Shown: piece after piece, positions 1-64,000 of the stretch
How the letters are laid out: the number at the start of each line of letters is the position of its first letter
Position numbering within the stretch: the stretch's first letter is position 1
Source of the DNA: Anoxynatronum buryatiense
GTDB lineage: Bacteria; Bacillota; Clostridia; Peptostreptococcales; Tindalliaceae
NCBI RefSeq assembly: GCF_900182905.1
Contig: NZ_FXUF01000004.1
Coordinates: 1-64,000, forward strand
Direction of reading: 5' to 3'
DNA: 64,000 nucleotides
Translations under genes and position numbers: made by a program
The notes under the pieces: model-generated
Databases searched by the model: none
Told to the model about the DNA's origin: nothing
What the model saw: only the letters and a program-made list of their open reading frames with translations

Positions 1-10
1 CGGGGCCTCT

Positions 11-71
11 ATGCGAGCCGGGCGCCTTGTAAAGACAAAGCAAAGGACGCTTTGCCGGCACCCTCTCGCAT
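11..71. other. long imperfect inverted repeat
   Basis: The arms atgcgagccgggcgcc (11-26) and ggcaccctctcgcat (57-71) are near reverse complements, and a second small stem (gcaaag/ctttgc) sits between them. The transcript of either strand would fold. No reading frame or known RNA family was recognised here. It lies outside the repeat array of the adjacent transposon. The 404 bases before the first gene contain only this structure and the 24-bp repeat array. Confidence 0.5.
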
Positions 72-164
72 TTGGCTGATCAAAGGCCTTTGTTTTTCAA
101 TAATCTTGTGTTTGAAAATGCCAAAGAGCAAGATCTTGAACGACTTAACCAAATACCGATTTTA

Positions 165-300
165 GAAAAAAGTGCTTACCGTCATGGTGAAAAAACTGCT
201 TACCGACTCCAGGCAAAAACTGCTTACCGGCCGTCGGAAAAAACTCCTTACTGCGTGACGAAAGAACTGCTTACCATAACTGTGAAAAAAGTGCTTGACA
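165..300 (+). repeat. array of six 24-bp-spaced repeats (transposon end)
   Basis: Six copies of a 16-17 bp motif with consensus gaaaaaactgcttaccg begin at 165, 189, 213, 237, 260 and 284, so they recur every 23-24 bp, about two helical turns. The last copy ends in gcttgaca. The spacers are only 7-8 bp and differ in sequence. Regular arrays like this are typical of transposase-binding sites at the ends of Tn7/Mu/Tn5053-type elements. The array lies 105 bp beyond the stop codon of the AAA+ gene. Assignment as the transposase-binding end is inference. Confidence 0.7.
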
Positions 301-404
301 TTCACACCAGGCGCTCGGGTTGCTCCTCAGCAGAGCCCTATCCTCCCGGAAAGGAGAAAACCGGTCAAAGTCAAAAGAAGGTTTTTCGCTTTCAGGCATC
401 CGCG

Positions 405-1214
405 TTATGCCACCTCACCACTGATGACCAGGCTCACCATGTGTTCATCAATGATGGGTTTCTGGGTTTGAGCGCCATAGATAAGGGCGTTGGTGGCCGC
501 TTTGTTGATCAGCCGGGCAATACCACCAGAGTAAGCGTAAATGGCATCCAGTGCTTTTTCTGAAAAGATGTCCCTGTCAGTACCCGCTGCCAGAAGATGT
601 TGTCTCAGGTAAGCTTCCGTCTGGGATCTGTCCAGGGGTGACAGGCGGCAGACCATGTCAATACGCTGGCGGATGGCCGCAAAGCTTTGAAGTTTCAGCC
701 GGTCCCACAGTTCTGACTGACCGGCCAGGATCAGGGTCATGGGGCTCATGGAGTCCATCTGGAAGTTCAGGAGAAACCGAACTTCTTCCAGCATCTCCCT
801 GTCCAACAGATGCGCTTCATCCACCACAACCACCGGCCTGATGTGATGAATCCCCCGCATCAGTTCAATCTCCCGGTGTAGCTGTCGTTTGGCATCACCC
901 CGGTAAAACTTGGCTTCACAACCAATCTGTTCCAAAAGGCCCTTGTAGAAATGCCGGGGTGTCAGCTTGGAATCTGATAGATAAAAGACCTGGTATTTGC
1001 TGGGGGGCAGTTGCTCCTTAAACCAGCGCAGTGTGGTGGTTTTACCAGTCCCTGCTTCCCCGGTGAAGACGGCAAAAAGCTGGCGCTGGGCGGCGTAGTG
1101 CAGCCGGCCGGCAATTTCTTCCAGTACCGGTGGGGTGTACAAATCTGTGGCATCAATGGTCCGGGAAAAAGGTGTTTTAACACAGCCGTAAAAGGTTTCA
1201 TACATCAGGCTCAC
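405..1214 (-). CDS. AAA+ ATPase, ExeA/TniB-like transposition partner
   Basis: The 269-residue protein has a Walker A motif GEAGTGKT at residues 52-59 and a Walker B VVVVDEAHLL at about 128-137, followed by a helical lid ending near residue 265. This is the ExeA/GspA-type AAA+ fold that works as a target selector or activator for DDE transposases (IstB, MuB, TniB and TnsC are functional analogues). Its start overlaps the end of the transposase gene by 17 bp, implying translational coupling. It is expected to bind DNA and ATP and to direct transposase to the target. The family call is firm; the role in transposition rests on context. Confidence 0.85.
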   Translation of the reverse strand: MSLMYETFYGCVKTPFSRTIDATDLYTPPVLEEIAGRLHYAAQRQLFAVFTGEAGTGKTTTLRWFKEQLPPSKYQVFYLSDSKLTPRHFYKGLLEQIGCEAKFYRGDAKRQLHREIELMRGIHHIRPVVVVDEAHLLDREMLEEVRFLLNFQMDSMSPMTLILAGQSELWDRLKLQSFAAIRQRIDMVCRLSPLDRSQTEAYLRQHLLAAGTDRDIFSEKALDAIYAYSGGIARLINKAATNALIYGAQTQKPIIDEHMVSLVISGEVA

Positions 1215-2526
1215 CTGCTTTCCGGTAACTGATCACCATGGGACCCTGACGCTGCTGGTGTTTTTTCTGGGCCGCCTTTAACAGACGGGACTCTGTGGCG
1301 GGCACTTTGGTTAAGTGTTCCGGCAGAGTCGGTCTTGTGCCGGCCCAGGGACCGATGGTTCTCTCCTTTGCCTGTACTGGTTGAAGGTTACCTGCCTGTA
1401 CCTGAATAACTGAAGTATCTGCCGGGTCGTAGATCACGGTGACCTTCATGCCCAGGTAAGACAGCCCCACTTCGTAGAACTTGCCTTGAAAACTGATGCA
1501 GCCGGTTTTGTCCACCTTCCGTTCTTCCCGGTGGAGAAAAGCATCATGGATTTCCTTGGGGTCCAGGTACCGTATGGGCCGGGTGTCTGACTGAAAGGCA
1601 ACGTACGGGCTCTTGTTGTCTTTCAAGGCACTGTGAGGTTTATGCTGGTAGCATTCTGTCAGCCAGACCTGGTACAGGTGGTTCAGGTCTTCCAGGCTGT
1701 CCAGGTTTTCCAGTCTGGATTCTGTGAGAAACCGGTCCACCTGGTGGTGAAACACTTCTGATTTGCCTTTTGACTCAGGGCTGTATGGTTTTGTGTACAT
1801 CAGTTTGATGCCAAGGAGCCCGGTGGTGGTTTGCATCCATTTGTTCCGGTATTCAGACCCGTTGTCGAAGTAGACTGCGTCCGGAATACCGTGTTTTAGA
1901 AGGGATTGGCGGAAACTGTCAATGACGATGGGGCTGCCCAGGGTGGGATAAAACTCACTGTGCAGGATCAGCCGGGTAGCGTCATCAATCCAGGTGACCA
2001 GGAACACTTGCTGGGGTTTAGCTCCCAGGCCCATGGGCAGGAACGGTCCATACTTGATGTCTGACTGCCACAGGCAGTTTCGGTGTGGTTTCACAAAACG
2101 CCGGGCAGTGCTACCGGTTTGATGGTACTGTTTCATCTGCCGGCTGCTGTAGCCTCGCTGGGCCAGTTTGTCCTGAAGGGTGCTGCGTTTGATCTGGCCG
2201 GGCTGGATTTTTCCTTCCCATTCCAGGATTTGGATCAGCTGTGACACACTTCTGGTGGGCACTTGGCGTCTTAAGAGGATGGCTTCCTGGAGGATTTCTT
2301 CCGGGACAGCGTCACTGGTAATCATCCTTTTCTTTACAGACAACAGACCGTCGTAGCCTGCCTGCTGGTACCGGGCAAGGTATCGGCGCAGGGTGCGTTC
2401 TGACAGGCCGGTTTCCTGGCTGATCTGATCTTTCAGTTTCTGGTAACTGGCTTTGTCCAGGCCAGGGGCCAAGAGGGGTGCGATGAGTTTCATCCGTTCC
2501 TGGGCTTGTTGTTTTTCCTTGGTCAT
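1198..2526 (-). CDS. DDE transposase/integrase (rve fold)
   Basis: The 442-residue protein begins with helix-turn-helix DNA-binding segments (residues about 15-130). A retroviral-integrase core follows, with D156 in LWQSDIKYG, D221 in YFDNGSEY and E257 in SPESKGKSE, an exact DD(35)E spacing. A C-terminal beta-barrel like that of Mu and IS481-type transposases spans about residues 325-400. An AAAGGAAG ribosome site lies before the ATG. The gene sits between the zinc-protein gene (46-bp gap) and the overlapping AAA+ gene. All catalytic residues are present, so it looks functional. Confidence 0.92.
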   Translation of the reverse strand: MTKEKQQAQERMKLIAPLLAPGLDKASYQKLKDQISQETGLSERTLRRYLARYQQAGYDGLLSVKKRMITSDAVPEEILQEAILLRRQVPTRSVSQLIQILEWEGKIQPGQIKRSTLQDKLAQRGYSSRQMKQYHQTGSTARRFVKPHRNCLWQSDIKYGPFLPMGLGAKPQQVFLVTWIDDATRLILHSEFYPTLGSPIVIDSFRQSLLKHGIPDAVYFDNGSEYRNKWMQTTTGLLGIKLMYTKPYSPESKGKSEVFHHQVDRFLTESRLENLDSLEDLNHLYQVWLTECYQHKPHSALKDNKSPYVAFQSDTRPIRYLDPKEIHDAFLHREERKVDKTGCISFQGKFYEVGLSYLGMKVTVIYDPADTSVIQVQAGNLQPVQAKERTIGPWAGTRPTLPEHLTKVPATESRLLKAAQKKHQQRQGPMVISYRKAGEPDV

Positions 2527-2572
2527 GACTATCTTCCTTTCTACAGGGGATTGTCATCACCATACACTGGCT

Positions 2573-3094
2573 TTACCCGGCAGAAAAGGCCGAACGGGTC
2601 TGTACCCAAAGATTCAGTTTTACTGTCTGGTGGACAACGCGGCTTAGCCATCCGGTTGTCTCGCCTACGGACTGCCGGAGCCGTTGGAGTGGGGTTCCGG
2701 GAAAGGGAGTTTTTTCCATTGCGTTGTCTTCTGTCATGGCGTTCAGCACACCCAGCAGATGGCAGGTGATGCCGTTAAACCAGGCTTTCCAGCGTCTGAT
2801 GGTGGATTCTTCCACAGCGACTTCGGTGTCATCCAGAACAGCTTCGATGCTTTCTGCTGGATGTCGTTTGTAGGGAATCACCGTGCCGGGCAGCTCGTGA
2901 TGGATTCTACCACAGCTTGAACATTTGAGGCGTCTGATTCGAAAGGTTTTGCTCCGACTTGTGTCGAAGGCTTCAATGACTTTGCGGTTACGGCTTCCGA
3001 TGACGCTGCAGTGTTCACACTGACAGCTGGGACAACAAAATGTCTCCAAACTCCTAACAAAAAACACCTGTTTCAGGGTTTTCAAACAACTCAT
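2573..3094 (-). CDS. DUF6431-like zinc-binding transposon protein
   Basis: The 173-residue protein has two CPSC/CSSC-type cysteine pairs (C21-C24 and C58-C61) suggesting a zinc ribbon, then a basic segment and a helix-turn-helix-like stretch (VEESTIRRWKAWF, residues about 93-105). It matches my recollection of DUF6431 proteins, which accompany DDE/ExeA-type elements in Clostridia. By position it could play a DNA-binding, target-choice role comparable to TniQ, but that is speculation. No good ribosome site precedes the ATG; the leader instead holds a large inverted repeat (3100-3210). Confidence 0.7.
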   Translation of the reverse strand: MSCLKTLKQVFFVRSLETFCCPSCQCEHCSVIGSRNRKVIEAFDTSRSKTFRIRRLKCSSCGRIHHELPGTVIPYKRHPAESIEAVLDDTEVAVEESTIRRWKAWFNGITCHLLGVLNAMTEDNAMEKTPFPGTPLQRLRQSVGETTGWLSRVVHQTVKLNLWVQTRSAFSAG

Positions 3095-3099
3095 ATTTT

Positions 3100-3210
3100 G
3101 ATAGAATGACCATAAGAGTTGTGTGAGGCGCCCCTGAGACTTGCTGTCGGAAGCAGTCTATCAAACAGGGGCGTCTTTCCTTTCTCAAGATTTGTTATGG
3201 TCATTATATC
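3100..3210. repeat. nested inverted repeat before the zinc-protein gene
   Basis: The outer arms gatagaatgaccataa (3100-3115) and ttatggtcattatatc (3195-3210) match in 15 of 16 positions as an inverted repeat. Nested inside are cgcccctg (3129-3136) and caggggcg (3166-3173). The right arm contains a TATAAT-like box on the minus strand. It may be a promoter/operator for the transposon genes or part of the transposon end. Function not known. Confidence 0.6.
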
Positions 3211-3236
3211 CGGCAATTTTCGGACAGGCAATAGCA

Positions 3237-4940
3237 TCAGCAATTGGTCAGTTTGTTTCGGCTTAAACAATACAGGGTGTCTACGCCTTTGGCGGCATCC
3301 TCGTTATATTTTTTCATTGTTTCAGCCAGCTGACGGGGATTCATATTCAGCTGTTCAGCAAGAGCTTCAAGGGTATCGGCTTTCACCACTTGGCCGGCGG
3401 CCACCATTTGATCAACCATTTCGGTAAGCTTGTTCCAGCCAAAGTCCATGGGGGTGATTTCGGGCATGGGCCCCATGGCAATTTTATCCAGCATGCCGGC
3501 GGCTCGGGCTCCTTGTGTTTCAAGCAGGTTTAAGAGCGCTTCATTATACAGAAAATAGGCATAGTTTCCCTGTGACATAACGGCGTTGCCTGACAGGGCG
3601 CGGTCATAAACGATGTCTTCGTTGGCGAATCGAACACCGCTGGCATTGATCCAGGGGATGATGGGCATGTAGGCAACAGAATTGGTTGCTTGATAGCGTT
3701 CCATGAACTCGTAGTCACCTTCAACGGCATCACCACCGGCGACGGCGAAGGTGTGGGTTACCATGGCCGATAATCCTCGTGTTGCAGCGCCGGCTTCCAC
3801 AGCCATTTGAATACCGTCACCCACATTGGAGTTATACCCGGAGGCATTGACCTGAACGCCTTTTAAGGCTTCAGTTACCATGTCTGTATTTCCTACGAAA
3901 CCACCAGTGGCGATGACGACTGATTTGGCAGATATGTGCAGGGTGGAACCGTCTTTTGCACTGGCAATCACGCCGGTGACCTGGCGGCTGTCTGTCATCA
4001 ACTGAATGGCAGGGGTTTCATAATAGATGGTGGCGCCATGATCTGCCGCTATCTTGTCCAGCATGGCTGTCAGTTGAGCAGATGTTTTGGTATGGTCATT
4101 GTATTTATGATACCCATTGGTTCCTTCTGCATGGGATTGCTGAACAGCTGCCTTGGTTTTTTGAAATTCGATTCCCCGGGCTTCCATCCAGTCGGCAGTT
4201 GTATGGGAAAGTTCGAGAAATTGCTTGACCAATGTGGCATCAGCCAACCAATCCATTTCATCCATCCATTTTTCGAAGATATAATCGGTATCCACAGGTT
4301 CGTGGCCCAACGCTCTTGCCTGAGCGCTGTCTGCGGCAAAAAAGCCGCCGCCCATGGCCGTTGTGCCACCGGCAACAGCGGCTTTTTCAAGAACGATAAC
4401 CTTCGCGCCATTTTCGGCGGCGGTGACTGCTGCTGATGTGCCGGCACCACCGGTGCCAATCACCACCACATCGGCTTCAAGTTCAACGATTTGGCCTTCA
4501 TTTTCCCTGGCGACAGCGGTCTTTAAGGCTTCGAGGTCGCCGCCTGCTTCAACCAGTGCTTGTTCCACCGCCGTTAGAAAACCTGTTGATGTCAGGGTGG
4601 CACCGGTGACGGCATCAATACCAATGGACTGGTGATGGATAATATCATTTGTCAAGCTGTCCATGGCCACATCACCCAGACCTGCGGTTTCAGAGGATGT
4701 CAGCACAGCGATCGTTTCGATGGAGGAATCACTGACGGTGACTTCCACCTTGATGGGCCCGTTCATGCCTGGTGCTTCAGCGGTATAGGTGCCAGCATTA
4801 AAAGTAATCTCGCCAGCAGGATCAATGGCATCAGTGCCGGTAGTGGCTTGATCTTGTGGAGATTCGCTTGTACCGGCACAGCCTGCCAGTGAAAAAACGA
4901 ACAGCAGCACCAGTAAAGCAGTTAAGAACTTTTTCTTCAT
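3237..4940 (-). pseudogene. surface FMN/FAD reductase, 3' end lost to the transposon
   Basis: The 567-codon frame starts with a lipoprotein signal (lipobox LAGC, Cys21), then an FMN-binding domain with the flavin-attachment motif DAVTGAT (109-115), then a FAD-binding fumarate-reductase-type domain with GTGGAG (162-167). Relative to the two intact paralogues in this window it lacks the last part, including the GGL and GLYAAGE-like FAD-closing segments. Similarity stops after GVDTLY, and the last dozen residues come from transposon DNA. The FAD domain is therefore incomplete and the product is probably inactive. A strong AGGAGGTG site precedes the ATG, and a MerR-type promoter lies at 4970-5000. 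Confidence 0.85.
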
Positions 4941-4969
4941 TTTTCAACACCTCCTGATTTGATAATTAA

Positions 4970-5000
4970 AGCATAGCTTTTGTAGTTGCTACAAAGTCAA
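4970..5000 (-). promoter_or_regulatory. MerR-type promoter of the truncated reductase
   Basis: On the minus strand TTGACT (5000-4995) and TATGCT (4975-4970) are separated by 19 bp. The spacer contains the perfect dyad ttgtag-N3-ctacaa (4980-4994). Overlong 19-bp spacers with a central dyad are the signature of promoters activated by MerR proteins through DNA underwinding. A further gataattatttatc palindrome lies upstream. Confidence 0.75.
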
Positions 5001-5265
5001 GGAGATGTTGATAAATAATTATCAAAAATGCCAGGGCACTCAGATTTATAAGGTTTAGCAGAGGCGGTGCTTTCTTTATGGTCTAATCACAAGGGCAATA
5101 GATGTGTGTCCCTGATTTACAAAAGTGAAGCCATGGGATATGATTTGGAAAGAGATGCACGGCAACAAGCAGCAAGCAGCATGGTGAGCAAGAGTCAGAA
5201 TGTATGGGATGGACCTGAAAGTGCACTCTGGGAAAAGCAGCCGGAGCAGCCGGAGGAGGAACGGA

Positions 5266-6090
5266 ATGTATCGAATCAGTCATTTTGCGAAAATGGTGGG
5301 GTTGCCCCAATCCAAAATCCGGTTCTACGAAAAAAACGGGCTGTTGGATGTGCATCGGGACGAAAATGGCTATCGCTATTTCACACCGGGAGATGCTTTT
5401 CGAATCAACGCTTTTCGCGTATTAACCCAGTACGGGTTCACTGTGGAGCAGGCCGTCGGGTTGATTGATCAGCGACAATCCAGTGAATCCTTTATTCAGT
5501 CGCTGGAAAAGCAACGCAATCATCTGCATCACCAGATTCAGCTGATGAATAAACGGTATGAAACGACAGACCGGGTGATTAAGCTGCTGCAGGCGGGAAT
5601 GGAGAACCCCATGGTGCTGGAAGAGGTGGAAGACCATCTTTATGTGCTGGCATCTGTGGGGCTGGACTTTTCCATTTCTGATGAAACAGAAAAGGCGCTG
5701 CAGCAGCTGGCGGAGCTGCTGCCCATCACAGCTTATGCCCGCATTATTCATCGGGATGATTTATTAAGCAGCCACCCGGCAATCAACCCCAGCTATTCCC
5801 TGGCGCTGCCGGTTTCCAAGGCAGGCATGCTGGGAGAACATACCCGGGCCCACGTGCGCCGACTGACCATGGGCACCTGTGTGCGGTACTACCGGGAAAA
5901 AACCCGGCAGGAAAGCGCTCAAAAAGAATCATTTCGTGATTTGTTCAACTTCTTGGAAAAACATCAGCTTAAAGTGGTCAGCGATGTACTGCTGTTGCCT
6001 TCATTTCTCAACCTGGACGGCAAGGGCCGGGACATTGAAATTGTGTATGTGCCGGTGGCGCCGGTGCAGCTGGTTGCTTCAAAAAGATAA
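5266..6090 (+). CDS. MerR-family activator with effector-binding domain
   Basis: The 274-residue protein opens with a MerR winged helix (MYRISHFAKMVGLPQSKIRF) followed by the recognition YEKNGLL and GYRYF motifs. A long dimerisation helix occupies about residues 75-120. The C-terminal about 150 residues end in IEIVYVPVAPVQ, resembling the closing strand of BmrR/GyrI-like small-molecule sensors. The start is set by GGAGGAGGA 5 bp upstream of this ATG; an upstream in-frame ATG has no such site. It lies between two reductase genes whose promoters both have MerR geometry, so it probably activates one or both. The ligand is unknown; the reductase substrate is an attractive guess. Confidence 0.88.
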   Translation: MYRISHFAKMVGLPQSKIRFYEKNGLLDVHRDENGYRYFTPGDAFRINAFRVLTQYGFTVEQAVGLIDQRQSSESFIQSLEKQRNHLHHQIQLMNKRYETTDRVIKLLQAGMENPMVLEEVEDHLYVLASVGLDFSISDETEKALQQLAELLPITAYARIIHRDDLLSSHPAINPSYSLALPVSKAGMLGEHTRAHVRRLTMGTCVRYYREKTRQESAQKESFRDLFNFLEKHQLKVVSDVLLLPSFLNLDGKGRDIEIVYVPVAPVQLVASKR

Positions 6091-6117
6091 TAATTTAACA
6101 AATGCAAACGAATATCC

Positions 6118-6148
6118 TTGACCTTGAACCATGTTCATAGTTTAAGAT
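6118..6148 (+). promoter_or_regulatory. MerR-type promoter of the intact reductase
   Basis: TTGACC (6118-6123) and TAAGAT (6143-6148) are separated by 19 bp. The dyad tgaac-N3-gttca (6125-6137) lies in the spacer. It has the same geometry as the promoters at 4970-5000 and 53946-53976 but a different dyad sequence. Confidence 0.72.
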
Positions 6149-6232
6149 GAGGCTAAATGGGAGCTAAACGTCGACGGGCCCCGCTTGAAAAGCCAAAAGT
6201 TTAACAAACATCTTGAACGGAGGAACGAGGAT

Positions 6233-8212
6233 ATGTGGATGAAGAATAGATCTACGCTGGCGCTCTTACTTGTTATCATGATGGTGGTACTCATGCTGGC
6301 TGGCTGCGGTGCGCCGGCGACAGCACCGGCACCAGCGGAACCGGCACCTGAAGCACCAGCTTCACCAGCGGAAACACCGGCAGCAACAGATACACCTGCT
6401 TTATCCTTTACACCAGGCACTTATCAGGCTGAAGTGTATGGATACCTCTCTTATCTGACAGTTGAGACAGAGTTTTCAGACTCAGCCATCACAGCCATTC
6501 GCGTACTGAACCATGATGAAACACCTGAACTACTGGCGTTGGTGGAAGAACGCATGATTCCCGAAATCATCAATCACCAGTCGCTGGCGGTGGATGCAGT
6601 GTCTGGTGCCACCAAGTCCAGCCTGGCGGTGGTCAGTGCGGTGGGACAGTGTGTTCAGCAGGCAGGGGGCAGCACCTCAGACCTGGCAGCCCGCAAAATT
6701 CCGGTCGTTCCTGGGGCAGACGAAGTCTATGAAACCGATGTCGTGGTGGTGGGCGTGGGGGCCTCCGGCTTTATGGCGGCTCATAACGCAGCTGCCAGCG
6801 GTGCCAAAGTAATGGCGGTGGAGAAGGGGGCCAGCGTGGCAGTGAGCAACGGCGTGCGGGTTTCTGGTCCCTTTGCGGTGGATACCCCGGTGCTTCAGGC
6901 GCAGGACTCCAAGCTGACAGTGGACAAAGCCTTCTACCACATGATGGAATACAGCAAATGGGGCGTGAACGCAGACCTGATTCGACGCAGCCTGGAAGTC
7001 TCCAGTGAAGCGGTGACCCAGTTAATGGACATGGGCTATGAGTTCAGGGAAGCAGATTTCAGATTTGAAACTCCCTTTAAAAAAGAGTACGGCGGCTTCC
7101 ACCTGATTCTCACACCCTTTGCAGAACGGGTCATGATCTGGGAGCAGCAGCTGGCAGAAGATCAGGTGGAAGTGCTCTATGACACCACCGGCGAAAAGCT
7201 GCTCATGGATGGCGACCAGGTGGTGGGCCTGGAAGCCACACGAAAAGACGGCACTAAAGTAACCATTCATGCCGATGCAGTGATTCTGGCCACCGGCGGC
7301 TTCATTGGCAGCAAAGATATGATAAACCAGTATCTGTCGGGAGCGCAGATCAACCCGGCAGGGGGAAGTCTCAGCACAGGCGACGGCATCAACATGGCCC
7401 TTGAAGCAGGTGCGGTGCTGGAAAAAGAGTTTGGCCTGTGCCTCAATGAATACGGCGGCACCAATTCCCGGGCCACACGCAGTGCCAAGCAGGATAAATA
7501 TGACCAGAACAGTGCCTTCAGACTGGGCGTGTATGGCGGTTTGTTTGTGGATGCCCAGGGCGACCGTTTCATGAATGAAGGGATGATGGTGGATTACCCC
7601 ATGTCCTTCGGCAGCGAGCCCATCACTCGCATGAGCCCCTACTATGCTGTGGTGGATCAGGCCTACATGGATGCCATGTCAACCATTGGCCTTTATGAGC
7701 ACACCCGACAGAAGGGTGCGCCGGACAACTGGGTGATTGGTGAATACTACAAAGGCAAAATCATCGACAATGTGTTTGAAGACATGGAAGAGGGCATTCG
7801 GGAGGGTTGGGCCTATAAAGCCGACACCATTGAAGAGCTGGCGGCCCAGTTTGGCCTGGATCACCTGGTTGAAACCGTTGAAGCCTACAATGCTTTCTGC
7901 GAAACAGGAGCAGATGCACAGTTTGGCAAGGAAGCCATGTACCTGACCCCTATCAAGGAAGGGCCTTTCTACATTACCCAAAACCAGCCCAGCGGCTGGA
8001 GCACCATTGGCGGTGTGCGGGTGGATGCCAGCCTGCGGGCTTTAAACACCGACAACAAGGCGATTCCCGGCCTGTATGTGATCGGGGCCGATGCCGGAAG
8101 CCTCTTCGTGTCCCCCTACTATGATATTCCCGGCTCTTACTACGGGCTGGCCATTGATTCTGGTGTGATTGCCGGAAAAGAAGCGGCAGCTTATTCAAAA
8201 GGAAAGCAATAA
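6233..8212 (+). CDS. surface-anchored FMN/FAD reductase (fumarate-reductase family)
   Basis: The 659-residue lipoprotein has a hydrophobic signal ending in LAGC (Cys25), a Pro/Ala/Glu-rich tether (about 27-55), an FMN-binding domain with attachment motif DAVSGAT (121-127), and a FAD-binding reductase domain beginning near GVGASG (174-179) and closing with GLYVIGADAG. Members of this group are extracellular respiratory reductases for fumarate, urocanate, cinnamates or other unsaturated acids; FMN is attached by ApbE at the DxxSGAT motif. Its substrate cannot be told from sequence. The ATG at 6233 follows GGAGGAACGAGG; an in-frame TTG 48 bp upstream lacks a site. Expressed alone from a MerR-type promoter. 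Confidence 0.88.
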   Translation: MWMKNRSTLALLLVIMMVVLMLAGCGAPATAPAPAEPAPEAPASPAETPAATDTPALSFTPGTYQAEVYGYLSYLTVETEFSDSAITAIRVLNHDETPELLALVEERMIPEIINHQSLAVDAVSGATKSSLAVVSAVGQCVQQAGGSTSDLAARKIPVVPGADEVYETDVVVVGVGASGFMAAHNAAASGAKVMAVEKGASVAVSNGVRVSGPFAVDTPVLQAQDSKLTVDKAFYHMMEYSKWGVNADLIRRSLEVSSEAVTQLMDMGYEFREADFRFETPFKKEYGGFHLILTPFAERVMIWEQQLAEDQVEVLYDTTGEKLLMDGDQVVGLEATRKDGTKVTIHADAVILATGGFIGSKDMINQYLSGAQINPAGGSLSTGDGINMALEAGAVLEKEFGLCLNEYGGTNSRATRSAKQDKYDQNSAFRLGVYGGLFVDAQGDRFMNEGMMVDYPMSFGSEPITRMSPYYAVVDQAYMDAMSTIGLYEHTRQKGAPDNWVIGEYYKGKIIDNVFEDMEEGIREGWAYKADTIEELAAQFGLDHLVETVEAYNAFCETGADAQFGKEAMYLTPIKEGPFYITQNQPSGWSTIGGVRVDASLRALNTDNKAIPGLYVIGADAGSLFVSPYYDIPGSYYGLAIDSGVIAGKEAAAYSKGKQ

Positions 8213-8253
8213 AAACTGGCAACTGCAATAGAAGCTGGTAACTGCACAAGAAA

Positions 8254-8277
8254 GAGGGACGGCTCAGGCCGTCCCTC
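8254..8277. repeat. dispersed GAGGGACGGC hairpin, copy A
   Basis: Arms gagggacggc and gccgtccctc flank the loop tcag. It lies 42 bp after the reductase stop codon and could act as a terminator. The flank before it resembles the flank of copy D (aaaaactggcaa then caat). Confidence 0.75.
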
Positions 8278-8487
8278 TCAGACTATAGACAAAATAAGAT
8301 GAAGACAAGGGATTTGGTAAAGGACAGCCTTGGAAATCTTGTCAGTGTTTTTTCGAAAAGATGAGAAAACCGCCAGCGCCTGCTGTTTGAGCGCAGCGAG
8401 TTCAGGCGCTGTTTTCGAGACTTTCGACTAAAAACACACAAGATTGGAGTCAGCTGGCCGGGCCAAAGCCCTTTGTCTTCAACCTCA

Positions 8488-8511
8488 GAGGGACGGCTCA
8501 TGCCGTCCCTC
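8488..8511. repeat. dispersed GAGGGACGGC hairpin, copy B
   Basis: Same arms as copy A with loop tcat, followed by TTT. It is preceded by different sequence (aaccttca-like, cttcaacctca). It lies 133 bp before the PocR/AraC-type gene. Confidence 0.75.
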
Positions 8512-8643
8512 TTTCTGCGCAAATCAGGGGCCCGCTTTTCTGCTGACATATGTGTAGAGGATGGACATTCACAAATGAATAGAGTAGGATGGTAGTAAAA
8601 TACCCTGGGAAAAGGCACCAGCAGCACAAGTGGAGGTGGAGAA

Positions 8644-9585
8644 ATGAACGGGGCATGGGAAATCTTGCACGGTACTTTGAAGCATGCTGACTTTCAACGA
8701 TTTCAGGATTACCTGGCTACGTCAACGGGCTTGGCGGTGATCACCGTTGACTACAAGGGCATGCCGCTAACCCGGCATAGTGGCTGCCATGATTTTTGCC
8801 GGATGCTGAGAGACTCCCCTGACTATGGTGACCGGTGTGAAAAATGCGATTCCTTTGGCGGCGTTGAGGCGGCAAGGTCGAAGGAAGCTTTTTTGTATCT
8901 GTGCCACGCCAATATTGTGGATGTTGCGGTGCCCATCATTATCAACGAGCTGTATCTGGGGGCGGTGATGGCGGGGCAGGTTCGCCTGGAAAATGATGCT
9001 GAAAGCTACGCAGTAGAGCCGGTCTATAAAATGACGGATCTGAACAGGGTTTTCAGCCAGTCCAAAGTGATGCAGGAAGCCTATAAGCGGCTGCCGGTGA
9101 TGACCTATGAAAAAGTGGTGGCGACAGCAAAGATCATTGAAACCATTTGTCAGTACATGGTGAAAAGCCCGGGTGAGCAGCTGATGAAGGAGCTGACGGT
9201 GATCAATGAAATGGCGGCTTCTGATAAACCGCTGCCGGCAAGCCCGACAGAAGATTTGATTAAACCGGCACTGGCATATATTGAGCAGCATTACGATAAA
9301 AAATGCACTGTCAACGCACTGGCACACCGCTGCAATATTTCTGAAAGCTATTTCAGCCGCCTCTTTTGCAAGCAGATGGGAAAAAGCGTTCCCCAATATG
9401 TGTGCCATGTGCGTGTGAACAAAGCCAAGGTACTCCTTTTGAACTCCCGCAGTACCATTGGTGAAATTGCCGGAGCCTGCGGATTTGAAGATGCCAGTTA
9501 CTTCATCAAAGTGTTTAAGCGTGAAACAGGGGTGACCCCCGCCGTATTCAGGCTAACCATGTGGCCCAGCGCTGAAGAAGCCTGA
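8644..9585 (+). CDS. PocR-type AraC regulator, probable glycerol/DHA gene activator
   Basis: The 313-residue protein has an N-terminal PocR sensory domain (residues about 10-160) with conserved cysteines in HDFCRMLRD, DRCEKCD and LCHANI, and a C-terminal AraC/XylS double helix-turn-helix (about 205-308; NISESYFSRLFCKQMGKSV and GFEDASYFIKVFKRETG). PocR domains typify regulators of propanediol and glycerol utilisation and are thought to bind small diols or hydrocarbon derivatives. Facing it, 15 bp away, are dihydroxyacetone kinase and glycerol dehydrogenase genes, which fit as targets. GGAGGTGGAG precedes the ATG. Confidence 0.88.
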   Translation: MNGAWEILHGTLKHADFQRFQDYLATSTGLAVITVDYKGMPLTRHSGCHDFCRMLRDSPDYGDRCEKCDSFGGVEAARSKEAFLYLCHANIVDVAVPIIINELYLGAVMAGQVRLENDAESYAVEPVYKMTDLNRVFSQSKVMQEAYKRLPVMTYEKVVATAKIIETICQYMVKSPGEQLMKELTVINEMAASDKPLPASPTEDLIKPALAYIEQHYDKKCTVNALAHRCNISESYFSRLFCKQMGKSVPQYVCHVRVNKAKVLLLNSRSTIGEIAGACGFEDASYFIKVFKRETGVTPAVFRLTMWPSAEEA

Positions 9586-9600
9586 AGCAAAATCGGTCCT

Positions 9601-11355
9601 TTAAGCTTTCATGCTGGCGGCAACTTCTGTAAAAATCACGCCCAGGGCAAAGGCACCGGCATCGGGATGACCAAGGCTGCGGTCGCCCACAGTGCCGGCC
9701 CTGCCCATTTTTGCGGCGATTTCTTTGGTGCTTTCTGCCCCCTGAACAGCTGCAGCCGCTGATTTTTTCAAGGCTTCCAGAAGAGTGTCGGCTTCTTTCT
9801 CACTGTCTTTCAAAGCGTTGACGGCAGGTACCAGGGCGTCAATCATCGTCTTATCGCCCACCACTGCACCCCGGCCAAAGGAGCGCTCCCCGGTGGCCTG
9901 GATGGCTTCGGCGGCTGCCGCCATCATCGACGTGAAGGCCTCCAGGGTCAAGGCTTTCTCATTGCCGGCAGAACGGGCGGCTCCTCTGAAGGCAGCACCC
10001 CAGAGGGGACCTGAAGCGCCGCCGCAATGCTCCATGATAATCAGTGAGCAGGCATCCAGAAAATCACCGATGGTATGAGATGCCATCAATAACTGGGGCC
10101 ACTCCTGTTGTAACTGCTTAAAGCCTTTGGCCACACTCATGCCAAAATCACCATCGCCGGCATGGGCATCCAGCTGGCAGAAGGGGACTTCATTGCGAAT
10201 AATGCAGTCGCCCATCACCTGCACCATATGCTGGATATTTGCCAGCGAAATCAGCTGGTGATGAAGATGAGAATCAAGCTGAGGAAGCGCCGCAGGTTCC
10301 TGAAGGGAGGAAGACGCCTGCTTTTCAAGAACCATCAAAGGTGAAAGATCCATGGGCGACGGGGGGCCTGAAATCTGTAAAGCCGGGCTTTCGCAGGGAG
10401 CGTCCAGCAGCTCCTTCAGCTCGTCATCCAGCTTCATAATGGAAATGGAGGCACCCAGCATATCAATACTGGTCATAAAGTTACCCACGAAGGTTCGGTG
10501 AACAGTGATGCCTGATGCTGTCAGCAGCCTGCAGACGGAATGGTTGAATAGATACAGCTCCTGCAGGGGGGTGCTGCCGAAGCCATTGATTAAGACCGCC
10601 ACTTCTCCGGTGGTGAGTTTCAGAGATTCAAGGAGTGCTGGCACCATTCTGGAAGCCAGCTCATCGGCGGAGATCATGGCCTCCCGTTGGATACCGGGCT
10701 CACCATGAATGCCAACACCGTATTCCATCTCATCATCACCAATTTCAAAGGTGGGTGTTCCTTTGGCAGGCACTGTACAGGAGCTGAAGGCGAAGCCCAG
10801 GCTTTTCACATGATCCACGGCTTTTTGAGCAACCCGCTTAACCTCCTGAAGGCTGGTGCCTTTTTGTGCCATGGCACCGGTGGCCTTATGGACAAGAACC
10901 GTGCCGGCCACTCCTCTGCGGCCCACGGTATACAGTGAATCCTGCACAGCAATATCATCGTCCACCTTCACAAAATCCACTTCAATGCCGTCTTCAGCCG
11001 CCAGATGAGCGGCATTTTTAAAGTTCATGATATCGCCGCTGTAGTTTTTGATAATCAGCAGAGTGCCTTTTCTGGAAGCAGAGGTTTTGATTGCCTGGTA
11101 CACCTGCACCTGAGAGGGAGACGCAAAAACGTCTCCACAAACGGCGGTATCAATGAGTCCGGTACCAATAAAACCGGCATGGGCAGGCTCATGACCGCTG
11201 CCGCCGCCGCTGATCAGGGTCACTTTGTCCTGGTCAATACGATTTTTTTGAATGATTTTGTATTTTTCAATGAAACAAAGCTCGGGATGAGCCATGACGA
11301 TGCCTTTACACATTTCATAAACAACGTTTTCCGGCTGATTCATGATTTTTTTCAT
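9601..11355 (-). CDS. dhaK: ATP-dependent dihydroxyacetone kinase (fused DhaK-DhaL)
   Basis: The 584-residue protein carries a DhaK domain (residues 1-330) with the substrate GGGSGHEP loop and the covalent-binding histidine in GIHGEPG, then a linker, then a DhaL ATP-binding domain (about 380-584) with the Mg-binding DAHAGDGDFG and the GRAGTVGDRSLGHPDAGA segment. This is the single-chain ATP-using form, as in Citrobacter, rather than the PTS-dependent split form. It phosphorylates dihydroxyacetone to DHA phosphate. It lies 43 bp downstream of the glycerol dehydrogenase gene in one operon: glycerol to DHA to DHAP. GAGGGGAG precedes the ATG. Confidence 0.93.
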   Translation of the reverse strand: MKKIMNQPENVVYEMCKGIVMAHPELCFIEKYKIIQKNRIDQDKVTLISGGGSGHEPAHAGFIGTGLIDTAVCGDVFASPSQVQVYQAIKTSASRKGTLLIIKNYSGDIMNFKNAAHLAAEDGIEVDFVKVDDDIAVQDSLYTVGRRGVAGTVLVHKATGAMAQKGTSLQEVKRVAQKAVDHVKSLGFAFSSCTVPAKGTPTFEIGDDEMEYGVGIHGEPGIQREAMISADELASRMVPALLESLKLTTGEVAVLINGFGSTPLQELYLFNHSVCRLLTASGITVHRTFVGNFMTSIDMLGASISIMKLDDELKELLDAPCESPALQISGPPSPMDLSPLMVLEKQASSSLQEPAALPQLDSHLHHQLISLANIQHMVQVMGDCIIRNEVPFCQLDAHAGDGDFGMSVAKGFKQLQQEWPQLLMASHTIGDFLDACSLIIMEHCGGASGPLWGAAFRGAARSAGNEKALTLEAFTSMMAAAAEAIQATGERSFGRGAVVGDKTMIDALVPAVNALKDSEKEADTLLEALKKSAAAAVQGAESTKEIAAKMGRAGTVGDRSLGHPDAGAFALGVIFTEVAASMKA

Positions 11356-11398
11356 GTGATTGCTCCCCTCTTGTCAGAATAAAATGAAGGATACCACA

Positions 11399-12538
11399 TC
11401 AGTGGTGGTTCCAGGTGGATTTCCATTGTGCGCCAAGGGCATCTGCTGCTTTGATGGCAGCGACAACGTTTTCCACTGTGACAGGAAAAGGCATGGCGTG
11501 GATGGATTCTTCAGGAATACACGCTTTTTCGGCTGCCTGATAAAGTTCATCCTCTGAAGGCGCAATCACGCCAATATCTGCCAGGCAGACAGGGAGCCCA
11601 ACTGACAAACAGAAATCCAACACTTCTTCCAGCTCTTCTGCCGGCGCATTTTCAAGAATCAGTTGAACCAGTGTGCCGAAAGCCACTTTTTCGCCATGAT
11701 AATACTGGTGGGTGCCTTCAAAAATGGTCAGGCCGTCGTGAATGGCATGAGCTGCTGCCAGTCCGCCGCTTTCAAAGCCGAGACCGGAAAGAAGGGAGTT
11801 GGCTTCGATGATGTTTTCCAGTGCAGGGGTTACCTGGTTAATATCGCAGGAGAGCTTTGCCTTGATGCCGTCAGCCAAAAGGGTTTGGTAGCAAAGCTTC
11901 GCCAGTGCAAAGGCGGTGTTGGTGCCTCTGGCTGGCGGGCAGTGACCTTCCCGGTAGCCGCAAGGCAGCCCTGCGTTCACAGGGGAGTAGGAGCTGCGGG
12001 TGGCTCTGGCTTCAAAATAAGTGGAGAGGGAGTCGCCCATGCCGGACACCAAAAATCGGGTGGGTGCCTGGGCAATCACCTTGGTATCCACCAGCACCAC
12101 GCTGGGGTTTTGGGAAAAATAGGCATAGTCATCAAAGGCGCCTTCAGGTGTGTACAAGACAGCAGAGTGGCTGGTGGGGGCATCTGTTGCAGCAATGGTG
12201 GGACAAATAATCAGTGGGCCGCCCTGGGCAACGCATTTCGCCGTATCAATGGCTTTGCCACCGCCTAAGCCAATGGTGCAGTCACAGTTGCTTTCAGCAG
12301 CCAGCGCCTGAAGCCGTTTAACTTCCTCCCGGGAGCATTCGCCGCCAAAGTTGCTTTGAATAAACTGAATACCATAAGTCTCCTTTGTTGCATCCAGCTG
12401 ATTCTGAACACGCTTGACGTCATCTGCATGCGCGATGAGAAGGGCGGTTTTACCAAAAGTGTTGACAAAGTATCCCAGATTCAGTAACTCGCCTTCTCCC
12501 TGCACATATTTGCCTGGTGAAATAAATGCTTTTCTCAT
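11399..12538 (-). CDS. gldA: glycerol dehydrogenase
   Basis: The 379-residue protein belongs to the iron/zinc-dependent alcohol dehydrogenase superfamily. It shows the NAD-binding GLGGGKAIDTAK, the DAPTSHSAVLYT segment with the metal Asp, and metal histidines in AAHAIHDGL and YYHGEKVAFG. It oxidises glycerol to dihydroxyacetone with NAD. It is slightly longer than usual (about 365) because of a short insertion near residue 195 (CGYREGHCPPARGTN). First gene of an operon with the DHA kinase; TAGGAGG precedes the ATG. Confidence 0.93.
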   Translation of the reverse strand: MRKAFISPGKYVQGEGELLNLGYFVNTFGKTALLIAHADDVKRVQNQLDATKETYGIQFIQSNFGGECSREEVKRLQALAAESNCDCTIGLGGGKAIDTAKCVAQGGPLIICPTIAATDAPTSHSAVLYTPEGAFDDYAYFSQNPSVVLVDTKVIAQAPTRFLVSGMGDSLSTYFEARATRSSYSPVNAGLPCGYREGHCPPARGTNTAFALAKLCYQTLLADGIKAKLSCDINQVTPALENIIEANSLLSGLGFESGGLAAAHAIHDGLTIFEGTHQYYHGEKVAFGTLVQLILENAPAEELEEVLDFCLSVGLPVCLADIGVIAPSEDELYQAAEKACIPEESIHAMPFPVTVENVVAAIKAADALGAQWKSTWNHH

Positions 12539-12965
12539 GTTTCGCCTCCTATTATTTTCGATGAAATCTTTATGTTGAGTTCAGCATACGAAAAATTCTG
12601 AATGAATACATTAGTCGTATAAAGCCTCTTATGTAAATAAAACATCAAAAAAATCGCCACTGGTGGGGCGTAAAAGTTGCATGGGTGTCTTTTTTTACCA
12701 TCATGGCACCCCTAAAACAACGCCGAAAGGATGTCTGAAAAAAACGAAAAATCAGCCAATACGGTGCTTTTGAAGGGATGACGCAGTCATAAGAGAGCGG
12801 CTTTACGAAATCGTCGCAGCAGATGGAGAAAGCCTGTTGAGAAAGGCGGTTGCTTTTCATGGAAAAATTCAGGCGCATAAATCATATTGACAAAGGCTAA
12901 ACTACCATGGTAGCATGGTGGCAGTTAATCTTTTATCTGGCTGCAGGAAAATGGAGTGGTGAAAA
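12539..12965. other. divergent intergenic region, gldA and GntR gene
   Basis: The 427 bases contain no convincing gene. A short minus-strand frame (12645-12878) lacks a ribosome site and recognisable features. The right end holds the putative GntR operator (12903-12919). Promoters for the two divergent operons must lie here but none stands out clearly. Confidence 0.5.
12903..12919. promoter_or_regulatory. putative GntR operator before its own gene
   Basis: The palindrome taccatggta (12903-12912) overlaps the 14-mer catggtagcatggt (12906-12919). The same 14-mer with one change (catggtagtatggt) recurs at 13693-13706, after the regulator gene and before the TRAP gene. The pairing on both sides of a GntR gene suggests autoregulation plus control of the glucuronide operon. 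Confidence 0.6.
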
Positions 12966-13649
12966 GTGGAATGGAAAATTGAACAACCCCAAAATGGCCA
13001 CTCGGTGAGTGACTATGTATACGAGGTGCTAAAGAAAAACATTGTGGCGTTGAACGTTAAGCCCGGTGACAGGATCAGCGAGAATGAAATTTCTGAGCTG
13101 CTTCAGGTAAGCAGAACCCCTGTGAGAGAAGCCTTTATTAAGCTGTCAAAAGAAGACCTGCTGTATATATTACCCCAAAGAGGCACCTATATTTCTTACA
13201 TCGACTTAGATGAAGTTGAAGAGGCCAGGTTTATTCGAGAAAGTCTGGAGAAATCTGTGATAGAACTTGCAACCAGCCAGTTTTCTGAAGATGCGTTGTT
13301 TTTACTTGAGCAAAATGTGGCTTCTCAAAAAAACAAAATCGCAAAAAAGGCCTACGCTGAGTTTCTTGAAGTGGACGAAGCCTTTCATAAAACCATTTTT
13401 CAGGAATGCAACAAAATGAGAACCTGGTCTGTTATTGATCAGGTCAACAGCCAGTATAAGCGGATCAGGGTGTTAAGTTTCATTGCCAATATCAACTGGG
13501 AACAAACCATTGAACAGCACCAGGGAATCATTGAGGCCATCAGAACCAAAGATACCCGAAAGGGTTTGGAGATTATGAGCAAACACCTGAAAAAACTTAA
13601 TATCGAGAAAGTGGAACTGAAAAGAAAATATCCTGAATACTTCAAGTAG
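12966..13649 (+). CDS. GntR/FadR-family regulator of the glucuronide locus
   Basis: The 227-residue protein has an N-terminal winged helix (residues about 12-75; NEISELLQVSRTPVREAFIKL) and a C-terminal all-helical FCD ligand domain (about 85-215) with metal-ligand-type residues (VDEAFHKTIF, QHQGIIEAI). This is the UxuR/ExuR-like subfamily that senses uronic-acid intermediates. Translation probably starts at GTG, with GGAGTGGTG just upstream. It heads the glucuronide cluster and is flanked by matching operator-like sequences. The inducer is likely a uronate, by context. Confidence 0.85.
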   Translation: MEWKIEQPQNGHSVSDYVYEVLKKNIVALNVKPGDRISENEISELLQVSRTPVREAFIKLSKEDLLYILPQRGTYISYIDLDEVEEARFIRESLEKSVIELATSQFSEDALFLLEQNVASQKNKIAKKAYAEFLEVDEAFHKTIFQECNKMRTWSVIDQVNSQYKRIRVLSFIANINWEQTIEQHQGIIEAIRTKDTRKGLEIMSKHLKKLNIEKVELKRKYPEYFK

Positions 13650-13692
13650 CCCCCGGCGTTCATCTGTATCATTTGGGATGGGGCGAAACTTG

Positions 13693-13706
13693 CATGGTAG
13701 TATGGT
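13693..13706. promoter_or_regulatory. putative GntR operator before the TRAP gene
   Basis: catggtagtatggt differs by one base from the 14-mer at 12906-12919 and is 126 bp before the dctP start codon. Confidence 0.58.
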
Positions 13707-13831
13707 ATTTTGACGTTTCTGGAGAATGATTTCTTAACTTTTTCCTCAGATCAGAATGTGCAGCAACGGCACGGTTGAAGGAAAACGTTAAGATTTCAAA
13801 TAAATGAGTTAATGACAAAAGGAGGAAGAGT

Positions 13832-14887
13832 ATGAGAAAGTTGTTAAGTGTTGGGATAACGGTTTCATTAATCATGATGCTATTGATGGGATGTGGCACA
13901 GGTGCGGGTGAACCTGCTGCAAGCCCTGCTGCAAGTCCTGCAGGAAATGAACAAGCCGGTGAATCAATTGGCGAAGAAGTGACGCTGAGACTGGCCCATA
14001 ATTTAAATGAGCAGCACACCGTTCATTTGGCATTGGCTGAGTTTGGCAGACTGATTGAAGAAAAATCACAGGGCAACATGAAGGTAGACATTTACCCCAA
14101 TGCACAGCTGGGCTCTGAAGAACAGGTTTTAGAGCAGCTGCAGGCAGGTGGCGTTGCCATGACAAAGGTTTCTGCCGCTGCCCTGACACCCTATGACGAC
14201 GGGTACAACGCGTTCACATTACCCTATGTGTTTGCAGATGAAAATCATTTCTTTACCTCCATGGAATCTGATGCCGTGAAAGAGCTTTATCAAAGCACCC
14301 ATGACAAAGGGTTTGTGGGACTAACCTACTACACATCCGGCGCACGTTCGTTCTATACGGTTAACAAGCCGATTTTGCATCCAGATGATTTAAGAGGCGT
14401 TAAAATTCGTGTCATGGGCTTTCAATCCCAGACAGACATGATGCAGGCCCTTGGCGGCACACCGGTGGGTATGCCCTATGGAGATGTGTACACCTCACTG
14501 CAGTCCGGCATTATTGATGGAGCAGAAAGTAATGAAACCGCATTAACCAATGGGAAGCATGGAGAGGTTTCCAAGCATTTCTCTTATGATGAGCATACCA
14601 TGATTCCTGATATTCTTGTTGTCAGCGCCAGAGTATGGGACAGCCTGACTGATGCACAAAAAGCCATTATTGAAGCAGCAGCAGTTGAATCAACTGAATT
14701 CCATAAGCCGCTATGGGATGCGGCCATTGCCGAAGCTGTCACAGAAGCCACAGAAGAAATGGGAGTCACCTTCCATGAAGTTGACAAAGGTCCATTCCGT
14801 GATGCAGTGGCATCAATGCTGGATGAATACGGTGCCCAGTATCCTGAAGTGAAAAGCCTGCTGGACAGCTTCAAGGCATTGGAGTAA
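13832..14887 (+). CDS. dctP: TRAP transporter substrate-binding lipoprotein (DctP)
   Basis: The 351-residue protein starts with a lipoprotein signal (LLMGC), then a short linker with the 12-bp DNA repeat encoding AASPAASPAG. The DctP fold follows (about 45-345), with the conserved carboxylate-binding region around TSGARSFYTVNKPI and RVMGFQSQTD. It delivers an organic acid to the DctQM permease encoded 2.1 kb downstream. Placed among glucuronide genes, it most likely binds glucuronate, a glucuronide or a related uronate. AAAGGAGGAAG precedes the ATG. Confidence 0.9.
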   Translation: MRKLLSVGITVSLIMMLLMGCGTGAGEPAASPAASPAGNEQAGESIGEEVTLRLAHNLNEQHTVHLALAEFGRLIEEKSQGNMKVDIYPNAQLGSEEQVLEQLQAGGVAMTKVSAAALTPYDDGYNAFTLPYVFADENHFFTSMESDAVKELYQSTHDKGFVGLTYYTSGARSFYTVNKPILHPDDLRGVKIRVMGFQSQTDMMQALGGTPVGMPYGDVYTSLQSGIIDGAESNETALTNGKHGEVSKHFSYDEHTMIPDILVVSARVWDSLTDAQKAIIEAAAVESTEFHKPLWDAAIAEAVTEATEEMGVTFHEVDKGPFRDAVASMLDEYGAQYPEVKSLLDSFKALE

Positions 14888-14893
14888 CAATCA

Positions 14894-14965
14894 ATAGCCC
14901 CAAAAGCTCCAAAAGGTACACAAGCTTTACAAGCTACACAAGCTTTACAAGCTCCAATAGCTGCT
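14894..14965. repeat. 9-bp degenerate tandem repeat
   Basis: Eight units of 9 bp run in register. The central four (caagcttta, caagctaca, caagcttta, caagctcca) are nearly identical and the outer ones degenerate. The array lies directly after dctP. It is one of about ten such arrays in the window with differing unit lengths. Confidence 0.8.
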
Positions 14966-15001
14966 TGCGGTCGCTTAAGCGGGAAGAGTAAGAATGGTTG
15001 A

Positions 15002-15045
15002 AAAAGTCCTGGCTCAAAGCACTTCAGCTTTGAGCTGGGACTTTT
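15002..15045. terminator. hairpin between dctP and beta-glucuronidase gene
   Basis: The arms aaaagtcctggctcaaagc and gctttgagctgggactttt surround acttca and end in a T run. It could act as a terminator or as an attenuating/stabilising hairpin, limiting readthrough so that dctP is expressed more than the downstream genes. Confidence 0.75.
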
Positions 15046-15098
15046 AATGAAAAAGCACATGCAAGATTACATAATGGAATCCATGGGAGTGACATGAC

Positions 15099-16916
15099 AT
15101 GCTATATCCACAATTAACAGGCTCAAGAAACCTCATCAACTTATCGGGCATTTGGAATTTTAAAGCGGATTACAAGGAAGAAGGCTATGTGAACCATTGG
15201 TATGTGGAGGGATTAAAAGAATATGAACTGATGCCGGTACCAGCCAGTTACAATGATATTTCTGTTGATGCAAAGTTGAGAGATTTTGTGGGAGATGTCT
15301 GGTACGAAAGAAAAGTGGTCATTCCAAAACAGTGGAAAAACGAAAATGTATTCATTAGAGTTGGAAGCGCCAGCCATCATTCCAAGATATGGGTGAACGG
15401 GGTTTTGGTGAAGGCGTACACCGGTGGTTTTTTGCCCTTTGAAAGCCGTATTAATGAAGCCGTTAAATTTGGAGAAGAAAACCACATTGTGATTGGTGTT
15501 AACAATGAGCTTACCTGGCAAACTTTACCTCCCGGAGAAACATACTACGTGGAAGATGCCGATGGCAACAGGAAAAAGAAGCAGAAACAGCAGCATGATT
15601 TTTTTAATTACAGCGGTATCCACAGACCCGTCTATCTCTATACCACACCGCGGACATACATTGAAGACATCACTGTTCAGACAGACTATGAAGCCTCTCA
15701 GGGAATCATCAGCTACCAGGTGGTTATTAACCAGCCTGAAGAGAAAAACCACGAAGATGCTGCGGTAAAAATAGAGGTATATGATGAAGAAAATCAACTG
15801 GTTGGGGCGGCAGCTGGTGAAAAAGGCATCATTTCAATCGATAAAGTAACTTTATGGCAGCCTCAAAACGCCTACCTGTACAAGTTGGTGGCAAAACTTG
15901 TTTCAAAGGAAGGCACACTGGATGAGTACAGCTTGAGTATCGGTATTCGCAAAGTGCAGATCGAAAACGGTCAGTTCCTGATCAATGGAGAACCATTCTA
16001 CTTTAAAGGTTTTGGCAAGCATGAAGACATGGATGTGAAAGGAAAAGGGCTGGATGACGCCATGAACATCAGGGACTTCAACCTGTTAAAATGGATTCAT
16101 GCCAACTCATTCAGAACCTCCCATTACCCCTATGCAGAAGAAGTGCTGGATCTGGCAGACCGATATGGCATCGTGGTGATTGATGAAGTGCCCGCTGTCG
16201 GCATGCTGGGGCAGGCTGTTCCGGCCATTGGTGAGCTGGATGGCGTGTTTACGGATGAAAAGATCAATGATGAGACATTAAAGGAACATATTCGATTAAC
16301 CAGCGAGATGATTGCCAGGGACAAAAACCATCCGTCGGTGGTGATGTGGTCACTGGCCAACGAAGCCTCTGTGATGGAACCAAGGGCAGAAGCATACTTT
16401 AAAGAACTGGCAGAAGCGGCGCGAAAAATGGATGACAGACCACTTCTCAACGTGAATCTGATGCTGATTGAACCGGGGAAATGCAATGTGTCCAAGTATT
16501 TCGACGTGGTTGGACTCAACCTGTATTTCGGCTGGTACTCAGAAAGAGGCGACATTGACGCAGGAAAAAAACGACTGATGCAATGGTTGAAAGACTGTTA
16601 CCAAGCTGAGAAAAAACCCATTCTCCTGTCGGAATACGGGGTAGACACCATTGCGGGCCTCCATAAAGAGCCGGCCATTATGTTTAGTGAAGAGTTTCAG
16701 GTGGCATTTTTAAAGGCATACCATGAGGTCTTTGATCAGCTTCCCTTTGTCATTGGAGAGCATGTGTGGAATTTTGCAGATTTTATGACGGGACAGGATC
16801 TTGTCAGAATTGACGGGAATAAAAAGGGCGCTTTCACAAGACAGCGACAACCCAAAATGGCTGCCCATTATTTGAGGGAGCGATGGGGAAGCATCACCAA
16901 CACCCATAAAAAGTAG
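15099..16916 (+). CDS. uidA: beta-glucuronidase (GH2)
   Basis: The 605-residue protein is full length for the family (E. coli enzyme about 603). It has the GH2 jelly-roll domain (about 10-180), immunoglobulin-like domain (about 185-285) and TIM barrel (about 290-600). The acid/base Glu422 is in SLANEAS and the nucleophile Glu512 in SEYGVDT. The N574/K576 pair in GNKKGAFT is the motif that reads the glucuronate carboxylate, which separates glucuronidases from galactosidases. No signal peptide, so glucuronides are hydrolysed inside the cell after uptake. It sits oddly between dctP and dctQM. Confidence 0.94.
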   Translation: MLYPQLTGSRNLINLSGIWNFKADYKEEGYVNHWYVEGLKEYELMPVPASYNDISVDAKLRDFVGDVWYERKVVIPKQWKNENVFIRVGSASHHSKIWVNGVLVKAYTGGFLPFESRINEAVKFGEENHIVIGVNNELTWQTLPPGETYYVEDADGNRKKKQKQQHDFFNYSGIHRPVYLYTTPRTYIEDITVQTDYEASQGIISYQVVINQPEEKNHEDAAVKIEVYDEENQLVGAAAGEKGIISIDKVTLWQPQNAYLYKLVAKLVSKEGTLDEYSLSIGIRKVQIENGQFLINGEPFYFKGFGKHEDMDVKGKGLDDAMNIRDFNLLKWIHANSFRTSHYPYAEEVLDLADRYGIVVIDEVPAVGMLGQAVPAIGELDGVFTDEKINDETLKEHIRLTSEMIARDKNHPSVVMWSLANEASVMEPRAEAYFKELAEAARKMDDRPLLNVNLMLIEPGKCNVSKYFDVVGLNLYFGWYSERGDIDAGKKRLMQWLKDCYQAEKKPILLSEYGVDTIAGLHKEPAIMFSEEFQVAFLKAYHEVFDQLPFVIGEHVWNFADFMTGQDLVRIDGNKKGAFTRQRQPKMAAHYLRERWGSITNTHKK

Positions 16917-16995
16917 AGGCGGGGGACTTTTTCGCGGGTGAGTCACCGAATGGTGTCAAGTCTGGTTCTGATAATTTGGAAGGGGAGGCAAAGCA

Positions 16996-17466
16996 ATGAA
17001 CAAGTTCAAAAGCGGAATGAACACCGTGTTGTCCTACCTGACGGCGTTCCTGCTCATCGTGATGACGTTTCTCGTCATCTGGCAGGTGTTTACCAGGTAT
17101 ATACTCAATAACCCAAGTGCTTTTACAGAAGAGCTGGTTAGAATCATTCTAATCTGGTCATCCTTTTTCGGGGCATCCTATGCATTTGGTACAAGACAGC
17201 ACATGGCCCTGGTGTTTTTCAAGGAAAAAACAACAGGACTCAAAAGAAAGTTCATTTATGTGTTTATCGATGCGGTTATTTTGTGTTTTGCCATATTGGT
17301 TTTAATCCGGGGAGGCTACCAGCTGGCATCGGGAGTCATGGGCATCAAGACACCCATTTTAGGTATTTCCAGAGGACTGATTTACATGATCGCACCGTTT
17401 TCAGGGATTATCATATCCATTTATCAGTTAATGAATATTAAAGAAGATGTTGAAATGGCAGGTTAG
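16996..17466 (+). CDS. dctQ: TRAP transporter small permease (DctQ)
   Basis: The 156-residue protein has four predicted membrane helices (about 12-35, 48-68, 88-110, 130-150) and the DctQ hallmark EELVRIILIWSSFFGASYA. It pairs with DctM and the DctP lipoprotein to form a sodium-coupled TRAP importer. GGAAGGGGAGG precedes the ATG. The gene follows uidA by 79 bp and precedes dctM by 60 bp. Confidence 0.92.
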   Translation: MNKFKSGMNTVLSYLTAFLLIVMTFLVIWQVFTRYILNNPSAFTEELVRIILIWSSFFGASYAFGTRQHMALVFFKEKTTGLKRKFIYVFIDAVILCFAILVLIRGGYQLASGVMGIKTPILGISRGLIYMIAPFSGIIISIYQLMNIKEDVEMAG

Positions 17467-17526
17467 TGAAAAGTCTGGAATCGAATCGGTGCGTCATTTT
17501 GATTTAATTTAAAGGAGTGGAGCAAA

Positions 17527-18831
17527 ATGGAGGTAGCCTTACAGGCGGCATTGGTACTCTTCATCACATTTATCATTCAACTTGGCATTGGTATTCCCAT
17601 CTCCATCAGTATTGTTATTTCTACGTTAATTACGGCTCTCACAGCCATTCCGCTGGATATTGTCTTGTTTACGGCAGCGCAAAAAATGGTGACGGGAATC
17701 GATAGCTTTTCATTATTGGCGGTACCCCTGTTTATACTGTCTGGCAATATTATGAACAACGGTGGCATTGCCAGAAGACTGGTTGATTTTGCCCAGGTGA
17801 TTGGTGGTCGGTTACCAGGTTCGCTGGCCCAAGCGAATGTTCTTGGAAACATGCTGTTTGGATCTTTGTCGGGGTCTGCAGTGGCGTCTGCGGCGGCTAT
17901 TGGCGGAACAATGATTCCTATCCAAAAAAGTGAAGGCTATGACGTGCCCTTTTCAGCGGCGGTAAACATTGCATCCTCTCCGACAGGCATGTTGATTCCG
18001 CCCAGTGGCAGCTTGATCCTATACTCGTTGGTGGCTGGCGGCGTTTCCATTTCTGCCTTGTTTATTGCGGGGTACATCCCTGGGTTCTTAATGGGTTTGG
18101 CAACCATGGTGGTCGCCTATATTTATGCGAAGAAAAACAACTATCCTGTTGCTGCGAAAGTGAGTTTTGCAGAAGGGCTTAAAGTATTTTTGGAAGCGAT
18201 ACCCAGCCTGATGCTGATCGTTATTGTGATTGGGGGGATTGTTTTTGGCGTTTTCACCGCCACTGAAGGGGCCGGCGTTGCCGTTGTTTACACCCTTGGT
18301 TTATCTCTTGTCTACAAAAGCATCAACTGGCAGGATATGCGGGAAATTTTGCTGAAAACAGGTGTTACCACAGGGGTAATTATGTTTTTAGTGTCGGCCT
18401 CTTCTGCCATGTCATGGGTGATGGCCTATACAGGAATTCCCCAGGCGATCAGCCAGGCGATCATGTCCATTTCAGAAAATCCCATTATCATTTTATTGAT
18501 TATGAACATTACCCTGTTGATCGTGGGCACGTTTATGGATTTAACCCCGGCGATACTTATTTTCACACCCATCTTTTTGCCCATCGCAACCCAAATTGGA
18601 ATACATCCGGTACACTTTGGCATTATTCTGGTATTCAATCTGTGCATCGGAATCATGACACCACCTGTTGGCAGTGTCTTATTTGTCGGATGCAGTGTTG
18701 CAGAAATATCCATTGAGAAAGTGATTAAACCCTTGCTGCCATTCTTTGCGGCACTGGTGGCAGTACTGCTGTTGGTGACTTATATACCAGCAATCAGTTT
18801 GTTTTTGCCCAGGCTGTTTGGCTTAATTTAA
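17527..18831 (+). CDS. dctM: TRAP transporter large permease (DctM)
   Basis: The 434-residue protein has about a dozen membrane helices and the DctM signatures SGSAVASAAAIGG, PSGSLILYS and FNLCIGIMTPPVGS. It carries the transport channel of the TRAP system for the presumed glucuronide or uronate substrate. AAAGGAGTGG precedes the ATG. It ends 19 bp before the GH31 start. Confidence 0.93.
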   Translation: MEVALQAALVLFITFIIQLGIGIPISISIVISTLITALTAIPLDIVLFTAAQKMVTGIDSFSLLAVPLFILSGNIMNNGGIARRLVDFAQVIGGRLPGSLAQANVLGNMLFGSLSGSAVASAAAIGGTMIPIQKSEGYDVPFSAAVNIASSPTGMLIPPSGSLILYSLVAGGVSISALFIAGYIPGFLMGLATMVVAYIYAKKNNYPVAAKVSFAEGLKVFLEAIPSLMLIVIVIGGIVFGVFTATEGAGVAVVYTLGLSLVYKSINWQDMREILLKTGVTTGVIMFLVSASSAMSWVMAYTGIPQAISQAIMSISENPIIILLIMNITLLIVGTFMDLTPAILIFTPIFLPIATQIGIHPVHFGIILVFNLCIGIMTPPVGSVLFVGCSVAEISIEKVIKPLLPFFAALVAVLLLVTYIPAISLFLPRLFGLI

Positions 18832-18850
18832 CGATGTGAGGAGTGCAGAA

Positions 18851-21253
18851 ATGATACTCAGGAATTATCCTTTTCACTTGGTGAAAGAAGAAAACAATGT
18901 GTTGGAGTTTCAGCTGAACAATGAGGAGACCTTTGTGAAGGTGTTTGTGCTGGAAGAAAACATCATTCGCGTCATGCTCATTGAAAAAGAGGTATCGCTG
19001 GACAAAAGCTGGCTTGTGGCACCTGGAATGGATGACATCGCAAAAGAAGGCAGGGACAGATTCGACATTTCCCCCTTCTCACTTCCGGCATTCACCCATG
19101 AACTGACAGATCATCAGTGTACCATCTCCACGGCGAAGCTGAAGGTGGTATTTGACTTAAACGGCATGAAGGCAACCTGGTATGCCAGGCTGGAAGGCAG
19201 CGAGGTTGAGTTTGCGAAAGACAGAAAAACACAGGCTTACAATCTCAACCACTCTCTTGGGAACGGCCCCAGCCACTATTTGGCGAGAAGTCTCAATGAG
19301 CAGTATTTCGGTCTGGGTGAAAAATGTGGCGGCAATGACCGGCACGGCAGGCGGTATCGAATGATGAGTGTTGACCCCATGGGATACGATGCAGAACTGA
19401 CGGACCCGCTCTACAAACACATTCCCTTCTACATTACCCGAAACACTGAAACCGGGATTTCCTTCGGATTGTTCTATGATAATTTATCCACCTCCATTTT
19501 TGACATGGGCAATGAGCTGGATAACTATCATGGTTACTACCGCTATTATCAGGCAGAAGACGGCGACCTGGACTACTACGTTATTCTGGGCCCCCGCTTA
19601 AAAGAAGTCACCGAAACATTTTCATGGCTCACAGGAAAAACCAGCTTTTTTCCCAAATGGAGCATTGGCTATTCCGGCTCCACTATGTCGTATACAGATG
19701 CCCCCAATGCACAGGAGCAGCTGCAGCAGTTCATTGAAGACTGTGAAAAACATGATATCCCCTGCGATTCCTTTCAACTGTCTTCAGGTTACACCTCCAT
19801 AGGGGCAAAACGGTATGTCTTCAACTGGAATTATGATAAAGTACCCACACCGCAAAAAATGGCAGACAGCTTTCATGAGAAGGGCATACGGCTTTGCGCC
19901 AACATTAAACCGGCTCTCTTAGTTGACCACCCCATGTTTGAAGAGCTGAAAAAAAATCACATGTTTGTGATGGATAAAGACGGGATAGAACCTGAAATTG
20001 TGCAGTTCTGGGATGAGCTGGGAGCGTATGTTGATTTTACAAACCCACAGTCCTATGACTGGTGGAAACAGCAGGTCACAGAAAAGCTGCTGGAGTATGG
20101 CATCGATTCCACCTGGAATGATAATAACGAGTATGAAGTATGGGAAGCAGATGCAAAGGCCCATGGATTTGGAAAAGAAATCAACATCTCTCAAATCAGA
20201 CCCCTGCAGCCATTGCTGATGATGAAAGCTTCCTATGAAGCCCAGAAAGAGTATGCGCCCGCACTAAGACCCTATTTGATTTCACGGTCCGGCTGCCCTG
20301 GAATGCAGCGGTATGTTCAAACCTGGTCGGGAGACAACCGTACCAGCTGGAAAACGCTGAAATACAATATTAAAATGGGTATCGGACTAAGCATGTCCGG
20401 CATTTACAACATCGGTCATGATGTGGGCGGATTTGCAGGGGCAGCGCCTGAACCGGAACTCTTCGTCAGATGGGTGCAAAATGGCATCTTTCATCCCAGG
20501 TTCACCATTCATTCATGGAATGATGACGCCACGGTGAACGAGCCCTGGATGTATCCTGCGGTGACCCACTACATTCGAAATCTGATTAAATTCAGAACTA
20601 AAATCACACCTTATATCTACAATCTGCTGTATCGCTCATGGAAATACTACGAGCCCATGATCAGACCCACTTTCTATGATTTTGAAGCGGATACCAACAC
20701 CTTTGAAGAAAATGACGACTTTATGCTGGGTCAAGATTTGCTGGTGGCTTCAGTGGTTGAAAAAGGTGTGTTTGAGAGACTTGTGTATTTGCCAAAAAAC
20801 CAGGATGGCTGGTACGATTTTCACACCGGATTCTGGTACCAGGGCGGCCAACAGGTGGTAATCCCCGCACCCCTGGACTACACCCCCCTGATGGTAAAAG
20901 CGGGAGCCATCATTCCCACCAATGACGCGTCTATTCATTTTGAAACAAAAGAGAAAGATGAACGGGGATTTCATTTGTTCCCCCATCGGGAAAATGGCGA
21001 AAGTGCCTTTGAACTGTATGAAGATGACGGCATCAGCAATGATTATCTTGAAAATGTGCATGCCCTTATAAAGGTGCGAATGATTTCATCCAGAGAAGCG
21101 ATTCATGTGGAACTGTCGAAAGAAGGCATCTATCAGCTGCCCTACAGAGAAGTAAACCTGCATCTGCCCCTGGGTGAGACAAGAAGCCTGACCATCAATG
21201 GAACAGCATGCATGCGCAACAACGATCATGTGTATACCGTATCAATAGACTAA
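18851..21253 (+). CDS. GH31 family alpha-glycosidase
   Basis: The 800-residue protein has the GH31 N-terminal beta-sandwich (with GLGEKCGGNDRHGRRYRM), catalytic barrel and C-terminal beta domains. The nucleophile Asp424 is in WNDNNE and the acid/base Asp495 in WSGDNR. The family includes alpha-glucosidases, alpha-xylosidases and related enzymes; the exact specificity is not readable, and WNDNNE replaces the commoner WNDMNE. No signal peptide, so intracellular. In this operon it may remove an alpha-linked sugar from an imported oligosaccharide or glycoside containing glucuronate. The ATG at 18851 follows GAGGAG; a GTG 15 bp upstream is less likely. Confidence 0.88.
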   Translation: MILRNYPFHLVKEENNVLEFQLNNEETFVKVFVLEENIIRVMLIEKEVSLDKSWLVAPGMDDIAKEGRDRFDISPFSLPAFTHELTDHQCTISTAKLKVVFDLNGMKATWYARLEGSEVEFAKDRKTQAYNLNHSLGNGPSHYLARSLNEQYFGLGEKCGGNDRHGRRYRMMSVDPMGYDAELTDPLYKHIPFYITRNTETGISFGLFYDNLSTSIFDMGNELDNYHGYYRYYQAEDGDLDYYVILGPRLKEVTETFSWLTGKTSFFPKWSIGYSGSTMSYTDAPNAQEQLQQFIEDCEKHDIPCDSFQLSSGYTSIGAKRYVFNWNYDKVPTPQKMADSFHEKGIRLCANIKPALLVDHPMFEELKKNHMFVMDKDGIEPEIVQFWDELGAYVDFTNPQSYDWWKQQVTEKLLEYGIDSTWNDNNEYEVWEADAKAHGFGKEINISQIRPLQPLLMMKASYEAQKEYAPALRPYLISRSGCPGMQRYVQTWSGDNRTSWKTLKYNIKMGIGLSMSGIYNIGHDVGGFAGAAPEPELFVRWVQNGIFHPRFTIHSWNDDATVNEPWMYPAVTHYIRNLIKFRTKITPYIYNLLYRSWKYYEPMIRPTFYDFEADTNTFEENDDFMLGQDLLVASVVEKGVFERLVYLPKNQDGWYDFHTGFWYQGGQQVVIPAPLDYTPLMVKAGAIIPTNDASIHFETKEKDERGFHLFPHRENGESAFELYEDDGISNDYLENVHALIKVRMISSREAIHVELSKEGIYQLPYREVNLHLPLGETRSLTINGTACMRNNDHVYTVSID

Positions 21254-21270
21254 ACCTGAAGGTGATGGAA

Positions 21271-22674
21271 TTGAAAACATTCATGAATGAAGATTTTTTA
21301 CTGACCAATGAAGTGGCAAGAAAGCTCTATCATGAGTATGCAAAAGAAATGCCGATTTACGATTATCACTGCCATCTGTCACCGGGGGAAATCAGTCAAA
21401 ATAAGCCATACAACAACATGACAGCACTGTGGTTGAGTGGAGACCATTATAAATGGCGAGCCATGAGGAGCAACGGTATCGACGAAAAGTACATCACAGG
21501 ACAGGCGGATGATTTCGAAAAATTCATGGCATGGGCCAAAACCGTCTCCATGTGCATGGGAAACCCGCTGTTTCACTGGACCCATCTGGAACTGCAGCGT
21601 TATTTCGGAATTCATGAGGTATTCAGTGAAAAAACCGGTGAAGCCATATGGAAGAGATGCAATGAACATCTGAAGGAATATGATTTTAGGGCCAAAGGGT
21701 TCATCGAAAAATCAAATGTCAAAGTCATCTGCACCACAGATGATCCGGTGGATTCCCTGGACGATCATCGCAAAATCAAAGAAGACAGCACCTTTCACAC
21801 CAAGGTGCTGCCCACATTCAGGCCAGATAAAGGCCTGGGCATTGAAAAAGAGACATTTGACCAGTGGCTTCAGGAACTGTCTCAGGTGTGTCACATGAAC
21901 ATCGAAACCTATCATGCGTTTTTAAGTGCGCTGGATCAGCGGATTCATTATTTTCATGAAGCAGGCTGCCGGATTTCCGATCATTCGCTGGAAGAAGTGG
22001 TTTATCTGGAGGCCACACCAGAAGAAGTCGAAAAGATCTTCTTAAAAAAGCTGCAGAGAGAAAGCCTGACTCCGGAAGAAGTAAAGAAATTTAAAACCCA
22101 TACCCTCAATCATCTGGGCAGAAAGTATCATGAGTACAAATGGGTGATGCAGCTTCACATTGGGGCGCTTAGAAACAACAATACGCGAATGTTTGCCCTC
22201 CTTGGCGGTGATGCGGGCTTTGACTCAATGAATGACCAGTGCATTGCAGTGCCGCTGTCAAAAGTGCTGGACTCCCTGGATCGGGAGAACCGGCTGCCCA
22301 AGACAATCCTCTATTGTTTAAATCCAAAAGATAATGATGTCATCGGTACCATGATTGGAAACTTTCAGGGTGGGTCTATTGCCGGCAAAGTACAGTTTGG
22401 TTCCGGCTGGTGGTTTAATGATCAAAAGGACGGGATGATCAGGCAAATGACATCGCTGGCCAATCTGGGACTGCTGAGCAGATTTGTAGGCATGTTGACA
22501 GATTCAAGAAGCTTCATTTCGTATACAAGGCATGAATATTTCAGAAGAATCCTCTGCAATATGATCGGGCAGTGGGTAGTGGATGGGGAAGCCCCCAATT
22601 GTTCGGAGTCTCTGGAACACTTGGTGAAGAACGTCTGTTACAACAACGCTGTCAATTACTTCGAGATAGAATGA
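21271..22674 (+). CDS. uxaC: glucuronate/uronate isomerase
   Basis: The 467-residue protein matches UxaC throughout: the N-terminal [50 protein letters not shown] and MLTDSRSF motifs. It interconverts D-glucuronate and D-fructuronate (or galacturonate and tagaturonate). The start appears to be a TTG: it lies 7 bp after AAGGTG and gives exactly the family N-terminus, whereas the ATG 6 bp upstream abuts the ribosome site. It follows the GH31 stop by 17 bp. Confidence 0.95.
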
Positions 22675-22690
22675 TAAGGGGCTGATAAAT

Positions 22691-23731
22691 GTGGAAATGA
22701 CGTTCAGATGGTATGGGGACAGTGATCCCATACCGCTACAATACATTAAGCAAATACCCAAAATGGCAGGTGTGGTTTCGGCCATCTATGATATTCCGGT
22801 GGGTGATCCCTGGCCGCTGGAAAAGATTATCGAGTTAAAGAATAAAGTGGAGGCTGCCGGATTAAAGCTGTCGGTGATAGAAAGTGTGCCGGTGCATGAA
22901 GATATTAAACTGGGAAAACCAACGAGAGATCAGTATATTGCCAACTACCAGACAACCATCAGAAGGTTGGGGGAAGCCGGCATCAAAGTGGTGTGCTATA
23001 ACTTCATGCCTGTGTTTGACTGGACAAGAACAGATTTGGAGCACCAGCTGCCTGACGGCTCTACTGCCCTGATTTTTGATGAAGAGCTGGCAGGAAAAAT
23101 GGACCCGTCAACGGGGGAGCTGAGCCTTCCAGGGTGGGATTCCAGCTATACAAAGGAATCCATGAAGGCGCTGCTGGCAGATTATCAAGCAGTGAATGAA
23201 GAAAAGCTTTGGGAAAACCTGGCCTATTTTTTAAAGGCCATTATTCCTGTGGCAGAGGCGTCAGATGTGAAAATGGCCATTCATCCCGATGATCCGCCAT
23301 GGTGCATTTTTGGACTTCCCCGCATTATCACCAATGAAGAAAATCTGGAGCGGCTGTTGAACCTGGTGGATAACCCCTATAATGGCCTGACCCTGTGCAG
23401 TGGTTCTCTTGGGGTTGCGAAAGATAACGACATGGTTCGACTGGTCAAAAAGTTTGGCAAGCGGATTCACTTTGCCCATATGCGAAATGTGAAAATCACA
23501 GGACCCCGCTCCTTTGAAGAAGCAGCACACCCTTCAGAGTATGGTTCTTTGGATATGGTGGAAATCTTAAAAGCCTACCACCAGGCAGGCTTTGACGGAC
23601 CCATGAGACCGGATCACGGCAGAATGATCTGGGGAGAGCGGGGAAAACCGGGGTATGGCTTGTATGACAGGGCCCTGGGTGCCATGTATCTCACGGGAAT
23701 TTGGGAAACACTGGAGAAAACCGGACTGTAA
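22691..23731 (+). CDS. uxuA: mannonate dehydratase
   Basis: The 346-residue protein is a UxuA-type xylose-isomerase-like barrel with conserved [13 protein letters not shown]-like, [23 protein letters not shown] and RPDHGR motifs holding the metal and substrate. It converts D-mannonate to 2-keto-3-deoxygluconate. Translation probably starts at GTG, 9 bp after AAGGGG. It follows uxaC by 16 bp and completes, with the next gene, the glucuronate to KDG path. KDG kinase and aldolase are not in the window. Confidence 0.94.
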
Positions 23732-23775
23732 GGAAAGTCAGATTGCAAAAAAAACAGACAGTAAGGGGTGAACAC

Positions 23776-25380
23776 ATGAGATTAAACGAAGAAACACTTA
23801 AAAAGACTTCTCTTTGGGAAGCGGCGGGATTCGATCTGCCTCAGTTTGATCGGGATCAAGTGAGAAAAAACACGGCGAAAAATCCCGGGTGGATTCACTT
23901 TGGAGCAGGGAATATTTTCAGGGCACTGATCGCTCATGCCCAGCAAACCATGCTGAACAAAGGAGCCGACGACAAGGGCATCATTGTCGTGGGCGGAGAA
24001 GTCATCGACAAACTTTACCAGCCCCGGGACAACCTAACAGCCCTTGTGACCATAAAAGCAGATGGCAGCATTAACAAAACAGTGATTGGGAGCATTGTGG
24101 AGTCCCTGAACATGGATGATCAGCAGGATGAAATCTGGGACCGGCTCAAAACCATTTTCACCAGTGAAAGTCTGCAGATGGTCAGCTTTACCATTACAGA
24201 AAAAGGATACAGCTTACAGGATGCCAAAGGGGAATACCTGGCAAGTGTGGCCGAAGATTTTAAAAAGGGTCCCAAGAATCCTGAAAGCTATATGGGAAAA
24301 GTGGCATCCCTGATGTATGAGCGCTATCAAAAGGGACAACAACCCGTGGCCCTGGTGAGCATGGACAATTGCTCCCATAACGGCACAAAACTTTATAACG
24401 CCATCAGCGCCTTTGCTGCCCAGTGGGTGAAGAGCGGCCTTGTTGATGCAGGCTTTGAAACTTACATCGGGAATCCTTCACTTGTCGCATTTCCATGGAC
24501 CATGATCGACAAAATAACTCCCAGACCAGACCCCAAAATCAAAGAGATGTTAAAGAAAGACGGCTTTGAAGATTTGGAGGATATCGTGACATCCAGAAAC
24601 AGTTTTGCTTCCTCATTTGTCAATGCAGAAGAGCCGGAGTATTTGATTATCGAAGATGCTTTTCCCAATGGAAGGCCCAAACTGGAAGAAGCAGGCGTTA
24701 TTTTCACTCAAAAAGAGACTGTTGATAAAGTTGAAAAAATGAAAGTGTGCACCTGCCTTAATCCGCTGCATACAGCCCTTGCCATTTTTGGCTGCCTGCT
24801 GGGGCACACATTAATATCCCAGGAAATGAAAGATCCCGAACTTAAAAGGCTGGTTGAAAGAATCGGATATGAGGAAGGTCTGCCGGTGGTGGTTGATCCG
24901 GTGATTGTCAATCCCAAAAACTTCATTGACGAAGTGTTGCAGGTACGTTTTCCCAACCCCTTTATGCCCGACACTCCTCAACGAATTGCCACCGACACCT
25001 CGCAAAAATTATCAATCCGGTTTGGAGAAACCATCAAAGCTTATGCTTCAAGAAGCGATCTTGATGTGACAGGTCTTCAAATGATTCCCCTGGTATTGGC
25101 GGGATGGTGCCGATACCTGATGGGAGTGGATGATGAGGGCAATGCCATGGAGCTGAGTCCAGACCCCCTGCTGGAAGAAGTCACAGCCCATGTGGCATCG
25201 GTTCATATTGGCGATCAAGGCGATTTTCACGAACAGCTGCAGCCCATTCTCTCCAACAAGGCTGTTTTCGGTGTGAATCTTTATGAGGTGGGACTGGGAA
25301 GCAAGGTGGAAGAATACTTTGCAGAACTGGTGGCCCATCGGGGCGCTGTACGTGCCACCTTAACAAAATATGTGTCTTAA
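23776..25380 (+). CDS. uxuB: fructuronate reductase (mannitol dehydrogenase family)
   Basis: The 534-residue protein has an N-terminal NAD-binding domain (WIHFGAGNIFRA) and a C-terminal mannitol-dehydrogenase domain with the catalytic Lys/Asn/His set in the CLNPLHTALAIFGCLLG region. UxuB reduces D-fructuronate to D-mannonate with NADH, the step between UxaC and UxuA. The start at 23776 follows AAGGGGTG; the longer in-frame extension overlaps uxuA and lacks a site. Tagaturonate reductase is the alternative in this family, but the uxuA neighbour favours fructuronate. Confidence 0.9.
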   Translation: MRLNEETLKKTSLWEAAGFDLPQFDRDQVRKNTAKNPGWIHFGAGNIFRALIAHAQQTMLNKGADDKGIIVVGGEVIDKLYQPRDNLTALVTIKADGSINKTVIGSIVESLNMDDQQDEIWDRLKTIFTSESLQMVSFTITEKGYSLQDAKGEYLASVAEDFKKGPKNPESYMGKVASLMYERYQKGQQPVALVSMDNCSHNGTKLYNAISAFAAQWVKSGLVDAGFETYIGNPSLVAFPWTMIDKITPRPDPKIKEMLKKDGFEDLEDIVTSRNSFASSFVNAEEPEYLIIEDAFPNGRPKLEEAGVIFTQKETVDKVEKMKVCTCLNPLHTALAIFGCLLGHTLISQEMKDPELKRLVERIGYEEGLPVVVDPVIVNPKNFIDEVLQVRFPNPFMPDTPQRIATDTSQKLSIRFGETIKAYASRSDLDVTGLQMIPLVLAGWCRYLMGVDDEGNAMELSPDPLLEEVTAHVASVHIGDQGDFHEQLQPILSNKAVFGVNLYEVGLGSKVEEYFAELVAHRGAVRATLTKYVS

Positions 25381-25413
25381 GGCAGTAACCTGCCGAAAGC
25401 TGCTGAATGTACA

Positions 25414-25447
25414 GGAAAGAGGGACGGCTCACGCCGTCCCTCTTTCC
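25414..25447. terminator. dispersed GAGGGACGGC hairpin, copy C (operon end)
   Basis: The core arms gagggacggc and gccgtccctc with loop cac-type tcac are extended by ggaaa/tttcc into a 15-bp stem, 33 bp after the uxuB stop. It likely terminates the glucuronide operon and is a copy of the family at 8254, 8488 and 26882. Confidence 0.8.
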
Positions 25448-25456
25448 GTATTTTCT

Positions 25457-25540
25457 GGGGTGTCTGCAAAGGCCATGGAAGCACTGAGTCCCACCACCAA
25501 CAAACTGATAGCGGCTACTTTTAACCGGGTGCTTTTTCAT
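25457..25540 (-). pseudogene. decayed 5' fragment of the small secreted protein gene
   Basis: On the minus strand this segment matches the start of the gene at 26948-27304: the DNA for the signal peptide and first mature residues is nearly identical (gtggtgggactcag, tccatggcctttgcagacacccc). A net 4-bp change after ATGAAAAAG shifts the frame, and everything after the ACACCCC codons is missing, replaced directly by hairpin copy C. The intact gene is likewise followed by hairpin copy D. It is therefore the remnant of a duplicated gene-plus-hairpin unit with an internal deletion. Confidence 0.82.
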
Positions 25541-25569
25541 TCCCATTGTCAGGAGAAAGTTACCAAAAC

Positions 25570-25638
25570 GAATAAAATGAAATAAAAGAATAAATATCCT
25601 GGCCTTATTTCATATTAGCTGATAAAATGAAATAAAAC
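25570..25638. promoter_or_regulatory. ATGAAATAA repeats before the Fic gene
   Basis: The sequence ataaaatgaaataaaa occurs twice in direct orientation (near 25571 and 25622), with the inverted form ttatttcat between them (about 25603-25611). The three sites lie 40-105 bp before the Fic start codon. The Fic protein has a C-terminal winged-helix-like segment, so they could be its own operator. Confidence 0.5.
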
Positions 25639-25676
25639 AGATGCCATTAAACTACTATTTCTCGATGGAGATGAAA

Positions 25677-26822
25677 ATGATGAAAAATAGAGCGGGAGAA
25701 TTAAGAAAAAATTTAACAGGTGAGCTTCAGTATACATCTTTTTTACCAAGCCCATTGCCTCCAAAACCTCCTCTTGAAATGGATGAAGAGATAGTATCTT
25801 TATTGGCAAAAACCAATCGCATCATTGGTATTTTAGAAGGGCTTTCACGACAAATCCCCAATATTGAAATATTTGTGTCCATGTATGTGAGAAAAGAAGC
25901 GCTTTTATCTTCCCAGATAGAAGGGACGCAGGCGACTTTGGATGATATCTTAGACCCTAAAATTGAGGAGAATACAAACCGTCATGTAACAGATGTAGTC
26001 AATTATATTCGAGCGTCGCAGCATGCGGCTGCCAGGTTAAAGGAACTACCCATATGTAATCGCCTTATAAAAGAGACCCACGCGATACTACTGGAAGGTG
26101 TTCGTGGAGAAGAAAAAAATCCCGGAGAATTTAGGCGTAGTCAAAATTGGATTGGCCCTCAGGGAAGCACGCTAAATAACGCCCTTTATATTCCTCCAAA
26201 TGTAGAGGATATGGAAACGGCGATGTCAGACCTGGAAAAGTTTATTAATGAAGAAGATGAGCTTGATCCACTGATAAAAATAGCGCTGATCCATTATCAG
26301 TTTGAAACCATTCACCCCTTCTTAGATGGTAACGGTAGGATTGGTCGCTTATTAGTCAATCTTTTTTTGATGGAAACAGGAGTGTTAGGATTTGAAACAC
26401 TTTATATATCATACTTTCTCAAGCGAAATCGAGTGGAGTACTATGATAGGCTAATGGAAGTAAGGAATAAAGGAAATTTTGAACAGTGGGTAAAATTCTT
26501 TTTAAAAGGGATGAAAGAGTCAGCGGCAGATGCTATTCAAACAATTGAAAGATTAGTGAAGCTACACGATCAAAACTGGGAAACGATATTGAACACCGGA
26601 AGATCTGCCAAAACGATCAAAAAGGTATTTGCTTATTTAGAAGGGAGTCCAATTATTGATATTAAAAAAACCAGTGAGCAATTAGGGCTTTCCTACAATG
26701 CAACTGCCAATGCAGTAAACAAACTAGTGGATTTAGGAATTCTAATTCAAACTGAAAATGTTCAACGAAATAGAGTTTTCTCTTACGAAGAATATGTAAA
26801 CATCTTGAGACAAGACACATAG
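25677..26822 (+). CDS. Fic-family AMP-transferase, class II (self-inhibited)
   Basis: The 381-residue protein has the Fic motif HPFLDGNGRIGR (213-224) complete with catalytic His, and an N-terminal inhibitory motif SSQIEGT (78-84) that places an autoinhibitory Glu before the Fic core, the class II arrangement. A C-terminal winged-helix-like domain (about 305-375; TSEQLGLSYNATANAVNKLV) follows. Such proteins transfer AMP to hydroxyl groups on targets and often resemble regulators or toxin-antitoxin-like units; the target is unknown. The gene is notably AT-rich beside its neighbours and uses AT-ending codons, suggesting horizontal gain. ATGGAG precedes the ATG by 6 bp. Confidence 0.9.
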   Translation: MMKNRAGELRKNLTGELQYTSFLPSPLPPKPPLEMDEEIVSLLAKTNRIIGILEGLSRQIPNIEIFVSMYVRKEALLSSQIEGTQATLDDILDPKIEENTNRHVTDVVNYIRASQHAAARLKELPICNRLIKETHAILLEGVRGEEKNPGEFRRSQNWIGPQGSTLNNALYIPPNVEDMETAMSDLEKFINEEDELDPLIKIALIHYQFETIHPFLDGNGRIGRLLVNLFLMETGVLGFETLYISYFLKRNRVEYYDRLMEVRNKGNFEQWVKFFLKGMKESAADAIQTIERLVKLHDQNWETILNTGRSAKTIKKVFAYLEGSPIIDIKKTSEQLGLSYNATANAVNKLVDLGILIQTENVQRNRVFSYEEYVNILRQDT

Positions 26823-26876
26823 AAAGCGTGCATCTTAATGACTCAACTTTCCCACTAAAAAACTGGCAAAACCAAT

Positions 26877-26910
26877 GGAAAGAGGGACGGCTCACGCCGT
26901 CCCTCTTTCC
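26877..26910. terminator. dispersed GAGGGACGGC hairpin, copy D
   Basis: Same 15-bp stem as copy C (ggaaagagggacggc with its complement, loop tcac). It lies between the converging Fic gene and small secreted protein gene and probably terminates both. Confidence 0.8.
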
Positions 26911-26947
26911 TCATATTTCTCTCTTTTTGCAGGGTTAAATCACATGC

Positions 26948-27304
26948 CTATCGGCTGAACTGGTTCCCGGCACCCTGCATATACCCTTTTTCGTTGGTTC
27001 TGCCAAATCCGACTGCCAGTGCTTCATGCATCCGTTCACCGGAAGCATCTTCAGAACACAGGCTCATTCTTTCGGTGATCAGGGCTTTGAACTCAACGGC
27101 CTGGTCTTCGCTCAGTCGGCCCAGATTCACCAGTTCGTCAATACGGGCCAGCTTGAATTCCATGCGCTCTTCCACTGAACCGGACATGTCGCGCAGCTGT
27201 GTGCCGTTGGCATTGCCTCGGCCGGGGGTGTCTGCAAAGGCCATGGAAGCGCTGAGTCCCACCACTAATAAACTGACTGCTGCTACTTTTAAGATCTTTT
27301 TCAT
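26948..27304 (-). CDS. small secreted protein, DUF2680-like
   Basis: The 118-residue protein has a clear signal peptide (LKVAAVSLLVVGLSASMAFA, then DTP). A helical pair follows in the mature part, with LARIDELVNLGRLSEDQAVEFKALITERM, reminiscent of DUF2680 proteins of unknown function in Clostridia. AAGGAG lies 9 bp before the ATG at 27304; an in-frame ATG 9 bp earlier touches the site. A broken copy of its first 27 codons lies 1.7 kb away. Function unknown. Confidence 0.75.
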   Translation of the reverse strand: MKKILKVAAVSLLVVGLSASMAFADTPGRGNANGTQLRDMSGSVEERMEFKLARIDELVNLGRLSEDQAVEFKALITERMSLCSEDASGERMHEALAVGFGRTNEKGYMQGAGNQFSR

Positions 27305-27438
27305 TTGTTTCATCTCCTTAAAATGGTTTATTTGATGCTACAGGTTCATTGTAGTTGAAAGATGTGATGGTTTTATGATGAGAACATGAAGAAAATGAAA
27401 AAGAGATAATCATTTTAGCGGCTTTCGCATAAAGCACA

Positions 27439-28722
27439 TTAACGGGCCATGTTTTCCAGTAATTCAGCATATCCCGTATACCGATGAACCAATACATAAT
27501 TTAGAAAAAGCACTTCGTTCACCTGCTGACTGATCACGTAATTCACCAGGTTTTCGTTGCTTAAACGGGGATCAATCACATGGATTTCTTGATAATGGGG
27601 CAGTAAAAAAGGGATGAAAGGATTGCCAAATGAATCTTTGACAACGAGAAGGCGATGGTTGTTGTTGGCAGTACCCTGGATGACCGATAAGGGTTGGTCG
27701 CCGCCCAGAAATACACCAAAAGGAGTCATTGAGTCAAACTGGTCAAGATCAATGATTGTTTTCTCGAAGACATTACCATTGATTCCTTCGGGATAAATCT
27801 GATATGCCACATTATTTTGTGGAATGAAAATTTCCATTGTATCAGGAGATTTTGCCAGAGACTCGTGACGGGTGGCACCATAGAGCGAACCAAGAAAAGG
27901 AGCAAGTACGACATGATCATAATTCTCCAGGGGAACGGGTTCCCGGTGCGTCTGTTCCATAAAAGCAGCATAAGCCAGGTGGGCTCCCCGGGCTGTCCAG
28001 TGATGATCTGTTCTAAAGTAGACTTCATGTGGTGGTGCGTCGCGAAACGCTTCAAAAACATGGACGGAAGAAATCTGAGGAGAAAGAAGGTCCTCCAGCA
28101 ATTGGACGCTCAATGTCTGATCGTGAGAAAGGGAGCGATATTCTTCGTCCTCAAGAAACTGAACCTGTGTGGGAATCATAAGATTATAGAAAACCACACC
28201 AGGCAGTTGTGCCTGAAAGCTGTTCAGGATACAGGCATAGGCTTCAATAGCGGCTGCATTGTGACGGTGCAGTTCCATGGCTCTGTCTTCCAGCACCAAT
28301 ATTTGATCAAATCCATCGGCAGTGGTTAAGGACTCTTCTGATTTTTGCTGGCGTTCGACCAGGGTTCCCTGATCCAGGTTGGTGCCTTCAAAGGCAACCA
28401 ACTGAACGCTGTTTGCAGAAGGAAGGCCTTTAATAAAGTCAAAGCGGTTTGTGAATGTGAGAAAGAAACTGCGAAATACGAAATGATCTGCAATGTACTG
28501 GTCGTATTGGCGTGTATATTGACCGCTGAATAACGTTTCGAGAGAGAATGTGGGGGGCGGCTGGAGCATTCGATTCTCTCCCGGCAAAGACATACTGCTA
28601 TGATCAGCAATCATACTGCCAAGGGAGAGTCCTGTTAATATCAAAGTGAACAGAAGAATATTCAGGAAGACAGATGATATTTTACTGGTTGTGTGACGTG
28701 TGGATGTTCGATGCTCGCTCAT
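27439..28722 (-). CDS. DHHW-family membrane-anchored SGNH-like protein
   Basis: The 427-residue protein has one N-terminal membrane anchor (about 17-40) and an extracellular domain with the signature YFRTDHHWTARGAHLAY (Asp-His-His-Trp) and a C-terminal VVKDSFGNPFIPFLLP block. DHHW proteins are relatives of AlgX/AlgJ, which help O-acetylate surface polysaccharides. It is encoded 11 bp after the MBOAT acyltransferase gene, the usual pairing. It probably transfers or edits acetyl groups on an exported polymer; the polymer is not identified. TAAGGAGG precedes the ATG. Confidence 0.88.
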   Translation of the reverse strand: MSEHRTSTRHTTSKISSVFLNILLFTLILTGLSLGSMIADHSSMSLPGENRMLQPPPTFSLETLFSGQYTRQYDQYIADHFVFRSFFLTFTNRFDFIKGLPSANSVQLVAFEGTNLDQGTLVERQQKSEESLTTADGFDQILVLEDRAMELHRHNAAAIEAYACILNSFQAQLPGVVFYNLMIPTQVQFLEDEEYRSLSHDQTLSVQLLEDLLSPQISSVHVFEAFRDAPPHEVYFRTDHHWTARGAHLAYAAFMEQTHREPVPLENYDHVVLAPFLGSLYGATRHESLAKSPDTMEIFIPQNNVAYQIYPEGINGNVFEKTIIDLDQFDSMTPFGVFLGGDQPLSVIQGTANNNHRLLVVKDSFGNPFIPFLLPHYQEIHVIDPRLSNENLVNYVISQQVNEVLFLNYVLVHRYTGYAELLENMAR

Positions 28723-28733
28723 GTGAAACCTCC

Positions 28734-30152
28734 TTAAAACCTAAAATAGAGAAATGGATTATAGGAAGCACCAACCAATAATGCGGTGCTTGCTAAAAGC
28801 AAAAAGGCATTGATCACTGGCTGGAATGCTTCAAAGGAAAGATGACGCCAACGTTTTTGCAGCCATGGATAGAAGGGAGTGGACAGGATGATGGCCACGG
28901 CAAATAAGATCAGGTGATTGTTAAACTGAATGACTAAATCGGTTGACACCAGGGGTGCTCCTGCAAGGCCGGCCATAATGGCCAGGTAAGAAAAAGCGTG
29001 GGAGAGATCTGTGAAATAGAAAAATACCCAGCCGATGAGTACCACCGTAATCAGGTAAATGTGACCGATCATTTTTGAGAACCATTCTGGCAGGCGGGGT
29101 AATGGTGGCCTGTGATGATATCTTAGAGGTTGAATGATCTTCTCCAACATCACCAGCAATCCAAAATAGAGGCCCCAAAGCACAAAATTCCAGCTTGCTC
29201 CATGCCAAAGGCCGGTGAGAAACCAGACGATGAACAGATTAAGCAGCATGCGCTTTCGGTTGCCGCCCAGGGGGATGTATACATAATCACGAAAAAAGCT
29301 TCCCAGAGAAATATGCCACCTGCGCCAAAAATCGGAGGCGGAGCGTGCGATGTAAGGATATCGGAAGTTCTCTAAATAAGTGAATCCGAACAGATGTCCC
29401 AGGCCGATGGCCATATCAGAGTACCCGGAAAAATCGTAATAGATTTGCAACCCGAAAAGGGCGATGCCAAACCAGGCGCCCAAGACAGACAGTGCGCTGA
29501 AATTTCCCAGCAGAAAATGTTCAGAGGCTTCGCCCACCGCATTGGCGATGATCACTTTCTTTCCCAGGCCAATTGAAAATCGGCTGATGCCCAGACTGAA
29601 CCGGGACAAAGACATGGTGCGATGCTCGATTTCCCGGGCGATGTCGCGGTAGCGTACTATGGGACCAGCCACTAGTTGGTGGAAAAGGGATACATACATT
29701 AAAAAATGGGCATAACGCTGCTGAGCCTTCACTTTTCCCGAATAAACATCAATGACATATGACATGGTTTGGAATGTGTAGAATGAAATACCGATGGGAA
29801 GTCCAAAGTGAAGCAGAGGGATATCGGTACCCAGTAAGCGGTTCAACGCTTCAGCGAAAAATGATGCATACTTGAAAAAGCCCAGCAGGGATAAGTTCAA
29901 TGCGATAGACGAACAAAGAGCTGCTTTACGTTTCCAGTTCGTCCGGTTGTTTTCGATGAGACGGCCATGGAGAAAATCAATGGATGCGCTGAAAATCAAT
30001 AAGCTGATCCACACAGGTTCTCCCCAGGCGTAAAAAACCAGGGAAAAAACAATCAATACCCAGTTTCGCCAGACGTTGCTGGGGCTGGCATAATAAAAAA
30101 ACAAATGGAGCGGAAGAAAGTAAAACAAAAAGGTTAAGCTTGAAAACACCAT
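28734..30152 (-). CDS. MBOAT O-acyltransferase, AlgI-like
   Basis: The 472-residue polytopic protein (about 10-12 helices) shows the AlgI/DltB hallmarks: FRYPYIARSASDFWRRWHISLGSFFRDYVYIPLGGNR region (residues about 265-300) and the catalytic-histidine block FLTGLWHGASWNFVLWG. It moves acyl groups across the membrane for attachment to a surface polymer. First gene of a two-gene operon with the DHHW protein. No dlt genes are present, so polysaccharide O-acetylation is likelier than teichoic acid alanylation. Confidence 0.92.
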   Translation of the reverse strand: MVFSSLTFLFYFLPLHLFFYYASPSNVWRNWVLIVFSLVFYAWGEPVWISLLIFSASIDFLHGRLIENNRTNWKRKAALCSSIALNLSLLGFFKYASFFAEALNRLLGTDIPLLHFGLPIGISFYTFQTMSYVIDVYSGKVKAQQRYAHFLMYVSLFHQLVAGPIVRYRDIAREIEHRTMSLSRFSLGISRFSIGLGKKVIIANAVGEASEHFLLGNFSALSVLGAWFGIALFGLQIYYDFSGYSDMAIGLGHLFGFTYLENFRYPYIARSASDFWRRWHISLGSFFRDYVYIPLGGNRKRMLLNLFIVWFLTGLWHGASWNFVLWGLYFGLLVMLEKIIQPLRYHHRPPLPRLPEWFSKMIGHIYLITVVLIGWVFFYFTDLSHAFSYLAIMAGLAGAPLVSTDLVIQFNNHLILFAVAIILSTPFYPWLQKRWRHLSFEAFQPVINAFLLLASTALLVGASYNPFLYFRF

Positions 30153-30418
30153 TATGAATCATTCCTTGGCACCCTTTTGAAAGGGTTGATACTGATAGGT
30201 TACGATATAAATGTGATCATAATATGATAAATGAAGCGGAATCGGCCAACGGGCTTAAGTGAGTCATCGATTATCCAAATTGTACCCATACAAACGAAAC
30301 AAAAAAGCGAAGTGTGCCCGTTGTGTATTGATTATTGGTGCCATATTTAGTACCCTTAGCATATCGTCACTACGAATGGCGTGTTTGATTTCACAAAACG
30401 AAGCTGGGGGGAACGGAT

Positions 30419-31399
30419 ATGAAACACGTAAAACAGATGAAGCACTCAAAGAATGCTGAACACTTGAAGTTTGTAAAGGACGTGAAGGATGCGAAGGATA
30501 CGAAGGATACGAAGGATACGAAGGGCATGAAACAAATGACAACGGTGTTGCTGATGATCATGGCCATGCTGGTTTTATCTGCCTGCGGCGGAGCGAAAGA
30601 AGAAGTGATCACCATGGGTTTTGTTCCCATGAGAGACGGAGATACCCTCATTGAATCAGTGGAGCCCTTAACCGAAATGCTTTCAGAAGCTCTGGGAGTC
30701 ACGGTGAAGGGATTTACAGCCACCAACTACGTGGGCGTGGTGGAAGGCCTGGGATCAGGGCAGGTGGACTTTGGTTTCATACCGCCCCTGGCCTATGTGC
30801 TGGCCCATCAGGAAAGTGATGCAGAGGTCATTCTCACATCCCTGAACCGAAGCGGAGAAGCTTTTTACAGATCTCAGTTTCTTGTGGGGGAAGAAAGCGA
30901 TATCAACAGCTTTCAGGATGTGCGGGGGAAAATCGTCGGGTTTGTGGACCCTTCGTCCACCTCAGGGTATTTGTTTCCGGGCGCTTTTCTGGTGACCGAA
31001 GGCATCGATCTTGAACGGGACATGCAGTACATTTACAGCGGAGGCCATGATAAATCGCTGCAGCTTCTTCTGAACGGCGATGTTGACGTGGCAGTCACCT
31101 TTGTGGATGCCAGGGAACGCTACAGCCAGGATTTTCCCGATGCAATGGAGCGAACCAGGCTGCTAGGCTATACAGATCATATCCCCAACATCAGCGTCAC
31201 GGTGAGCGGATCTATGGAAGAAGAGATGCGGGATCGGATTCAACAGGCGCTTCTAACCATCGCCGAAGATGACGAGGGCAAAGCACTTTTGCAGGAGCTG
31301 TTCAATATGTACGGGTTTGTTCCGGCAACAGATGCAGATTACCAGGTCATCAGAACCACGGCGGAAGTGATGAACATCGACTTAAGAGCTCAGGAATAA
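30419..31399 (+). CDS. phnD: phosphonate-type ABC transporter binding lipoprotein
   Basis: The 326-residue protein is a PhnD-type periplasmic-binding lipoprotein (lipobox LSAC near residue 56), with the phosphonate/phosphite binding loops around TNYVGVVEGLGSGQVDFGFIPP and VDPSSTSGYLFPGA. It has an abnormal leader: about 36 Lys/Asp-rich residues before the usual signal peptide, encoded by 9-bp tandem repeats. The first ATG has a strong GGGGG site; a second ATG at 30527 would give a normal-length signal. It heads a phnD-phnC-phnE operon. No C-P lyase genes are nearby, so the ligand (phosphonate, phosphite or phosphate) is unresolved. Confidence 0.9.
   Translation: MKHVKQMKHSKNAEHLKFVKDVKDAKDTKDTKDTKGMKQMTTVLLMIMAMLVLSACGGAKEEVITMGFVPMRDGDTLIESVEPLTEMLSEALGVTVKGFTATNYVGVVEGLGSGQVDFGFIPPLAYVLAHQESDAEVILTSLNRSGEAFYRSQFLVGEESDINSFQDVRGKIVGFVDPSSTSGYLFPGAFLVTEGIDLERDMQYIYSGGHDKSLQLLLNGDVDVAVTFVDARERYSQDFPDAMERTRLLGYTDHIPNISVTVSGSMEEEMRDRIQQALLTIAEDDEGKALLQELFNMYGFVPATDADYQVIRTTAEVMNIDLRAQE
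30475..30528 (+). repeat. 9-bp tandem repeat inside the phnD leader
   Basis: Six in-register 9-bp units (aaaggacgt, gaaggatgc, three exact gaaggatac, gaagggcat) encode the peptide KDVKDAKDTKDTKDTKG. Weaker 9-bp periodicity runs back to the start codon. Because the unit is a multiple of three, copy changes would keep frame. Confidence 0.85.
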
Positions 31400-31413
31400 T
31401 AAAGGCAGAACGC

Positions 31414-31517
31414 ACAATCAAGATACGCAATCAGAAATTGCAATCAGGATTCACAATCAGGATACACAATTAGAAATTGCAATCAGAATTTGCGATCAGG
31501 ATTCACAATCAGTAGAC
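31414..31517. repeat. 13-bp tandem repeat between phnD and phnC
   Basis: Eight contiguous 13-bp units (such as gcaatcaggattc, acaatcaggatac, acaattagaaatt) fill almost the whole gap between phnD and phnC, ending 19 bp before the phnC start. Units differ at 1-4 positions. There are no spacers, so it is not a CRISPR array. Confidence 0.88.
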
Positions 31518-31536
31518 GGAACCAGGAGTGAGAGCA

Positions 31537-32268
31537 ATGCTAAAGGTGGAAAACCTGCAGGTGATTTACGACAACAAAACACTGGCCCTTGACGATGTGA
31601 GCCTGACGGTGGCGCCGGGGGAATTTGTCGGAATAATTGGCTCCAGCGGAAGTGGCAAGTCCACCCTGCTCAAGTGCATGAACTTGCTGGTACGGCCAAC
31701 CAGGGGAAAAGTTCATCTGGAGGAGCGGGATCTGATGAGCCTCAACAGCCAGTCTTTGAGAAAAGTCCGACGGGAAATCGGCTTTATCTTTCAGGACTAT
31801 AACCTGATCGACCGCTCCACCGTCATCGATAACGTTCTCATTGGCAGACTCTCCTACAAAACGCCTTTTCAGTCGCTTTTCAGGATTTTCAGCCAGGAGG
31901 ACTACGTAAGAGCTGAAAAAGCCCTGTCGTATGTGGCGCTGGAAGAAAAAATGTATGAACGGGCCGACCGCCTCAGCGGCGGCCAGAAACAGCGGGTGGC
32001 CATCGCCAAAACCCTGTGCCAGCGACCCAAAGTCATGCTGGCGGATGAGCCGGTGGCCAGCCTTGACCAAGCCACGGCCCACCTGATCATGGAATACTTC
32101 CGAAGGGCCAATCTCAAAAAGAACATCACCATTTTGATTAATTTGCATGATGTGGCGCTGGCGAAAGCCTACTGTTCCAGAATTGTGGGGCTGAAAAAGG
32201 GGAAGGTGGTTTACGACGGGAAAGCAGGTGACCTGACAGATGATATCCTTAAAAGACTATATGAGTAA
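31537..32268 (+). CDS. phnC: phosphonate-type ABC transporter ATPase
   Basis: The 243-residue ATPase has Walker A GSSGSGKST, signature LSGGQKQRVAIAK, Walker B VMLADEPVASLD and the switch His in NLHDV. It drives uptake with PhnD and PhnE. The ATG at 31537 lies 8 bp after AGGAG; a GTG 9 bp upstream overlaps the site. Its 3' end overlaps phnE. Confidence 0.93.
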   Translation: MLKVENLQVIYDNKTLALDDVSLTVAPGEFVGIIGSSGSGKSTLLKCMNLLVRPTRGKVHLEERDLMSLNSQSLRKVRREIGFIFQDYNLIDRSTVIDNVLIGRLSYKTPFQSLFRIFSQEDYVRAEKALSYVALEEKMYERADRLSGGQKQRVAIAKTLCQRPKVMLADEPVASLDQATAHLIMEYFRRANLKKNITILINLHDVALAKAYCSRIVGLKKGKVVYDGKAGDLTDDILKRLYE

Positions 32269-33817
32269 GCGGAATCGGCACCGACGCCTTGGGCTGGTTT
32301 TCGCCATGATCCTTTTGTTTTTGATGGGGGTTGGGGTGGAATTCAGCCTTGGAAGAATTGTTGCCGGGCTTCCGGATATGGCAGATCTTTTTCGACGTAT
32401 GGCCCATCCCAACTTCTCTTATATGGGAGAAGTGCTTGAAAAAATCATGGAAACGCTGGAAATTGCCATTCTGTCATCAATGACAGGTGTGATGCTGGCC
32501 ATTCCGGTTTCATTACTGACTGCAGAAAACATCAGCCCCAATCGGTATGTGAGCAAGATGCTCAATGGGGTGTTTGCCTTTTTCAGAACCATTCCCAGTT
32601 TGATCTGGGCGGCGCTCCTGGTTTCTGTCTTCAGCATTGGAAAGTTTTCCGGCACCCTGGCCCTTGCCATCATTGCCTTTTTAATGGCGCTGAAGCTGTT
32701 TCGGGAGTATATCGAGTCCATTAACGAAAATCAGCTGAATTCCACCCGATCGGTGGGAGCCAGTTCCCTGGAGGTGCTTCGATACTGCGTGCTTCCCAAC
32801 ATGTTGGGAATGGCAGTTTCTGTGTTTTTTATCGTCTTTGAAACCAATATCAGAAGCGCCACGGTTCTTGGTCTGGTGGGGGCAGGGGGCATTGGGCAAA
32901 TGATGTGGCGAGATTTGAACCATCTTCGCTACGATAACCTGGCAACCATTATCCTGATGCTGTTTGCCACCATTCTTTTCATCGATCTTCTCAGTTACCA
33001 GATGCGAAAGTTTCTCCAGGAATATTCGCCGGCCTACAAAAATCTTCAGCACTACAGATTGCATCAGATATTCAAGTCGGTACTCATCCCGGCCCTGATG
33101 ACAGTGATGATGGTGGGCATCATCAACAGCCTCAATATCAGCCTGGAAAGGCTGGCTGTGGGCTATGGGCAGGGAAGGCAAATGGTTCTCCGCATGTTGC
33201 AGGTGGACTTTTCATATTATCCGAAGCTGCTGGAAGGCATTTTTGAGAGCTTTTTGATTGCCGTATTTGCAACAATCACAGGAGGGCTCCTGGCCATCCT
33301 TTTTTCCTATTTTGCCGCCGGCAATCTGTCGCCGGGAAAACTGACTTCTCTGGCCATGAAGGGGCTGATCAACATCATGCGCACTTTTCCGCCCATTATC
33401 ATGGCCATCATTTTTTTCAGGGGCGTTGGTCCCGGGCCGCTGGCAGGGGCGTTGGCTCTGAGTATCTACACCACAGGAGTTCTGACAAAAATGTACAGTG
33501 AAGTGCTGGAAAACATGCAGGGCAATGTGAAAGAGAGCGTTTTGGTAACGGGAGCCACCCGGTTTGAAGCCTACCGCCATGGCGTCTTTCCCCAAACCTT
33601 CCCCCACTTTACCAGCCTGCTGCTATACCGGATGGAGTCCAACATCAGAAACGCCACAGTGCTGGGCATCATCGGGGCCGGAGGCATCGGCACGGCCCTG
33701 ACCATGAACATCAACTGGCGAAACTGGGAGCGGGTGGGGCTGTTACTGCTGGGAGTTTCTGTCATGATCATTCTCATCGACAGGCTTTCCAACCACATAC
33801 GCCAAAAAGTAAAATAA
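32240..33817 (+). CDS. phnE: double-length PhnE permease (two fused domains)
   Basis: The 525-residue protein contains two complete binding-protein-dependent permease domains in tandem (about 10-265 and 275-525). Each has its own EAA-type loop (SVGASSLEVLRYCVLPN and VTGATRFEAYRHGVFPQ) and the closing block ATVLG.VGAGGIG or ATVLGIIGAGGIG. Ordinary PhnE chains have one domain and dimerise, so this is a fused heterodimer-equivalent. It overlaps phnC by 29 bp; an alternative ATG at 32261 would reduce the overlap but has a poorer ribosome site. Confidence 0.92.
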   Translation: MISLKDYMSKRNRHRRLGLVFAMILLFLMGVGVEFSLGRIVAGLPDMADLFRRMAHPNFSYMGEVLEKIMETLEIAILSSMTGVMLAIPVSLLTAENISPNRYVSKMLNGVFAFFRTIPSLIWAALLVSVFSIGKFSGTLALAIIAFLMALKLFREYIESINENQLNSTRSVGASSLEVLRYCVLPNMLGMAVSVFFIVFETNIRSATVLGLVGAGGIGQMMWRDLNHLRYDNLATIILMLFATILFIDLLSYQMRKFLQEYSPAYKNLQHYRLHQIFKSVLIPALMTVMMVGIINSLNISLERLAVGYGQGRQMVLRMLQVDFSYYPKLLEGIFESFLIAVFATITGGLLAILFSYFAAGNLSPGKLTSLAMKGLINIMRTFPPIIMAIIFFRGVGPGPLAGALALSIYTTGVLTKMYSEVLENMQGNVKESVLVTGATRFEAYRHGVFPQTFPHFTSLLLYRMESNIRNATVLGIIGAGGIGTALTMNINWRNWERVGLLLLGVSVMIILIDRLSNHIRQKVK

Positions 33818-33850
33818 CCGGGACAAGGGAATGGATTCCCTGTCCCGGTT
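33816..33850. terminator. bidirectional terminator, phnE and bioY
   Basis: The arms accgggacaagggaa and ttccctgtcccggt (one bulged A) lie between the converging phnE and bioY genes, with A-rich and T-containing flanks suited to termination in both directions. Confidence 0.85.
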
Positions 33851-33864
33851 ATGATAAAGTTTTT

Positions 33865-34425
33865 TCAATGGCTGGATTGCCCAATGGGCATCAAGCGCAG
33901 CTGGGGCACCAGTTTCCAGGCCAGCAAAGTGGCCGCCAACAGCTTCACAACGGCGCCGGGGAGAAAAGGCATAAAGCCCACGGCGAAAGCCTGAGACAGA
34001 TTCATGCCGGTGGCCCAGGCCAGCCAGGGAACCCCCACCACATTCACCACCACCAGGCTGCCCACGGCATTCACCAACCCATAGCGCCACAGGCTGGGCC
34101 GGTCACCCTTGGTGAAGCTGATGAAAACAGCAGCCAACAGAAATCCGATAAGAAAACCACCGGTGGGACCAAACAAGACCCCCAGGCCGGCGTTTCCGCC
34201 GGCGAAAACCGGCAGGCCGATGGCTCCCAGCAGCAGGTAGACAGTGAGGGTAAAAAAAGACTGCCGCGTCGTTAACAGCATGCCGCAGAGCATAATGGCC
34301 AGGGTTTGGGCGGTAACAGGCACCGGCGAAAAAGGCAACGGGACAGCGATGTAGCTGGAAACACTGATGAGTGTGGCCATAAGGGCGATGCGGGTGTAGT
34401 CATGAATCGTCATTTTGCTGATCAA
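33865..34425 (-). CDS. bioY: biotin transporter S component (BioY)
   Basis: The 186-residue membrane protein has six helices and BioY signatures: PFSPVPVTAQTLAIMLCG, GAIGLPVFAGG.AG and GPTGGFLIGF. It is the biotin-binding part of an ECF importer. The start is probably a TTG at 34425, 8 bp from AAAGGAGG; the first ATG downstream (34413) is 20 bp away and longer frames would run over the operator. A BirA-type operator lies just upstream, so biotin represses it. The ECF energising genes are not in the window. Confidence 0.93.
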   Translation of the reverse strand: MISKMTIHDYTRIALMATLISVSSYIAVPLPFSPVPVTAQTLAIMLCGMLLTTRQSFFTLTVYLLLGAIGLPVFAGGNAGLGVLFGPTGGFLIGFLLAAVFISFTKGDRPSLWRYGLVNAVGSLVVVNVVGVPWLAWATGMNLSQAFAVGFMPFLPGAVVKLLAATLLAWKLVPQLRLMPIGQSSH

Positions 34426-34481
34426 GGGGGACGCCTCCTTTAATGAATATACTACCCGCATTATAAAGGGTGCAAAATGTT

Positions 34482-34512
34482 TTGTCAACCATAAAAAATA
34501 AAAGGTTAACTA
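34482..34512. promoter_or_regulatory. BirA biotin operator of bioY
   Basis: The half sites TTGTCAACC (34482-34490) and GGTTAACTA (34504-34512) are inverted and separated by 13 bp, matching the known BirA operator pattern TTGTTAACC...GGTTAACAA of Bacillota. Position upstream of bioY agrees with biotin-dependent repression. Confidence 0.85.
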
Positions 34513-34615
34513 AAAACAAAGAGAGAAATGCCAACGGTCGTTTGGTGTGGTATAATACCGTTTACAGGCGGATTGAATGATGAATGTCCCGGAGTTTGCG
34601 AAAGGAAGTGGCCTC

Positions 34616-35341
34616 ATGACAATTCAACGCATGGCTGTCTGTGATGATGATCCCACCATGGTGGCGGCCATTTGCCAGATACTGAAAAGACACCCGGCCA
34701 CAGCCCGGGCCCGGGTGATCACTGCCAATAGTGGCGAAGAACTGCTGGAAGAGCCGGGTCTTGAAGCGCTGGAGGTGGTGCTGCTTGATATGGAAATGAA
34801 AACCCTCAACGGCATTGAAACGGGGCGCCGCTTAAAGGCACTGAACCCGGAACTGCTGCTGATTTTCATCACAGGCCATTGCGACTATGCGCTTCAAGCT
34901 TATGAAATTGAAGGATTTCAATACCTGCTGAAGCCTGTGACAAACGAACGGCTGGGGCTGGTTATGGATCAGGTGGTCAGACGATTGGAAGAAAGAGGAG
35001 CTTTCAGAGCCGGGCAGCAGCGTATCGTTCTCCAAACCAAAGAGCAGCTGGTACAGGTGCCTTACGAGGAAGTGCTCTTCATTGAAAAGAAGCTGCGCAA
35101 ACTGACGGTGCATACGCTGACAGAGCCGTACGAATGCTACGGCACCCTGAAAAAGTTCCAGGAAAACCTGGATTCCCACTGGTTTATCCAGTGCCACCAG
35201 GGATTTCTGGTGAATCGGTTTCGCATACGGCGCCTGACTTCAGAGGGGCTTCATGTGGAAGGGCATGGAGCGATTGTTCCCGTCAGCCGACGACACCGGC
35301 CCGCCGTCAAAGCGGCACTGGAAGAACAGCTTTTTGAGTAG
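34616..35341 (+). CDS. LytTR response regulator (AgrA/ComE-like)
   Basis: The 241-residue protein has a receiver domain (about 5-125; acidic CDDD pocket, phospho-acceptor Asp in VVLLDMEMK, Lys in LLKPV) and a LytTR DNA-binding domain (about 140-238; EVLFIEKKLRKLTVHT and CHQGFLVN). The start at 34616 follows AAAGGAAG. It is paired with the GHKL sensor kinase encoded 124 bp downstream. Such systems commonly respond to peptides and control exporters or peptide genes. Confidence 0.92.
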   Translation: MTIQRMAVCDDDPTMVAAICQILKRHPATARARVITANSGEELLEEPGLEALEVVLLDMEMKTLNGIETGRRLKALNPELLLIFITGHCDYALQAYEIEGFQYLLKPVTNERLGLVMDQVVRRLEERGAFRAGQQRIVLQTKEQLVQVPYEEVLFIEKKLRKLTVHTLTEPYECYGTLKKFQENLDSHWFIQCHQGFLVNRFRIRRLTSEGLHVEGHGAIVPVSRRHRPAVKAALEEQLFE

Positions 35342-35465
35342 ACAGATTGGCCGAATAAGTGAAATCATACTGAACCAGCAGGCGGCAGAAGTAAGTGAGA
35401 GCACATAAGGCATCAATCACAAGGCCAAAGAGATCAGACACATGATGGGAAATGAGGTGATAACG

Positions 35466-36881
35466 GTGGCTGAAATAGTTCGTTGGACCGTCAGCATGGT
35501 TGATCTTTCATTAATGTTCTGGCTGGTGAGTCCCTTTCTGAAGCATCGGGGCGGTTCCAAAGTCAAAACAGTGGTCTTGCTGTTGGCGGCCGGCAGTATT
35601 AACACCCTCACGAACCGTTATTTCGGCTCTGCCAGCACACCGGGACTGCTGCTGATAATGCTGGTCAGCGGCCTTTTTTTCGCGCAGATTTTCGCCAGCC
35701 GGCTGCGGCGTATTTGGGGATGTATGATCGTTGCGCTGATTGCCATCTCCATTGTAGAGCTGCTGGTGATCGTGGTACTGCTGGCGGTGACCAGCGTGCC
35801 GCCGGAAACCTTTAATGAATGGGGTTTTTACCGCATGCTGGGCATTGTCGGCTCGAAGAGCTTGTCGCTGGTGCTGGTGCTGGGCCTATATCCCAAACTA
35901 AACCTGTTTCACCCGGCTGATATTGAGCGGGAAGGCTTGGCGCCCACGGTGGTGCTGGTAGGTATTTTCAATGTTGCTGTCATTTTTATCAGCTTCTCCA
36001 TTTACATGCATTCAGAAGCTGTATCAGGAATCGATCGGCTGGCCCTCGTGGCATTTTTGCTGGTGGTGATGTTCTTCAGTGTCACGGTGCTTATCTTTCT
36101 CAACAAGCGGACGATACTGCATCAACAGCAACGGGAATGGCAAATCAAAGAAGAAGCCTACCGCCAGCAGGTATTTTTCACCGAAAGTATGCAAGAGGCT
36201 TTGGTTTCTGTCAGAACCCAGCGTCATGACTTCAACCATCACCTGAACTGCCTGTATGGTCTGCTGGAAATGAACCGGCCCCAGGAGGCCCGCCAGTACG
36301 TGCAAAAACTCATCAAAGAAGTGGAAACCGTCAACGACCTCATCGGCATTGAGCATCCCGAAATGGCGGCGCTGCTGAATGTGAAGCGCATGACCGCCCG
36401 GGAAAAACAGATCCCCATGGAACTGGAGGCGTCGATTCCCGCCACCCTGCCCATTCCGCCCCTTGACCTGTGTATCATCATGGGTAATTTGGTGACCAAT
36501 GCCATCGAAGCCTGTGAACTGCTGCCGGTGGAAGACCGCCACATGGCTGTTCGCGTTCACGTGAAGCAGCAGCATCTGGTGATTCAGGTGATTAATCAAA
36601 AACAGGAAACGGTGCTGATTACCGATGCAATGATAAGGGAGGGTTACTCCCACAAAAGAAGTGTCGGAGAAGTCGAAAAAACCGGAAGATCAGGTGGGGT
36701 TAAAGCAGCCGGAGAAGCTGAAGAAAAAGGCATCGACAGAATGAACACCGGCGAGCATGGCTTGGGATTACTCAGCGTTCGCCAGATCATCCAGCGCTAT
36801 GAGGGAATCCTGAAGATTGAAGATGAAGGCCGCCGGTTTAACGTCAATGTGGCCATTCCGTTGGTTATTTCTGACCATTGA
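35466..36881 (+). CDS. GHKL sensor histidine kinase (AgrC-like)
   Basis: The 471-residue protein has about six N-terminal membrane helices (to about residue 215), a coiled linker, a phospho-acceptor block QRHDFNHHLNCLYGLLEMN and a GHKL ATPase domain (N box LVTNAIEAC, G box GLGLLSV). An unusual Gly/Lys/Glu-rich insertion (RSVGEVEKTGRSGGVKAAG and onward) enlarges the ATP lid between the N and G boxes. Translation probably begins at GTG 35466, 6 bp after GAGGTG; an ATG at 35442 is the alternative. It is the partner of the LytTR regulator. Confidence 0.9.
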   Translation: MAEIVRWTVSMVDLSLMFWLVSPFLKHRGGSKVKTVVLLLAAGSINTLTNRYFGSASTPGLLLIMLVSGLFFAQIFASRLRRIWGCMIVALIAISIVELLVIVVLLAVTSVPPETFNEWGFYRMLGIVGSKSLSLVLVLGLYPKLNLFHPADIEREGLAPTVVLVGIFNVAVIFISFSIYMHSEAVSGIDRLALVAFLLVVMFFSVTVLIFLNKRTILHQQQREWQIKEEAYRQQVFFTESMQEALVSVRTQRHDFNHHLNCLYGLLEMNRPQEARQYVQKLIKEVETVNDLIGIEHPEMAALLNVKRMTAREKQIPMELEASIPATLPIPPLDLCIIMGNLVTNAIEACELLPVEDRHMAVRVHVKQQHLVIQVINQKQETVLITDAMIREGYSHKRSVGEVEKTGRSGGVKAAGEAEEKGIDRMNTGEHGLGLLSVRQIIQRYEGILKIEDEGRRFNVNVAIPLVISDH

Positions 36882-36984
36882 CCGACCACTTTTGCATCTC
36901 CCATTGAAACACGCCCCTTCCCCCTTCATAATAAGGAGACGAAGATGCCATTCCAAGGTGCCAACAAGCATCATCGAAGAATGG

Positions 36985-37037
36985 CATGATTGGTACGATT
37001 GTCATGATTGGCATGATGGCATGATTGTCATGAACGA
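36985..37037. repeat. 9-bp tandem repeat before the CPBP gene
   Basis: Six units of 8-9 bp (catgattgg, tacgattgt, catgattgg, catgatgg, catgattgt, catgaacga) lie in the 201-bp gap between the kinase gene and the CPBP protease gene. Sequence is unrelated to the other 9-bp arrays. Confidence 0.82.
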
Positions 37038-37082
37038 TTTGAAGGGAAAAAGTGGGTCAAGTGGGAGAAGGAGTGGAAAAGG

Positions 37083-37802
37083 GTGGTTATGGTGAACCGA
37101 ACGCTGCAGGCTTCCTGGCAGGCACTGAAATACATTTTGATTTTTTGCATCATCCAGGGTCTATATGGCTTCATGGTGAAGGTAACGGGCACGGCTGCCC
37201 CCAAGCTGGTGGTCAGTATGGGGCGGCTGCCCCTGGAAGAACTGATGGTTCTCAGTCGTTATGCAGTGGCGCCAACCGTCGCCTTGGGCCTGTGTTACCA
37301 ACTCTTTCGTGACCGGCAGCAACGCCTGCAGGCTAACAGTTTCTTTGCAAAGCCATCGCTGAGAGATGCAGGGCTGTCTCTGTTGGCAGGGCTGGTGATG
37401 GGAGCGGCACTGTTGCTGGCGAGAAGTGCCGAAAGCATGGAAGCGATTGTACCGCAACTTACCGTCAATCCCCAGGGGTTGCTGAAATTGGGCCTGCTGT
37501 TACTGGTTGCCCGCCCGCTGGCAGAAGAAATTCTCTTTCGGGGATTTGTGCTGGGAGAACTGAAGCTGCACATCTCTGGCAGAAAAGCCCTGGTGATTCA
37601 GGCGGCTATCTATGGGTTGCTCCAGGTGCCCTTGCTGTCTCTTGCCCCCTTTCGGATGTATCCGGCAACGGCACAGCTTTCCCAGGGGCTGGTGGCTACT
37701 GGGGAAGGACTGGTTTACGGGCTGGCCGCCCTTTGGTCAGGATCTCTTTGGGTGCCTCTGCTCATGCGTGTGGTCAGCAGAATCATCTGCTTTTTCCTGT
37801 AA
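37083..37802 (+). CDS. CPBP-family intramembrane protease
   Basis: The 239-residue polytopic protein has the CPBP/Abi motif AEEILFRGFVLGEL (EExxxR, residues about 155-168) and later membrane helices with the usual metal-site residues less clear. Bacillota members often sit beside peptide-signalling or bacteriocin genes and act in processing or self-immunity. Here it follows an AgrA/AgrC-like pair. The exact start (GTG 37083 or ATG 37089) is uncertain; the AAGGAG lies 14-20 bp upstream. Confidence 0.82.
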   Translation: MVMVNRTLQASWQALKYILIFCIIQGLYGFMVKVTGTAAPKLVVSMGRLPLEELMVLSRYAVAPTVALGLCYQLFRDRQQRLQANSFFAKPSLRDAGLSLLAGLVMGAALLLARSAESMEAIVPQLTVNPQGLLKLGLLLLVARPLAEEILFRGFVLGELKLHISGRKALVIQAAIYGLLQVPLLSLAPFRMYPATAQLSQGLVATGEGLVYGLAALWSGSLWVPLLMRVVSRIICFFL

Positions 37803-37843
37803 GTGACTGGTAAGTGACTGACAAGCGACTGGTAAAGTTGCTG
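37800..37843. repeat. 11-bp tandem repeat overlapping the CPBP stop codon
   Basis: Units taagtgactgg, taagtgactga, caagcgactgg and taaagttgctg run directly from the stop codon TAA, which is the first three bases of the first unit. Confidence 0.75.
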
Positions 37844-37875
37844 TCAAAAAAATTGAATAATGGCTTCAAAAAAAC

Positions 37876-37909
37876 AAGGCCCAGAGACGCATACAAACGT
37901 CCTGGGCTT
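37876..37909. terminator. terminator between CPBP and ABC permease genes
   Basis: The arms aaggcccag.gacg and cgtcctgggctt enclose catacaaa and lead into TTTTG on the plus strand and A/T-rich sequence on the minus strand. It separates the converging genes. Confidence 0.78.
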
Positions 37910-37931
37910 CTTTTGTGTGCTGGAGGTGCGC

Positions 37932-39602
37932 TTATTCCTTTTGGGGGGTCAGCTCCCCGTGGGAGAGAATGTGGGCGAAGGCCACCTTGATCACCACCAG
38001 CCATAAGATGCAGGCGGCCAGTGCCCAGAGGGGCCGGTTTTTAACAAGGAGAAAATGGAGGCCGCTCATGCCCCCCACCACCATGCTGAACAGGATGGTT
38101 TCGCCAATGTCCCGGTTGCCGGCTTCTCTGACTTCCAGGGAGAAAGGGAGAAAAGGCTGCAGAATAATTCCCCGAAGCCCCAGCAGGGCAAAGGCGGCCA
38201 GCAGAATCACTCCCAGACCGGGGAGAATGGCGGGGCCCATGAGTCCGGTGTAAACTGCTCCCATGATCAGCAGTGCCGGCAACATATAAATCACCCCATA
38301 GGCTTTCAGTGCCGCCCGGAAAATCACCAGACGGTTTTTGGCAGGAAAGGTGTCGTAAATAAAGGACGCCGGGGCACATTCACTGAACTGTAGAAAGCTG
38401 AAATTGGTGGCAAGAAACAGGAGCATCAGGTACAGTGACAGATACCCCAGGCCGCCCCGCAACTCCCGGAGAGAAACCGCCAGGCTGTCAAACCGCCGCA
38501 GGTAAGGCAGCAGCATGAGCAGGGGAAAAAACATGCCCAGGGCATGATTGGGGTACATCATCAGTTTCAGCTTTCGGTCACGTCGCATGTTGGCAGCTGA
38601 GAACCGCATAAAGGCCAGTTCCACCGGGTCTTTCGACAGCCAACGAAAGAGGCCTTCCTGCACCCGCCGGGGCAGGGAATCAGCAGGCACCCGCAACCCA
38701 TCCTCCACCTGGAGTTTGGTCAGGTAGTATTCGTACCGGGGCAGCAGCCGTCGAATAAGCCAGTAACCCAGCACCACAGGCAGCACCATCCCCAAAACCA
38801 TCAGCAGCCGGTAAGCAGGGTCGGGGTCACCCTCCACCACCACTTTGAAAAGGCCGGCATACCAGGCGGGTGGCAGCAGGTAGGTCCACCATTTCAGGGA
38901 AAAGGTGATGTGGAGATCCACCAGGCTGAAAATGCGAATGGCCAGCTGATAGCCCACCACTGTCATAATGGAAAAAAACACCTGAAACACATTGAGAACA
39001 TCTTTCAGCTTTTCGCCGGTGAACTGGCGAATGAGAAAACCATAGAGCAGCGTGGTGACAAAAATAACCAGCAGTGGCAAAAACAGCCACACCAAAAGAA
39101 AAGCGGGAATCATCCGAAACCCGTGACGGTAAACTCCCATGGCCAGGGGGGCCAGGTTCAGGGCGGCAAACATGGCGGTCATATAGTAAATCACATGAAT
39201 GATGCGGGCGGCATTCATGGTACGGGGGTCAACCGGCCGGGTCATGATCACGGCAGTATCCCGGGTGTCCAGCAGTACTTGTGAAAAGTCTGTCACCATA
39301 TACATCACCATCATCACCACATTCATACTCATGATGATCATGGCCGGGTAAAAAAGATCGGCGGGCTGCAGCATCACCAACCCCATGAGAAGGCCGATGA
39401 AGGCCTGCATCAGCAGGTTGGCCTTCATTCCTTTGAGCATTCCCGGTTTGCCCCCCATGCTTTCATTCACGGTGGTTTTCCGTTCTTCCAGGGTCAGCTT
39501 CAGGGTGAGAATGTGGCACAGCTGCTCTGGGTGCACTTTCAGGCGGCAGAGCAGGGGATGAAGCCTGTTCAACAGGCGAATCAACAGAAAAGAGGATGTC
39601 AT
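37932..39602 (-). CDS. ABC-2-type exporter membrane subunit
   Basis: The 556-residue protein has about 12 hydrophobic segments. Its first about 45 residues look like a soluble lead, and a stretch around 300-340 is soluble. It is translationally coupled (4-bp ATGA overlap) to the ABC ATPase gene upstream, which fixes its role as the exporter membrane part. It is large for an ABC-2 permease; comparable proteins are annotated only as putative ABC exporters. The substrate is unknown. It faces the AgrA/AgrC-CPBP group, so export of a peptide is conceivable but unproven. Confidence 0.8.
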   Translation of the reverse strand: MTSSFLLIRLLNRLHPLLCRLKVHPEQLCHILTLKLTLEERKTTVNESMGGKPGMLKGMKANLLMQAFIGLLMGLVMLQPADLFYPAMIIMSMNVVMMVMYMVTDFSQVLLDTRDTAVIMTRPVDPRTMNAARIIHVIYYMTAMFAALNLAPLAMGVYRHGFRMIPAFLLVWLFLPLLVIFVTTLLYGFLIRQFTGEKLKDVLNVFQVFFSIMTVVGYQLAIRIFSLVDLHITFSLKWWTYLLPPAWYAGLFKVVVEGDPDPAYRLLMVLGMVLPVVLGYWLIRRLLPRYEYYLTKLQVEDGLRVPADSLPRRVQEGLFRWLSKDPVELAFMRFSAANMRRDRKLKLMMYPNHALGMFFPLLMLLPYLRRFDSLAVSLRELRGGLGYLSLYLMLLFLATNFSFLQFSECAPASFIYDTFPAKNRLVIFRAALKAYGVIYMLPALLIMGAVYTGLMGPAILPGLGVILLAAFALLGLRGIILQPFLPFSLEVREAGNRDIGETILFSMVVGGMSGLHFLLVKNRPLWALAACILWLVVIKVAFAHILSHGELTPQKE

Positions 39603-40423
39603 TTCAACATCCCTCCCTCCGGCACCGTTCCTGCTGCCGCTGTGTTCCCCGTCACCACCTGGGCGAAGGAGGCGGCAATGGCTTCGTGGGAATGGAAACC
39701 GGTGAGCTGGTTAAACACTTCCTGCAAGGTGCCTTCATGGTTCTTTTCCTGCAACATTTCAAAAGAACCATCGGCCACCACCTGCCCCTGGTGCAGCACC
39801 ACAATGCGGTGGCTGATTTTTTCCACCACCTCCATGATATGGGAGGAATAAAAGATGGTCTTTCCCTGGCGGGCCAGCTGCTGCATCAGGGCCTTGAAAA
39901 TCATCACACTGTTGGCATCCAGGCCGCTGATGGGTTCGTCAAAGAATAAAATATCCGGATTGTGGATGAGACTGGCGATGATCATCAGCTTTTGCTTCAT
40001 TCCTTTGGAATATGAAGAAATCCGGTGGTGCAGGGCGTCACCAATGCCGAAAAGCTCAAAAAGCTGTTCTCCTTTGGCGGTGATGTCATCCGCTTCCATG
40101 TCGTAGAGATCACCGATAAAACGCAGGTATTCAAAGCCAGACAGGCTGTCATAGAGCACGGCAGCCTCTGGTACATAGCCGATGCGCCGCTTGTAGGCCA
40201 CTGGGTTTTCCCGGATGTTTTCGCCAAAAATCAGCACATCTCCCTCATAGTCCTGCACCATGCCCAGCATGATTTTCACCGTGGTGCTTTTTCCCGCCCC
40301 ATTGGGGCCAATGTAGCCGATAATGCTGCCGGGGGTGACAGAGAGATCAATACCGTTGAGCACATAAGGGCCCTCACTGCCGTAGCGCATGCGCAAGCCT
40401 TTCATTTCAATCACTGGTGTCAT
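39599..40423 (-). CDS. ABC exporter ATPase
   Basis: The 274-residue ATPase has Walker A GPNGAGKST, the signature region YSKGMKQKLMIIASL, Walker B PDILFFDEPISGLD and switch His in SSHIM. It belongs to the CcmA/DrrA-like exporter group. TGGGAGG precedes the ATG. It is the first gene of a two-gene operon with the ABC-2 subunit. Confidence 0.92.
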   Translation of the reverse strand: MTPVIEMKGLRMRYGSEGPYVLNGIDLSVTPGSIIGYIGPNGAGKSTTVKIMLGMVQDYEGDVLIFGENIRENPVAYKRRIGYVPEAAVLYDSLSGFEYLRFIGDLYDMEADDITAKGEQLFELFGIGDALHHRISSYSKGMKQKLMIIASLIHNPDILFFDEPISGLDANSVMIFKALMQQLARQGKTIFYSSHIMEVVEKISHRIVVLHQGQVVADGSFEMLQEKNHEGTLQEVFNQLTGFHSHEAIAASFAQVVTGNTAAAGTVPEGGMLK

Positions 40424-40450
40424 ATGAACGCCTCCCAGGTAGTCCGTTAA

Positions 40451-40482
40451 TCAGGTTGTCAGGTTGTCAGGTTGTCAGGCTA
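40451..40482. repeat. 8-bp tandem repeat
   Basis: Three exact copies of tcaggttg and one variant (tcaggcta) lie 28 bp before the ABC ATPase start codon, upstream on its strand. Confidence 0.85.
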
Positions 40483-40613
40483 GATCAAAACCGTGAGAAC
40501 ACATCATTAAAGACGGGTGGAGGCGATAAAATGTCTGAAACGGTTATTGGCTGTTTCTTTCGCCGTACAAGTTCACCGGATAGTTCACCAGAGAGCTGAA
40601 ATCGGGTATAATG

Positions 40614-40669
40614 GCAACATGCAATATGCAGCATGCATCGTGCCACAAGCAACATGCATGTTGGCCGTT
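40614..40669. repeat. 7-bp degenerate tandem repeat
   Basis: Eight in-register 7-bp units (gcaacat, gcaatat, gcagcat, gcatcgt, gccacaa, gcaacat, gcatgtt, ggccgtt) lie upstream of the metallophosphoesterase gene. Confidence 0.78.
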
Positions 40670-40727
40670 TGATCATGGGCTGGTCTGACAAGAAGAACCC
40701 GTGCCCATCACTGGAGGAGCTGACTCA

Positions 40728-41594
40728 ATGAAGAAGCGATCAACAGGAAAACTGAAAAAAAGATTTGTGTTCATGGCGGCTGTTCTGATGCTCGCAGCGT
40801 TTGGCTGGTGGCAAAACAACGGTCTTGTCATCACCCATATTGATTATGCCAATCCCAAAATACCGTCAGATTTTCATGATTTCACGATTGTTCAGATTTC
40901 CGATCTTCACAATAAATCCTTTGGTAAGGAACAGGCAACACTGCTGCGCCAGGTGGCGGCCCAGTCACCGGATATCATTGTGATCACCGGCGATCTCATC
41001 GACAGACGCAGATATAACCTGGAAACCGCCGTGGACTTCATTCACGGGGCAGTGGCCATTGCCCCCACCTACTTTGTCTCCGGCAATCATGAAGCCTGGT
41101 CGGGACAATATGATGTCATCAAAGAGCAATTAATAGAAGCGGGGGTGCATGTGCTGGATGATGATACTCAGCTGATCACCAGAGAAGACAGCGCCATTCG
41201 AATGGCGGGTTTGTCTGACCCGGCTTTCCTTACCGCCAGTTATCTGGAAGGCACCCGTACTGGCAAGATGGAAGATCAGTTGAAAAAGTGGACAGACAAT
41301 GATGCAGAGCATTTCACCATTTTGTTATCCCATCGCCCCGAATTGTTCCATCTATATCATGAAAATAACATAGACCTTACCTTTACAGGCCACGCCCATG
41401 GCGGTCAGTTCAGACTCCCTTTTTTGGGAGGGCTGGTGGCGCCTGACCAGGGCCTGTTTCCCCCATACACCAGTGGCAGCCACACCCACGGGTCGTCCAC
41501 CATGGTGGTGAGCCGGGGTCTGGGGAACAGCATTATCCCCCTAAGAGTTTTCAACCGCCCGGAGATTGTGGTGGTGACGTTGCAGCACCAATAG
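40728..41594 (+). CDS. membrane-anchored metallophosphoesterase (YkuE-like)
   Basis: The 288-residue protein has an N-terminal membrane anchor (about 12-30) and a calcineurin-like phosphoesterase domain with the metal motifs SDLHN, GDLIDRR, GNHE, and GHAHGGQFR. YkuE-type enzymes act outside the membrane on phosphorylated lipids or nucleotides. The start at 40728 follows GGAGGAG by 8 bp. Stands alone between the exporter genes and the pyr operon. Confidence 0.9.
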   Translation: MKKRSTGKLKKRFVFMAAVLMLAAFGWWQNNGLVITHIDYANPKIPSDFHDFTIVQISDLHNKSFGKEQATLLRQVAAQSPDIIVITGDLIDRRRYNLETAVDFIHGAVAIAPTYFVSGNHEAWSGQYDVIKEQLIEAGVHVLDDDTQLITREDSAIRMAGLSDPAFLTASYLEGTRTGKMEDQLKKWTDNDAEHFTILLSHRPELFHLYHENNIDLTFTGHAHGGQFRLPFLGGLVAPDQGLFPPYTSGSHTHGSSTMVVSRGLGNSIIPLRVFNRPEIVVVTLQHQ

Positions 41595-41682
41595 CACATG
41601 ATCAATCACAACCCACAGTTGACCCGACCGCCCCATATGTGATATGCTGTTTCCAGCAACTGAATACGGAATCCTTTAATTT

Positions 41683-41696
41683 AGTCCCGAGAGGCT
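41683..41696 (+). promoter_or_regulatory. PyrR-binding anti-antiterminator site
   Basis: agtcccgagaggct matches the PyrR RNA-binding consensus ARUCCNGNGAGGYU. It is followed by a terminator hairpin just before pyrB. UMP-bound PyrR would hold this stem, allow the terminator to form and reduce expression. Confidence 0.85.
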
Positions 41697-41790
41697 AAGA
41701 AGGCACAGAACAACATGACGACAACCCCCGCGGCAGAGAAGTCTCACCGCCGGCGAGGCGAGAGTCTGTCGTTTGTTATCACCGGCATCT

Positions 41791-41827
41791 GCGCCCTTTC
41801 ATCCTTTTCGGGATTGAGAGGGCGTTT
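41791..41827 (+). terminator. attenuator terminator of pyrB
   Basis: The arms cgccctttcatcc and ggattgagagggcg with a ttttcg loop end in TTTTTT, 24 bp before the pyrB start. With the PyrR site at 41683 it forms a standard pyrimidine attenuator. Confidence 0.85.
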
Positions 41828-41849
41828 TTTAATTGGAGGGGGAATGCAC

Positions 41850-42791
41850 ATGAATCTTGAAAGTTTGAAAGGCCGACACCTCATTGATCCGGAAGACTTC
41901 ACCATGGAAGAGCTGCAGGCACTGCTGGACCTGGGACTGAAAATGGAGGCCCGGCCGGAAGATTATGCCGACTGCTGCAAGGGAAAAATCATGGGAACCC
42001 TGTTTTACGAACCCAGTACCCGCACCCGTCTCAGCTTTGAGTCGGCCATGCTGCGCCTGGGAGGCCAGGTATTGGGCTTCTCCGATGCCGCCGTCAGCTC
42101 TGCCGCCAAGGGGGAGAGCCTGGCAGATACCGTTCGGGTGATGGACGATTACGCCCATACCCTGGTGATGCGCCACCCCCGGGAGGGAGCGCCCAAGCTG
42201 GCCTCTCAGTACGCCACTGTTCCGGTGATCAATGCCGGAGACGGCGGGCACCAGCATCCCACCCAAACCCTCACCGACCTGCTGACCCTGCAAAAATACC
42301 GGGGAGCCATCGAAAACCTGCAAGTGGCCTTTTGTGGTGATCTTCTTTTTGGCCGCACCGTCCACTCGTTGCTGAAAACCCTGTGCCGTTTTCCGGGAAT
42401 GACCTTCTACCTGGTGTCTCCCACAGAATTGCGCATTCCGGGGCATCTGCGGGACGAGCTGCAGCACCGCTACCACATCACCCTCCACGAAACACCTCAC
42501 CTGGATGACTGCATTGAAAAGATCGATCTTCTCTATATGACCCGCATTCAAAAAGAGCGTTTTTTCAACGAAGAAGAGTATGTGAAGCTGAAAGACAGCT
42601 TCATTCTCACCCGTGACAAACTGAAAACGGCCAAAGAAGACTTGATGGTGCTCCACCCGCTGCCCCGGGTGAACGAAATTCAGTATGAGGTGGACGAAGA
42701 TCCCCGTGCCCGTTATTTTGAACAGGCAACCATGGGCGTGTATATCCGGATGGCCCTGCTGTCCGCTGTGATGGGAGTGAAGCTGGCATGA
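41850..42791 (+). CDS. pyrB: aspartate carbamoyltransferase catalytic chain
   Basis: The 313-residue protein has the carbamoyl-phosphate loop STRTRLSFE (56-64), MRHPREGA, GDGGHQHPTQTLTDLL and the LHPLPRVNE segment. It condenses carbamoyl phosphate with aspartate in pyrimidine synthesis. The start is the ATG 7 bp after GGAGGGGG; longer frames run through the attenuator and are not translated from a site. It overlaps pyrI by 4 bp. Confidence 0.96.
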   Translation: MNLESLKGRHLIDPEDFTMEELQALLDLGLKMEARPEDYADCCKGKIMGTLFYEPSTRTRLSFESAMLRLGGQVLGFSDAAVSSAAKGESLADTVRVMDDYAHTLVMRHPREGAPKLASQYATVPVINAGDGGHQHPTQTLTDLLTLQKYRGAIENLQVAFCGDLLFGRTVHSLLKTLCRFPGMTFYLVSPTELRIPGHLRDELQHRYHITLHETPHLDDCIEKIDLLYMTRIQKERFFNEEEYVKLKDSFILTRDKLKTAKEDLMVLHPLPRVNEIQYEVDEDPRARYFEQATMGVYIRMALLSAVMGVKLA

Positions 42792-43216
42792 TTGAAGTCA
42801 CCGCCATTCAAAAAGGAATTGTCATTGACCATATTCCCGCAGGGAAAGGTCTGAAGGTTTTTGAAAAACTGCGCCTTGACCGGAGAAAATCACCCTCGGT
42901 ACTGCTGATGCATGTTTCCAGCCGCAAGCGGGGTACCAAAGACATCATTAAAATTCAGGATGACCTCACCGTCGATCTGCGCATTCTGGGGCTCATCGAC
43001 CCTGGCATTACGGTGAACTACATTGAAAATGAACAGATCATCGATAAAAAAGAAGCCACCCTGCCTGAAAAGGTGAGCGGCCTTTTTGCCTGCAAAAATC
43101 CCCGGTGCATTACCGCAGTGGACGAATGCGCCCAGCCGGAGTTCACCCTGGTACCCAACGGGAAAATACAGTACCGGTGCAGCTACTGCGAAGAACTGAC
43201 GGAATACCGCCTGTAG
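42788..43216 (+). CDS. pyrI: aspartate carbamoyltransferase regulatory chain
   Basis: The 142-residue protein has the allosteric nucleotide domain and a zinc domain with CKNPRC and CSYC cysteines that contacts PyrB. PyrI gives feedback control by CTP/UTP. The ATGA overlap with pyrB implies coupled synthesis. Control is therefore both at RNA level (PyrR) and protein level. Confidence 0.96.
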   Translation: MIEVTAIQKGIVIDHIPAGKGLKVFEKLRLDRRKSPSVLLMHVSSRKRGTKDIIKIQDDLTVDLRILGLIDPGITVNYIENEQIIDKKEATLPEKVSGLFACKNPRCITAVDECAQPEFTLVPNGKIQYRCSYCEELTEYRL

Positions 43217-43270
43217 GACTATTTTTTCCGCTCCGCCCCTGATATACTGAAAAGAAAAGGGGGCTGGCAG

Positions 43271-44848
43271 ATGCAGTTTCATGACAAACTGGACTTTCTC
43301 ATGAATCTCACCAACGTGAGTAACAGCGCCCTGGCGCGGCATACCCTGCTGGATGCTTCATATATCAGCCGGCTGCGCCGGGGTGCCCGTAAACCCGCCC
43401 AGCAGGAAAACTACCTGCTGACCATGGCGGGTTATTTTGCTGCCCACTGTGCAGCTGTGTATCAACAGGAGGCCCTGGCAAAGGCCATGGAACAGCCCCT
43501 GGCCCAGATGGGTGACAAAGCATTGCTGACAGACATGATCCATCAATGGCTGCAAACCGGAAGCCCGGAAGCGGCAGACCCGGTGGCGGGATTTTTGGAA
43601 GGGTTTTCCAGCTTTCGCTTTAAAAAACCTCCCGGCTCAGAAGTCATCACAGCCAAAGAGGGGGAGGGGGGATTGTCGGCAAGGGCCCGTGACACCGTCG
43701 ATCCAAAGACCGGCACACAGCTTTTTTATGACACTGAAGGAAAGCGGGAAGCGGTGCTGGCCTTTCTCGATCTGGTGTTGGCCCGGGAAACGCCCCAAAC
43801 ACTGCTGTTGTTCAGTGACGAAAACCTGGACTGGCTGAAAGATCAGCCCACCTTCACCGCCCGTTGGGCCCAGCGGTTGGCACAGGTGGTGCTGAAGGGC
43901 AATCGGATCAAAATCATTCACACCATCAGCCGGGACATCGACGAGATGCTGTCAGCCATCGGCGAGTGGCTGCCCATTTACATGACCGGAGCCATTGAGC
44001 CTTACTACTATCCCCGGATTCGGGACGGCATTTTCCGCCGCACCCTCTTTATTGCTCCTGGAACAGCGGCGGTTTGTGCCACTTCGGTGGGGGAGGGTAC
44101 CAGGGGAGCTGTGAATTTTCTGGTGAGGGAACCCCAGGCAGTGGCAGGCCTTGTGGCGGAGTTTCAGGGCTATGCAGCGCTGTGCCGTCCGCTGATGCGG
44201 ATTTTCACACCGGGGTCAGGGGATGCTTATGTGGCCACCCTTACCGAGTTCGAAGCCGAAGCCGCCCATGCCATGATCAAAACCGACACCCTCTCCCTGA
44301 CCACCATGCCCCAGGAGGTGGCAGCTTTGATCTGCACCCGGCTGGCCCTTCCCGAAAGGGAAAAGCTGCTGGCAGATCATGCCATGAGAACCCGTCACTT
44401 CAGCCGTCAGCTGGAAACCAACACCTTTCATGAGCTCATCAACCTGCCCCGGGTGGAAGACCTGTCGGCGGGAAAAATCCGCATTGGTGCCATCGACCTC
44501 ACCGGCGGCCTGGAGGCTTTCTACACCCCTGAAGAGTACCGGCTGCACCTGATGCAGATCATTGAACTGCTGAACACCCATGAACGGTATCATGTCTCTT
44601 TGGGATACCAGCGCCGGGCGGGGGGATACACCCTCTACGCCCGGGAGGATGTGGGGGTACTGGTGATGAAGCCCTCTCAGCCACCGGCGGTGTTTGCCAT
44701 CAACGAAGGCCAGATGACGGCTTCTTTCTGGGACTACCTGATGCATGAAGCCCTTCGGGCCGACGAGCCCCATACCCAGCGCCGGCAAGTGGTGGAAGCT
44801 TTGAAAACCATGATTCGCCAGATCGAATCTTCACCAGCCAACCGGTAA
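43271..44848 (+). CDS. unidentified protein with N-terminal helix-turn-helix
   Basis: I do not recognise this 525-residue protein as a named family. Its first about 60 residues look like an XRE/Cro-type helix-turn-helix (SNSALARHTLLDASYISRLRRGARKPA). The remaining about 450 residues are mixed alpha/beta with no membrane helix or clear catalytic motif. Conspicuous segments are LLLFSDENLDWLKD, IKIIHTISRDIDEML and LPIYMTGAIEPYYYP. A sensory or effector domain fused to a DNA-binding domain is the likely architecture. AAAAGGGGGCTGGCAG precedes the ATG. Its last 149 bp overlap the converging Lgt-like gene. Confidence 0.75.
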   Translation: MQFHDKLDFLMNLTNVSNSALARHTLLDASYISRLRRGARKPAQQENYLLTMAGYFAAHCAAVYQQEALAKAMEQPLAQMGDKALLTDMIHQWLQTGSPEAADPVAGFLEGFSSFRFKKPPGSEVITAKEGEGGLSARARDTVDPKTGTQLFYDTEGKREAVLAFLDLVLARETPQTLLLFSDENLDWLKDQPTFTARWAQRLAQVVLKGNRIKIIHTISRDIDEMLSAIGEWLPIYMTGAIEPYYYPRIRDGIFRRTLFIAPGTAAVCATSVGEGTRGAVNFLVREPQAVAGLVAEFQGYAALCRPLMRIFTPGSGDAYVATLTEFEAEAAHAMIKTDTLSLTTMPQEVAALICTRLALPEREKLLADHAMRTRHFSRQLETNTFHELINLPRVEDLSAGKIRIGAIDLTGGLEAFYTPEEYRLHLMQIIELLNTHERYHVSLGYQRRAGGYTLYAREDVGVLVMKPSQPPAVFAINEGQMTASFWDYLMHEALRADEPHTQRRQVVEALKTMIRQIESSPANR

Positions 44849-45683
44849 AGAGCAGCAGACAAAGGCCGTAAACCACTGGGCCCCGTAATAGGTTGGAAAG
44901 ACTGCTGGCTGTGGGAAAATCCCGAAAAAAGAACACCACCAGACGTCCTCCGGAGAAAAGCAGCCCAAAAAGGGCGGTGGCAAAACCGGAACCGGCAGGA
45001 TGCCGGCGCTGGCATCGCCAGGCGGCACCCGAAGCCAGCAGGGCGGCCCCCATCTCGTAAAGCTGAGTGGGGTGGCGCATGACGGCAGGGGCTCCCAGCA
45101 GACCGGCGGTGACGGCATTAAACCCCACCAGCCGGGTGACCGGATTGGGATTGGCCAGCGGAAAGTGCATGCCCCAGGGCATCTGGGTGGGAAGACCGAA
45201 GCAGCAACCGTTGAAGAAACATCCCAGGCGCATGATGGCAATGGCAATGCCCACATGCACCACCAGAGAATCTGTCAGGGCAGGAAGAGAAAACCCCCAG
45301 CGCCGGCTCCAGTGAAACCACAACAAGAGCACGGCCGTCAGACCGCCGTGAAGGCTGAAATTTCGCAGCTTCAACTCCACCAGCCGGGCAGGGGCTGCCA
45401 TTACCTGGGGCAGATACAGGAGGGCATAAAGAAGCCGTGCCCCTGCAAAAAAGGCGGCAATGCTGAGAAAACAGACGGCCATCAGCTGACTGGTGGTAAA
45501 GCCGGTGAAGATTGACAGAGGCACCAGACCATGAAGCCCCACAGCCTGGCGGCGGGATTCCCGCCGCCATTGCCATGCCACCGCCATCAGCAGGTACAGG
45601 GCTGCCAGCATGCCGAAAAAACGGTAGGCCGGCACAGGGACAGTCTGATTCATCCATTTCATGTAAAACAGTATGGGACGCAT
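44700..45683 (-). CDS. Lgt-family diacylglyceryl transferase paralogue
   Basis: The 327-residue polytopic protein carries Lgt features: HGGLTAVLLL, RLGCFFNGCCFG, PWGMHFP, and HPTQLYE. Lgt attaches diacylglycerol to the lipobox Cys of prolipoproteins. Several usual core residues (for example the long HGG/RxGNFxN block) are altered: RLGCFFNGCCFGLPT replaces the Lgt signature RxGNFxNxE. That is typical of a diverged subgroup rather than canonical Lgt, so substrate use is uncertain. The likely start (45683) lies 9 bp after GGGAG. The 3' end overlaps the unidentified HTH gene on the other strand by 149 bp. Confidence 0.8.
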   Translation of the reverse strand: MRPILFYMKWMNQTVPVPAYRFFGMLAALYLLMAVAWQWRRESRRQAVGLHGLVPLSIFTGFTTSQLMAVCFLSIAAFFAGARLLYALLYLPQVMAAPARLVELKLRNFSLHGGLTAVLLLWFHWSRRWGFSLPALTDSLVVHVGIAIAIMRLGCFFNGCCFGLPTQMPWGMHFPLANPNPVTRLVGFNAVTAGLLGAPAVMRHPTQLYEMGAALLASGAAWRCQRRHPAGSGFATALFGLLFSGGRLVVFFFRDFPTASSLSNLLRGPVVYGLCLLLFTGWLVKIRSGESWFSKLPPLAGAGYGARRPEGLHASGSPRKKPSSGLR

Positions 45684-45821
45684 CGCCATCATCTCCCGGT
45701 GGGGCTGCCAGATTAATGAGGCTGCCTGATTGCCGTGCCTCAATGCTTGCGGGTAATGTCAAATTTCAGAGGTTTGCCTGGTTACATCTTCTGATGGCGG
45801 TGCCTCTTGGCCGATAGCTTT

Positions 45822-45901
45822 ATTCAAAGAAGTTCGATTCCAACGATGCTCGATTCCAAAGAAGCTTGATACCAAAGGGGCTTGATACCAAAGAGGTTGC
45901 C
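45822..45901. repeat. 16-bp tandem repeat
   Basis: Five in-register units of 16 bp (attcaaagaagttcga, ttccaacgatgctcga, ttccaaagaagcttga, taccaaaggggcttga, taccaaagaggttgcc) end directly at the stop codon of the lipoprotein gene at 45906. Confidence 0.85.
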
Positions 45902-45905
45902 TGTC

Positions 45906-48152
45906 CTACTGTTTGCTGACTTCCCAGGTGCCGGTGAGCATGTTGTCGGTTCCCACATAGTCCCGGTACTCTGCTTCGTTGGTGTATAATCGCAGGTTCC
46001 CGGAGATCGTGCCACCGGGAGCAATGGTGCCCTCGTAAGACCAGTGGCCGACACCATCTTCAAGGGTGTGGGTCAGGGTGAGCTTGTCTTTGTCGGTGCG
46101 CACCTGGAAGGTGGTGGGGCCGCTGATGTCTTCACAGCCCATACTGGGCAGGGCGCTGGCAAAATCGGCGGTGAGAACCGCAGTGTAACTGTTTTCACCC
46201 GATCCCGGGGAGATTTCCACTCGCAGGGGTACCACGGTGCCCTTGACAGTGTCCAGGTTGTCGATGGCCTCTCGCACACTGGCCTGCACATCCGCCTCCC
46301 ACAGATTAATTTCTTCACACATCTCCTCATTAGGACCTGAGTACTCCGGTACTGATCCAGGATCATCCACTGCCTGCTGAAGGGCTTTTTTCATGGGCAC
46401 ATCGGTGATCACCAGTTCCCCCACATAGGTGCCCGGCTCCAGCTTCAGGGTAATGTAGCCGAATTCCAGCAGTTTTTTCTGGTAGGCTTCCTCCCCTTCC
46501 ACATACCGGGTGCTGATGAGCTCTGCCAGATGGGGCACCAGCAGTTCATTTTCCTTTAACTCTCCAATGTTGTCCAGCCCCCGGCTCTGGTCATGCAGGT
46601 CACCCCGGCGAATCACCAGGTCATATCGGCCCGTCTCCCGCATAATGCGTTCCATCTGCCCATGAAGCCGGTGGAGCATTTGTTCCACGGGGGTGTCATA
46701 GGGGTACCAGCTGCTGCCCTCCCTTAATAACCCCCATTCTTCAAACTGACGTATGATCTCCCGCTGGTCTTCTTCCAGCTGGCGCAGTTCTTCCTCCTGT
46801 TTGGAACGCTTCTCAAACTGATCTTTCAGCTTGGCTTTCACATCTGCCAAAATTTGCTGTCGCTGTTGGGCGGTGATGTCACCGGTGCTGATGCCCCGGG
46901 CTTTGGCATACCGATCCACTGCCTCCAGCTCCAGCTGGCGGCTGACACCCCGCATCTGACTGTAGAGAGATTCGAAATCGCCGGCATCCACGTTATATCC
47001 CCAGGGGGAACGGCTTTGGGCGCCATTGATATAAATCTGATAAGCCTTTTCCACCTCGTCGTTTTTCCAGTTGCTGATACGGGTGTCCACCATATCGATC
47101 CACACCTTGGCCACCCTGTAAACCGGTGAAGATTCGGCAATGGCTTCGGCAATTTTCATGCCCGCCCCGCTGTAGTCCCCTTCCCACAGGTGTCCGGCGG
47201 CAGCGGCAGCAGTGCCGGCCTGACCAAAGAGAGTTTCCAGGGTGCCCGACTCCAGGCTGCTGGCCAGGGTACCCCCCAGTTTATCGGCCACACTCCCCAC
47301 CAGGCCCTCGTAATCTCCGTCCTTTAGCTGAAGGGCCATTTTGCCGTAATCAAGGGCATCCGACTCAATTTCACCGATGACAGCATCGGCAATTTTCATG
47401 ATTTCAGACTCGTTGGTGGCATTAAACTGCTGAATCATAATCTCCCGGATCATTTCCCGGGTCACATTTTCCACTTCATTGCCCATTTGCTGGGCACCCC
47501 AGGCATCCAGCGCCTTTTCTTTGGCAAACTGCTCCACGCGTTCTTCCCGGGTGAGCTTGGCAGGAGCAAAGAGCCAGTTGTGATACGTGTTAAAGAGCAG
47601 GTAGCCATCGGTTTCATTGACCTCCACCAGATCCACATAGGTCCAGCCAAAGGTTTCGTCAAAATGGCCCCCCCTGAAACCGCCGGTTTCCTGAAGGTCC
47701 GTCAGCTGCTGGGCATCCACCTTCAGCTTCACGGTCATGGGAAGATCTGAACGCAACTGGTCACCCTCAATGCGAAAGGCGGCGGGAACCCCGGCAGGGT
47801 CCATGGCGGCTCGGTTGTAACGAACCCCTTCTTCCGGCTGTGACAGAGTGAGGGTCACTGCCGATTCAAAGGCGCCCTCCGGCACACTGATTTCAATGCC
47901 ATGGGTGGCAAAGTTCCCCAGGGTAACCGGTGAACCGTCGTAAGTGAGTTCAATGGGTTCAGGGATGGTGCGGTCAAACTGCCAGGTGTCGGGAAGGGCA
48001 GTGGCAGACGGTGTGGTGGATGCACTGCCCGATGCTGCCGGCGGTGTGCCGCCGGCGTTTTCGCCGCCCCCGCCACAGGCGGTGAGCAGCAGACACAGAA
48101 TGAGTGGGATGATTATGTTGCTTCTTCTTTTCATGGGAAATACCGTTAACAT
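45906..48152 (-). CDS. large lipoprotein of unknown function
   Basis: The 748-residue protein has a lipoprotein signal (CLLLTACGGGG), a Ser/Thr/Pro-rich tether, then a beta-rich region with ITLGNFATHGIEISVPEGAF-like sequence resembling a ZU5-type fold (about 70-170). A long helical body (about 190-520) includes a charged coiled coil, and a C-terminal beta-rich domain ends with a calycin-like run (GTIAPGGTISGNLRLYTNE). I cannot assign a function. It is anchored on the outer face of the membrane. AAAGGAG lies before the ATG at 48152; a frame starting 57 bp earlier has no site. Confidence 0.72.
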   Translation of the reverse strand: MLTVFPMKRRSNIIIPLILCLLLTACGGGGENAGGTPPAASGSASTTPSATALPDTWQFDRTIPEPIELTYDGSPVTLGNFATHGIEISVPEGAFESAVTLTLSQPEEGVRYNRAAMDPAGVPAAFRIEGDQLRSDLPMTVKLKVDAQQLTDLQETGGFRGGHFDETFGWTYVDLVEVNETDGYLLFNTYHNWLFAPAKLTREERVEQFAKEKALDAWGAQQMGNEVENVTREMIREIMIQQFNATNESEIMKIADAVIGEIESDALDYGKMALQLKDGDYEGLVGSVADKLGGTLASSLESGTLETLFGQAGTAAAAAGHLWEGDYSGAGMKIAEAIAESSPVYRVAKVWIDMVDTRISNWKNDEVEKAYQIYINGAQSRSPWGYNVDAGDFESLYSQMRGVSRQLELEAVDRYAKARGISTGDITAQQRQQILADVKAKLKDQFEKRSKQEEELRQLEEDQREIIRQFEEWGLLREGSSWYPYDTPVEQMLHRLHGQMERIMRETGRYDLVIRRGDLHDQSRGLDNIGELKENELLVPHLAELISTRYVEGEEAYQKKLLEFGYITLKLEPGTYVGELVITDVPMKKALQQAVDDPGSVPEYSGPNEEMCEEINLWEADVQASVREAIDNLDTVKGTVVPLRVEISPGSGENSYTAVLTADFASALPSMGCEDISGPTTFQVRTDKDKLTLTHTLEDGVGHWSYEGTIAPGGTISGNLRLYTNEAEYRDYVGTDNMLTGTWEVSKQ

Positions 48153-48198
48153 GGAAGCTACTCCTTTCGATGATAGCAGTTGGTATTCAGAAGGTGTT

Positions 48199-48240
48199 TC
48201 AAATGGCATTGCAAATGATGTTGCAGATGATGTTGCAGAG
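48199..48240. repeat. 12-bp tandem repeat upstream of the lipoprotein gene
   Basis: Units tcaaatggcatt, gcaaatgatgtt, gcagatgatgtt and a partial gcagag lie about 47 bp before the lipoprotein start, so repeats bracket this gene on both sides with different unit lengths. Confidence 0.8.
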
Positions 48241-48266
48241 AGACAGTTCAGATGAACGGCAGCAGT

Positions 48267-48575
48267 TTATTCAAGGGTTTCGATTTTTAGAGAAAGAGTT
48301 CCAAAAGAACGGAACTCTTTTTTAATTTCCTCCTGTGGAATACCCGGAGGAAAAAGAAGAGAATGGGTTTGCTGACGCGTGAACAAGTCGCAGGCCGCAT
48401 GATGTTGATGGACAGACAGCACCACCGCTTCCAACTCATCCCGAAGAATCAGAAAGCGCATCTGAAAGGGAGCCTGGCAGGGAAGCAGCAATAGCTGCCC
48501 CCGTCGGGAATCAATGATCAGGTAGCAGGGAGTGGTTTCAAAAAAACCGGAGCGGTGTCGGACGGTATAGATCAA
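48267..48575 (-). CDS. hypothetical 102-residue protein
   Basis: A minus-strand frame starting at TTG 48575, about 9 bp after AAAGGGG, encodes 102 residues with no recognised domain (IYTVRHRSGFF, LLLLPCQAPFQMRF). A longer in-frame extension runs through the rpsF promoter and coding sequence and is rejected. Immediately upstream lies a direct repeat GAAAGTGTCATTT that could be its operator. Reality of the gene is moderately supported by the ribosome site and the intergenic gap. Confidence 0.5.
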   Translation of the reverse strand: MIYTVRHRSGFFETTPCYLIIDSRRGQLLLLPCQAPFQMRFLILRDELEAVVLSVHQHHAACDLFTRQQTHSLLFPPGIPQEEIKKEFRSFGTLSLKIETLE

Positions 48576-48608
48576 TGAGAAACACCCCTTTCGTAACGAT
48601 GGGTCGGA

Positions 48609-48639
48609 AAATGACACTTTCGGCGCAAATGACACTTTC
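48609..48639. repeat. 18-bp-spaced direct repeat, candidate operator
   Basis: aaatgacactttc occurs at 48609-48621 and 48627-48639. On the minus strand it follows a TATACT box and precedes the small gene at 48575. It may be an operator of two direct sites. Confidence 0.55.
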
Positions 48640-48749
48640 AGTATAGCAGGAAGCCTTGCAAAAAAACGTTGTTTGCAGCCTTTGTCAATGACAATAGCTG
48701 ACACGGTTTGTGACAAAAATAAGTCCCCATGGTTTTTATGGTTTTGTGC

Positions 48750-48778
48750 TTGTCTTTCTGAGAAGTCCATGCTATAAT
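48750..48778 (+). promoter_or_regulatory. promoter of the rpsF-ssb-rpsR operon
   Basis: TTGTCT (48750-48755) and TATAAT (48773-48778) are separated by 17 bp, a standard housekeeping promoter. The start point would be near 48786, giving a leader of about 90 bases. Confidence 0.75.
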
Positions 48779-48824
48779 TACATGTTGTGTAGAGAAACAA
48801 TAACTGAATCACTGAGAATAACTT

Positions 48825-48861
48825 CTCTGCCCTGCGTAAAGCAGGGCCGTTTAGTCCAGAG
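48825..48861 (+). promoter_or_regulatory. S6:S18-type ribosomal leader
   Basis: The leader folds with an outer stem ctctg/cagag (48825-48829 and 48857-48861) and an inner stem ccctgc/gcaggg with a gtaaa loop, leaving ccgtttagtc unpaired on the 3' side. This agrees with the conserved S6:S18-binding leader of rpsF operons, which lets the S6:S18 pair repress its own translation. Confidence 0.7.
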
Positions 48862-48876
48862 GGAGGTGAAATGACG

Positions 48877-49161
48877 ATGAACAAGTACGAATTAATGTAC
48901 ATTCTGAACCCCAATACTGAAGAATCACAACGTGAAGCTCTCTTGGAGAAGTTCAAAGGCATTATTGATGCCGACGGTACCGTTGACTCTGTTGAGCAAT
49001 GGGGCCTGCGGAAGCTTGCCTATGAAATTCAGAAGGAAAAAGAGGGCTTTTATGTATTGGTCAATTTCCAGGCTGGCCCAGACCTGAACAAGGAGCTGGA
49101 TCGTAACCTGAAAATTGCCGATGAAGTGGTTCGCCACATGATCGTAAAAATCGAAGAATAG
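48877..49161 (+). CDS. rpsF: 30S ribosomal protein S6
   Basis: The 94-residue protein matches S6 throughout (YELMYILNP, DGTVDSVEQWGLRKLAYEI, EGFYVLVNF). S6 binds 16S rRNA with S18 in the small-subunit platform. The start at 48877 lies 9 bp after GGAGGTG; an in-frame ATG 6 bp upstream is too close. First gene of rpsF-ssb-rpsR. Confidence 0.97.
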   Translation: MNKYELMYILNPNTEESQREALLEKFKGIIDADGTVDSVEQWGLRKLAYEIQKEKEGFYVLVNFQAGPDLNKELDRNLKIADEVVRHMIVKIEE

Positions 49162-49173
49162 GGTGGTGTGAGG

Positions 49174-49647
49174 ATGAATACCGTCATTTTGATCGGAAGA
49201 CTGACCAAAGACCCTGAACTGAGATTTACCGGCACAGGCAAGGCGGTGGCCACCTTCACCGTAGCGGTGAACCGTAGTTTCGGAAAAGACAGCGAAGCAG
49301 ACTTTATTCCCGTTGTTGTATGGGAAAAGCAGGCGGAAAACTGCGCCAACTACCTTGCAAAAGGCCGGGAAGTAGGCATTCAGGGCCGTATGCAGACCCG
49401 TTCTTACGAAACACAGAATGGTGAAAAACGCTATGTGACCGAAGTGGTTGCCAATACCGTTGAATTCATCGGTGGTGGCAGCGGAGGCGGCGGAAGATCC
49501 GGCGGCGACTATCAACAGCCTTCACGACCCCAGCCACCACAACGAAACACACAGCAACAGCAACAGTCCGATGGGGGATTTAACCCTGATGACATAGACC
49601 TGACAGAATTTGAAACCATGGAAGACGACGATGACCTGCCCTTCTAA
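49174..49647 (+). CDS. ssb: single-stranded DNA-binding protein
   Basis: The 157-residue protein has an OB fold ([16 protein letters not shown], to about residue 105) followed by a Gly/Gln/Pro-rich linker and the acidic tip DDDLPF that recruits repair and replication proteins. It is the usual middle gene between rpsF and rpsR in Bacillota. Confidence 0.97.
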
Positions 49648-49733
49648 GGTGGGAAGCCGTATTTTGTGGGTAGGCATCATTTCATAGCACTGCAAGAATC
49701 AAGTATCACATGAATGAAGGAGGGAAGATTCCC

Positions 49734-49964
49734 ATGATGAACCGAAGAAAACGCAAATCCCGTAAAAAAATCTGTACTTTTTGTGCCGATAAAAAAGCGG
49801 TGATTGATTACAAAGAAATTGGCCGTCTGAAAAAATACCTCACTGAGCGCGGTAAGATTCTACCCCGTCGAATCACCGGCAACTGCGCCATTCACCAGCG
49901 CGACGTGACACAGGCTATCAAGCGTTCCAGACATATGGCTTTGCTGCCTTACACAGTTGAATAG
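49734..49964 (+). CDS. rpsR: 30S ribosomal protein S18
   Basis: The 76-residue basic protein matches S18 ([43 protein letters not shown]). It retains CTFC near the N-terminus, and a [11 protein letters not shown] zinc-ribbon-like start, but the later cysteine NCAIHQRD gives only a partial set. AAGGAGGG lies 9 bp before the ATG at 49734. Confidence 0.97.
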
Positions 49965-50064
49965 TATTCTGTGGATAGTCTGGCGGGTAACCTTCAGGCT
50001 ATTTTTGCCTGTGGCCGTGAAGCAGGCAGTGTGATCACCACCACTAAGGCAAAGGAGTGTCCCC

Positions 50065-51825
50065 ATGAAAAAAAAGGGAACCCCCTGCAGCAAACCGACA
50101 TGGCTGGCAGTGCTGGCCGTGATGTTATGGATGCTGCCGGCAACAATGCCGGTATCGGCTGAGACAACTTTGCCCCGCATCATCAAAAATGGCGAACCGG
50201 TGCAACATCAACAGGAACAGCAGGATGACCAGTGGTATCACTGGGAAGATGTGCAGCAACTGAAACAAGCAGCACCCGGGTGGATGACCTTCATCAACCA
50301 CTCACAGGGATATGAGCTTGAGGTTCCCGACACCTGGGAAGCAGACATGTCCCTTTCAGCGGTGAGAGCCGTACTGGAAGACGCTGAAACCCGGCTGGAA
50401 ATCTACTACGATAACTTCAACAGAACCGTTCATTCTGCTTCCAGTTACATTGCCTACAGCCGCGGTTTTCTGGACAACCGGCTCGACCACCAGATGGAAA
50501 GCCGTGAAACCATCAGCGTGAACGGCATGACAGTTGATTTTCTCCAATGGCGGCGCACCCCGATGGCGGCCATGGAGGCCGACAGGCCCTATTACGCCAA
50601 GGCGGTTTATGTGAAAAACAGCCGGGAGGTTTACACCCTGCTGTTCAAATCCACCAGGCCCCTGGAGAATCACCGGGAGATCATCGAAAGTTTCCGGCTT
50701 ACGGAAACAACGGCAACCCCGGGACTGCACGTGAACTACAAGCCGGTGGAAAGAGAGTGGAATGAGGGGACCCAGCGGTTTTATGACCACTACTTCATCA
50801 ACAATGAAGAAATGGCCTGGGGCATCTTTGAATCATCAGCTCCCCGCAACTTTTCGCCCCTGACCCAGCTGGAAAATCAGCTGGACCATCAGTTCCGTTT
50901 TCTCCTGCTCTACAAAAATCTGGGAAGCGAGTTTCCAAGGCAGGAACTGATCAATGCCCGGGAGCGGGACCGCCATGTGGTGCTTACCCTGCAAACCGAG
51001 TATCTGGATAAATCCCTGAACAACCGCAGTTTGTATGCGCTGTTGGAAGGGGAACATGATCATCTGCTGGCAGCCTTTGCCCAGGGACTGAAAGACTTCG
51101 GCGACCCGGTGCTTTTTCGCCTGAACAACGAAATGAACGGCGACTGGTGCTCGTATTCGGCCTACTGGTCGTCCATGGACACTGAGGTGTACTTGGCGTC
51201 CTGGCGGTATGTGTATGAGTACTTTGAAAAAGCCGGTGTCAACAATGTCATTTGGGTCTGGAACCCTCACGACGACTCTTTTCCGGGCTTTGCCTGGAAC
51301 CATTACCTGACTTACTATCCGGGGGATGACTATGTGGATCTCATCGGCCTGACAGGTTATAACCCGGGCACCTATTTTCCGGGAGAACCCTGGCGGCCCT
51401 TCCATGAAATTTATCCGCCCCTGTATGATGAATACATGCGATTGTTCCAACACCCCTTTATCATCACCGAATTTGGCAGCAACTCCCATGGTGGCGACAA
51501 AACCCAGTGGATTCACGCCATGTTCTACCACATGCCCCGATTTGAAAATATTCGTGTGGCCATCTGGTGGAACGGCATCGACTGGGATGCAGCAGGAAAC
51601 CCCGGCCGCATCTACAAACTGGATGAAGCACCGGAGTACGTGGCGGCCTTCCGAGAGGGCCTGAGCCGTTACAAAACACCCCCGCTGCCGCCGATACCGG
51701 GAGAAGCAGCAGATGATGAAACAGATAGTGAAACAGATGAGGAAGGAACAACTGGTGGCGCCGATTCAGAAGATGCTGAGGCAGCTGATGAAGAGGACGA
51801 AACCGGTGACACCGAATCAGAATAA
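50065..51825 (+). CDS. secreted GH26-like glycoside hydrolase
   Basis: The 586-residue protein has a signal peptide (to about VSAE, residue 33), an N-terminal domain (about 60-215) of uncertain type, and a GH26-like barrel (about 230-545). The acid/base Glu is in RLNNEMNGDW and the nucleophile Glu in IITEFGSNS. GH26 enzymes are mainly beta-mannanases and related glycanases. The C-terminal about 40 residues are extremely acidic (DDETDSETDEEGTTGG and onward) and disordered. It lies between rpsR and the L25 gene as an unexpected insertion in a ribosomal neighbourhood. AAAGGAG precedes the ATG. Confidence 0.85.
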   Translation: MKKKGTPCSKPTWLAVLAVMLWMLPATMPVSAETTLPRIIKNGEPVQHQQEQQDDQWYHWEDVQQLKQAAPGWMTFINHSQGYELEVPDTWEADMSLSAVRAVLEDAETRLEIYYDNFNRTVHSASSYIAYSRGFLDNRLDHQMESRETISVNGMTVDFLQWRRTPMAAMEADRPYYAKAVYVKNSREVYTLLFKSTRPLENHREIIESFRLTETTATPGLHVNYKPVEREWNEGTQRFYDHYFINNEEMAWGIFESSAPRNFSPLTQLENQLDHQFRFLLLYKNLGSEFPRQELINARERDRHVVLTLQTEYLDKSLNNRSLYALLEGEHDHLLAAFAQGLKDFGDPVLFRLNNEMNGDWCSYSAYWSSMDTEVYLASWRYVYEYFEKAGVNNVIWVWNPHDDSFPGFAWNHYLTYYPGDDYVDLIGLTGYNPGTYFPGEPWRPFHEIYPPLYDEYMRLFQHPFIITEFGSNSHGGDKTQWIHAMFYHMPRFENIRVAIWWNGIDWDAAGNPGRIYKLDEAPEYVAAFREGLSRYKTPPLPPIPGEAADDETDSETDEEGTTGGADSEDAEAADEEDETGDTESE

Positions 51826-51894
51826 AGAGCGGTTGCTTCACGGCAATCACCATTTAAATGAAAATTCCTGAAAACAGGAAAGGAGAGTGAACCC

Positions 51895-52536
51895 ATGGCA
51901 ACTCCAGTACTGACACTGGTAACCCGGGATAAGATCCAGGGAATGACCGTCAAAGCTGCCCGTAAGGCAGGTAATATTCCTGGCGTGGTATACAGCAAAA
52001 GCATGGAGCCGAAATCCGTTTATGCCGACGAGCGTGAACTGAGACGCCTGATCGCAGAGTTCGGTACCAACCGTAAAATCACCCTGAATATTGGCGGAGA
52101 AAAAAGCTTCGGCATTATCAAGGAAATCCAGAAGGAAAACATGAAGAACCAGTTCATTCATTTGGATCTTCAAGCCCTGGATGAAAACGAAAAACTGAAG
52201 ATGACCTTTAACATCACTGTTCTGAACCGTGATGCCGTTGAACGCGGTGACCACGTGCTTCAGATTCAAGCCAATGAAGTTGACCTGCAAATGTTCCCCC
52301 GCCACATGCCCGAACACGTGGAAGTGGATGCGGCCCTGCTGCAGGATCAAGACAACATTACTTTTGCCGATCTGAACGTGGCCAGCGACGAGAACATTGA
52401 AATTCTCGGTGAAATGGAAACGGTTATTGGTACACTGGTTTACATTCAGCAGGCAGCTGAAGAAACCGAAGAAGGCGAAGAAGTGGATGCAGCGGCCGTT
52501 CCGGTTGTTGGCGAAGCTGATTCAGACGAAGAGTAA
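51895..52536 (+). CDS. ctc: 50S ribosomal protein L25/general stress protein CTC
   Basis: The 213-residue protein has an N-terminal L25 domain binding 5S rRNA (about 5-90) and a C-terminal TL5/CTC beta domain (about 95-185), with an acidic tail (EETEEGEEVDAAA). AAAGGAGAG precedes the ATG. A hairpin terminator follows. Confidence 0.94.
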   Translation: MATPVLTLVTRDKIQGMTVKAARKAGNIPGVVYSKSMEPKSVYADERELRRLIAEFGTNRKITLNIGGEKSFGIIKEIQKENMKNQFIHLDLQALDENEKLKMTFNITVLNRDAVERGDHVLQIQANEVDLQMFPRHMPEHVEVDAALLQDQDNITFADLNVASDENIEILGEMETVIGTLVYIQQAAEETEEGEEVDAAAVPVVGEADSDEE

Positions 52537-52569
52537 AACCAATCCTTCCAGTTTGCAAAGCATTACCCA

Positions 52570-52609
52570 GCCTTTCCGACGTGATTTTTCCGACGGAAAG
52601 GTTTTTTTT
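52570..52609 (+). terminator. terminator of the L25 gene
   Basis: The arms cctttccg and cggaaagg with a short inner pairing end in TTTTTTT. Confidence 0.85.
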
Positions 52610-52716
52610 ACAAAAATACCAAAAAAGTGATCCAAAAAAAAGGGTTTTTAACGTTGCATCGCGAAATGAGTATTCATGTGAACCTTCATCTTTGAAGCAA
52701 AGAAGGATGTGTGAAC

Positions 52717-52953
52717 ATGAAACGAAAAGTGATTCCCTTCAAAAAAAAATGCACATGCACCCGGCAAGGCCATTCATCAACAGCGCAAACCAGATGCGAA
52801 GCCGTTTCTTCTGTTGAGCAGAAAGTATCCGGCGATAACCGGGGGTGCCTGGCCGGCTACCTCAAAGAAGAGGCTGAAAGGGTTCGCACCATGGCCCTGC
52901 TGATGGAGGTGGCAGAAACCATTTGCCGGGAAGAAAAAGAAGATGACAAATGA
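52717..52953 (+). CDS. small hypothetical protein
   Basis: The 78-residue frame starts at ATG 52717, 7 bp after AAGGATG. It is Lys/Cys-rich at the N-terminus (KKKCTCTRQ) and acidic-helical at the C-terminus (RTMALLMEVAETICREEKEDD). A run of nine A residues in the DNA (52742-52750) is a possible slippage site. No family recognised. Confidence 0.5.
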   Translation: MKRKVIPFKKKCTCTRQGHSSTAQTRCEAVSSVEQKVSGDNRGCLAGYLKEEAERVRTMALLMEVAETICREEKEDDK

Positions 52954-53086
52954 AAACGATTGGAAGAACAAGAAAAGCAGTTTCAGAGCAGTGGTTCTGA
53001 AGCTGCTTTTCTGAATGAGACAGCTATTCGCAAGAATCGGGTATGAGCAGGGCAAAACAATAAACAGGGTGAAAAGAGGGCTTCAT

Positions 53087-53914
53087 ATGCAGTTTTCCAT
53101 CGGACAGGTTTCCCGCATGTTTGGTTTTACCAGGCAGGCAGTGCGGTTTTATGAAGAAAAAGGGTTAATTAAGCCAGTCAAAGATGCTGTTGGACGGCGC
53201 TATTATGATGAAAACGCCATTGCCCGCCTGATTAGTGCCCGCAAATATCTGGCCATGGGTTACCAGATCAGTGAAGTGGTAAAACAGTTTTCTGCCTCCA
53301 CGCCGGAAAGCATTGCAGAAACCCTGGATCGGAAATATGCTGAAACCAACGAAAAAATTCAACACCTGATGATGGTCGCTGCCACCATTGATGAATACCG
53401 GGGAAAAATAAGAGCACTGCCGGAGCTCATGGGAAAATTTGTGGTCCGTCAGTCACCACCCCTGGCTTTTTTCTACAGCCAGCCGGACAATGTGCTGCAG
53501 GAAGATTTGGTGCCAGATACCATGGTCTGGGTAGACGCGCTGCCGGTCTCAAAGATCACCGCTTTTTATGACGGGAGGCAGATGCAGGCGCATCTAACCA
53601 TGAAGCGGAAACACAAAGGATTTTCCATCGACTTGCACCAGGCCGGTGGGTATGGCCTATTAACACTGAAAACCACCCAGTGCATTTCTGAAAGACTCTG
53701 TGCCCATACCGTGCTGGCGGTAAGAAGCGAAGAAATTGCCTCTTTGAACGTTGCCGATGAAACCCTCTCGTTTCTTTCCAATGCAGGCCTGGAAATGGAT
53801 GGTGACCCTTGGGGGCAGATCATTTTTTCAGACAGCAATCAAGATAAACCCCATGAAGTGAAGCCTTACAGACAGTACATTGATCTTTGGCTGCCTGTCA
53901 AAAAAATAGAGTAG
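53087..53914 (+). CDS. MerR-family activator of the adjacent reductase
   Basis: The 275-residue protein opens with a MerR winged helix (SIGQVSRMFGFTRQAVRFYEEKGLIKPV, then RRYYDENA), has a dimerisation helix (about 75-120) and a C-terminal effector domain ending YRQYIDLWLPVKK, like BmrR/GyrI sensors. The start at 53087 follows AGAGGG; an in-frame ATG 72 bp upstream lacks a site. Immediately downstream is a 19-bp-spacer promoter and a surface reductase gene, its evident target. It is a diverged paralogue of the MerR at 5266, in the same genetic arrangement. Confidence 0.9.
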   Translation: MQFSIGQVSRMFGFTRQAVRFYEEKGLIKPVKDAVGRRYYDENAIARLISARKYLAMGYQISEVVKQFSASTPESIAETLDRKYAETNEKIQHLMMVAATIDEYRGKIRALPELMGKFVVRQSPPLAFFYSQPDNVLQEDLVPDTMVWVDALPVSKITAFYDGRQMQAHLTMKRKHKGFSIDLHQAGGYGLLTLKTTQCISERLCAHTVLAVRSEEIASLNVADETLSFLSNAGLEMDGDPWGQIIFSDSNQDKPHEVKPYRQYIDLWLPVKKIE

Positions 53915-53945
53915 AGCAGCATGAAAAAGATTTCCTCCCGAGGGG

Positions 53946-53976
53946 TTGCATGTCAAGTTACTTGATACCTTATACT
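53946..53976 (+). promoter_or_regulatory. MerR-type promoter of the third reductase
   Basis: TTGCAT (53946-53951) and TATACT (53971-53976) are separated by 19 bp. The spacer holds the dyad tgtcaag-N3-cttgata (53951-53967, six of seven pairs). Same geometry as the promoters at 4970-5000 and 6118-6148. Confidence 0.8.
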
Positions 53977-54028
53977 GTTAAGTGATTAACAAATACGCAA
54001 ACCCCAATCATAGAAGGAGGAGCAAGAA

Positions 54029-55978
54029 ATGAAACGCATGATGAAAACGATTTCTCTGTTTCTGGTGTTGTGTCTCTTAGGTTCTCTGGCGGGCTGCGGC
54101 CCGACTGGCGGTAGTCCGGCAGGAGAAGCGCCAGCTGACAATGCGGCAGATAATGGCATAATGATCACTCCCATGACCCCGGGAGAATACTTGGTGGAAG
54201 TCACAGGAATGAAACCCATGACAGTGAAGGTCACTTTGGGTGAAAAAGACATTCAGGCAGTGGAAGTGGTGACACATGAAGAAACACCTGGTGTTTCTGA
54301 TGCCGCTCTGGAAGAAATTCCAGCAGCCATTGTATCTGAGCAAAGCATTCGTGTCGATACCATTTCTGGTGCCACTATGACCAGCCAGGCCATCATTGAC
54401 GCGGTGCAACAGGCCATTGAAGAAGCCGGTGGCGTGGCAGATGAGTTTATGGTGACGGCAGCGGGCAAAGAGGCTGCATCAGAGAGTCGTCACGGCATGG
54501 GAAGCGCCCAGGTGCCGGAAAGCTGGGACATGACCTATGATGTGGTTGTGGTTGGCGGTGGCTTTGCCGGCTTGGCAGCGGCATACAGTGCAGTTGAAAA
54601 TGGCGCCGAAACCCTTCTCATCGACAAAATGCCGGTATTGGGAGGCAACTCCCAGATCAACGGGGGGGTATATGCCTCTTACACCAGCAACATTGCCGAC
54701 GATATGTATGCCAAGCTGGGACTGGAACCTGATACGGCAGAAAAGCATATCGAAGACACCATCATCGGCGGCGATTATATGGGTGACGTGAAGCTGGTAC
54801 GCAACCTGGTTTATGGAGCTCCCTTCTTTCTCAATATGATGCTTGACAACGGCCTGGAAGTGCGGGAATCCATCACACGCCCCGGCGGCCATTACGGATA
54901 CCGCACCTACACCACCATTAACGGCGTGGGAGCCGATATCGTACAGGTGCAGAAAAAAATGCTGGAAGCCACTGATGCCACCATCATGCTGAACACAAAA
55001 ATGACCCGAATCTTCCGTGAAGGCGGCGAAGCGGGCCGGGTTGTGGGCATTGAAGTGGAAACCAAGGACGGTGTGAAAACCGTTAAGGCAGAGAATGGCG
55101 TGATTCTGGCCACCGGCGGTTTCAGTGGCAATGTGGAAATGCGCTCCAAGCATGTGCCGGCTCTAACGGCTGACATTCCCACCACCAACCATGTGGGCGC
55201 TACTGGTGAAGGCATTATCATGGCCCAGGAAGTGGGTGCCAACACCATTCAAATGTCATATATTCAATTGTATCCCTTTGCCAATCCCAATAATGGTGTG
55301 CTGGATGCCTATGCGGTGATTCCCTTCAGCGGCCCCAGCTCCGGAATTGTGTATGTGGATGAAAACGGTCAGCGCTATGTGAACGAAGGAGAGCGCAGAG
55401 ATGTGTGCTCCAGGGCAGCTCAGGAAAGCGGCGGTTTTCCCACCTTCTCCATCTTCGGTCAGGAAATTGTTGACAAAGGTGGATTTATAGCCGAAACGCA
55501 GCTGACCAACGGCATGAAAGATGACCGCATCTTTAAAGCCGACAGCCTTGAAGAACTGGCACAAATCATTAGTGATCATCAATACGCCGGCAACACCATA
55601 AATATGACAGGACAAACCCTGAAAGAAACCATTCAGCGCCATAATGAGTTTGTTGAAAATGGCAGTGACCCTGAATTCGGAAAAGTGATTGATAAAGGCG
55701 TTATGATGAAAATCGATAAAGGCCCTTACTATGCCATTCCCCAATGGCCATCCGTGCACCATACCATGGGCGGTCTGACCATCACAGAACGAACAGAAGT
55801 GCAAGACATCTGGGGCGAAGTGATTCCCGGCCTGTATGCTGCCGGAGAAGTTACCGGCGGGGTTCATGGAACCAACCGTCTGGGCTCCAATGCAATTCCA
55901 GATGCCGCCGTGCACGGCTATATTGCCGGTCAGGTGGCTGTCACAGGCAACGTGCCTGACTTTGTTCCAAAACAATAA
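54029..55978 (+). CDS. surface-anchored FMN/FAD reductase (fumarate-reductase family)
   Basis: The 649-residue lipoprotein has lipobox LAGC (Cys23), an FMN domain with attachment motif DTISGAT (110-116) and a FAD domain (GGGFAG, 176-181) ending with HHTMGGLTI and GLYAAGEVTGGVHG. It is closer in length and motifs to the fumarate/urocanate-reductase type than the other two. Substrate unknown. GAAGGAGGAG precedes the ATG. Monocistronic, expressed from a MerR-type promoter; no electron-donor or ApbE gene is adjacent. Confidence 0.9.
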   Translation: MKRMMKTISLFLVLCLLGSLAGCGPTGGSPAGEAPADNAADNGIMITPMTPGEYLVEVTGMKPMTVKVTLGEKDIQAVEVVTHEETPGVSDAALEEIPAAIVSEQSIRVDTISGATMTSQAIIDAVQQAIEEAGGVADEFMVTAAGKEAASESRHGMGSAQVPESWDMTYDVVVVGGGFAGLAAAYSAVENGAETLLIDKMPVLGGNSQINGGVYASYTSNIADDMYAKLGLEPDTAEKHIEDTIIGGDYMGDVKLVRNLVYGAPFFLNMMLDNGLEVRESITRPGGHYGYRTYTTINGVGADIVQVQKKMLEATDATIMLNTKMTRIFREGGEAGRVVGIEVETKDGVKTVKAENGVILATGGFSGNVEMRSKHVPALTADIPTTNHVGATGEGIIMAQEVGANTIQMSYIQLYPFANPNNGVLDAYAVIPFSGPSSGIVYVDENGQRYVNEGERRDVCSRAAQESGGFPTFSIFGQEIVDKGGFIAETQLTNGMKDDRIFKADSLEELAQIISDHQYAGNTINMTGQTLKETIQRHNEFVENGSDPEFGKVIDKGVMMKIDKGPYYAIPQWPSVHHTMGGLTITERTEVQDIWGEVIPGLYAAGEVTGGVHGTNRLGSNAIPDAAVHGYIAGQVAVTGNVPDFVPKQ

Positions 55979-56207
55979 CATTAAAGGATGCTAGACGACT
56001 CTAAAAACATAACCATATAAGGATAATTCTTGGAAGTCTGCCCGGTGATGGACAGGCTTCTTTGATTTGGAAATCAAAAAGTCAATAACGCTGAATGATG
56101 GGGGAATACCGAACCTATCAAAGAAAGATGCGTCAGAAAGACCCAAAAGCATTGACGACAGCACTCAAAAAAGGTACAATCACTTAATAAAGAACGGAGG
56201 GTCTTTA

Positions 56208-56807
56208 ATGCAGGTTTTGAAAGAAGACGTGCGGGAGAATATCCTGGCAGCGGCTAAAAAACTGTTTCTCAGCAAAGGATTTGAAGGCGCCTCCATGAGT
56301 ATGATTGCCAAAGAAGCCGGGGTGAGCAAAAGCAATCTGTATAATTACTTCCCGGCGAAAGAAGCGCTTTTTCAGGCATTGGTGCAAACGGCCCTTGCCC
56401 AGATCACCCAGATGATGCAGGTGATCTTTGACCATTCTTCAGAAGGGTTTGATCCCAAGGCATTTTCCCAGCGAACAGCCAAAGCCCTCACCGTCGTGCT
56501 GGTGGCCTTTCGGGAAGAAATTCTGCTGCTGACAGATGCTTCCGCAGGCACAGCCTTTGAAAAAACAAAAGAAGGAATCATTCAGCAGCTGCAGGCCCAT
56601 TCCCTCCATGAATTCCAGCATTTTCAGATTGAGACCAAGGAAGACCAGTCGTTTTTTATCCACTATGTGAATGCCAGCTTTGTGGAAGGGCTGGTGGAGG
56701 TGCTGCGCCATTACCAGAACGATGAATGGGTTGCCAGAAACGTTGAAATGCTGACTGCTTATTATATCCACGGTTACTATTTTTTCTTTGCTGATACCCT
56801 CAGCTAA
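56208..56807 (+). CDS. TetR-family regulator of the efflux locus
   Basis: The 199-residue protein has a TetR helix-turn-helix (about 8-55; LFLSKGFEGASMSMIAKEAGVSKSNLY fold) and an all-helical ligand domain. The ATG at 56208 follows GGAGGG; the longer frame has no site. It precedes an HlyD-RND pair, so it likely represses efflux. A candidate operator gacc...ggtc pattern lies at about 56816-56841 between the two genes. Confidence 0.88.
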   Translation: MQVLKEDVRENILAAAKKLFLSKGFEGASMSMIAKEAGVSKSNLYNYFPAKEALFQALVQTALAQITQMMQVIFDHSSEGFDPKAFSQRTAKALTVVLVAFREEILLLTDASAGTAFEKTKEGIIQQLQAHSLHEFQHFQIETKEDQSFFIHYVNASFVEGLVEVLRHYQNDEWVARNVEMLTAYYIHGYYFFFADTLS

Positions 56808-56967
56808 TTTTTTTTGGACCAATAAAGTCTAATCGGTCGTTATTGAAGTGTGCCAGTGGCAGTTGCTGTTTCTATCGCCCAGAAAGAAGGAAGAGCTGCC
56901 GCAAAAGGCCGGCAGCCGGGCAGGTTGAAATGTGAAAAGATCGCATTACAGGAAGGAGTTATTGCAA

Positions 56968-58452
56968 ATGGAAATGAAAAAAGAAGTGCGTTTAGCTGGG
57001 AATGAAAGCAGTGGATGGTCGATCGCTGCTGCTCAACTTGAAAAAGACATTAAAGCCGGAGAAAAAGCTGCGTTGGAGACCCACATTTCAATGAAACCGC
57101 CTCTCCAGAAAAAAAGAGGGAGTTCACTTGCTAAGGTGTTGCTGACCATGCTGCTCACCGTTGGAATGACGGCTGGTCTTGTGGGGTGCAGCCTGACCGG
57201 AGCCGAAGAAATCACCGAAAGTCCCGGCATTCCGGTGGAAGTGATGTCTCTGGTCATCGACCGGCAACAGATGGAAACCCGCTATACAGGTATCCTTGCG
57301 GCAGAGAAGGTGGTGACCCAGAGCTTTTCTTCCGGGGGAAAGGTGGAAACTCTTTTGGTTCAAACCGGTGACCGGGTGAAAGCAGGGGATCCGCTGGCCA
57401 GCCTGGAACAGCAATCCTTTCAACATGCCCTGAATGCTGCCGAAGCGCAGCTGTCAGCCGCCGAAGCCCAGTATCAGATGGCCTTGCAGGGAGGGCGGGA
57501 AGAAACCGCCGCCATGACTCAGGCGGAGGTCACCATGGCAGAGGAGAAGCTGGCTTATGTGACAGAGCAAACCCAACGGGCAACAACCCTTTATCAGCAG
57601 GGCGTCATTTCTCAGCAGGCATGGGAAGAAGCGGCATTGCTGGAAACGCAAACAGTTCTCGCCCTGGAGCAGGCCCGTTGGAAACTGGTCATGACGCAAG
57701 AGGGACTCCGGCCGGAGGAAGTGGAACAGCTGCGACAGCAGTATCTGGCCGCGGGTGCCGGCAGAGATGCGCTGGCAAAGCAGCTGGAGGATGTCACGTT
57801 AACAGCTGGCTTTGACGGTTATGTGGCCGGTGTGCATGTGGAGGCGGGAGAGGTGACAGGGGCCGGTATTCCGGTGGTGACACTGGCCTCGGAAGCATTG
57901 CGGGGAATAGTAGGACTCACCCGGGAAGACATGCAGCGGGTCAAGGTGGGTGACGCCGTAGAAGTGATGGCAGAAGGAAAGGTGTTTCCCGGAATCATTG
58001 CAGTGCTTCACCCCTTCCCCGATCCCCAGACCCGTACGTATACTGTAGAAATTGCGTTGGATGATTCTCTTATTCCAAGGGACCCCCTAACTGATGATTC
58101 CTTGAGTGAATCACCATTATTAGCCACTTCCTCTGCACCTGTTCCATCAACACCTTCAGTGGATTCATCCACAACATCCGTTTCTTGGCTGGTACCCGGT
58201 CAGGTGGTCACCGTGATTTTTCCCGGGGAAAGCCTCAGCGGCATTTGGGTGCCGGTGCAGTATGTGGCCAATGACGGCGAAGCTTATGTGTATCTGGTGG
58301 AAGACGGGCGGGCCCGGCGGCATGCGGTCACCCTTGACGTGATTCAGGAAGACCAGGTGCTGATCACCGGCGTGACCCCTGGTGCACTGCTGATCACCGA
58401 AGGGGCCGGTGGCGTGCGGGAAGGCGATGCCGTTGCCTGGCAAGAGCCTTAA
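56968..58452 (+). CDS. RND periplasmic adaptor (HlyD/MFP family)
   Basis: The 494-residue protein has a lipoprotein-like segment (LTVGMTAGLVGC) preceded by an unusually long hydrophilic N-terminus of about 60 residues. It then has a barrel-sandwich lipoyl domain (LVQTGDRVKAGDPLASLEQ), a helical hairpin rich in Gln/Ala, and a beta-barrel domain. A 33-residue Ser/Thr/Pro/Leu-rich insertion (about residues 365-400; SLSESPLLATSSAPVPSTPS) interrupts the barrel and differs in base use. Start at 56968 has AAGGAG; a later ATG (57091) would give a normal lipoprotein signal but a weak site. It links the RND pump to the outside. Confidence 0.88.
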   Translation: MEMKKEVRLAGNESSGWSIAAAQLEKDIKAGEKAALETHISMKPPLQKKRGSSLAKVLLTMLLTVGMTAGLVGCSLTGAEEITESPGIPVEVMSLVIDRQQMETRYTGILAAEKVVTQSFSSGGKVETLLVQTGDRVKAGDPLASLEQQSFQHALNAAEAQLSAAEAQYQMALQGGREETAAMTQAEVTMAEEKLAYVTEQTQRATTLYQQGVISQQAWEEAALLETQTVLALEQARWKLVMTQEGLRPEEVEQLRQQYLAAGAGRDALAKQLEDVTLTAGFDGYVAGVHVEAGEVTGAGIPVVTLASEALRGIVGLTREDMQRVKVGDAVEVMAEGKVFPGIIAVLHPFPDPQTRTYTVEIALDDSLIPRDPLTDDSLSESPLLATSSAPVPSTPSVDSSTTSVSWLVPGQVVTVIFPGESLSGIWVPVQYVANDGEAYVYLVEDGRARRHAVTLDVIQEDQVLITGVTPGALLITEGAGGVREGDAVAWQEP

Positions 58453-58523
58453 AGTTCGAATTTCTCCCAGCAGAATTTTATTGATTCTCATTAATGTGAA
58501 CTGAAATTGGTACAGGAGGCACA

Positions 58524-61500
58524 ATGATGCAACGATTGATAGAAACAGCGGTAAAACAGCGGCGGATCGTCCTGTTTCTGGCGGCGGCAACGGCCCTCTT
58601 CGGGCTGTTCAGCTATCAAATGCTGCCCAAACAGGAAAATCCCATGATCAAAATCAACGCAGCCATGGTCACCACCCATTATCCGGGAGCCACCCCGGAA
58701 GAAGTGGAATCCCTGATTACCAGGGAAATTGAAGACGTTCTTTCAGAGATGGATGACTTGAAACAGCTTTTTTCTGACTCGGCGGCAGGCCTCTCAGTGG
58801 TCTTCGCCATTTATGAAGATGATGCAGATATCGATAAGGCCAATCAACAGGTGCGTGAAAAGCTGGAAAATGTGAGAGGCAGGCTTCCTGAGGGCAGCAT
58901 GGAACCGGCGGTTGCCACCAATCTGGGAGAATCTGCCGGGTTTATGATCAGTTTATCCGGCAGCAGCTACAACAATGAGCAGCTCACCGCATTTGGAGAA
59001 ACAATGGAAGCCGCCCTGCGGGGAATCAACGGCCTCTACAAAACAACCATGCTGGGAACCGTGGAAAAGCAAGTCACAGTGGAAATTAAGCAGGCAGAAC
59101 TGAACCAGGTGGGGCTTTCTCTCCGGGAGCTTAACGAACTGTTATGGGTGCAGCAACTGGAAATGCCGGCGGGCAGTCTTCCCTACGACGCAGGCCCCCT
59201 GACGGTGACCACCGAAACGGCCTATGGAACGGTGGCAGATGTGGCCGGCCAGGTGGTGGCAGTTTCCCGGGAGATGGGAAGCTTGATGAAACTGAAAGAC
59301 TTGGCCAGGGTGGAAATGGCATATGAGGAAGATGCAGCCAGAATCCTCCAGGGTGAGGCGCCGGCAGTGCTGCTGGCCGGCTATTTTCGCGAAGATCAAA
59401 ACATGATTCCCGTGGGAAAAGAGGTGCGGCAACAACTGGCAGCAGTGGCAGAGCAGCTGCCGCCGGATCTGGTGATCACCGAAGTGACCTTTCAGCCCCA
59501 GGACGTGGAGCGGAGCATGACCCACTTCATTGGCAGTCTGCTGATGGGCATGGGACTGGTCATGGTGATGATATTGATGGGCATGGGCTTGCGCAATGCC
59601 CTGGTGGTATCCGCAGGCATTCCCCTGGCGGTGCTGGGCACCTTTTCACTTATGGGAATCACAGCCATCACCTTTCAAAGTGTGTCTCTGGCAGGGTTGA
59701 TGATTGCCCTGGGGATGATTGTGGATAACAATATTGTCATCAGCGATGCCATTCAGAACCGCTTTGACCAAGGGGCCGATAGAGAAACCGCCGCCATTGA
59801 AGCCGTTGGGGAGATCGCCATCCCTGTGTTCACTTCCACCCTCACCACCATGGCGGCTTTCCTGCCCCTGATGTTCATCTCCGGCGAGGTGGGTCAGTTC
59901 ATGGAAAGCCTGCCCCGGGTGGTGATGTTCGCGCTCATGGCATCCTTTCTGACCGCAATACTGGTAACGCCGGCATTCATGACGATGATGATGACGCCCA
60001 GAAAGCAGCGTTTCAGCGATGAAGTGCTGGCAAAAGGCAGCCGCTTTTTTGTCCGGCTGCTGCAAAAATCCGCCCGTCGAAAAGGGTGGGTGCTGCTGGC
60101 CGTCGGCGGCTTCTTTCTTCTCACCATGGCAGGGGTGGTTCCCCGTCTGCCACTGGCCTTCTTTCCAAAAGCCGACAAAGAAGTGCTCTATGTGGAAACC
60201 TATGTGGAACGGGCGGGAGACATCGAAAAAACAGAAGTTATCGCCCGGCAGATCAATGCACTGCTGGAAGCAGAACCGGAAGTGGTGCAGGTAACCACCG
60301 GTGTGGGCACGCCTCTGCTGAAGTTCTACACCACCATGATGCCGGTGGCCCCACAGCCAGAACTAACCCGGGCCATTGTCACCTTTGATCTTGACCGGAG
60401 CCAGCGGTTTACGACAAAAGATCAGTTGGCCATGCATCTGCAGGATCAGCTGGATGCCCGGGTGGCAGGTGCAAGGGCAACGGTAAGACTATTGGAGCTG
60501 TCTGATCCTGCCTCTCCGGTGACCATCCGCCTGCGGGGAGAAAATTTAAACCAGCTGAAACACGTCGCCATGGAAGTGGAGCAGGCGCTGAAAAAGCTGC
60601 CGGGCACCATGAACGTGGCCAGTAATGCCAGTGACAGTGTCTACCAGTACCAGGTGACTGTGGCGGGAGATCAGGCGGCACTGGCAGGGTTGATGCATGC
60701 CGATGTTCAACAGGAAGTGAGCCTGGCCCTCTTCGGCAGTCGGCGCGCTGTTTTACGTCAGGAAGGCAAAGCCTATGATATTCAGGTAAAAAGTGACATA
60801 GCCACCGTGGCAGATCTGGAGCAAATGGGCATCAAATCAAGCATAACGGGAGAAAAAGTGCCTCTGGCCCAGGTGGCAGAAGTGAAACTGGTGCCACAAA
60901 TAGAGCGCATCAGCCGCTTTAACCAGGAACGAAGCCTGGTGGTTACCAGTGATATCCGCCCCGGCTACAGCGCTGTGGCAGTGAGCAATGCCCTGGAAGA
61001 ACAGATGAAAAACGGGTGGGATCCCCGGGGGGTGACTGTCTCCTTTGAGGGAGAGCGGGAAGATATCGATAACAATTTTTCCCACATGGGCATCCTGGGA
61101 TTCTTTACCCTGTGCCTGATTTATGCCATTCTACTCGTAGAATTCAAGTCCTTTCGAGATCCGTTGCTGATCCTTTTCACCGTTCCCCTGTCAATGACCG
61201 GGTCTGTTCTGGGACTGTGGCTGCTGAAGCAACCCCTCTCCCTCACTGCACTGCTGGGCGTCATCAGTCTCATGGGAATTGTGGTGAATAACGCCATTCT
61301 CCTAATGGATCACATCAAAGGAAGCCGTTGCCAGGGTAAAAAGGCTGAAGAAGCCTGCTATGATGCCGTGCATGTGCGGTTTCGCCCCATTGTTCTCAGC
61401 ACAATCACCACCATCATGGGACTCATGCCCCTGGCCCTGTCATCCAGTGAACTTTTCAGGCCCATGGCCATCGCCCTCATCAGCGGTCTGTTGGTGGCCA

Positions 61501-61586
61501 CCCTGCTGACCCTGGTGGTGATTCCCCTGCTGTACCAATGGATGGAAGAACGGTTTAATGGGTGGAAGAGCGGTTTGCCGGAATGA
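58524..61586 (+). CDS. RND-family efflux pump (AcrB/MexF-like)
   Basis: The 1020-residue protein has the 12-helix RND layout with two large extracytoplasmic loops after helices 1 and 7. It contains the TM4 proton-relay-like AGLMIALGMIVDNNIVISDAI (acidic pair) and a matching VISLMGIVVNNAILLMDHI in the second half. The family exports drugs, detergents or lipids. In a Gram-positive it acts with the HlyD protein across the cell wall. AGGAGG precedes the ATG. Follows the adaptor by 71 bp. Confidence 0.93.
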   Translation: MMQRLIETAVKQRRIVLFLAAATALFGLFSYQMLPKQENPMIKINAAMVTTHYPGATPEEVESLITREIEDVLSEMDDLKQLFSDSAAGLSVVFAIYEDDADIDKANQQVREKLENVRGRLPEGSMEPAVATNLGESAGFMISLSGSSYNNEQLTAFGETMEAALRGINGLYKTTMLGTVEKQVTVEIKQAELNQVGLSLRELNELLWVQQLEMPAGSLPYDAGPLTVTTETAYGTVADVAGQVVAVSREMGSLMKLKDLARVEMAYEEDAARILQGEAPAVLLAGYFREDQNMIPVGKEVRQQLAAVAEQLPPDLVITEVTFQPQDVERSMTHFIGSLLMGMGLVMVMILMGMGLRNALVVSAGIPLAVLGTFSLMGITAITFQSVSLAGLMIALGMIVDNNIVISDAIQNRFDQGADRETAAIEAVGEIAIPVFTSTLTTMAAFLPLMFISGEVGQFMESLPRVVMFALMASFLTAILVTPAFMTMMMTPRKQRFSDEVLAKGSRFFVRLLQKSARRKGWVLLAVGGFFLLTMAGVVPRLPLAFFPKADKEVLYVETYVERAGDIEKTEVIARQINALLEAEPEVVQVTTGVGTPLLKFYTTMMPVAPQPELTRAIVTFDLDRSQRFTTKDQLAMHLQDQLDARVAGARATVRLLELSDPASPVTIRLRGENLNQLKHVAMEVEQALKKLPGTMNVASNASDSVYQYQVTVAGDQAALAGLMHADVQQEVSLALFGSRRAVLRQEGKAYDIQVKSDIATVADLEQMGIKSSITGEKVPLAQVAEVKLVPQIERISRFNQERSLVVTSDIRPGYSAVAVSNALEEQMKNGWDPRGVTVSFEGEREDIDNNFSHMGILGFFTLCLIYAILLVEFKSFRDPLLILFTVPLSMTGSVLGLWLLKQPLSLTALLGVISLMGIVVNNAILLMDHIKGSRCQGKKAEEACYDAVHVRFRPIVLSTITTIMGLMPLALSSSELFRPMAIALISGLLVATLLTLVVIPLLYQWMEERFNGWKSGLPE

Positions 61587-61653
61587 TGAAAGCCTCCGTG
61601 CATGAAACATTTTAAGAGTAATATCCGTCTATGATATCGGAGGAGTTGTTATC

Positions 61654-62595
61654 ATGAAAAAAACCATCCCCGTCAGCCTTATCCTGGCGCTGATCATGGG
61701 AATGTTGGCAAGTATGGCCCCAGTCCATGCACATCCAATCCATGCAAACTCAGTCTATACAAACCCGGTCACGGCAGGCGGCCTCTGGGAAAACCAGGCC
61801 GCTTTACCGTTGACACCGGATGAACAGAGGCGGTTGTTGTACGACATCCTTTACCATCTCCATCAACAGGAAGAAATGAGTGTTGACATCATCCTGTCGC
61901 CGGAAATCATCATTCCCTTTGATGAATGGCTTCCTCTGGAAAATCTCGAAGAACGCTTTCAAGCTTTGGAAGGAAAGGAGATCCGTGTGATGCAGCAACC
62001 TGTCATGATCACCAAAAAACCGGAAAAACTCACCGTCATAGTCAATCGGGAGCATCCCCTGCCGGAAGACTACGTGCCGGACAATCTGGTGACACCCAAC
62101 GTGTCTGTCATGTATTCCGGCGAAGCCAGCCTGCTGAGAAAAGAGGCGGCGGATGCCCTGGAAGAAATGGTGGCAGCCGCCCTTGAAGCAACAGGGGAGC
62201 AGCTGGTTCTCAGGTCAGGCTACCGGTCCTATGCCACCCAGCGATACCTCTTCAACACCAGAGCCAGAGAACGGGGAGAAGCTGTGGCCAACCGATCCAC
62301 TGCCCGGCCTGGCGAGAGCGAACATCAAACAGGGTTGGCAGCAGACATCACTTCTCCCAGTGTGAGGCGGCAGTTGACCACCCGCTTTGGCGAAACACCT
62401 GAGGGCAAATGGCTCCAGGAAAATGCCCACCACTACGGCTTCGTTCTCCGGTATCCGGCAGGCAAAGAGGAGATCACCGGGTATATCTATGAGCCCTGGC
62501 ACTTCCGCTATGTGGGTCATGGCCTGGCCACCCGCCTCTATGAATCCGGTTTGACCATGGAAGAAGAGTTGGCAGAATTTCCATTCGACAGCTAA
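61654..62595 (+). CDS. secreted D,D-carboxypeptidase (VanY-type)
   Basis: The 313-residue protein has a signal peptide (about 1-27), a linker encoded partly by a 15-bp DNA repeat, and a VanY/peptidase M15B domain (about 160-300) with zinc-site motifs SEHQTGLAADI and EPWHFRYVG. It trims the terminal D-Ala of peptidoglycan stems. GGAGGAG precedes the ATG. It follows the RND gene by 67 bp and may share its transcript. Confidence 0.93.
   Translation: MKKTIPVSLILALIMGMLASMAPVHAHPIHANSVYTNPVTAGGLWENQAALPLTPDEQRRLLYDILYHLHQQEEMSVDIILSPEIIIPFDEWLPLENLEERFQALEGKEIRVMQQPVMITKKPEKLTVIVNREHPLPEDYVPDNLVTPNVSVMYSGEASLLRKEAADALEEMVAAALEATGEQLVLRSGYRSYATQRYLFNTRARERGEAVANRSTARPGESEHQTGLAADITSPSVRRQLTTRFGETPEGKWLQENAHHYGFVLRYPAGKEEITGYIYEPWHFRYVGHGLATRLYESGLTMEEELAEFPFDS
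61720..61779 (+). repeat. 15-bp tandem repeat in the VanY leader
   Basis: Units ccagtccatgcacat, ccaatccatgcaaac, tcagtctatacaaac and a weak fourth encode PVHAH/PIHAN/SVYTN/PVTAG, right at the signal-peptide cleavage region. The unit is a multiple of three, so frame is kept. Confidence 0.75.
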
Positions 62596-62933
62596 ATGAA
62601 ACCTTTCAAAATCACTCAATGATGGCTAAAAAGCATGCCAATAATCCCGTGCACGAAAATCTCATCCCTGACACTTGCTAACAACAAAACTTCAACAACA
62701 ACCACACTTCATCAATAAAGCCTGAAACCCGCTGCAAAATGGGATTCAGGCTTTGTTGATGTGGCTGACAATGCAATAAATACAAGAATTTGGATTGGTG
62801 GACATTCATCATAGAACCTTTTTGTACATAAGCCACATCTATAAGCGAAACTTGAAATTATTATAAAATGAAGTATAATAAAGCAAAGTATAATAAATTA
62901 AGTGCCATCCATTGTCAAGGAGATGATAATCGA
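62596..62933. other. gene-free region
   Basis: The 338 bases contain a terminator (62713-62759) and then AT-rich sequence. A repeated aagtataataaa (near 62870 and 62886) could be part of the promoter of the next gene. Nothing else recognised. Confidence 0.55.
62713..62759. terminator. terminator after VanY gene
   Basis: tcaataaagcctgaa and ttcaggctttgttga are an extended inverted repeat with a ccc/ggg inner pair, followed by TTTG and A/T-rich sequence. Confidence 0.82.
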
Positions 62934-64000
62934 ATGAACTCTTTCGTGAATCGGGAAGCTGAATTGCAATCATTAGAAAAAGAATACGCAAGAAAAGAAG
63001 CATCTTTTTATGTGCTGTACGGCCGAAGAAGAGTCGGTAAAACAAGACTGATTCAAGAGTTTATACGAAATAAGCCAGCTATTTACTTGATGGCCAGTGA
63101 AGAGATGGAAAGGGAAAACATGCTGCGCTTCCGGGATAAGGTGGCAGATTTCACCGGTAACGAGTTACTGAAACAGGTGACAGAGCTGAACTGGGAGATG
63201 ATTTTTCAACAGCTGGTTAAAGGAAAACCGGAAGGGCGCCCAATCATTGTCATTGATGAGTTCCAATACCTGTCAAAAAGCAACAAGGGATTTCCCTCCT
63301 TGTTTCAGCGCATTTGGGATGAATGTCTCCAACACGAAGACCTGATGCTGATCCTATGCGGGTCACTCATCACCATGATAGAATCCCAGGTGCTTCATTA
63401 TTCCAGCCCACTCTATGGTCGCAGAACAGCTCAGTGGAAATTGAAGCCCATTGGTTTCAATCACTACCATTACTTTTTTCAACAACATCATCAGAGTCAT
63501 CTTCAGATGAAGGACATGGATTTGCTGGCCCAATATGCCGTCACCGGAGGAGTGCCTAAATACATTGAAATTTTTCAGGGAAAGGGCAGCTTGTGGTCAT
63601 TAATTCGCGAAAATATGGCAACCAGAGGAGCTTATTTGCTGGAAGAACCTATCTTTCTCCTGGAAAAAGAAGTAAGTGAAATTGGAAGCTATATGTCAAT
63701 CATGAAAACCATCGCCCACGGTCACCATAAACTGGGAGAGATTTCGGCGGCGCTGAATGTGAAACCTCAGGGCTTGAGTAAATATTTAAGCATTCTGGAA
63801 GACCTGGATTTGATTCGACGCCAGGTGCCGGTCACAGAAGAAAATCCGGCTAAAAGCAAAAAAGGCCTCTATGAGATCAACGATCACTTTATCAAGTTCT
63901 GGTTTTTATTCATTTATCCCTACCGGGAAGAAATTGAAGCCGGGCAAACTGACCAGGTGATGAAGCAAATCAAGGACAGATTTATCGAAAAGCACGCTGC
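62934..64000 (+). CDS. archaeal-type ATPase (DUF234 family), partial
   Basis: The frame starts at ATG 62934, with AAGGAG 11 bp upstream, and stays open for 355 codons to the window end. It has Walker A YGRRRVGKTRL and Walker B IIVIDEFQYL, then a winged-helix region (about 255-305) and the start of a C-terminal DUF234-like nuclease-related segment (INDHFIKFWFLFIYPYRE). Members are often linked to mobile or defence genes but lack a known role. The 3' end lies outside the window. Confidence 0.85.
   Translation, partial: MNSFVNREAELQSLEKEYARKEASFYVLYGRRRVGKTRLIQEFIRNKPAIYLMASEEMERENMLRFRDKVADFTGNELLKQVTELNWEMIFQQLVKGKPEGRPIIVIDEFQYLSKSNKGFPSLFQRIWDECLQHEDLMLILCGSLITMIESQVLHYSSPLYGRRTAQWKLKPIGFNHYHYFFQQHHQSHLQMKDMDLLAQYAVTGGVPKYIEIFQGKGSLWSLIRENMATRGAYLLEEPIFLLEKEVSEIGSYMSIMKTIAHGHHKLGEISAALNVKPQGLSKYLSILEDLDLIRRQVPVTEENPAKSKKGLYEINDHFIKFWFLFIYPYREEIEAGQTDQVMKQIKDRFIEKHA

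Follow-up and report, generated by a model that had tools for sequence, protein, structure and literature searches.

Introduction

Among described mobile elements, the closest counterpart of the locus analyzed here is IS5376 (PDB 8B4H, 8Q4D and 8Q3W; PMC10122671, PMC11208146). According to the relevant passages of the IS21 structure paper (PMC10122671), IstA of IS5376 assembles as a tetramer on a pair of ends, each of which must have two complete repeats, the 23-bp spacing of the repeats could favor supercoiled end DNA, and the role of the extra repeats in Tn7 is left open. The same passages describe IS21 as having its -10 box on the left and its -35 box on the right, with tandem copies giving a relatively strong promoter, and an excerpt of another report describes fusion promoters of this sort for several families, IS21 included (PMC9330008). 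IstA has no activity unless IstB is present, and it may be held in check partly by multiple terminal repeats, as stated in the corresponding sections of PMC11208146. Two further systems, Tn7 and phage Mu, also combine an ATPase partner with several transposase sites at each end, as outlined in passages of PMC10122671. These elements use other proteins, whereas the elements discussed here, compared with them by description only, have similar counts of evenly spaced sites at both ends.

We analyzed a window of 64,000 nucleotides, the first 64 kb of contig C4 of the Anoxynatronum buryatiense genome. An array of six repeats close to its left edge is, in our view very probably, the right end region of an insertion sequence of the IS21 family (window 1–306, plus strand), with six predicted IstA sites that face outward and the element ending at position 306. 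Multiple terminal repeats are already part of the description of the IS21 family, and we therefore make no claim of a first report for such arrays.

Results

A regular array of six units

The array consists of six copies of a 15-bp unit with the consensus AAAAAACTGCTTACC, all on the plus strand, which start at window positions 166, 190, 214, 238, 261 and 285. Successive spacings across 166–299 are 24, 24, 24, 23 and 24 bp, as expected from the original prediction of six repeats with a 23–24 bp period. From the innermost outward, the predicted IstA sites are unit 1 (AAAAAAGTGCTTACC, 166–180), unit 2 (AAAAAACTGCTTACC, 190–204), unit 3 (CAAAAACTGCTTACC, 214–228), unit 4 (AAAAAACTCCTTACT, 238–252), unit 5 (AAAGAACTGCTTACC, 261–275), which would correspond to the R2 position, and the terminal unit 6 (AAAAAAGTGCTTGAC, 285–299), which would correspond to R1. 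The terminal copy indeed reads GTGCTTGACA, and unit 6 has TTGAC in place of TTACC, like the right terminal unit of the relatives described below. Scanning the whole 64-kb window at a score threshold of 12 detected no unit beyond these six, in agreement with the earlier remark that the right side (3211–3268) has no partner array. None of 100 first-order Markov shuffles of the whole window contained even two units 21–26 bp apart, compared with six in a row in the real window. The idea that the copies lie on nearly the same face of the helix did not hold: a step of 23–24 bp corresponds to 2.19–2.29 turns, i.e., a rotation of 69–103 degrees per copy (10.5 bp per turn assumed), and successive units are therefore not on one helix face.

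Limits of the inserted element

We placed the right tip at window position 306 (...TTGACATTCACA), and not at 300 as first proposed, by analogy with 17 relatives that have both ends. The tip reads TTCACA (301–306, plus strand), and the final CA is typical of IS21 ends. Since window base 1 is the edge of contig C4, the array-bearing element is cut there, and its partner array is invisible in the window because the contig begins at that base. The partner, an outward-facing array, was detected at C15:219-349, with the left tip of the element at C15:356; the supposed asymmetry of the ends thus came from an array hidden by the contig edge. A related second left-end array was present at C23:32630-32760.

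The flank beside the C15 left tip ends with CCAGGCGC, and the window reads CCAGGCGC from 307 (307–314), these being the left and right copies of an 8-bp target duplication that is single in the empty site on contig C1. When both flanks were joined on a single CCAGGCGC, they aligned to a copy of the adjacent gene-bearing element on C1 with 323/373 identities and 4 gaps, none of which was at the join. The shared CCAGGCGC and the uninterrupted C1 copy indicate that the insertion sequence entered the downstream region of the gene-bearing element, duplicating 8 bp. Judged from these alignments, the two ends of the inserted element are C15:356 and window 306.

A search of the same genome revealed that window 1–308 recurs at C11:140457-140764 with 307/308 identities and a different flank after position 308; the C11 stretch past the shared part had no match in the genome but itself. 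This second copy comprises the C23 and C11 ends, has a 6-bp duplication (CCTTTT), and an uninterrupted relative of its insertion site was found on C27 (L016:6941-6795, 89% identity). Target duplications of the IS21 family are 4–8 bp long. Those of the two copies in this genome are short too, at 8 and 6 bp for the window copy and the second copy, respectively, and an empty site was found for both; the window copy has the IS21 end layout, that is, direct repeats within each end that are inverted between ends, ~23-bp spacing and CA tips (window 166-306, C15:219-356). Comparison of other copies, which the original prediction had recommended, found the array again on C11. The 308-bp end had no blastn match in plasmid or phage records and matched two of 198 genomes, its own and one other, the latter over a stem-loop only.

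The gene-bearing element that hosts the insertion

The host of the insertion is a second mobile element (window 307–3269, minus strand), the left part of which continues on C15 to about 538–550. It encodes an AAA ATPase (405–1214), a DDE transposase (1198–2526) and a DUF6431 protein (2573–3094). The only other copy found in the genome is partial, lies on C1 and matches window 303–503 and 2344–3269; its site is uninterrupted and without the array. The proposal that the array ends an element to its left, distinct from the gene-bearing one, was thereby upheld, because the second copy on C11 has the array and the gene-bearing copy on C1 lacks it.

Additional features were observed in this region. 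The ends of the gene-bearing element carry an inverted repeat of ~30 bp (TGACCGAAAACTGCCGGA... versus TGTCCGAAAATTGCCGGA...), set back from the outer tips and located in window 3100–3269 and L015:about 460-550. A FAD-binding oxidoreductase gene (3237–4940) has apparently lost its C-terminal end to this element: its Pfam match reaches only position 344 of the 414-position profile, the reading frame enters the element by ~11 codons, ending at 3269, and the missing part was absent from the ORFs listed beside the other end on C15. In a Desulfitobacteriaceae MAG (L092:1-3724), a relative of the gene-bearing element, with DDE transposase and AAA ATPase, separates the end of istB from the right array in an IS21 element of the window type, so that the two kinds of element in the window are nested there in reverse order, with the gene-bearing relative inside the IS21 element.

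Interior of the element and a conserved stem-loop

A complete istA or istB of this type was not found in the genome, which we counted against reading the array as an IS21 end; searches with the IstB and IstA of the IS21 type on C8 recovered other IS21 elements, not the window type. As the interior of the element is absent from the assembly, its own genes have to be deduced from relatives and from a 41-codon remnant. This remnant, the first 41 codons of istA, lies beside the C23 array and has 68% identity to IstA of L059 (Claveliimonas bilis, a complete relative); the array, upstream of the remnant, points away from it. On C15, istA is replaced after about codon 9 by the L015:1-99 repeat, the end of another multi-copy insertion sequence. 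This insertion-sequence-like repeat end also occurs at five further places in the genome. The window copy is probably not autonomous.

Window 1–90 (plus strand) contains a stem-loop that recurs after istB in other IS21 elements within the genome. Its relatives were detected downstream of istB in IS21 elements of another type on C27 and C8 and in a remnant on C6, as well as in one other genome (G070), and another relative on C11 is located beside an IS3-type transposase gene. Occurrences outside the window are at L016:3795-3895, L017:6615-6703, L018:6629-6716, L021:about 1495-1577 and L013:7123-7197. The stem-loop is ~75–90 nt long and strongly conserved between otherwise different elements. 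Two of its 31 predicted pairs were changed on both sides with pairing kept, and its z-score alone was modest (-1.84). A known RNA family was considered and rejected, as Rfam gave no match at the gathering threshold in the window, nor at the place of the stem-loop in L016, L017 and L021. With the stem-loop of another IS21 type beside the array, the right end looks hybrid, a feature that the second copy shares and that we likewise counted against our interpretation. In L059 and L046, istB is followed by the array within a few dozen bases, without the stem-loop.

Relatives with the same arrays in other genomes

One pattern scan each of a collection of species genomes and of viral contigs yielded 69 loci and 1 locus, respectively. 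Arrays of at least three units were present in 55 of the 70 loci (74 arrays in total), and 15 loci had no such array. Fifty of the 74 arrays had an istA or istB match (at least 45% identity) no more than 900 bp away, and all 50 faced outward, with 24 nearest istA and 26 nearest istB. Of the other 24, 15 stood at the edge of a locus where no such gene could be reached, and 9 had none nearby; these nine were counted against our assignment of the array. Solitary arrays occurred at L093:1484-1598 and 2104-2212, L055:6910-7043, L070:1868-2025, L083:3689-3820, L094:3087-3197 and L102:5004-5090. Several of them end in normal tips and may therefore be solo ends, or else belong to passenger-carrying or non-autonomous elements.

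An istA-istB pair stood between arrays on both sides in 17 loci (with istA in pieces in L041 and L074). These loci fall into 10 IstB clusters at 90% identity and are therefore not 17 independent cases. Counted by script, their left ends had 5–7 units and their right ends 4–7, with six in 11 of the 17 right ends; L062 is truncated at its left end, and the script overlooked the last right unit of L075. Almost all unit spacings in the relatives (168/171) were 23 or 24 bp, and the element length was 2,630–2,884 bp in the 13 of 17 relatives with both flanks compared. Target duplications of at least 6 bp were found in 6 of 15 copies, namely the two described above and 4 of the 13 from other genomes; none of 210 mismatched flank pairs had one. 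Nine of the 15 copies examined had no target duplication of at least 3 bp, which again was counted against an IS21 end.

Family assignment of IstA and IstB

The IstB proteins of the relatives are clearly of the IS21 kind: those of L059 and L046 matched NF038214 with 224.8 and 235.7 bits (cut-off 200) and PF01695 with 207.3 and 220.3 (cut-off 24.1). For the corresponding IstA proteins, the best NCBIfam match was IS21, yet the scores (128.9 and 122.9) were below the curated cut-off of 160, suggesting a divergent branch, and we counted this against our assignment of the array. Their scores for the integrase core (rve; 30.2 and 32.5) were just under the cut-off of 32.6, and Mu-transpos_C_2 was above its cut-off in L059 and below it in L046. 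IstA of IS5376 was the sole PDB match for IstA of the relatives (E 2e-11 to 3e-11), and their IstB was also homologous to that of IS5376 (E 1e-37).

As far as it is described in passages of PMC10122671, IS5376 likewise has direct repeats at each end with ~23-bp spacing; it differs in having two sites per end, compared with 4–7 in the present arrays, and a target duplication of 5 bp, compared with 6 bp here (8 bp in the window copy). Its IstA has ~400 residues, versus 516–524 in L059 and L046. The IS21 elements on C8 and C27 of the same genome share with the window type the istA-istB order and short repeats near the ends, but have another repeat motif, different IstA and IstB, and the stem-loop downstream of istB. 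The C8 element has three repeats on the left and four on the right (by eye), fewer than the window type.

Deviant terminal units and a candidate junction promoter

The terminal units of the relatives differ from the internal ones. TTGAC was present in the right terminal unit of 16 of 17 relatives by script, and the true last unit of the exception, L075, also has TTGAC, versus none of 82 internal right units. Read inward, the left terminal unit was TAnnnT in 16/16 cases (L062, whose tip is cut, was excluded), compared with 3 of 89 internal left units. This arrangement resembles that given for IS21 in passages of PMC10122671, with the -35 half in the right end and the -10 half in the left. In the present genome, the left tip on C15 reads TAAGAT, and the right end in the window has TTGACA (295–300, plus strand), a candidate outward-facing -35 half of a junction promoter. 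If the ends abutted, the TTGAC and TAnnnT units would give -35 and -10 hexamers that are 15 bp plus the spacer apart. Inspection by eye revealed no -10-like hexamer at the right distance beyond window 306.

One natural right-left junction was identified in the genome that also contains L065. At L113:1340-1560, the right end of one IS21 copy is followed, after a 2-bp spacer between the tips, by the truncated left end of another, which yields TTGACA, 17 bp and TAAGAT. The left-end remnant runs into an aldo/keto reductase gene (PF00248), and the junction may therefore be the promoter of that gene. Such a junction was present in one of 20 carrier genomes and in none of the 397 genomes of a family sample, and we counted both results against our interpretation.

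Discussion

Sequence comparison establishes the extent of the element, its inverted partner array, the target duplications, two empty sites and the linkage to istA-istB elsewhere, and it supports the original view of the array as a multi-site transposon end. That the array instead terminates the gene-bearing element, which encodes the DUF6431 protein, the DDE transposase and the AAA ATPase, as a set of TnsB- or TniA-like sites, is very unlikely. Gene-bearing elements of the Tn7/Tn5053-like kind do have several transposase sites per end, and the array adjoins the genes of this one; however, on C1 the gene-bearing element runs through the site uninterrupted and without an array, the array is duplicated elsewhere without the gene-bearing element, and the target duplication stands between the two. 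We consider the possibility ruled out by the empty site on C1. Even less credible is that the repeats are protein-coding, with 8-residue repeats such as EKTAYR in a 163-codon ORF (72–563), and not a DNA-binding array. Although this ORF is open and the 24-bp period holds one frame over the first four units, the 23-bp step breaks the frame within the array, and the coding repeats were rejected on this ground; moreover, the ORF has no Pfam match and crosses the element boundary, and relatives mix 23- and 24-bp steps.

A much more serious alternative, to which we assign a substantial but less than even probability, is a hybrid or passenger-carrying element, not a standard IS21, that has ends of this IS21 type around a different interior and in which the array would work alike and the transposase would come from elsewhere. 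In its favor, the array of both copies adjoins a stem-loop that belongs to another IS21 type; istA is interrupted near codon 9 on C15 by the end of another insertion sequence and loses its homology at codon 41 on C23; searches of the genome found neither gene of this type in full; and in L092 a foreign element separates istB from the right array. On the other hand, assembly collapse alone can explain the missing inside, and C23 retains the start of istA in the standard place.

For the array as an IS21 end, the following mechanism can be proposed. IstA would bind the units, the two nearest the tip would act in the catalytic synapse like R1 and R2 in IS5376, and the inner units may seat further IstA subunits. 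These extra subunits could stabilize or restrain the paired-end complex and cover the promoter halves. Once the ends abut, in a circle or a tandem copy, the outward -35 box of the deviant last unit would pair with the left terminal TAnnnT, and strong transposase expression would be expected only then.

The element belongs to the known IS21 family and has more sites per end (4–7) than the studied examples (two). Within the literature titles and abstract starts surveyed, a scope without ISfinder, no IS21 end arrays of such length were described. Tentatively, and with rather less than even confidence, we suggest that in an IS21 branch found here in Clostridia, Coriobacteria and Spirochaetes the sites were multiplied to about six at both ends, with only the two outermost specialized, as the right -35 half and the left -10 half. 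With further IstA subunits seated on the inner copies, the wrapped end complex would be longer than the two-site tetramer known for IS21, and a dose-sensitive switch would silence the element for as long as its ends are apart. At the locus itself, the ends of two nested mobile elements are now settled, and the one-sided look of the array is due to a contig edge, not to biology. Natural IS21 ends with 4–7 regular sites are useful for asking what role transposase sites play beyond the first two.
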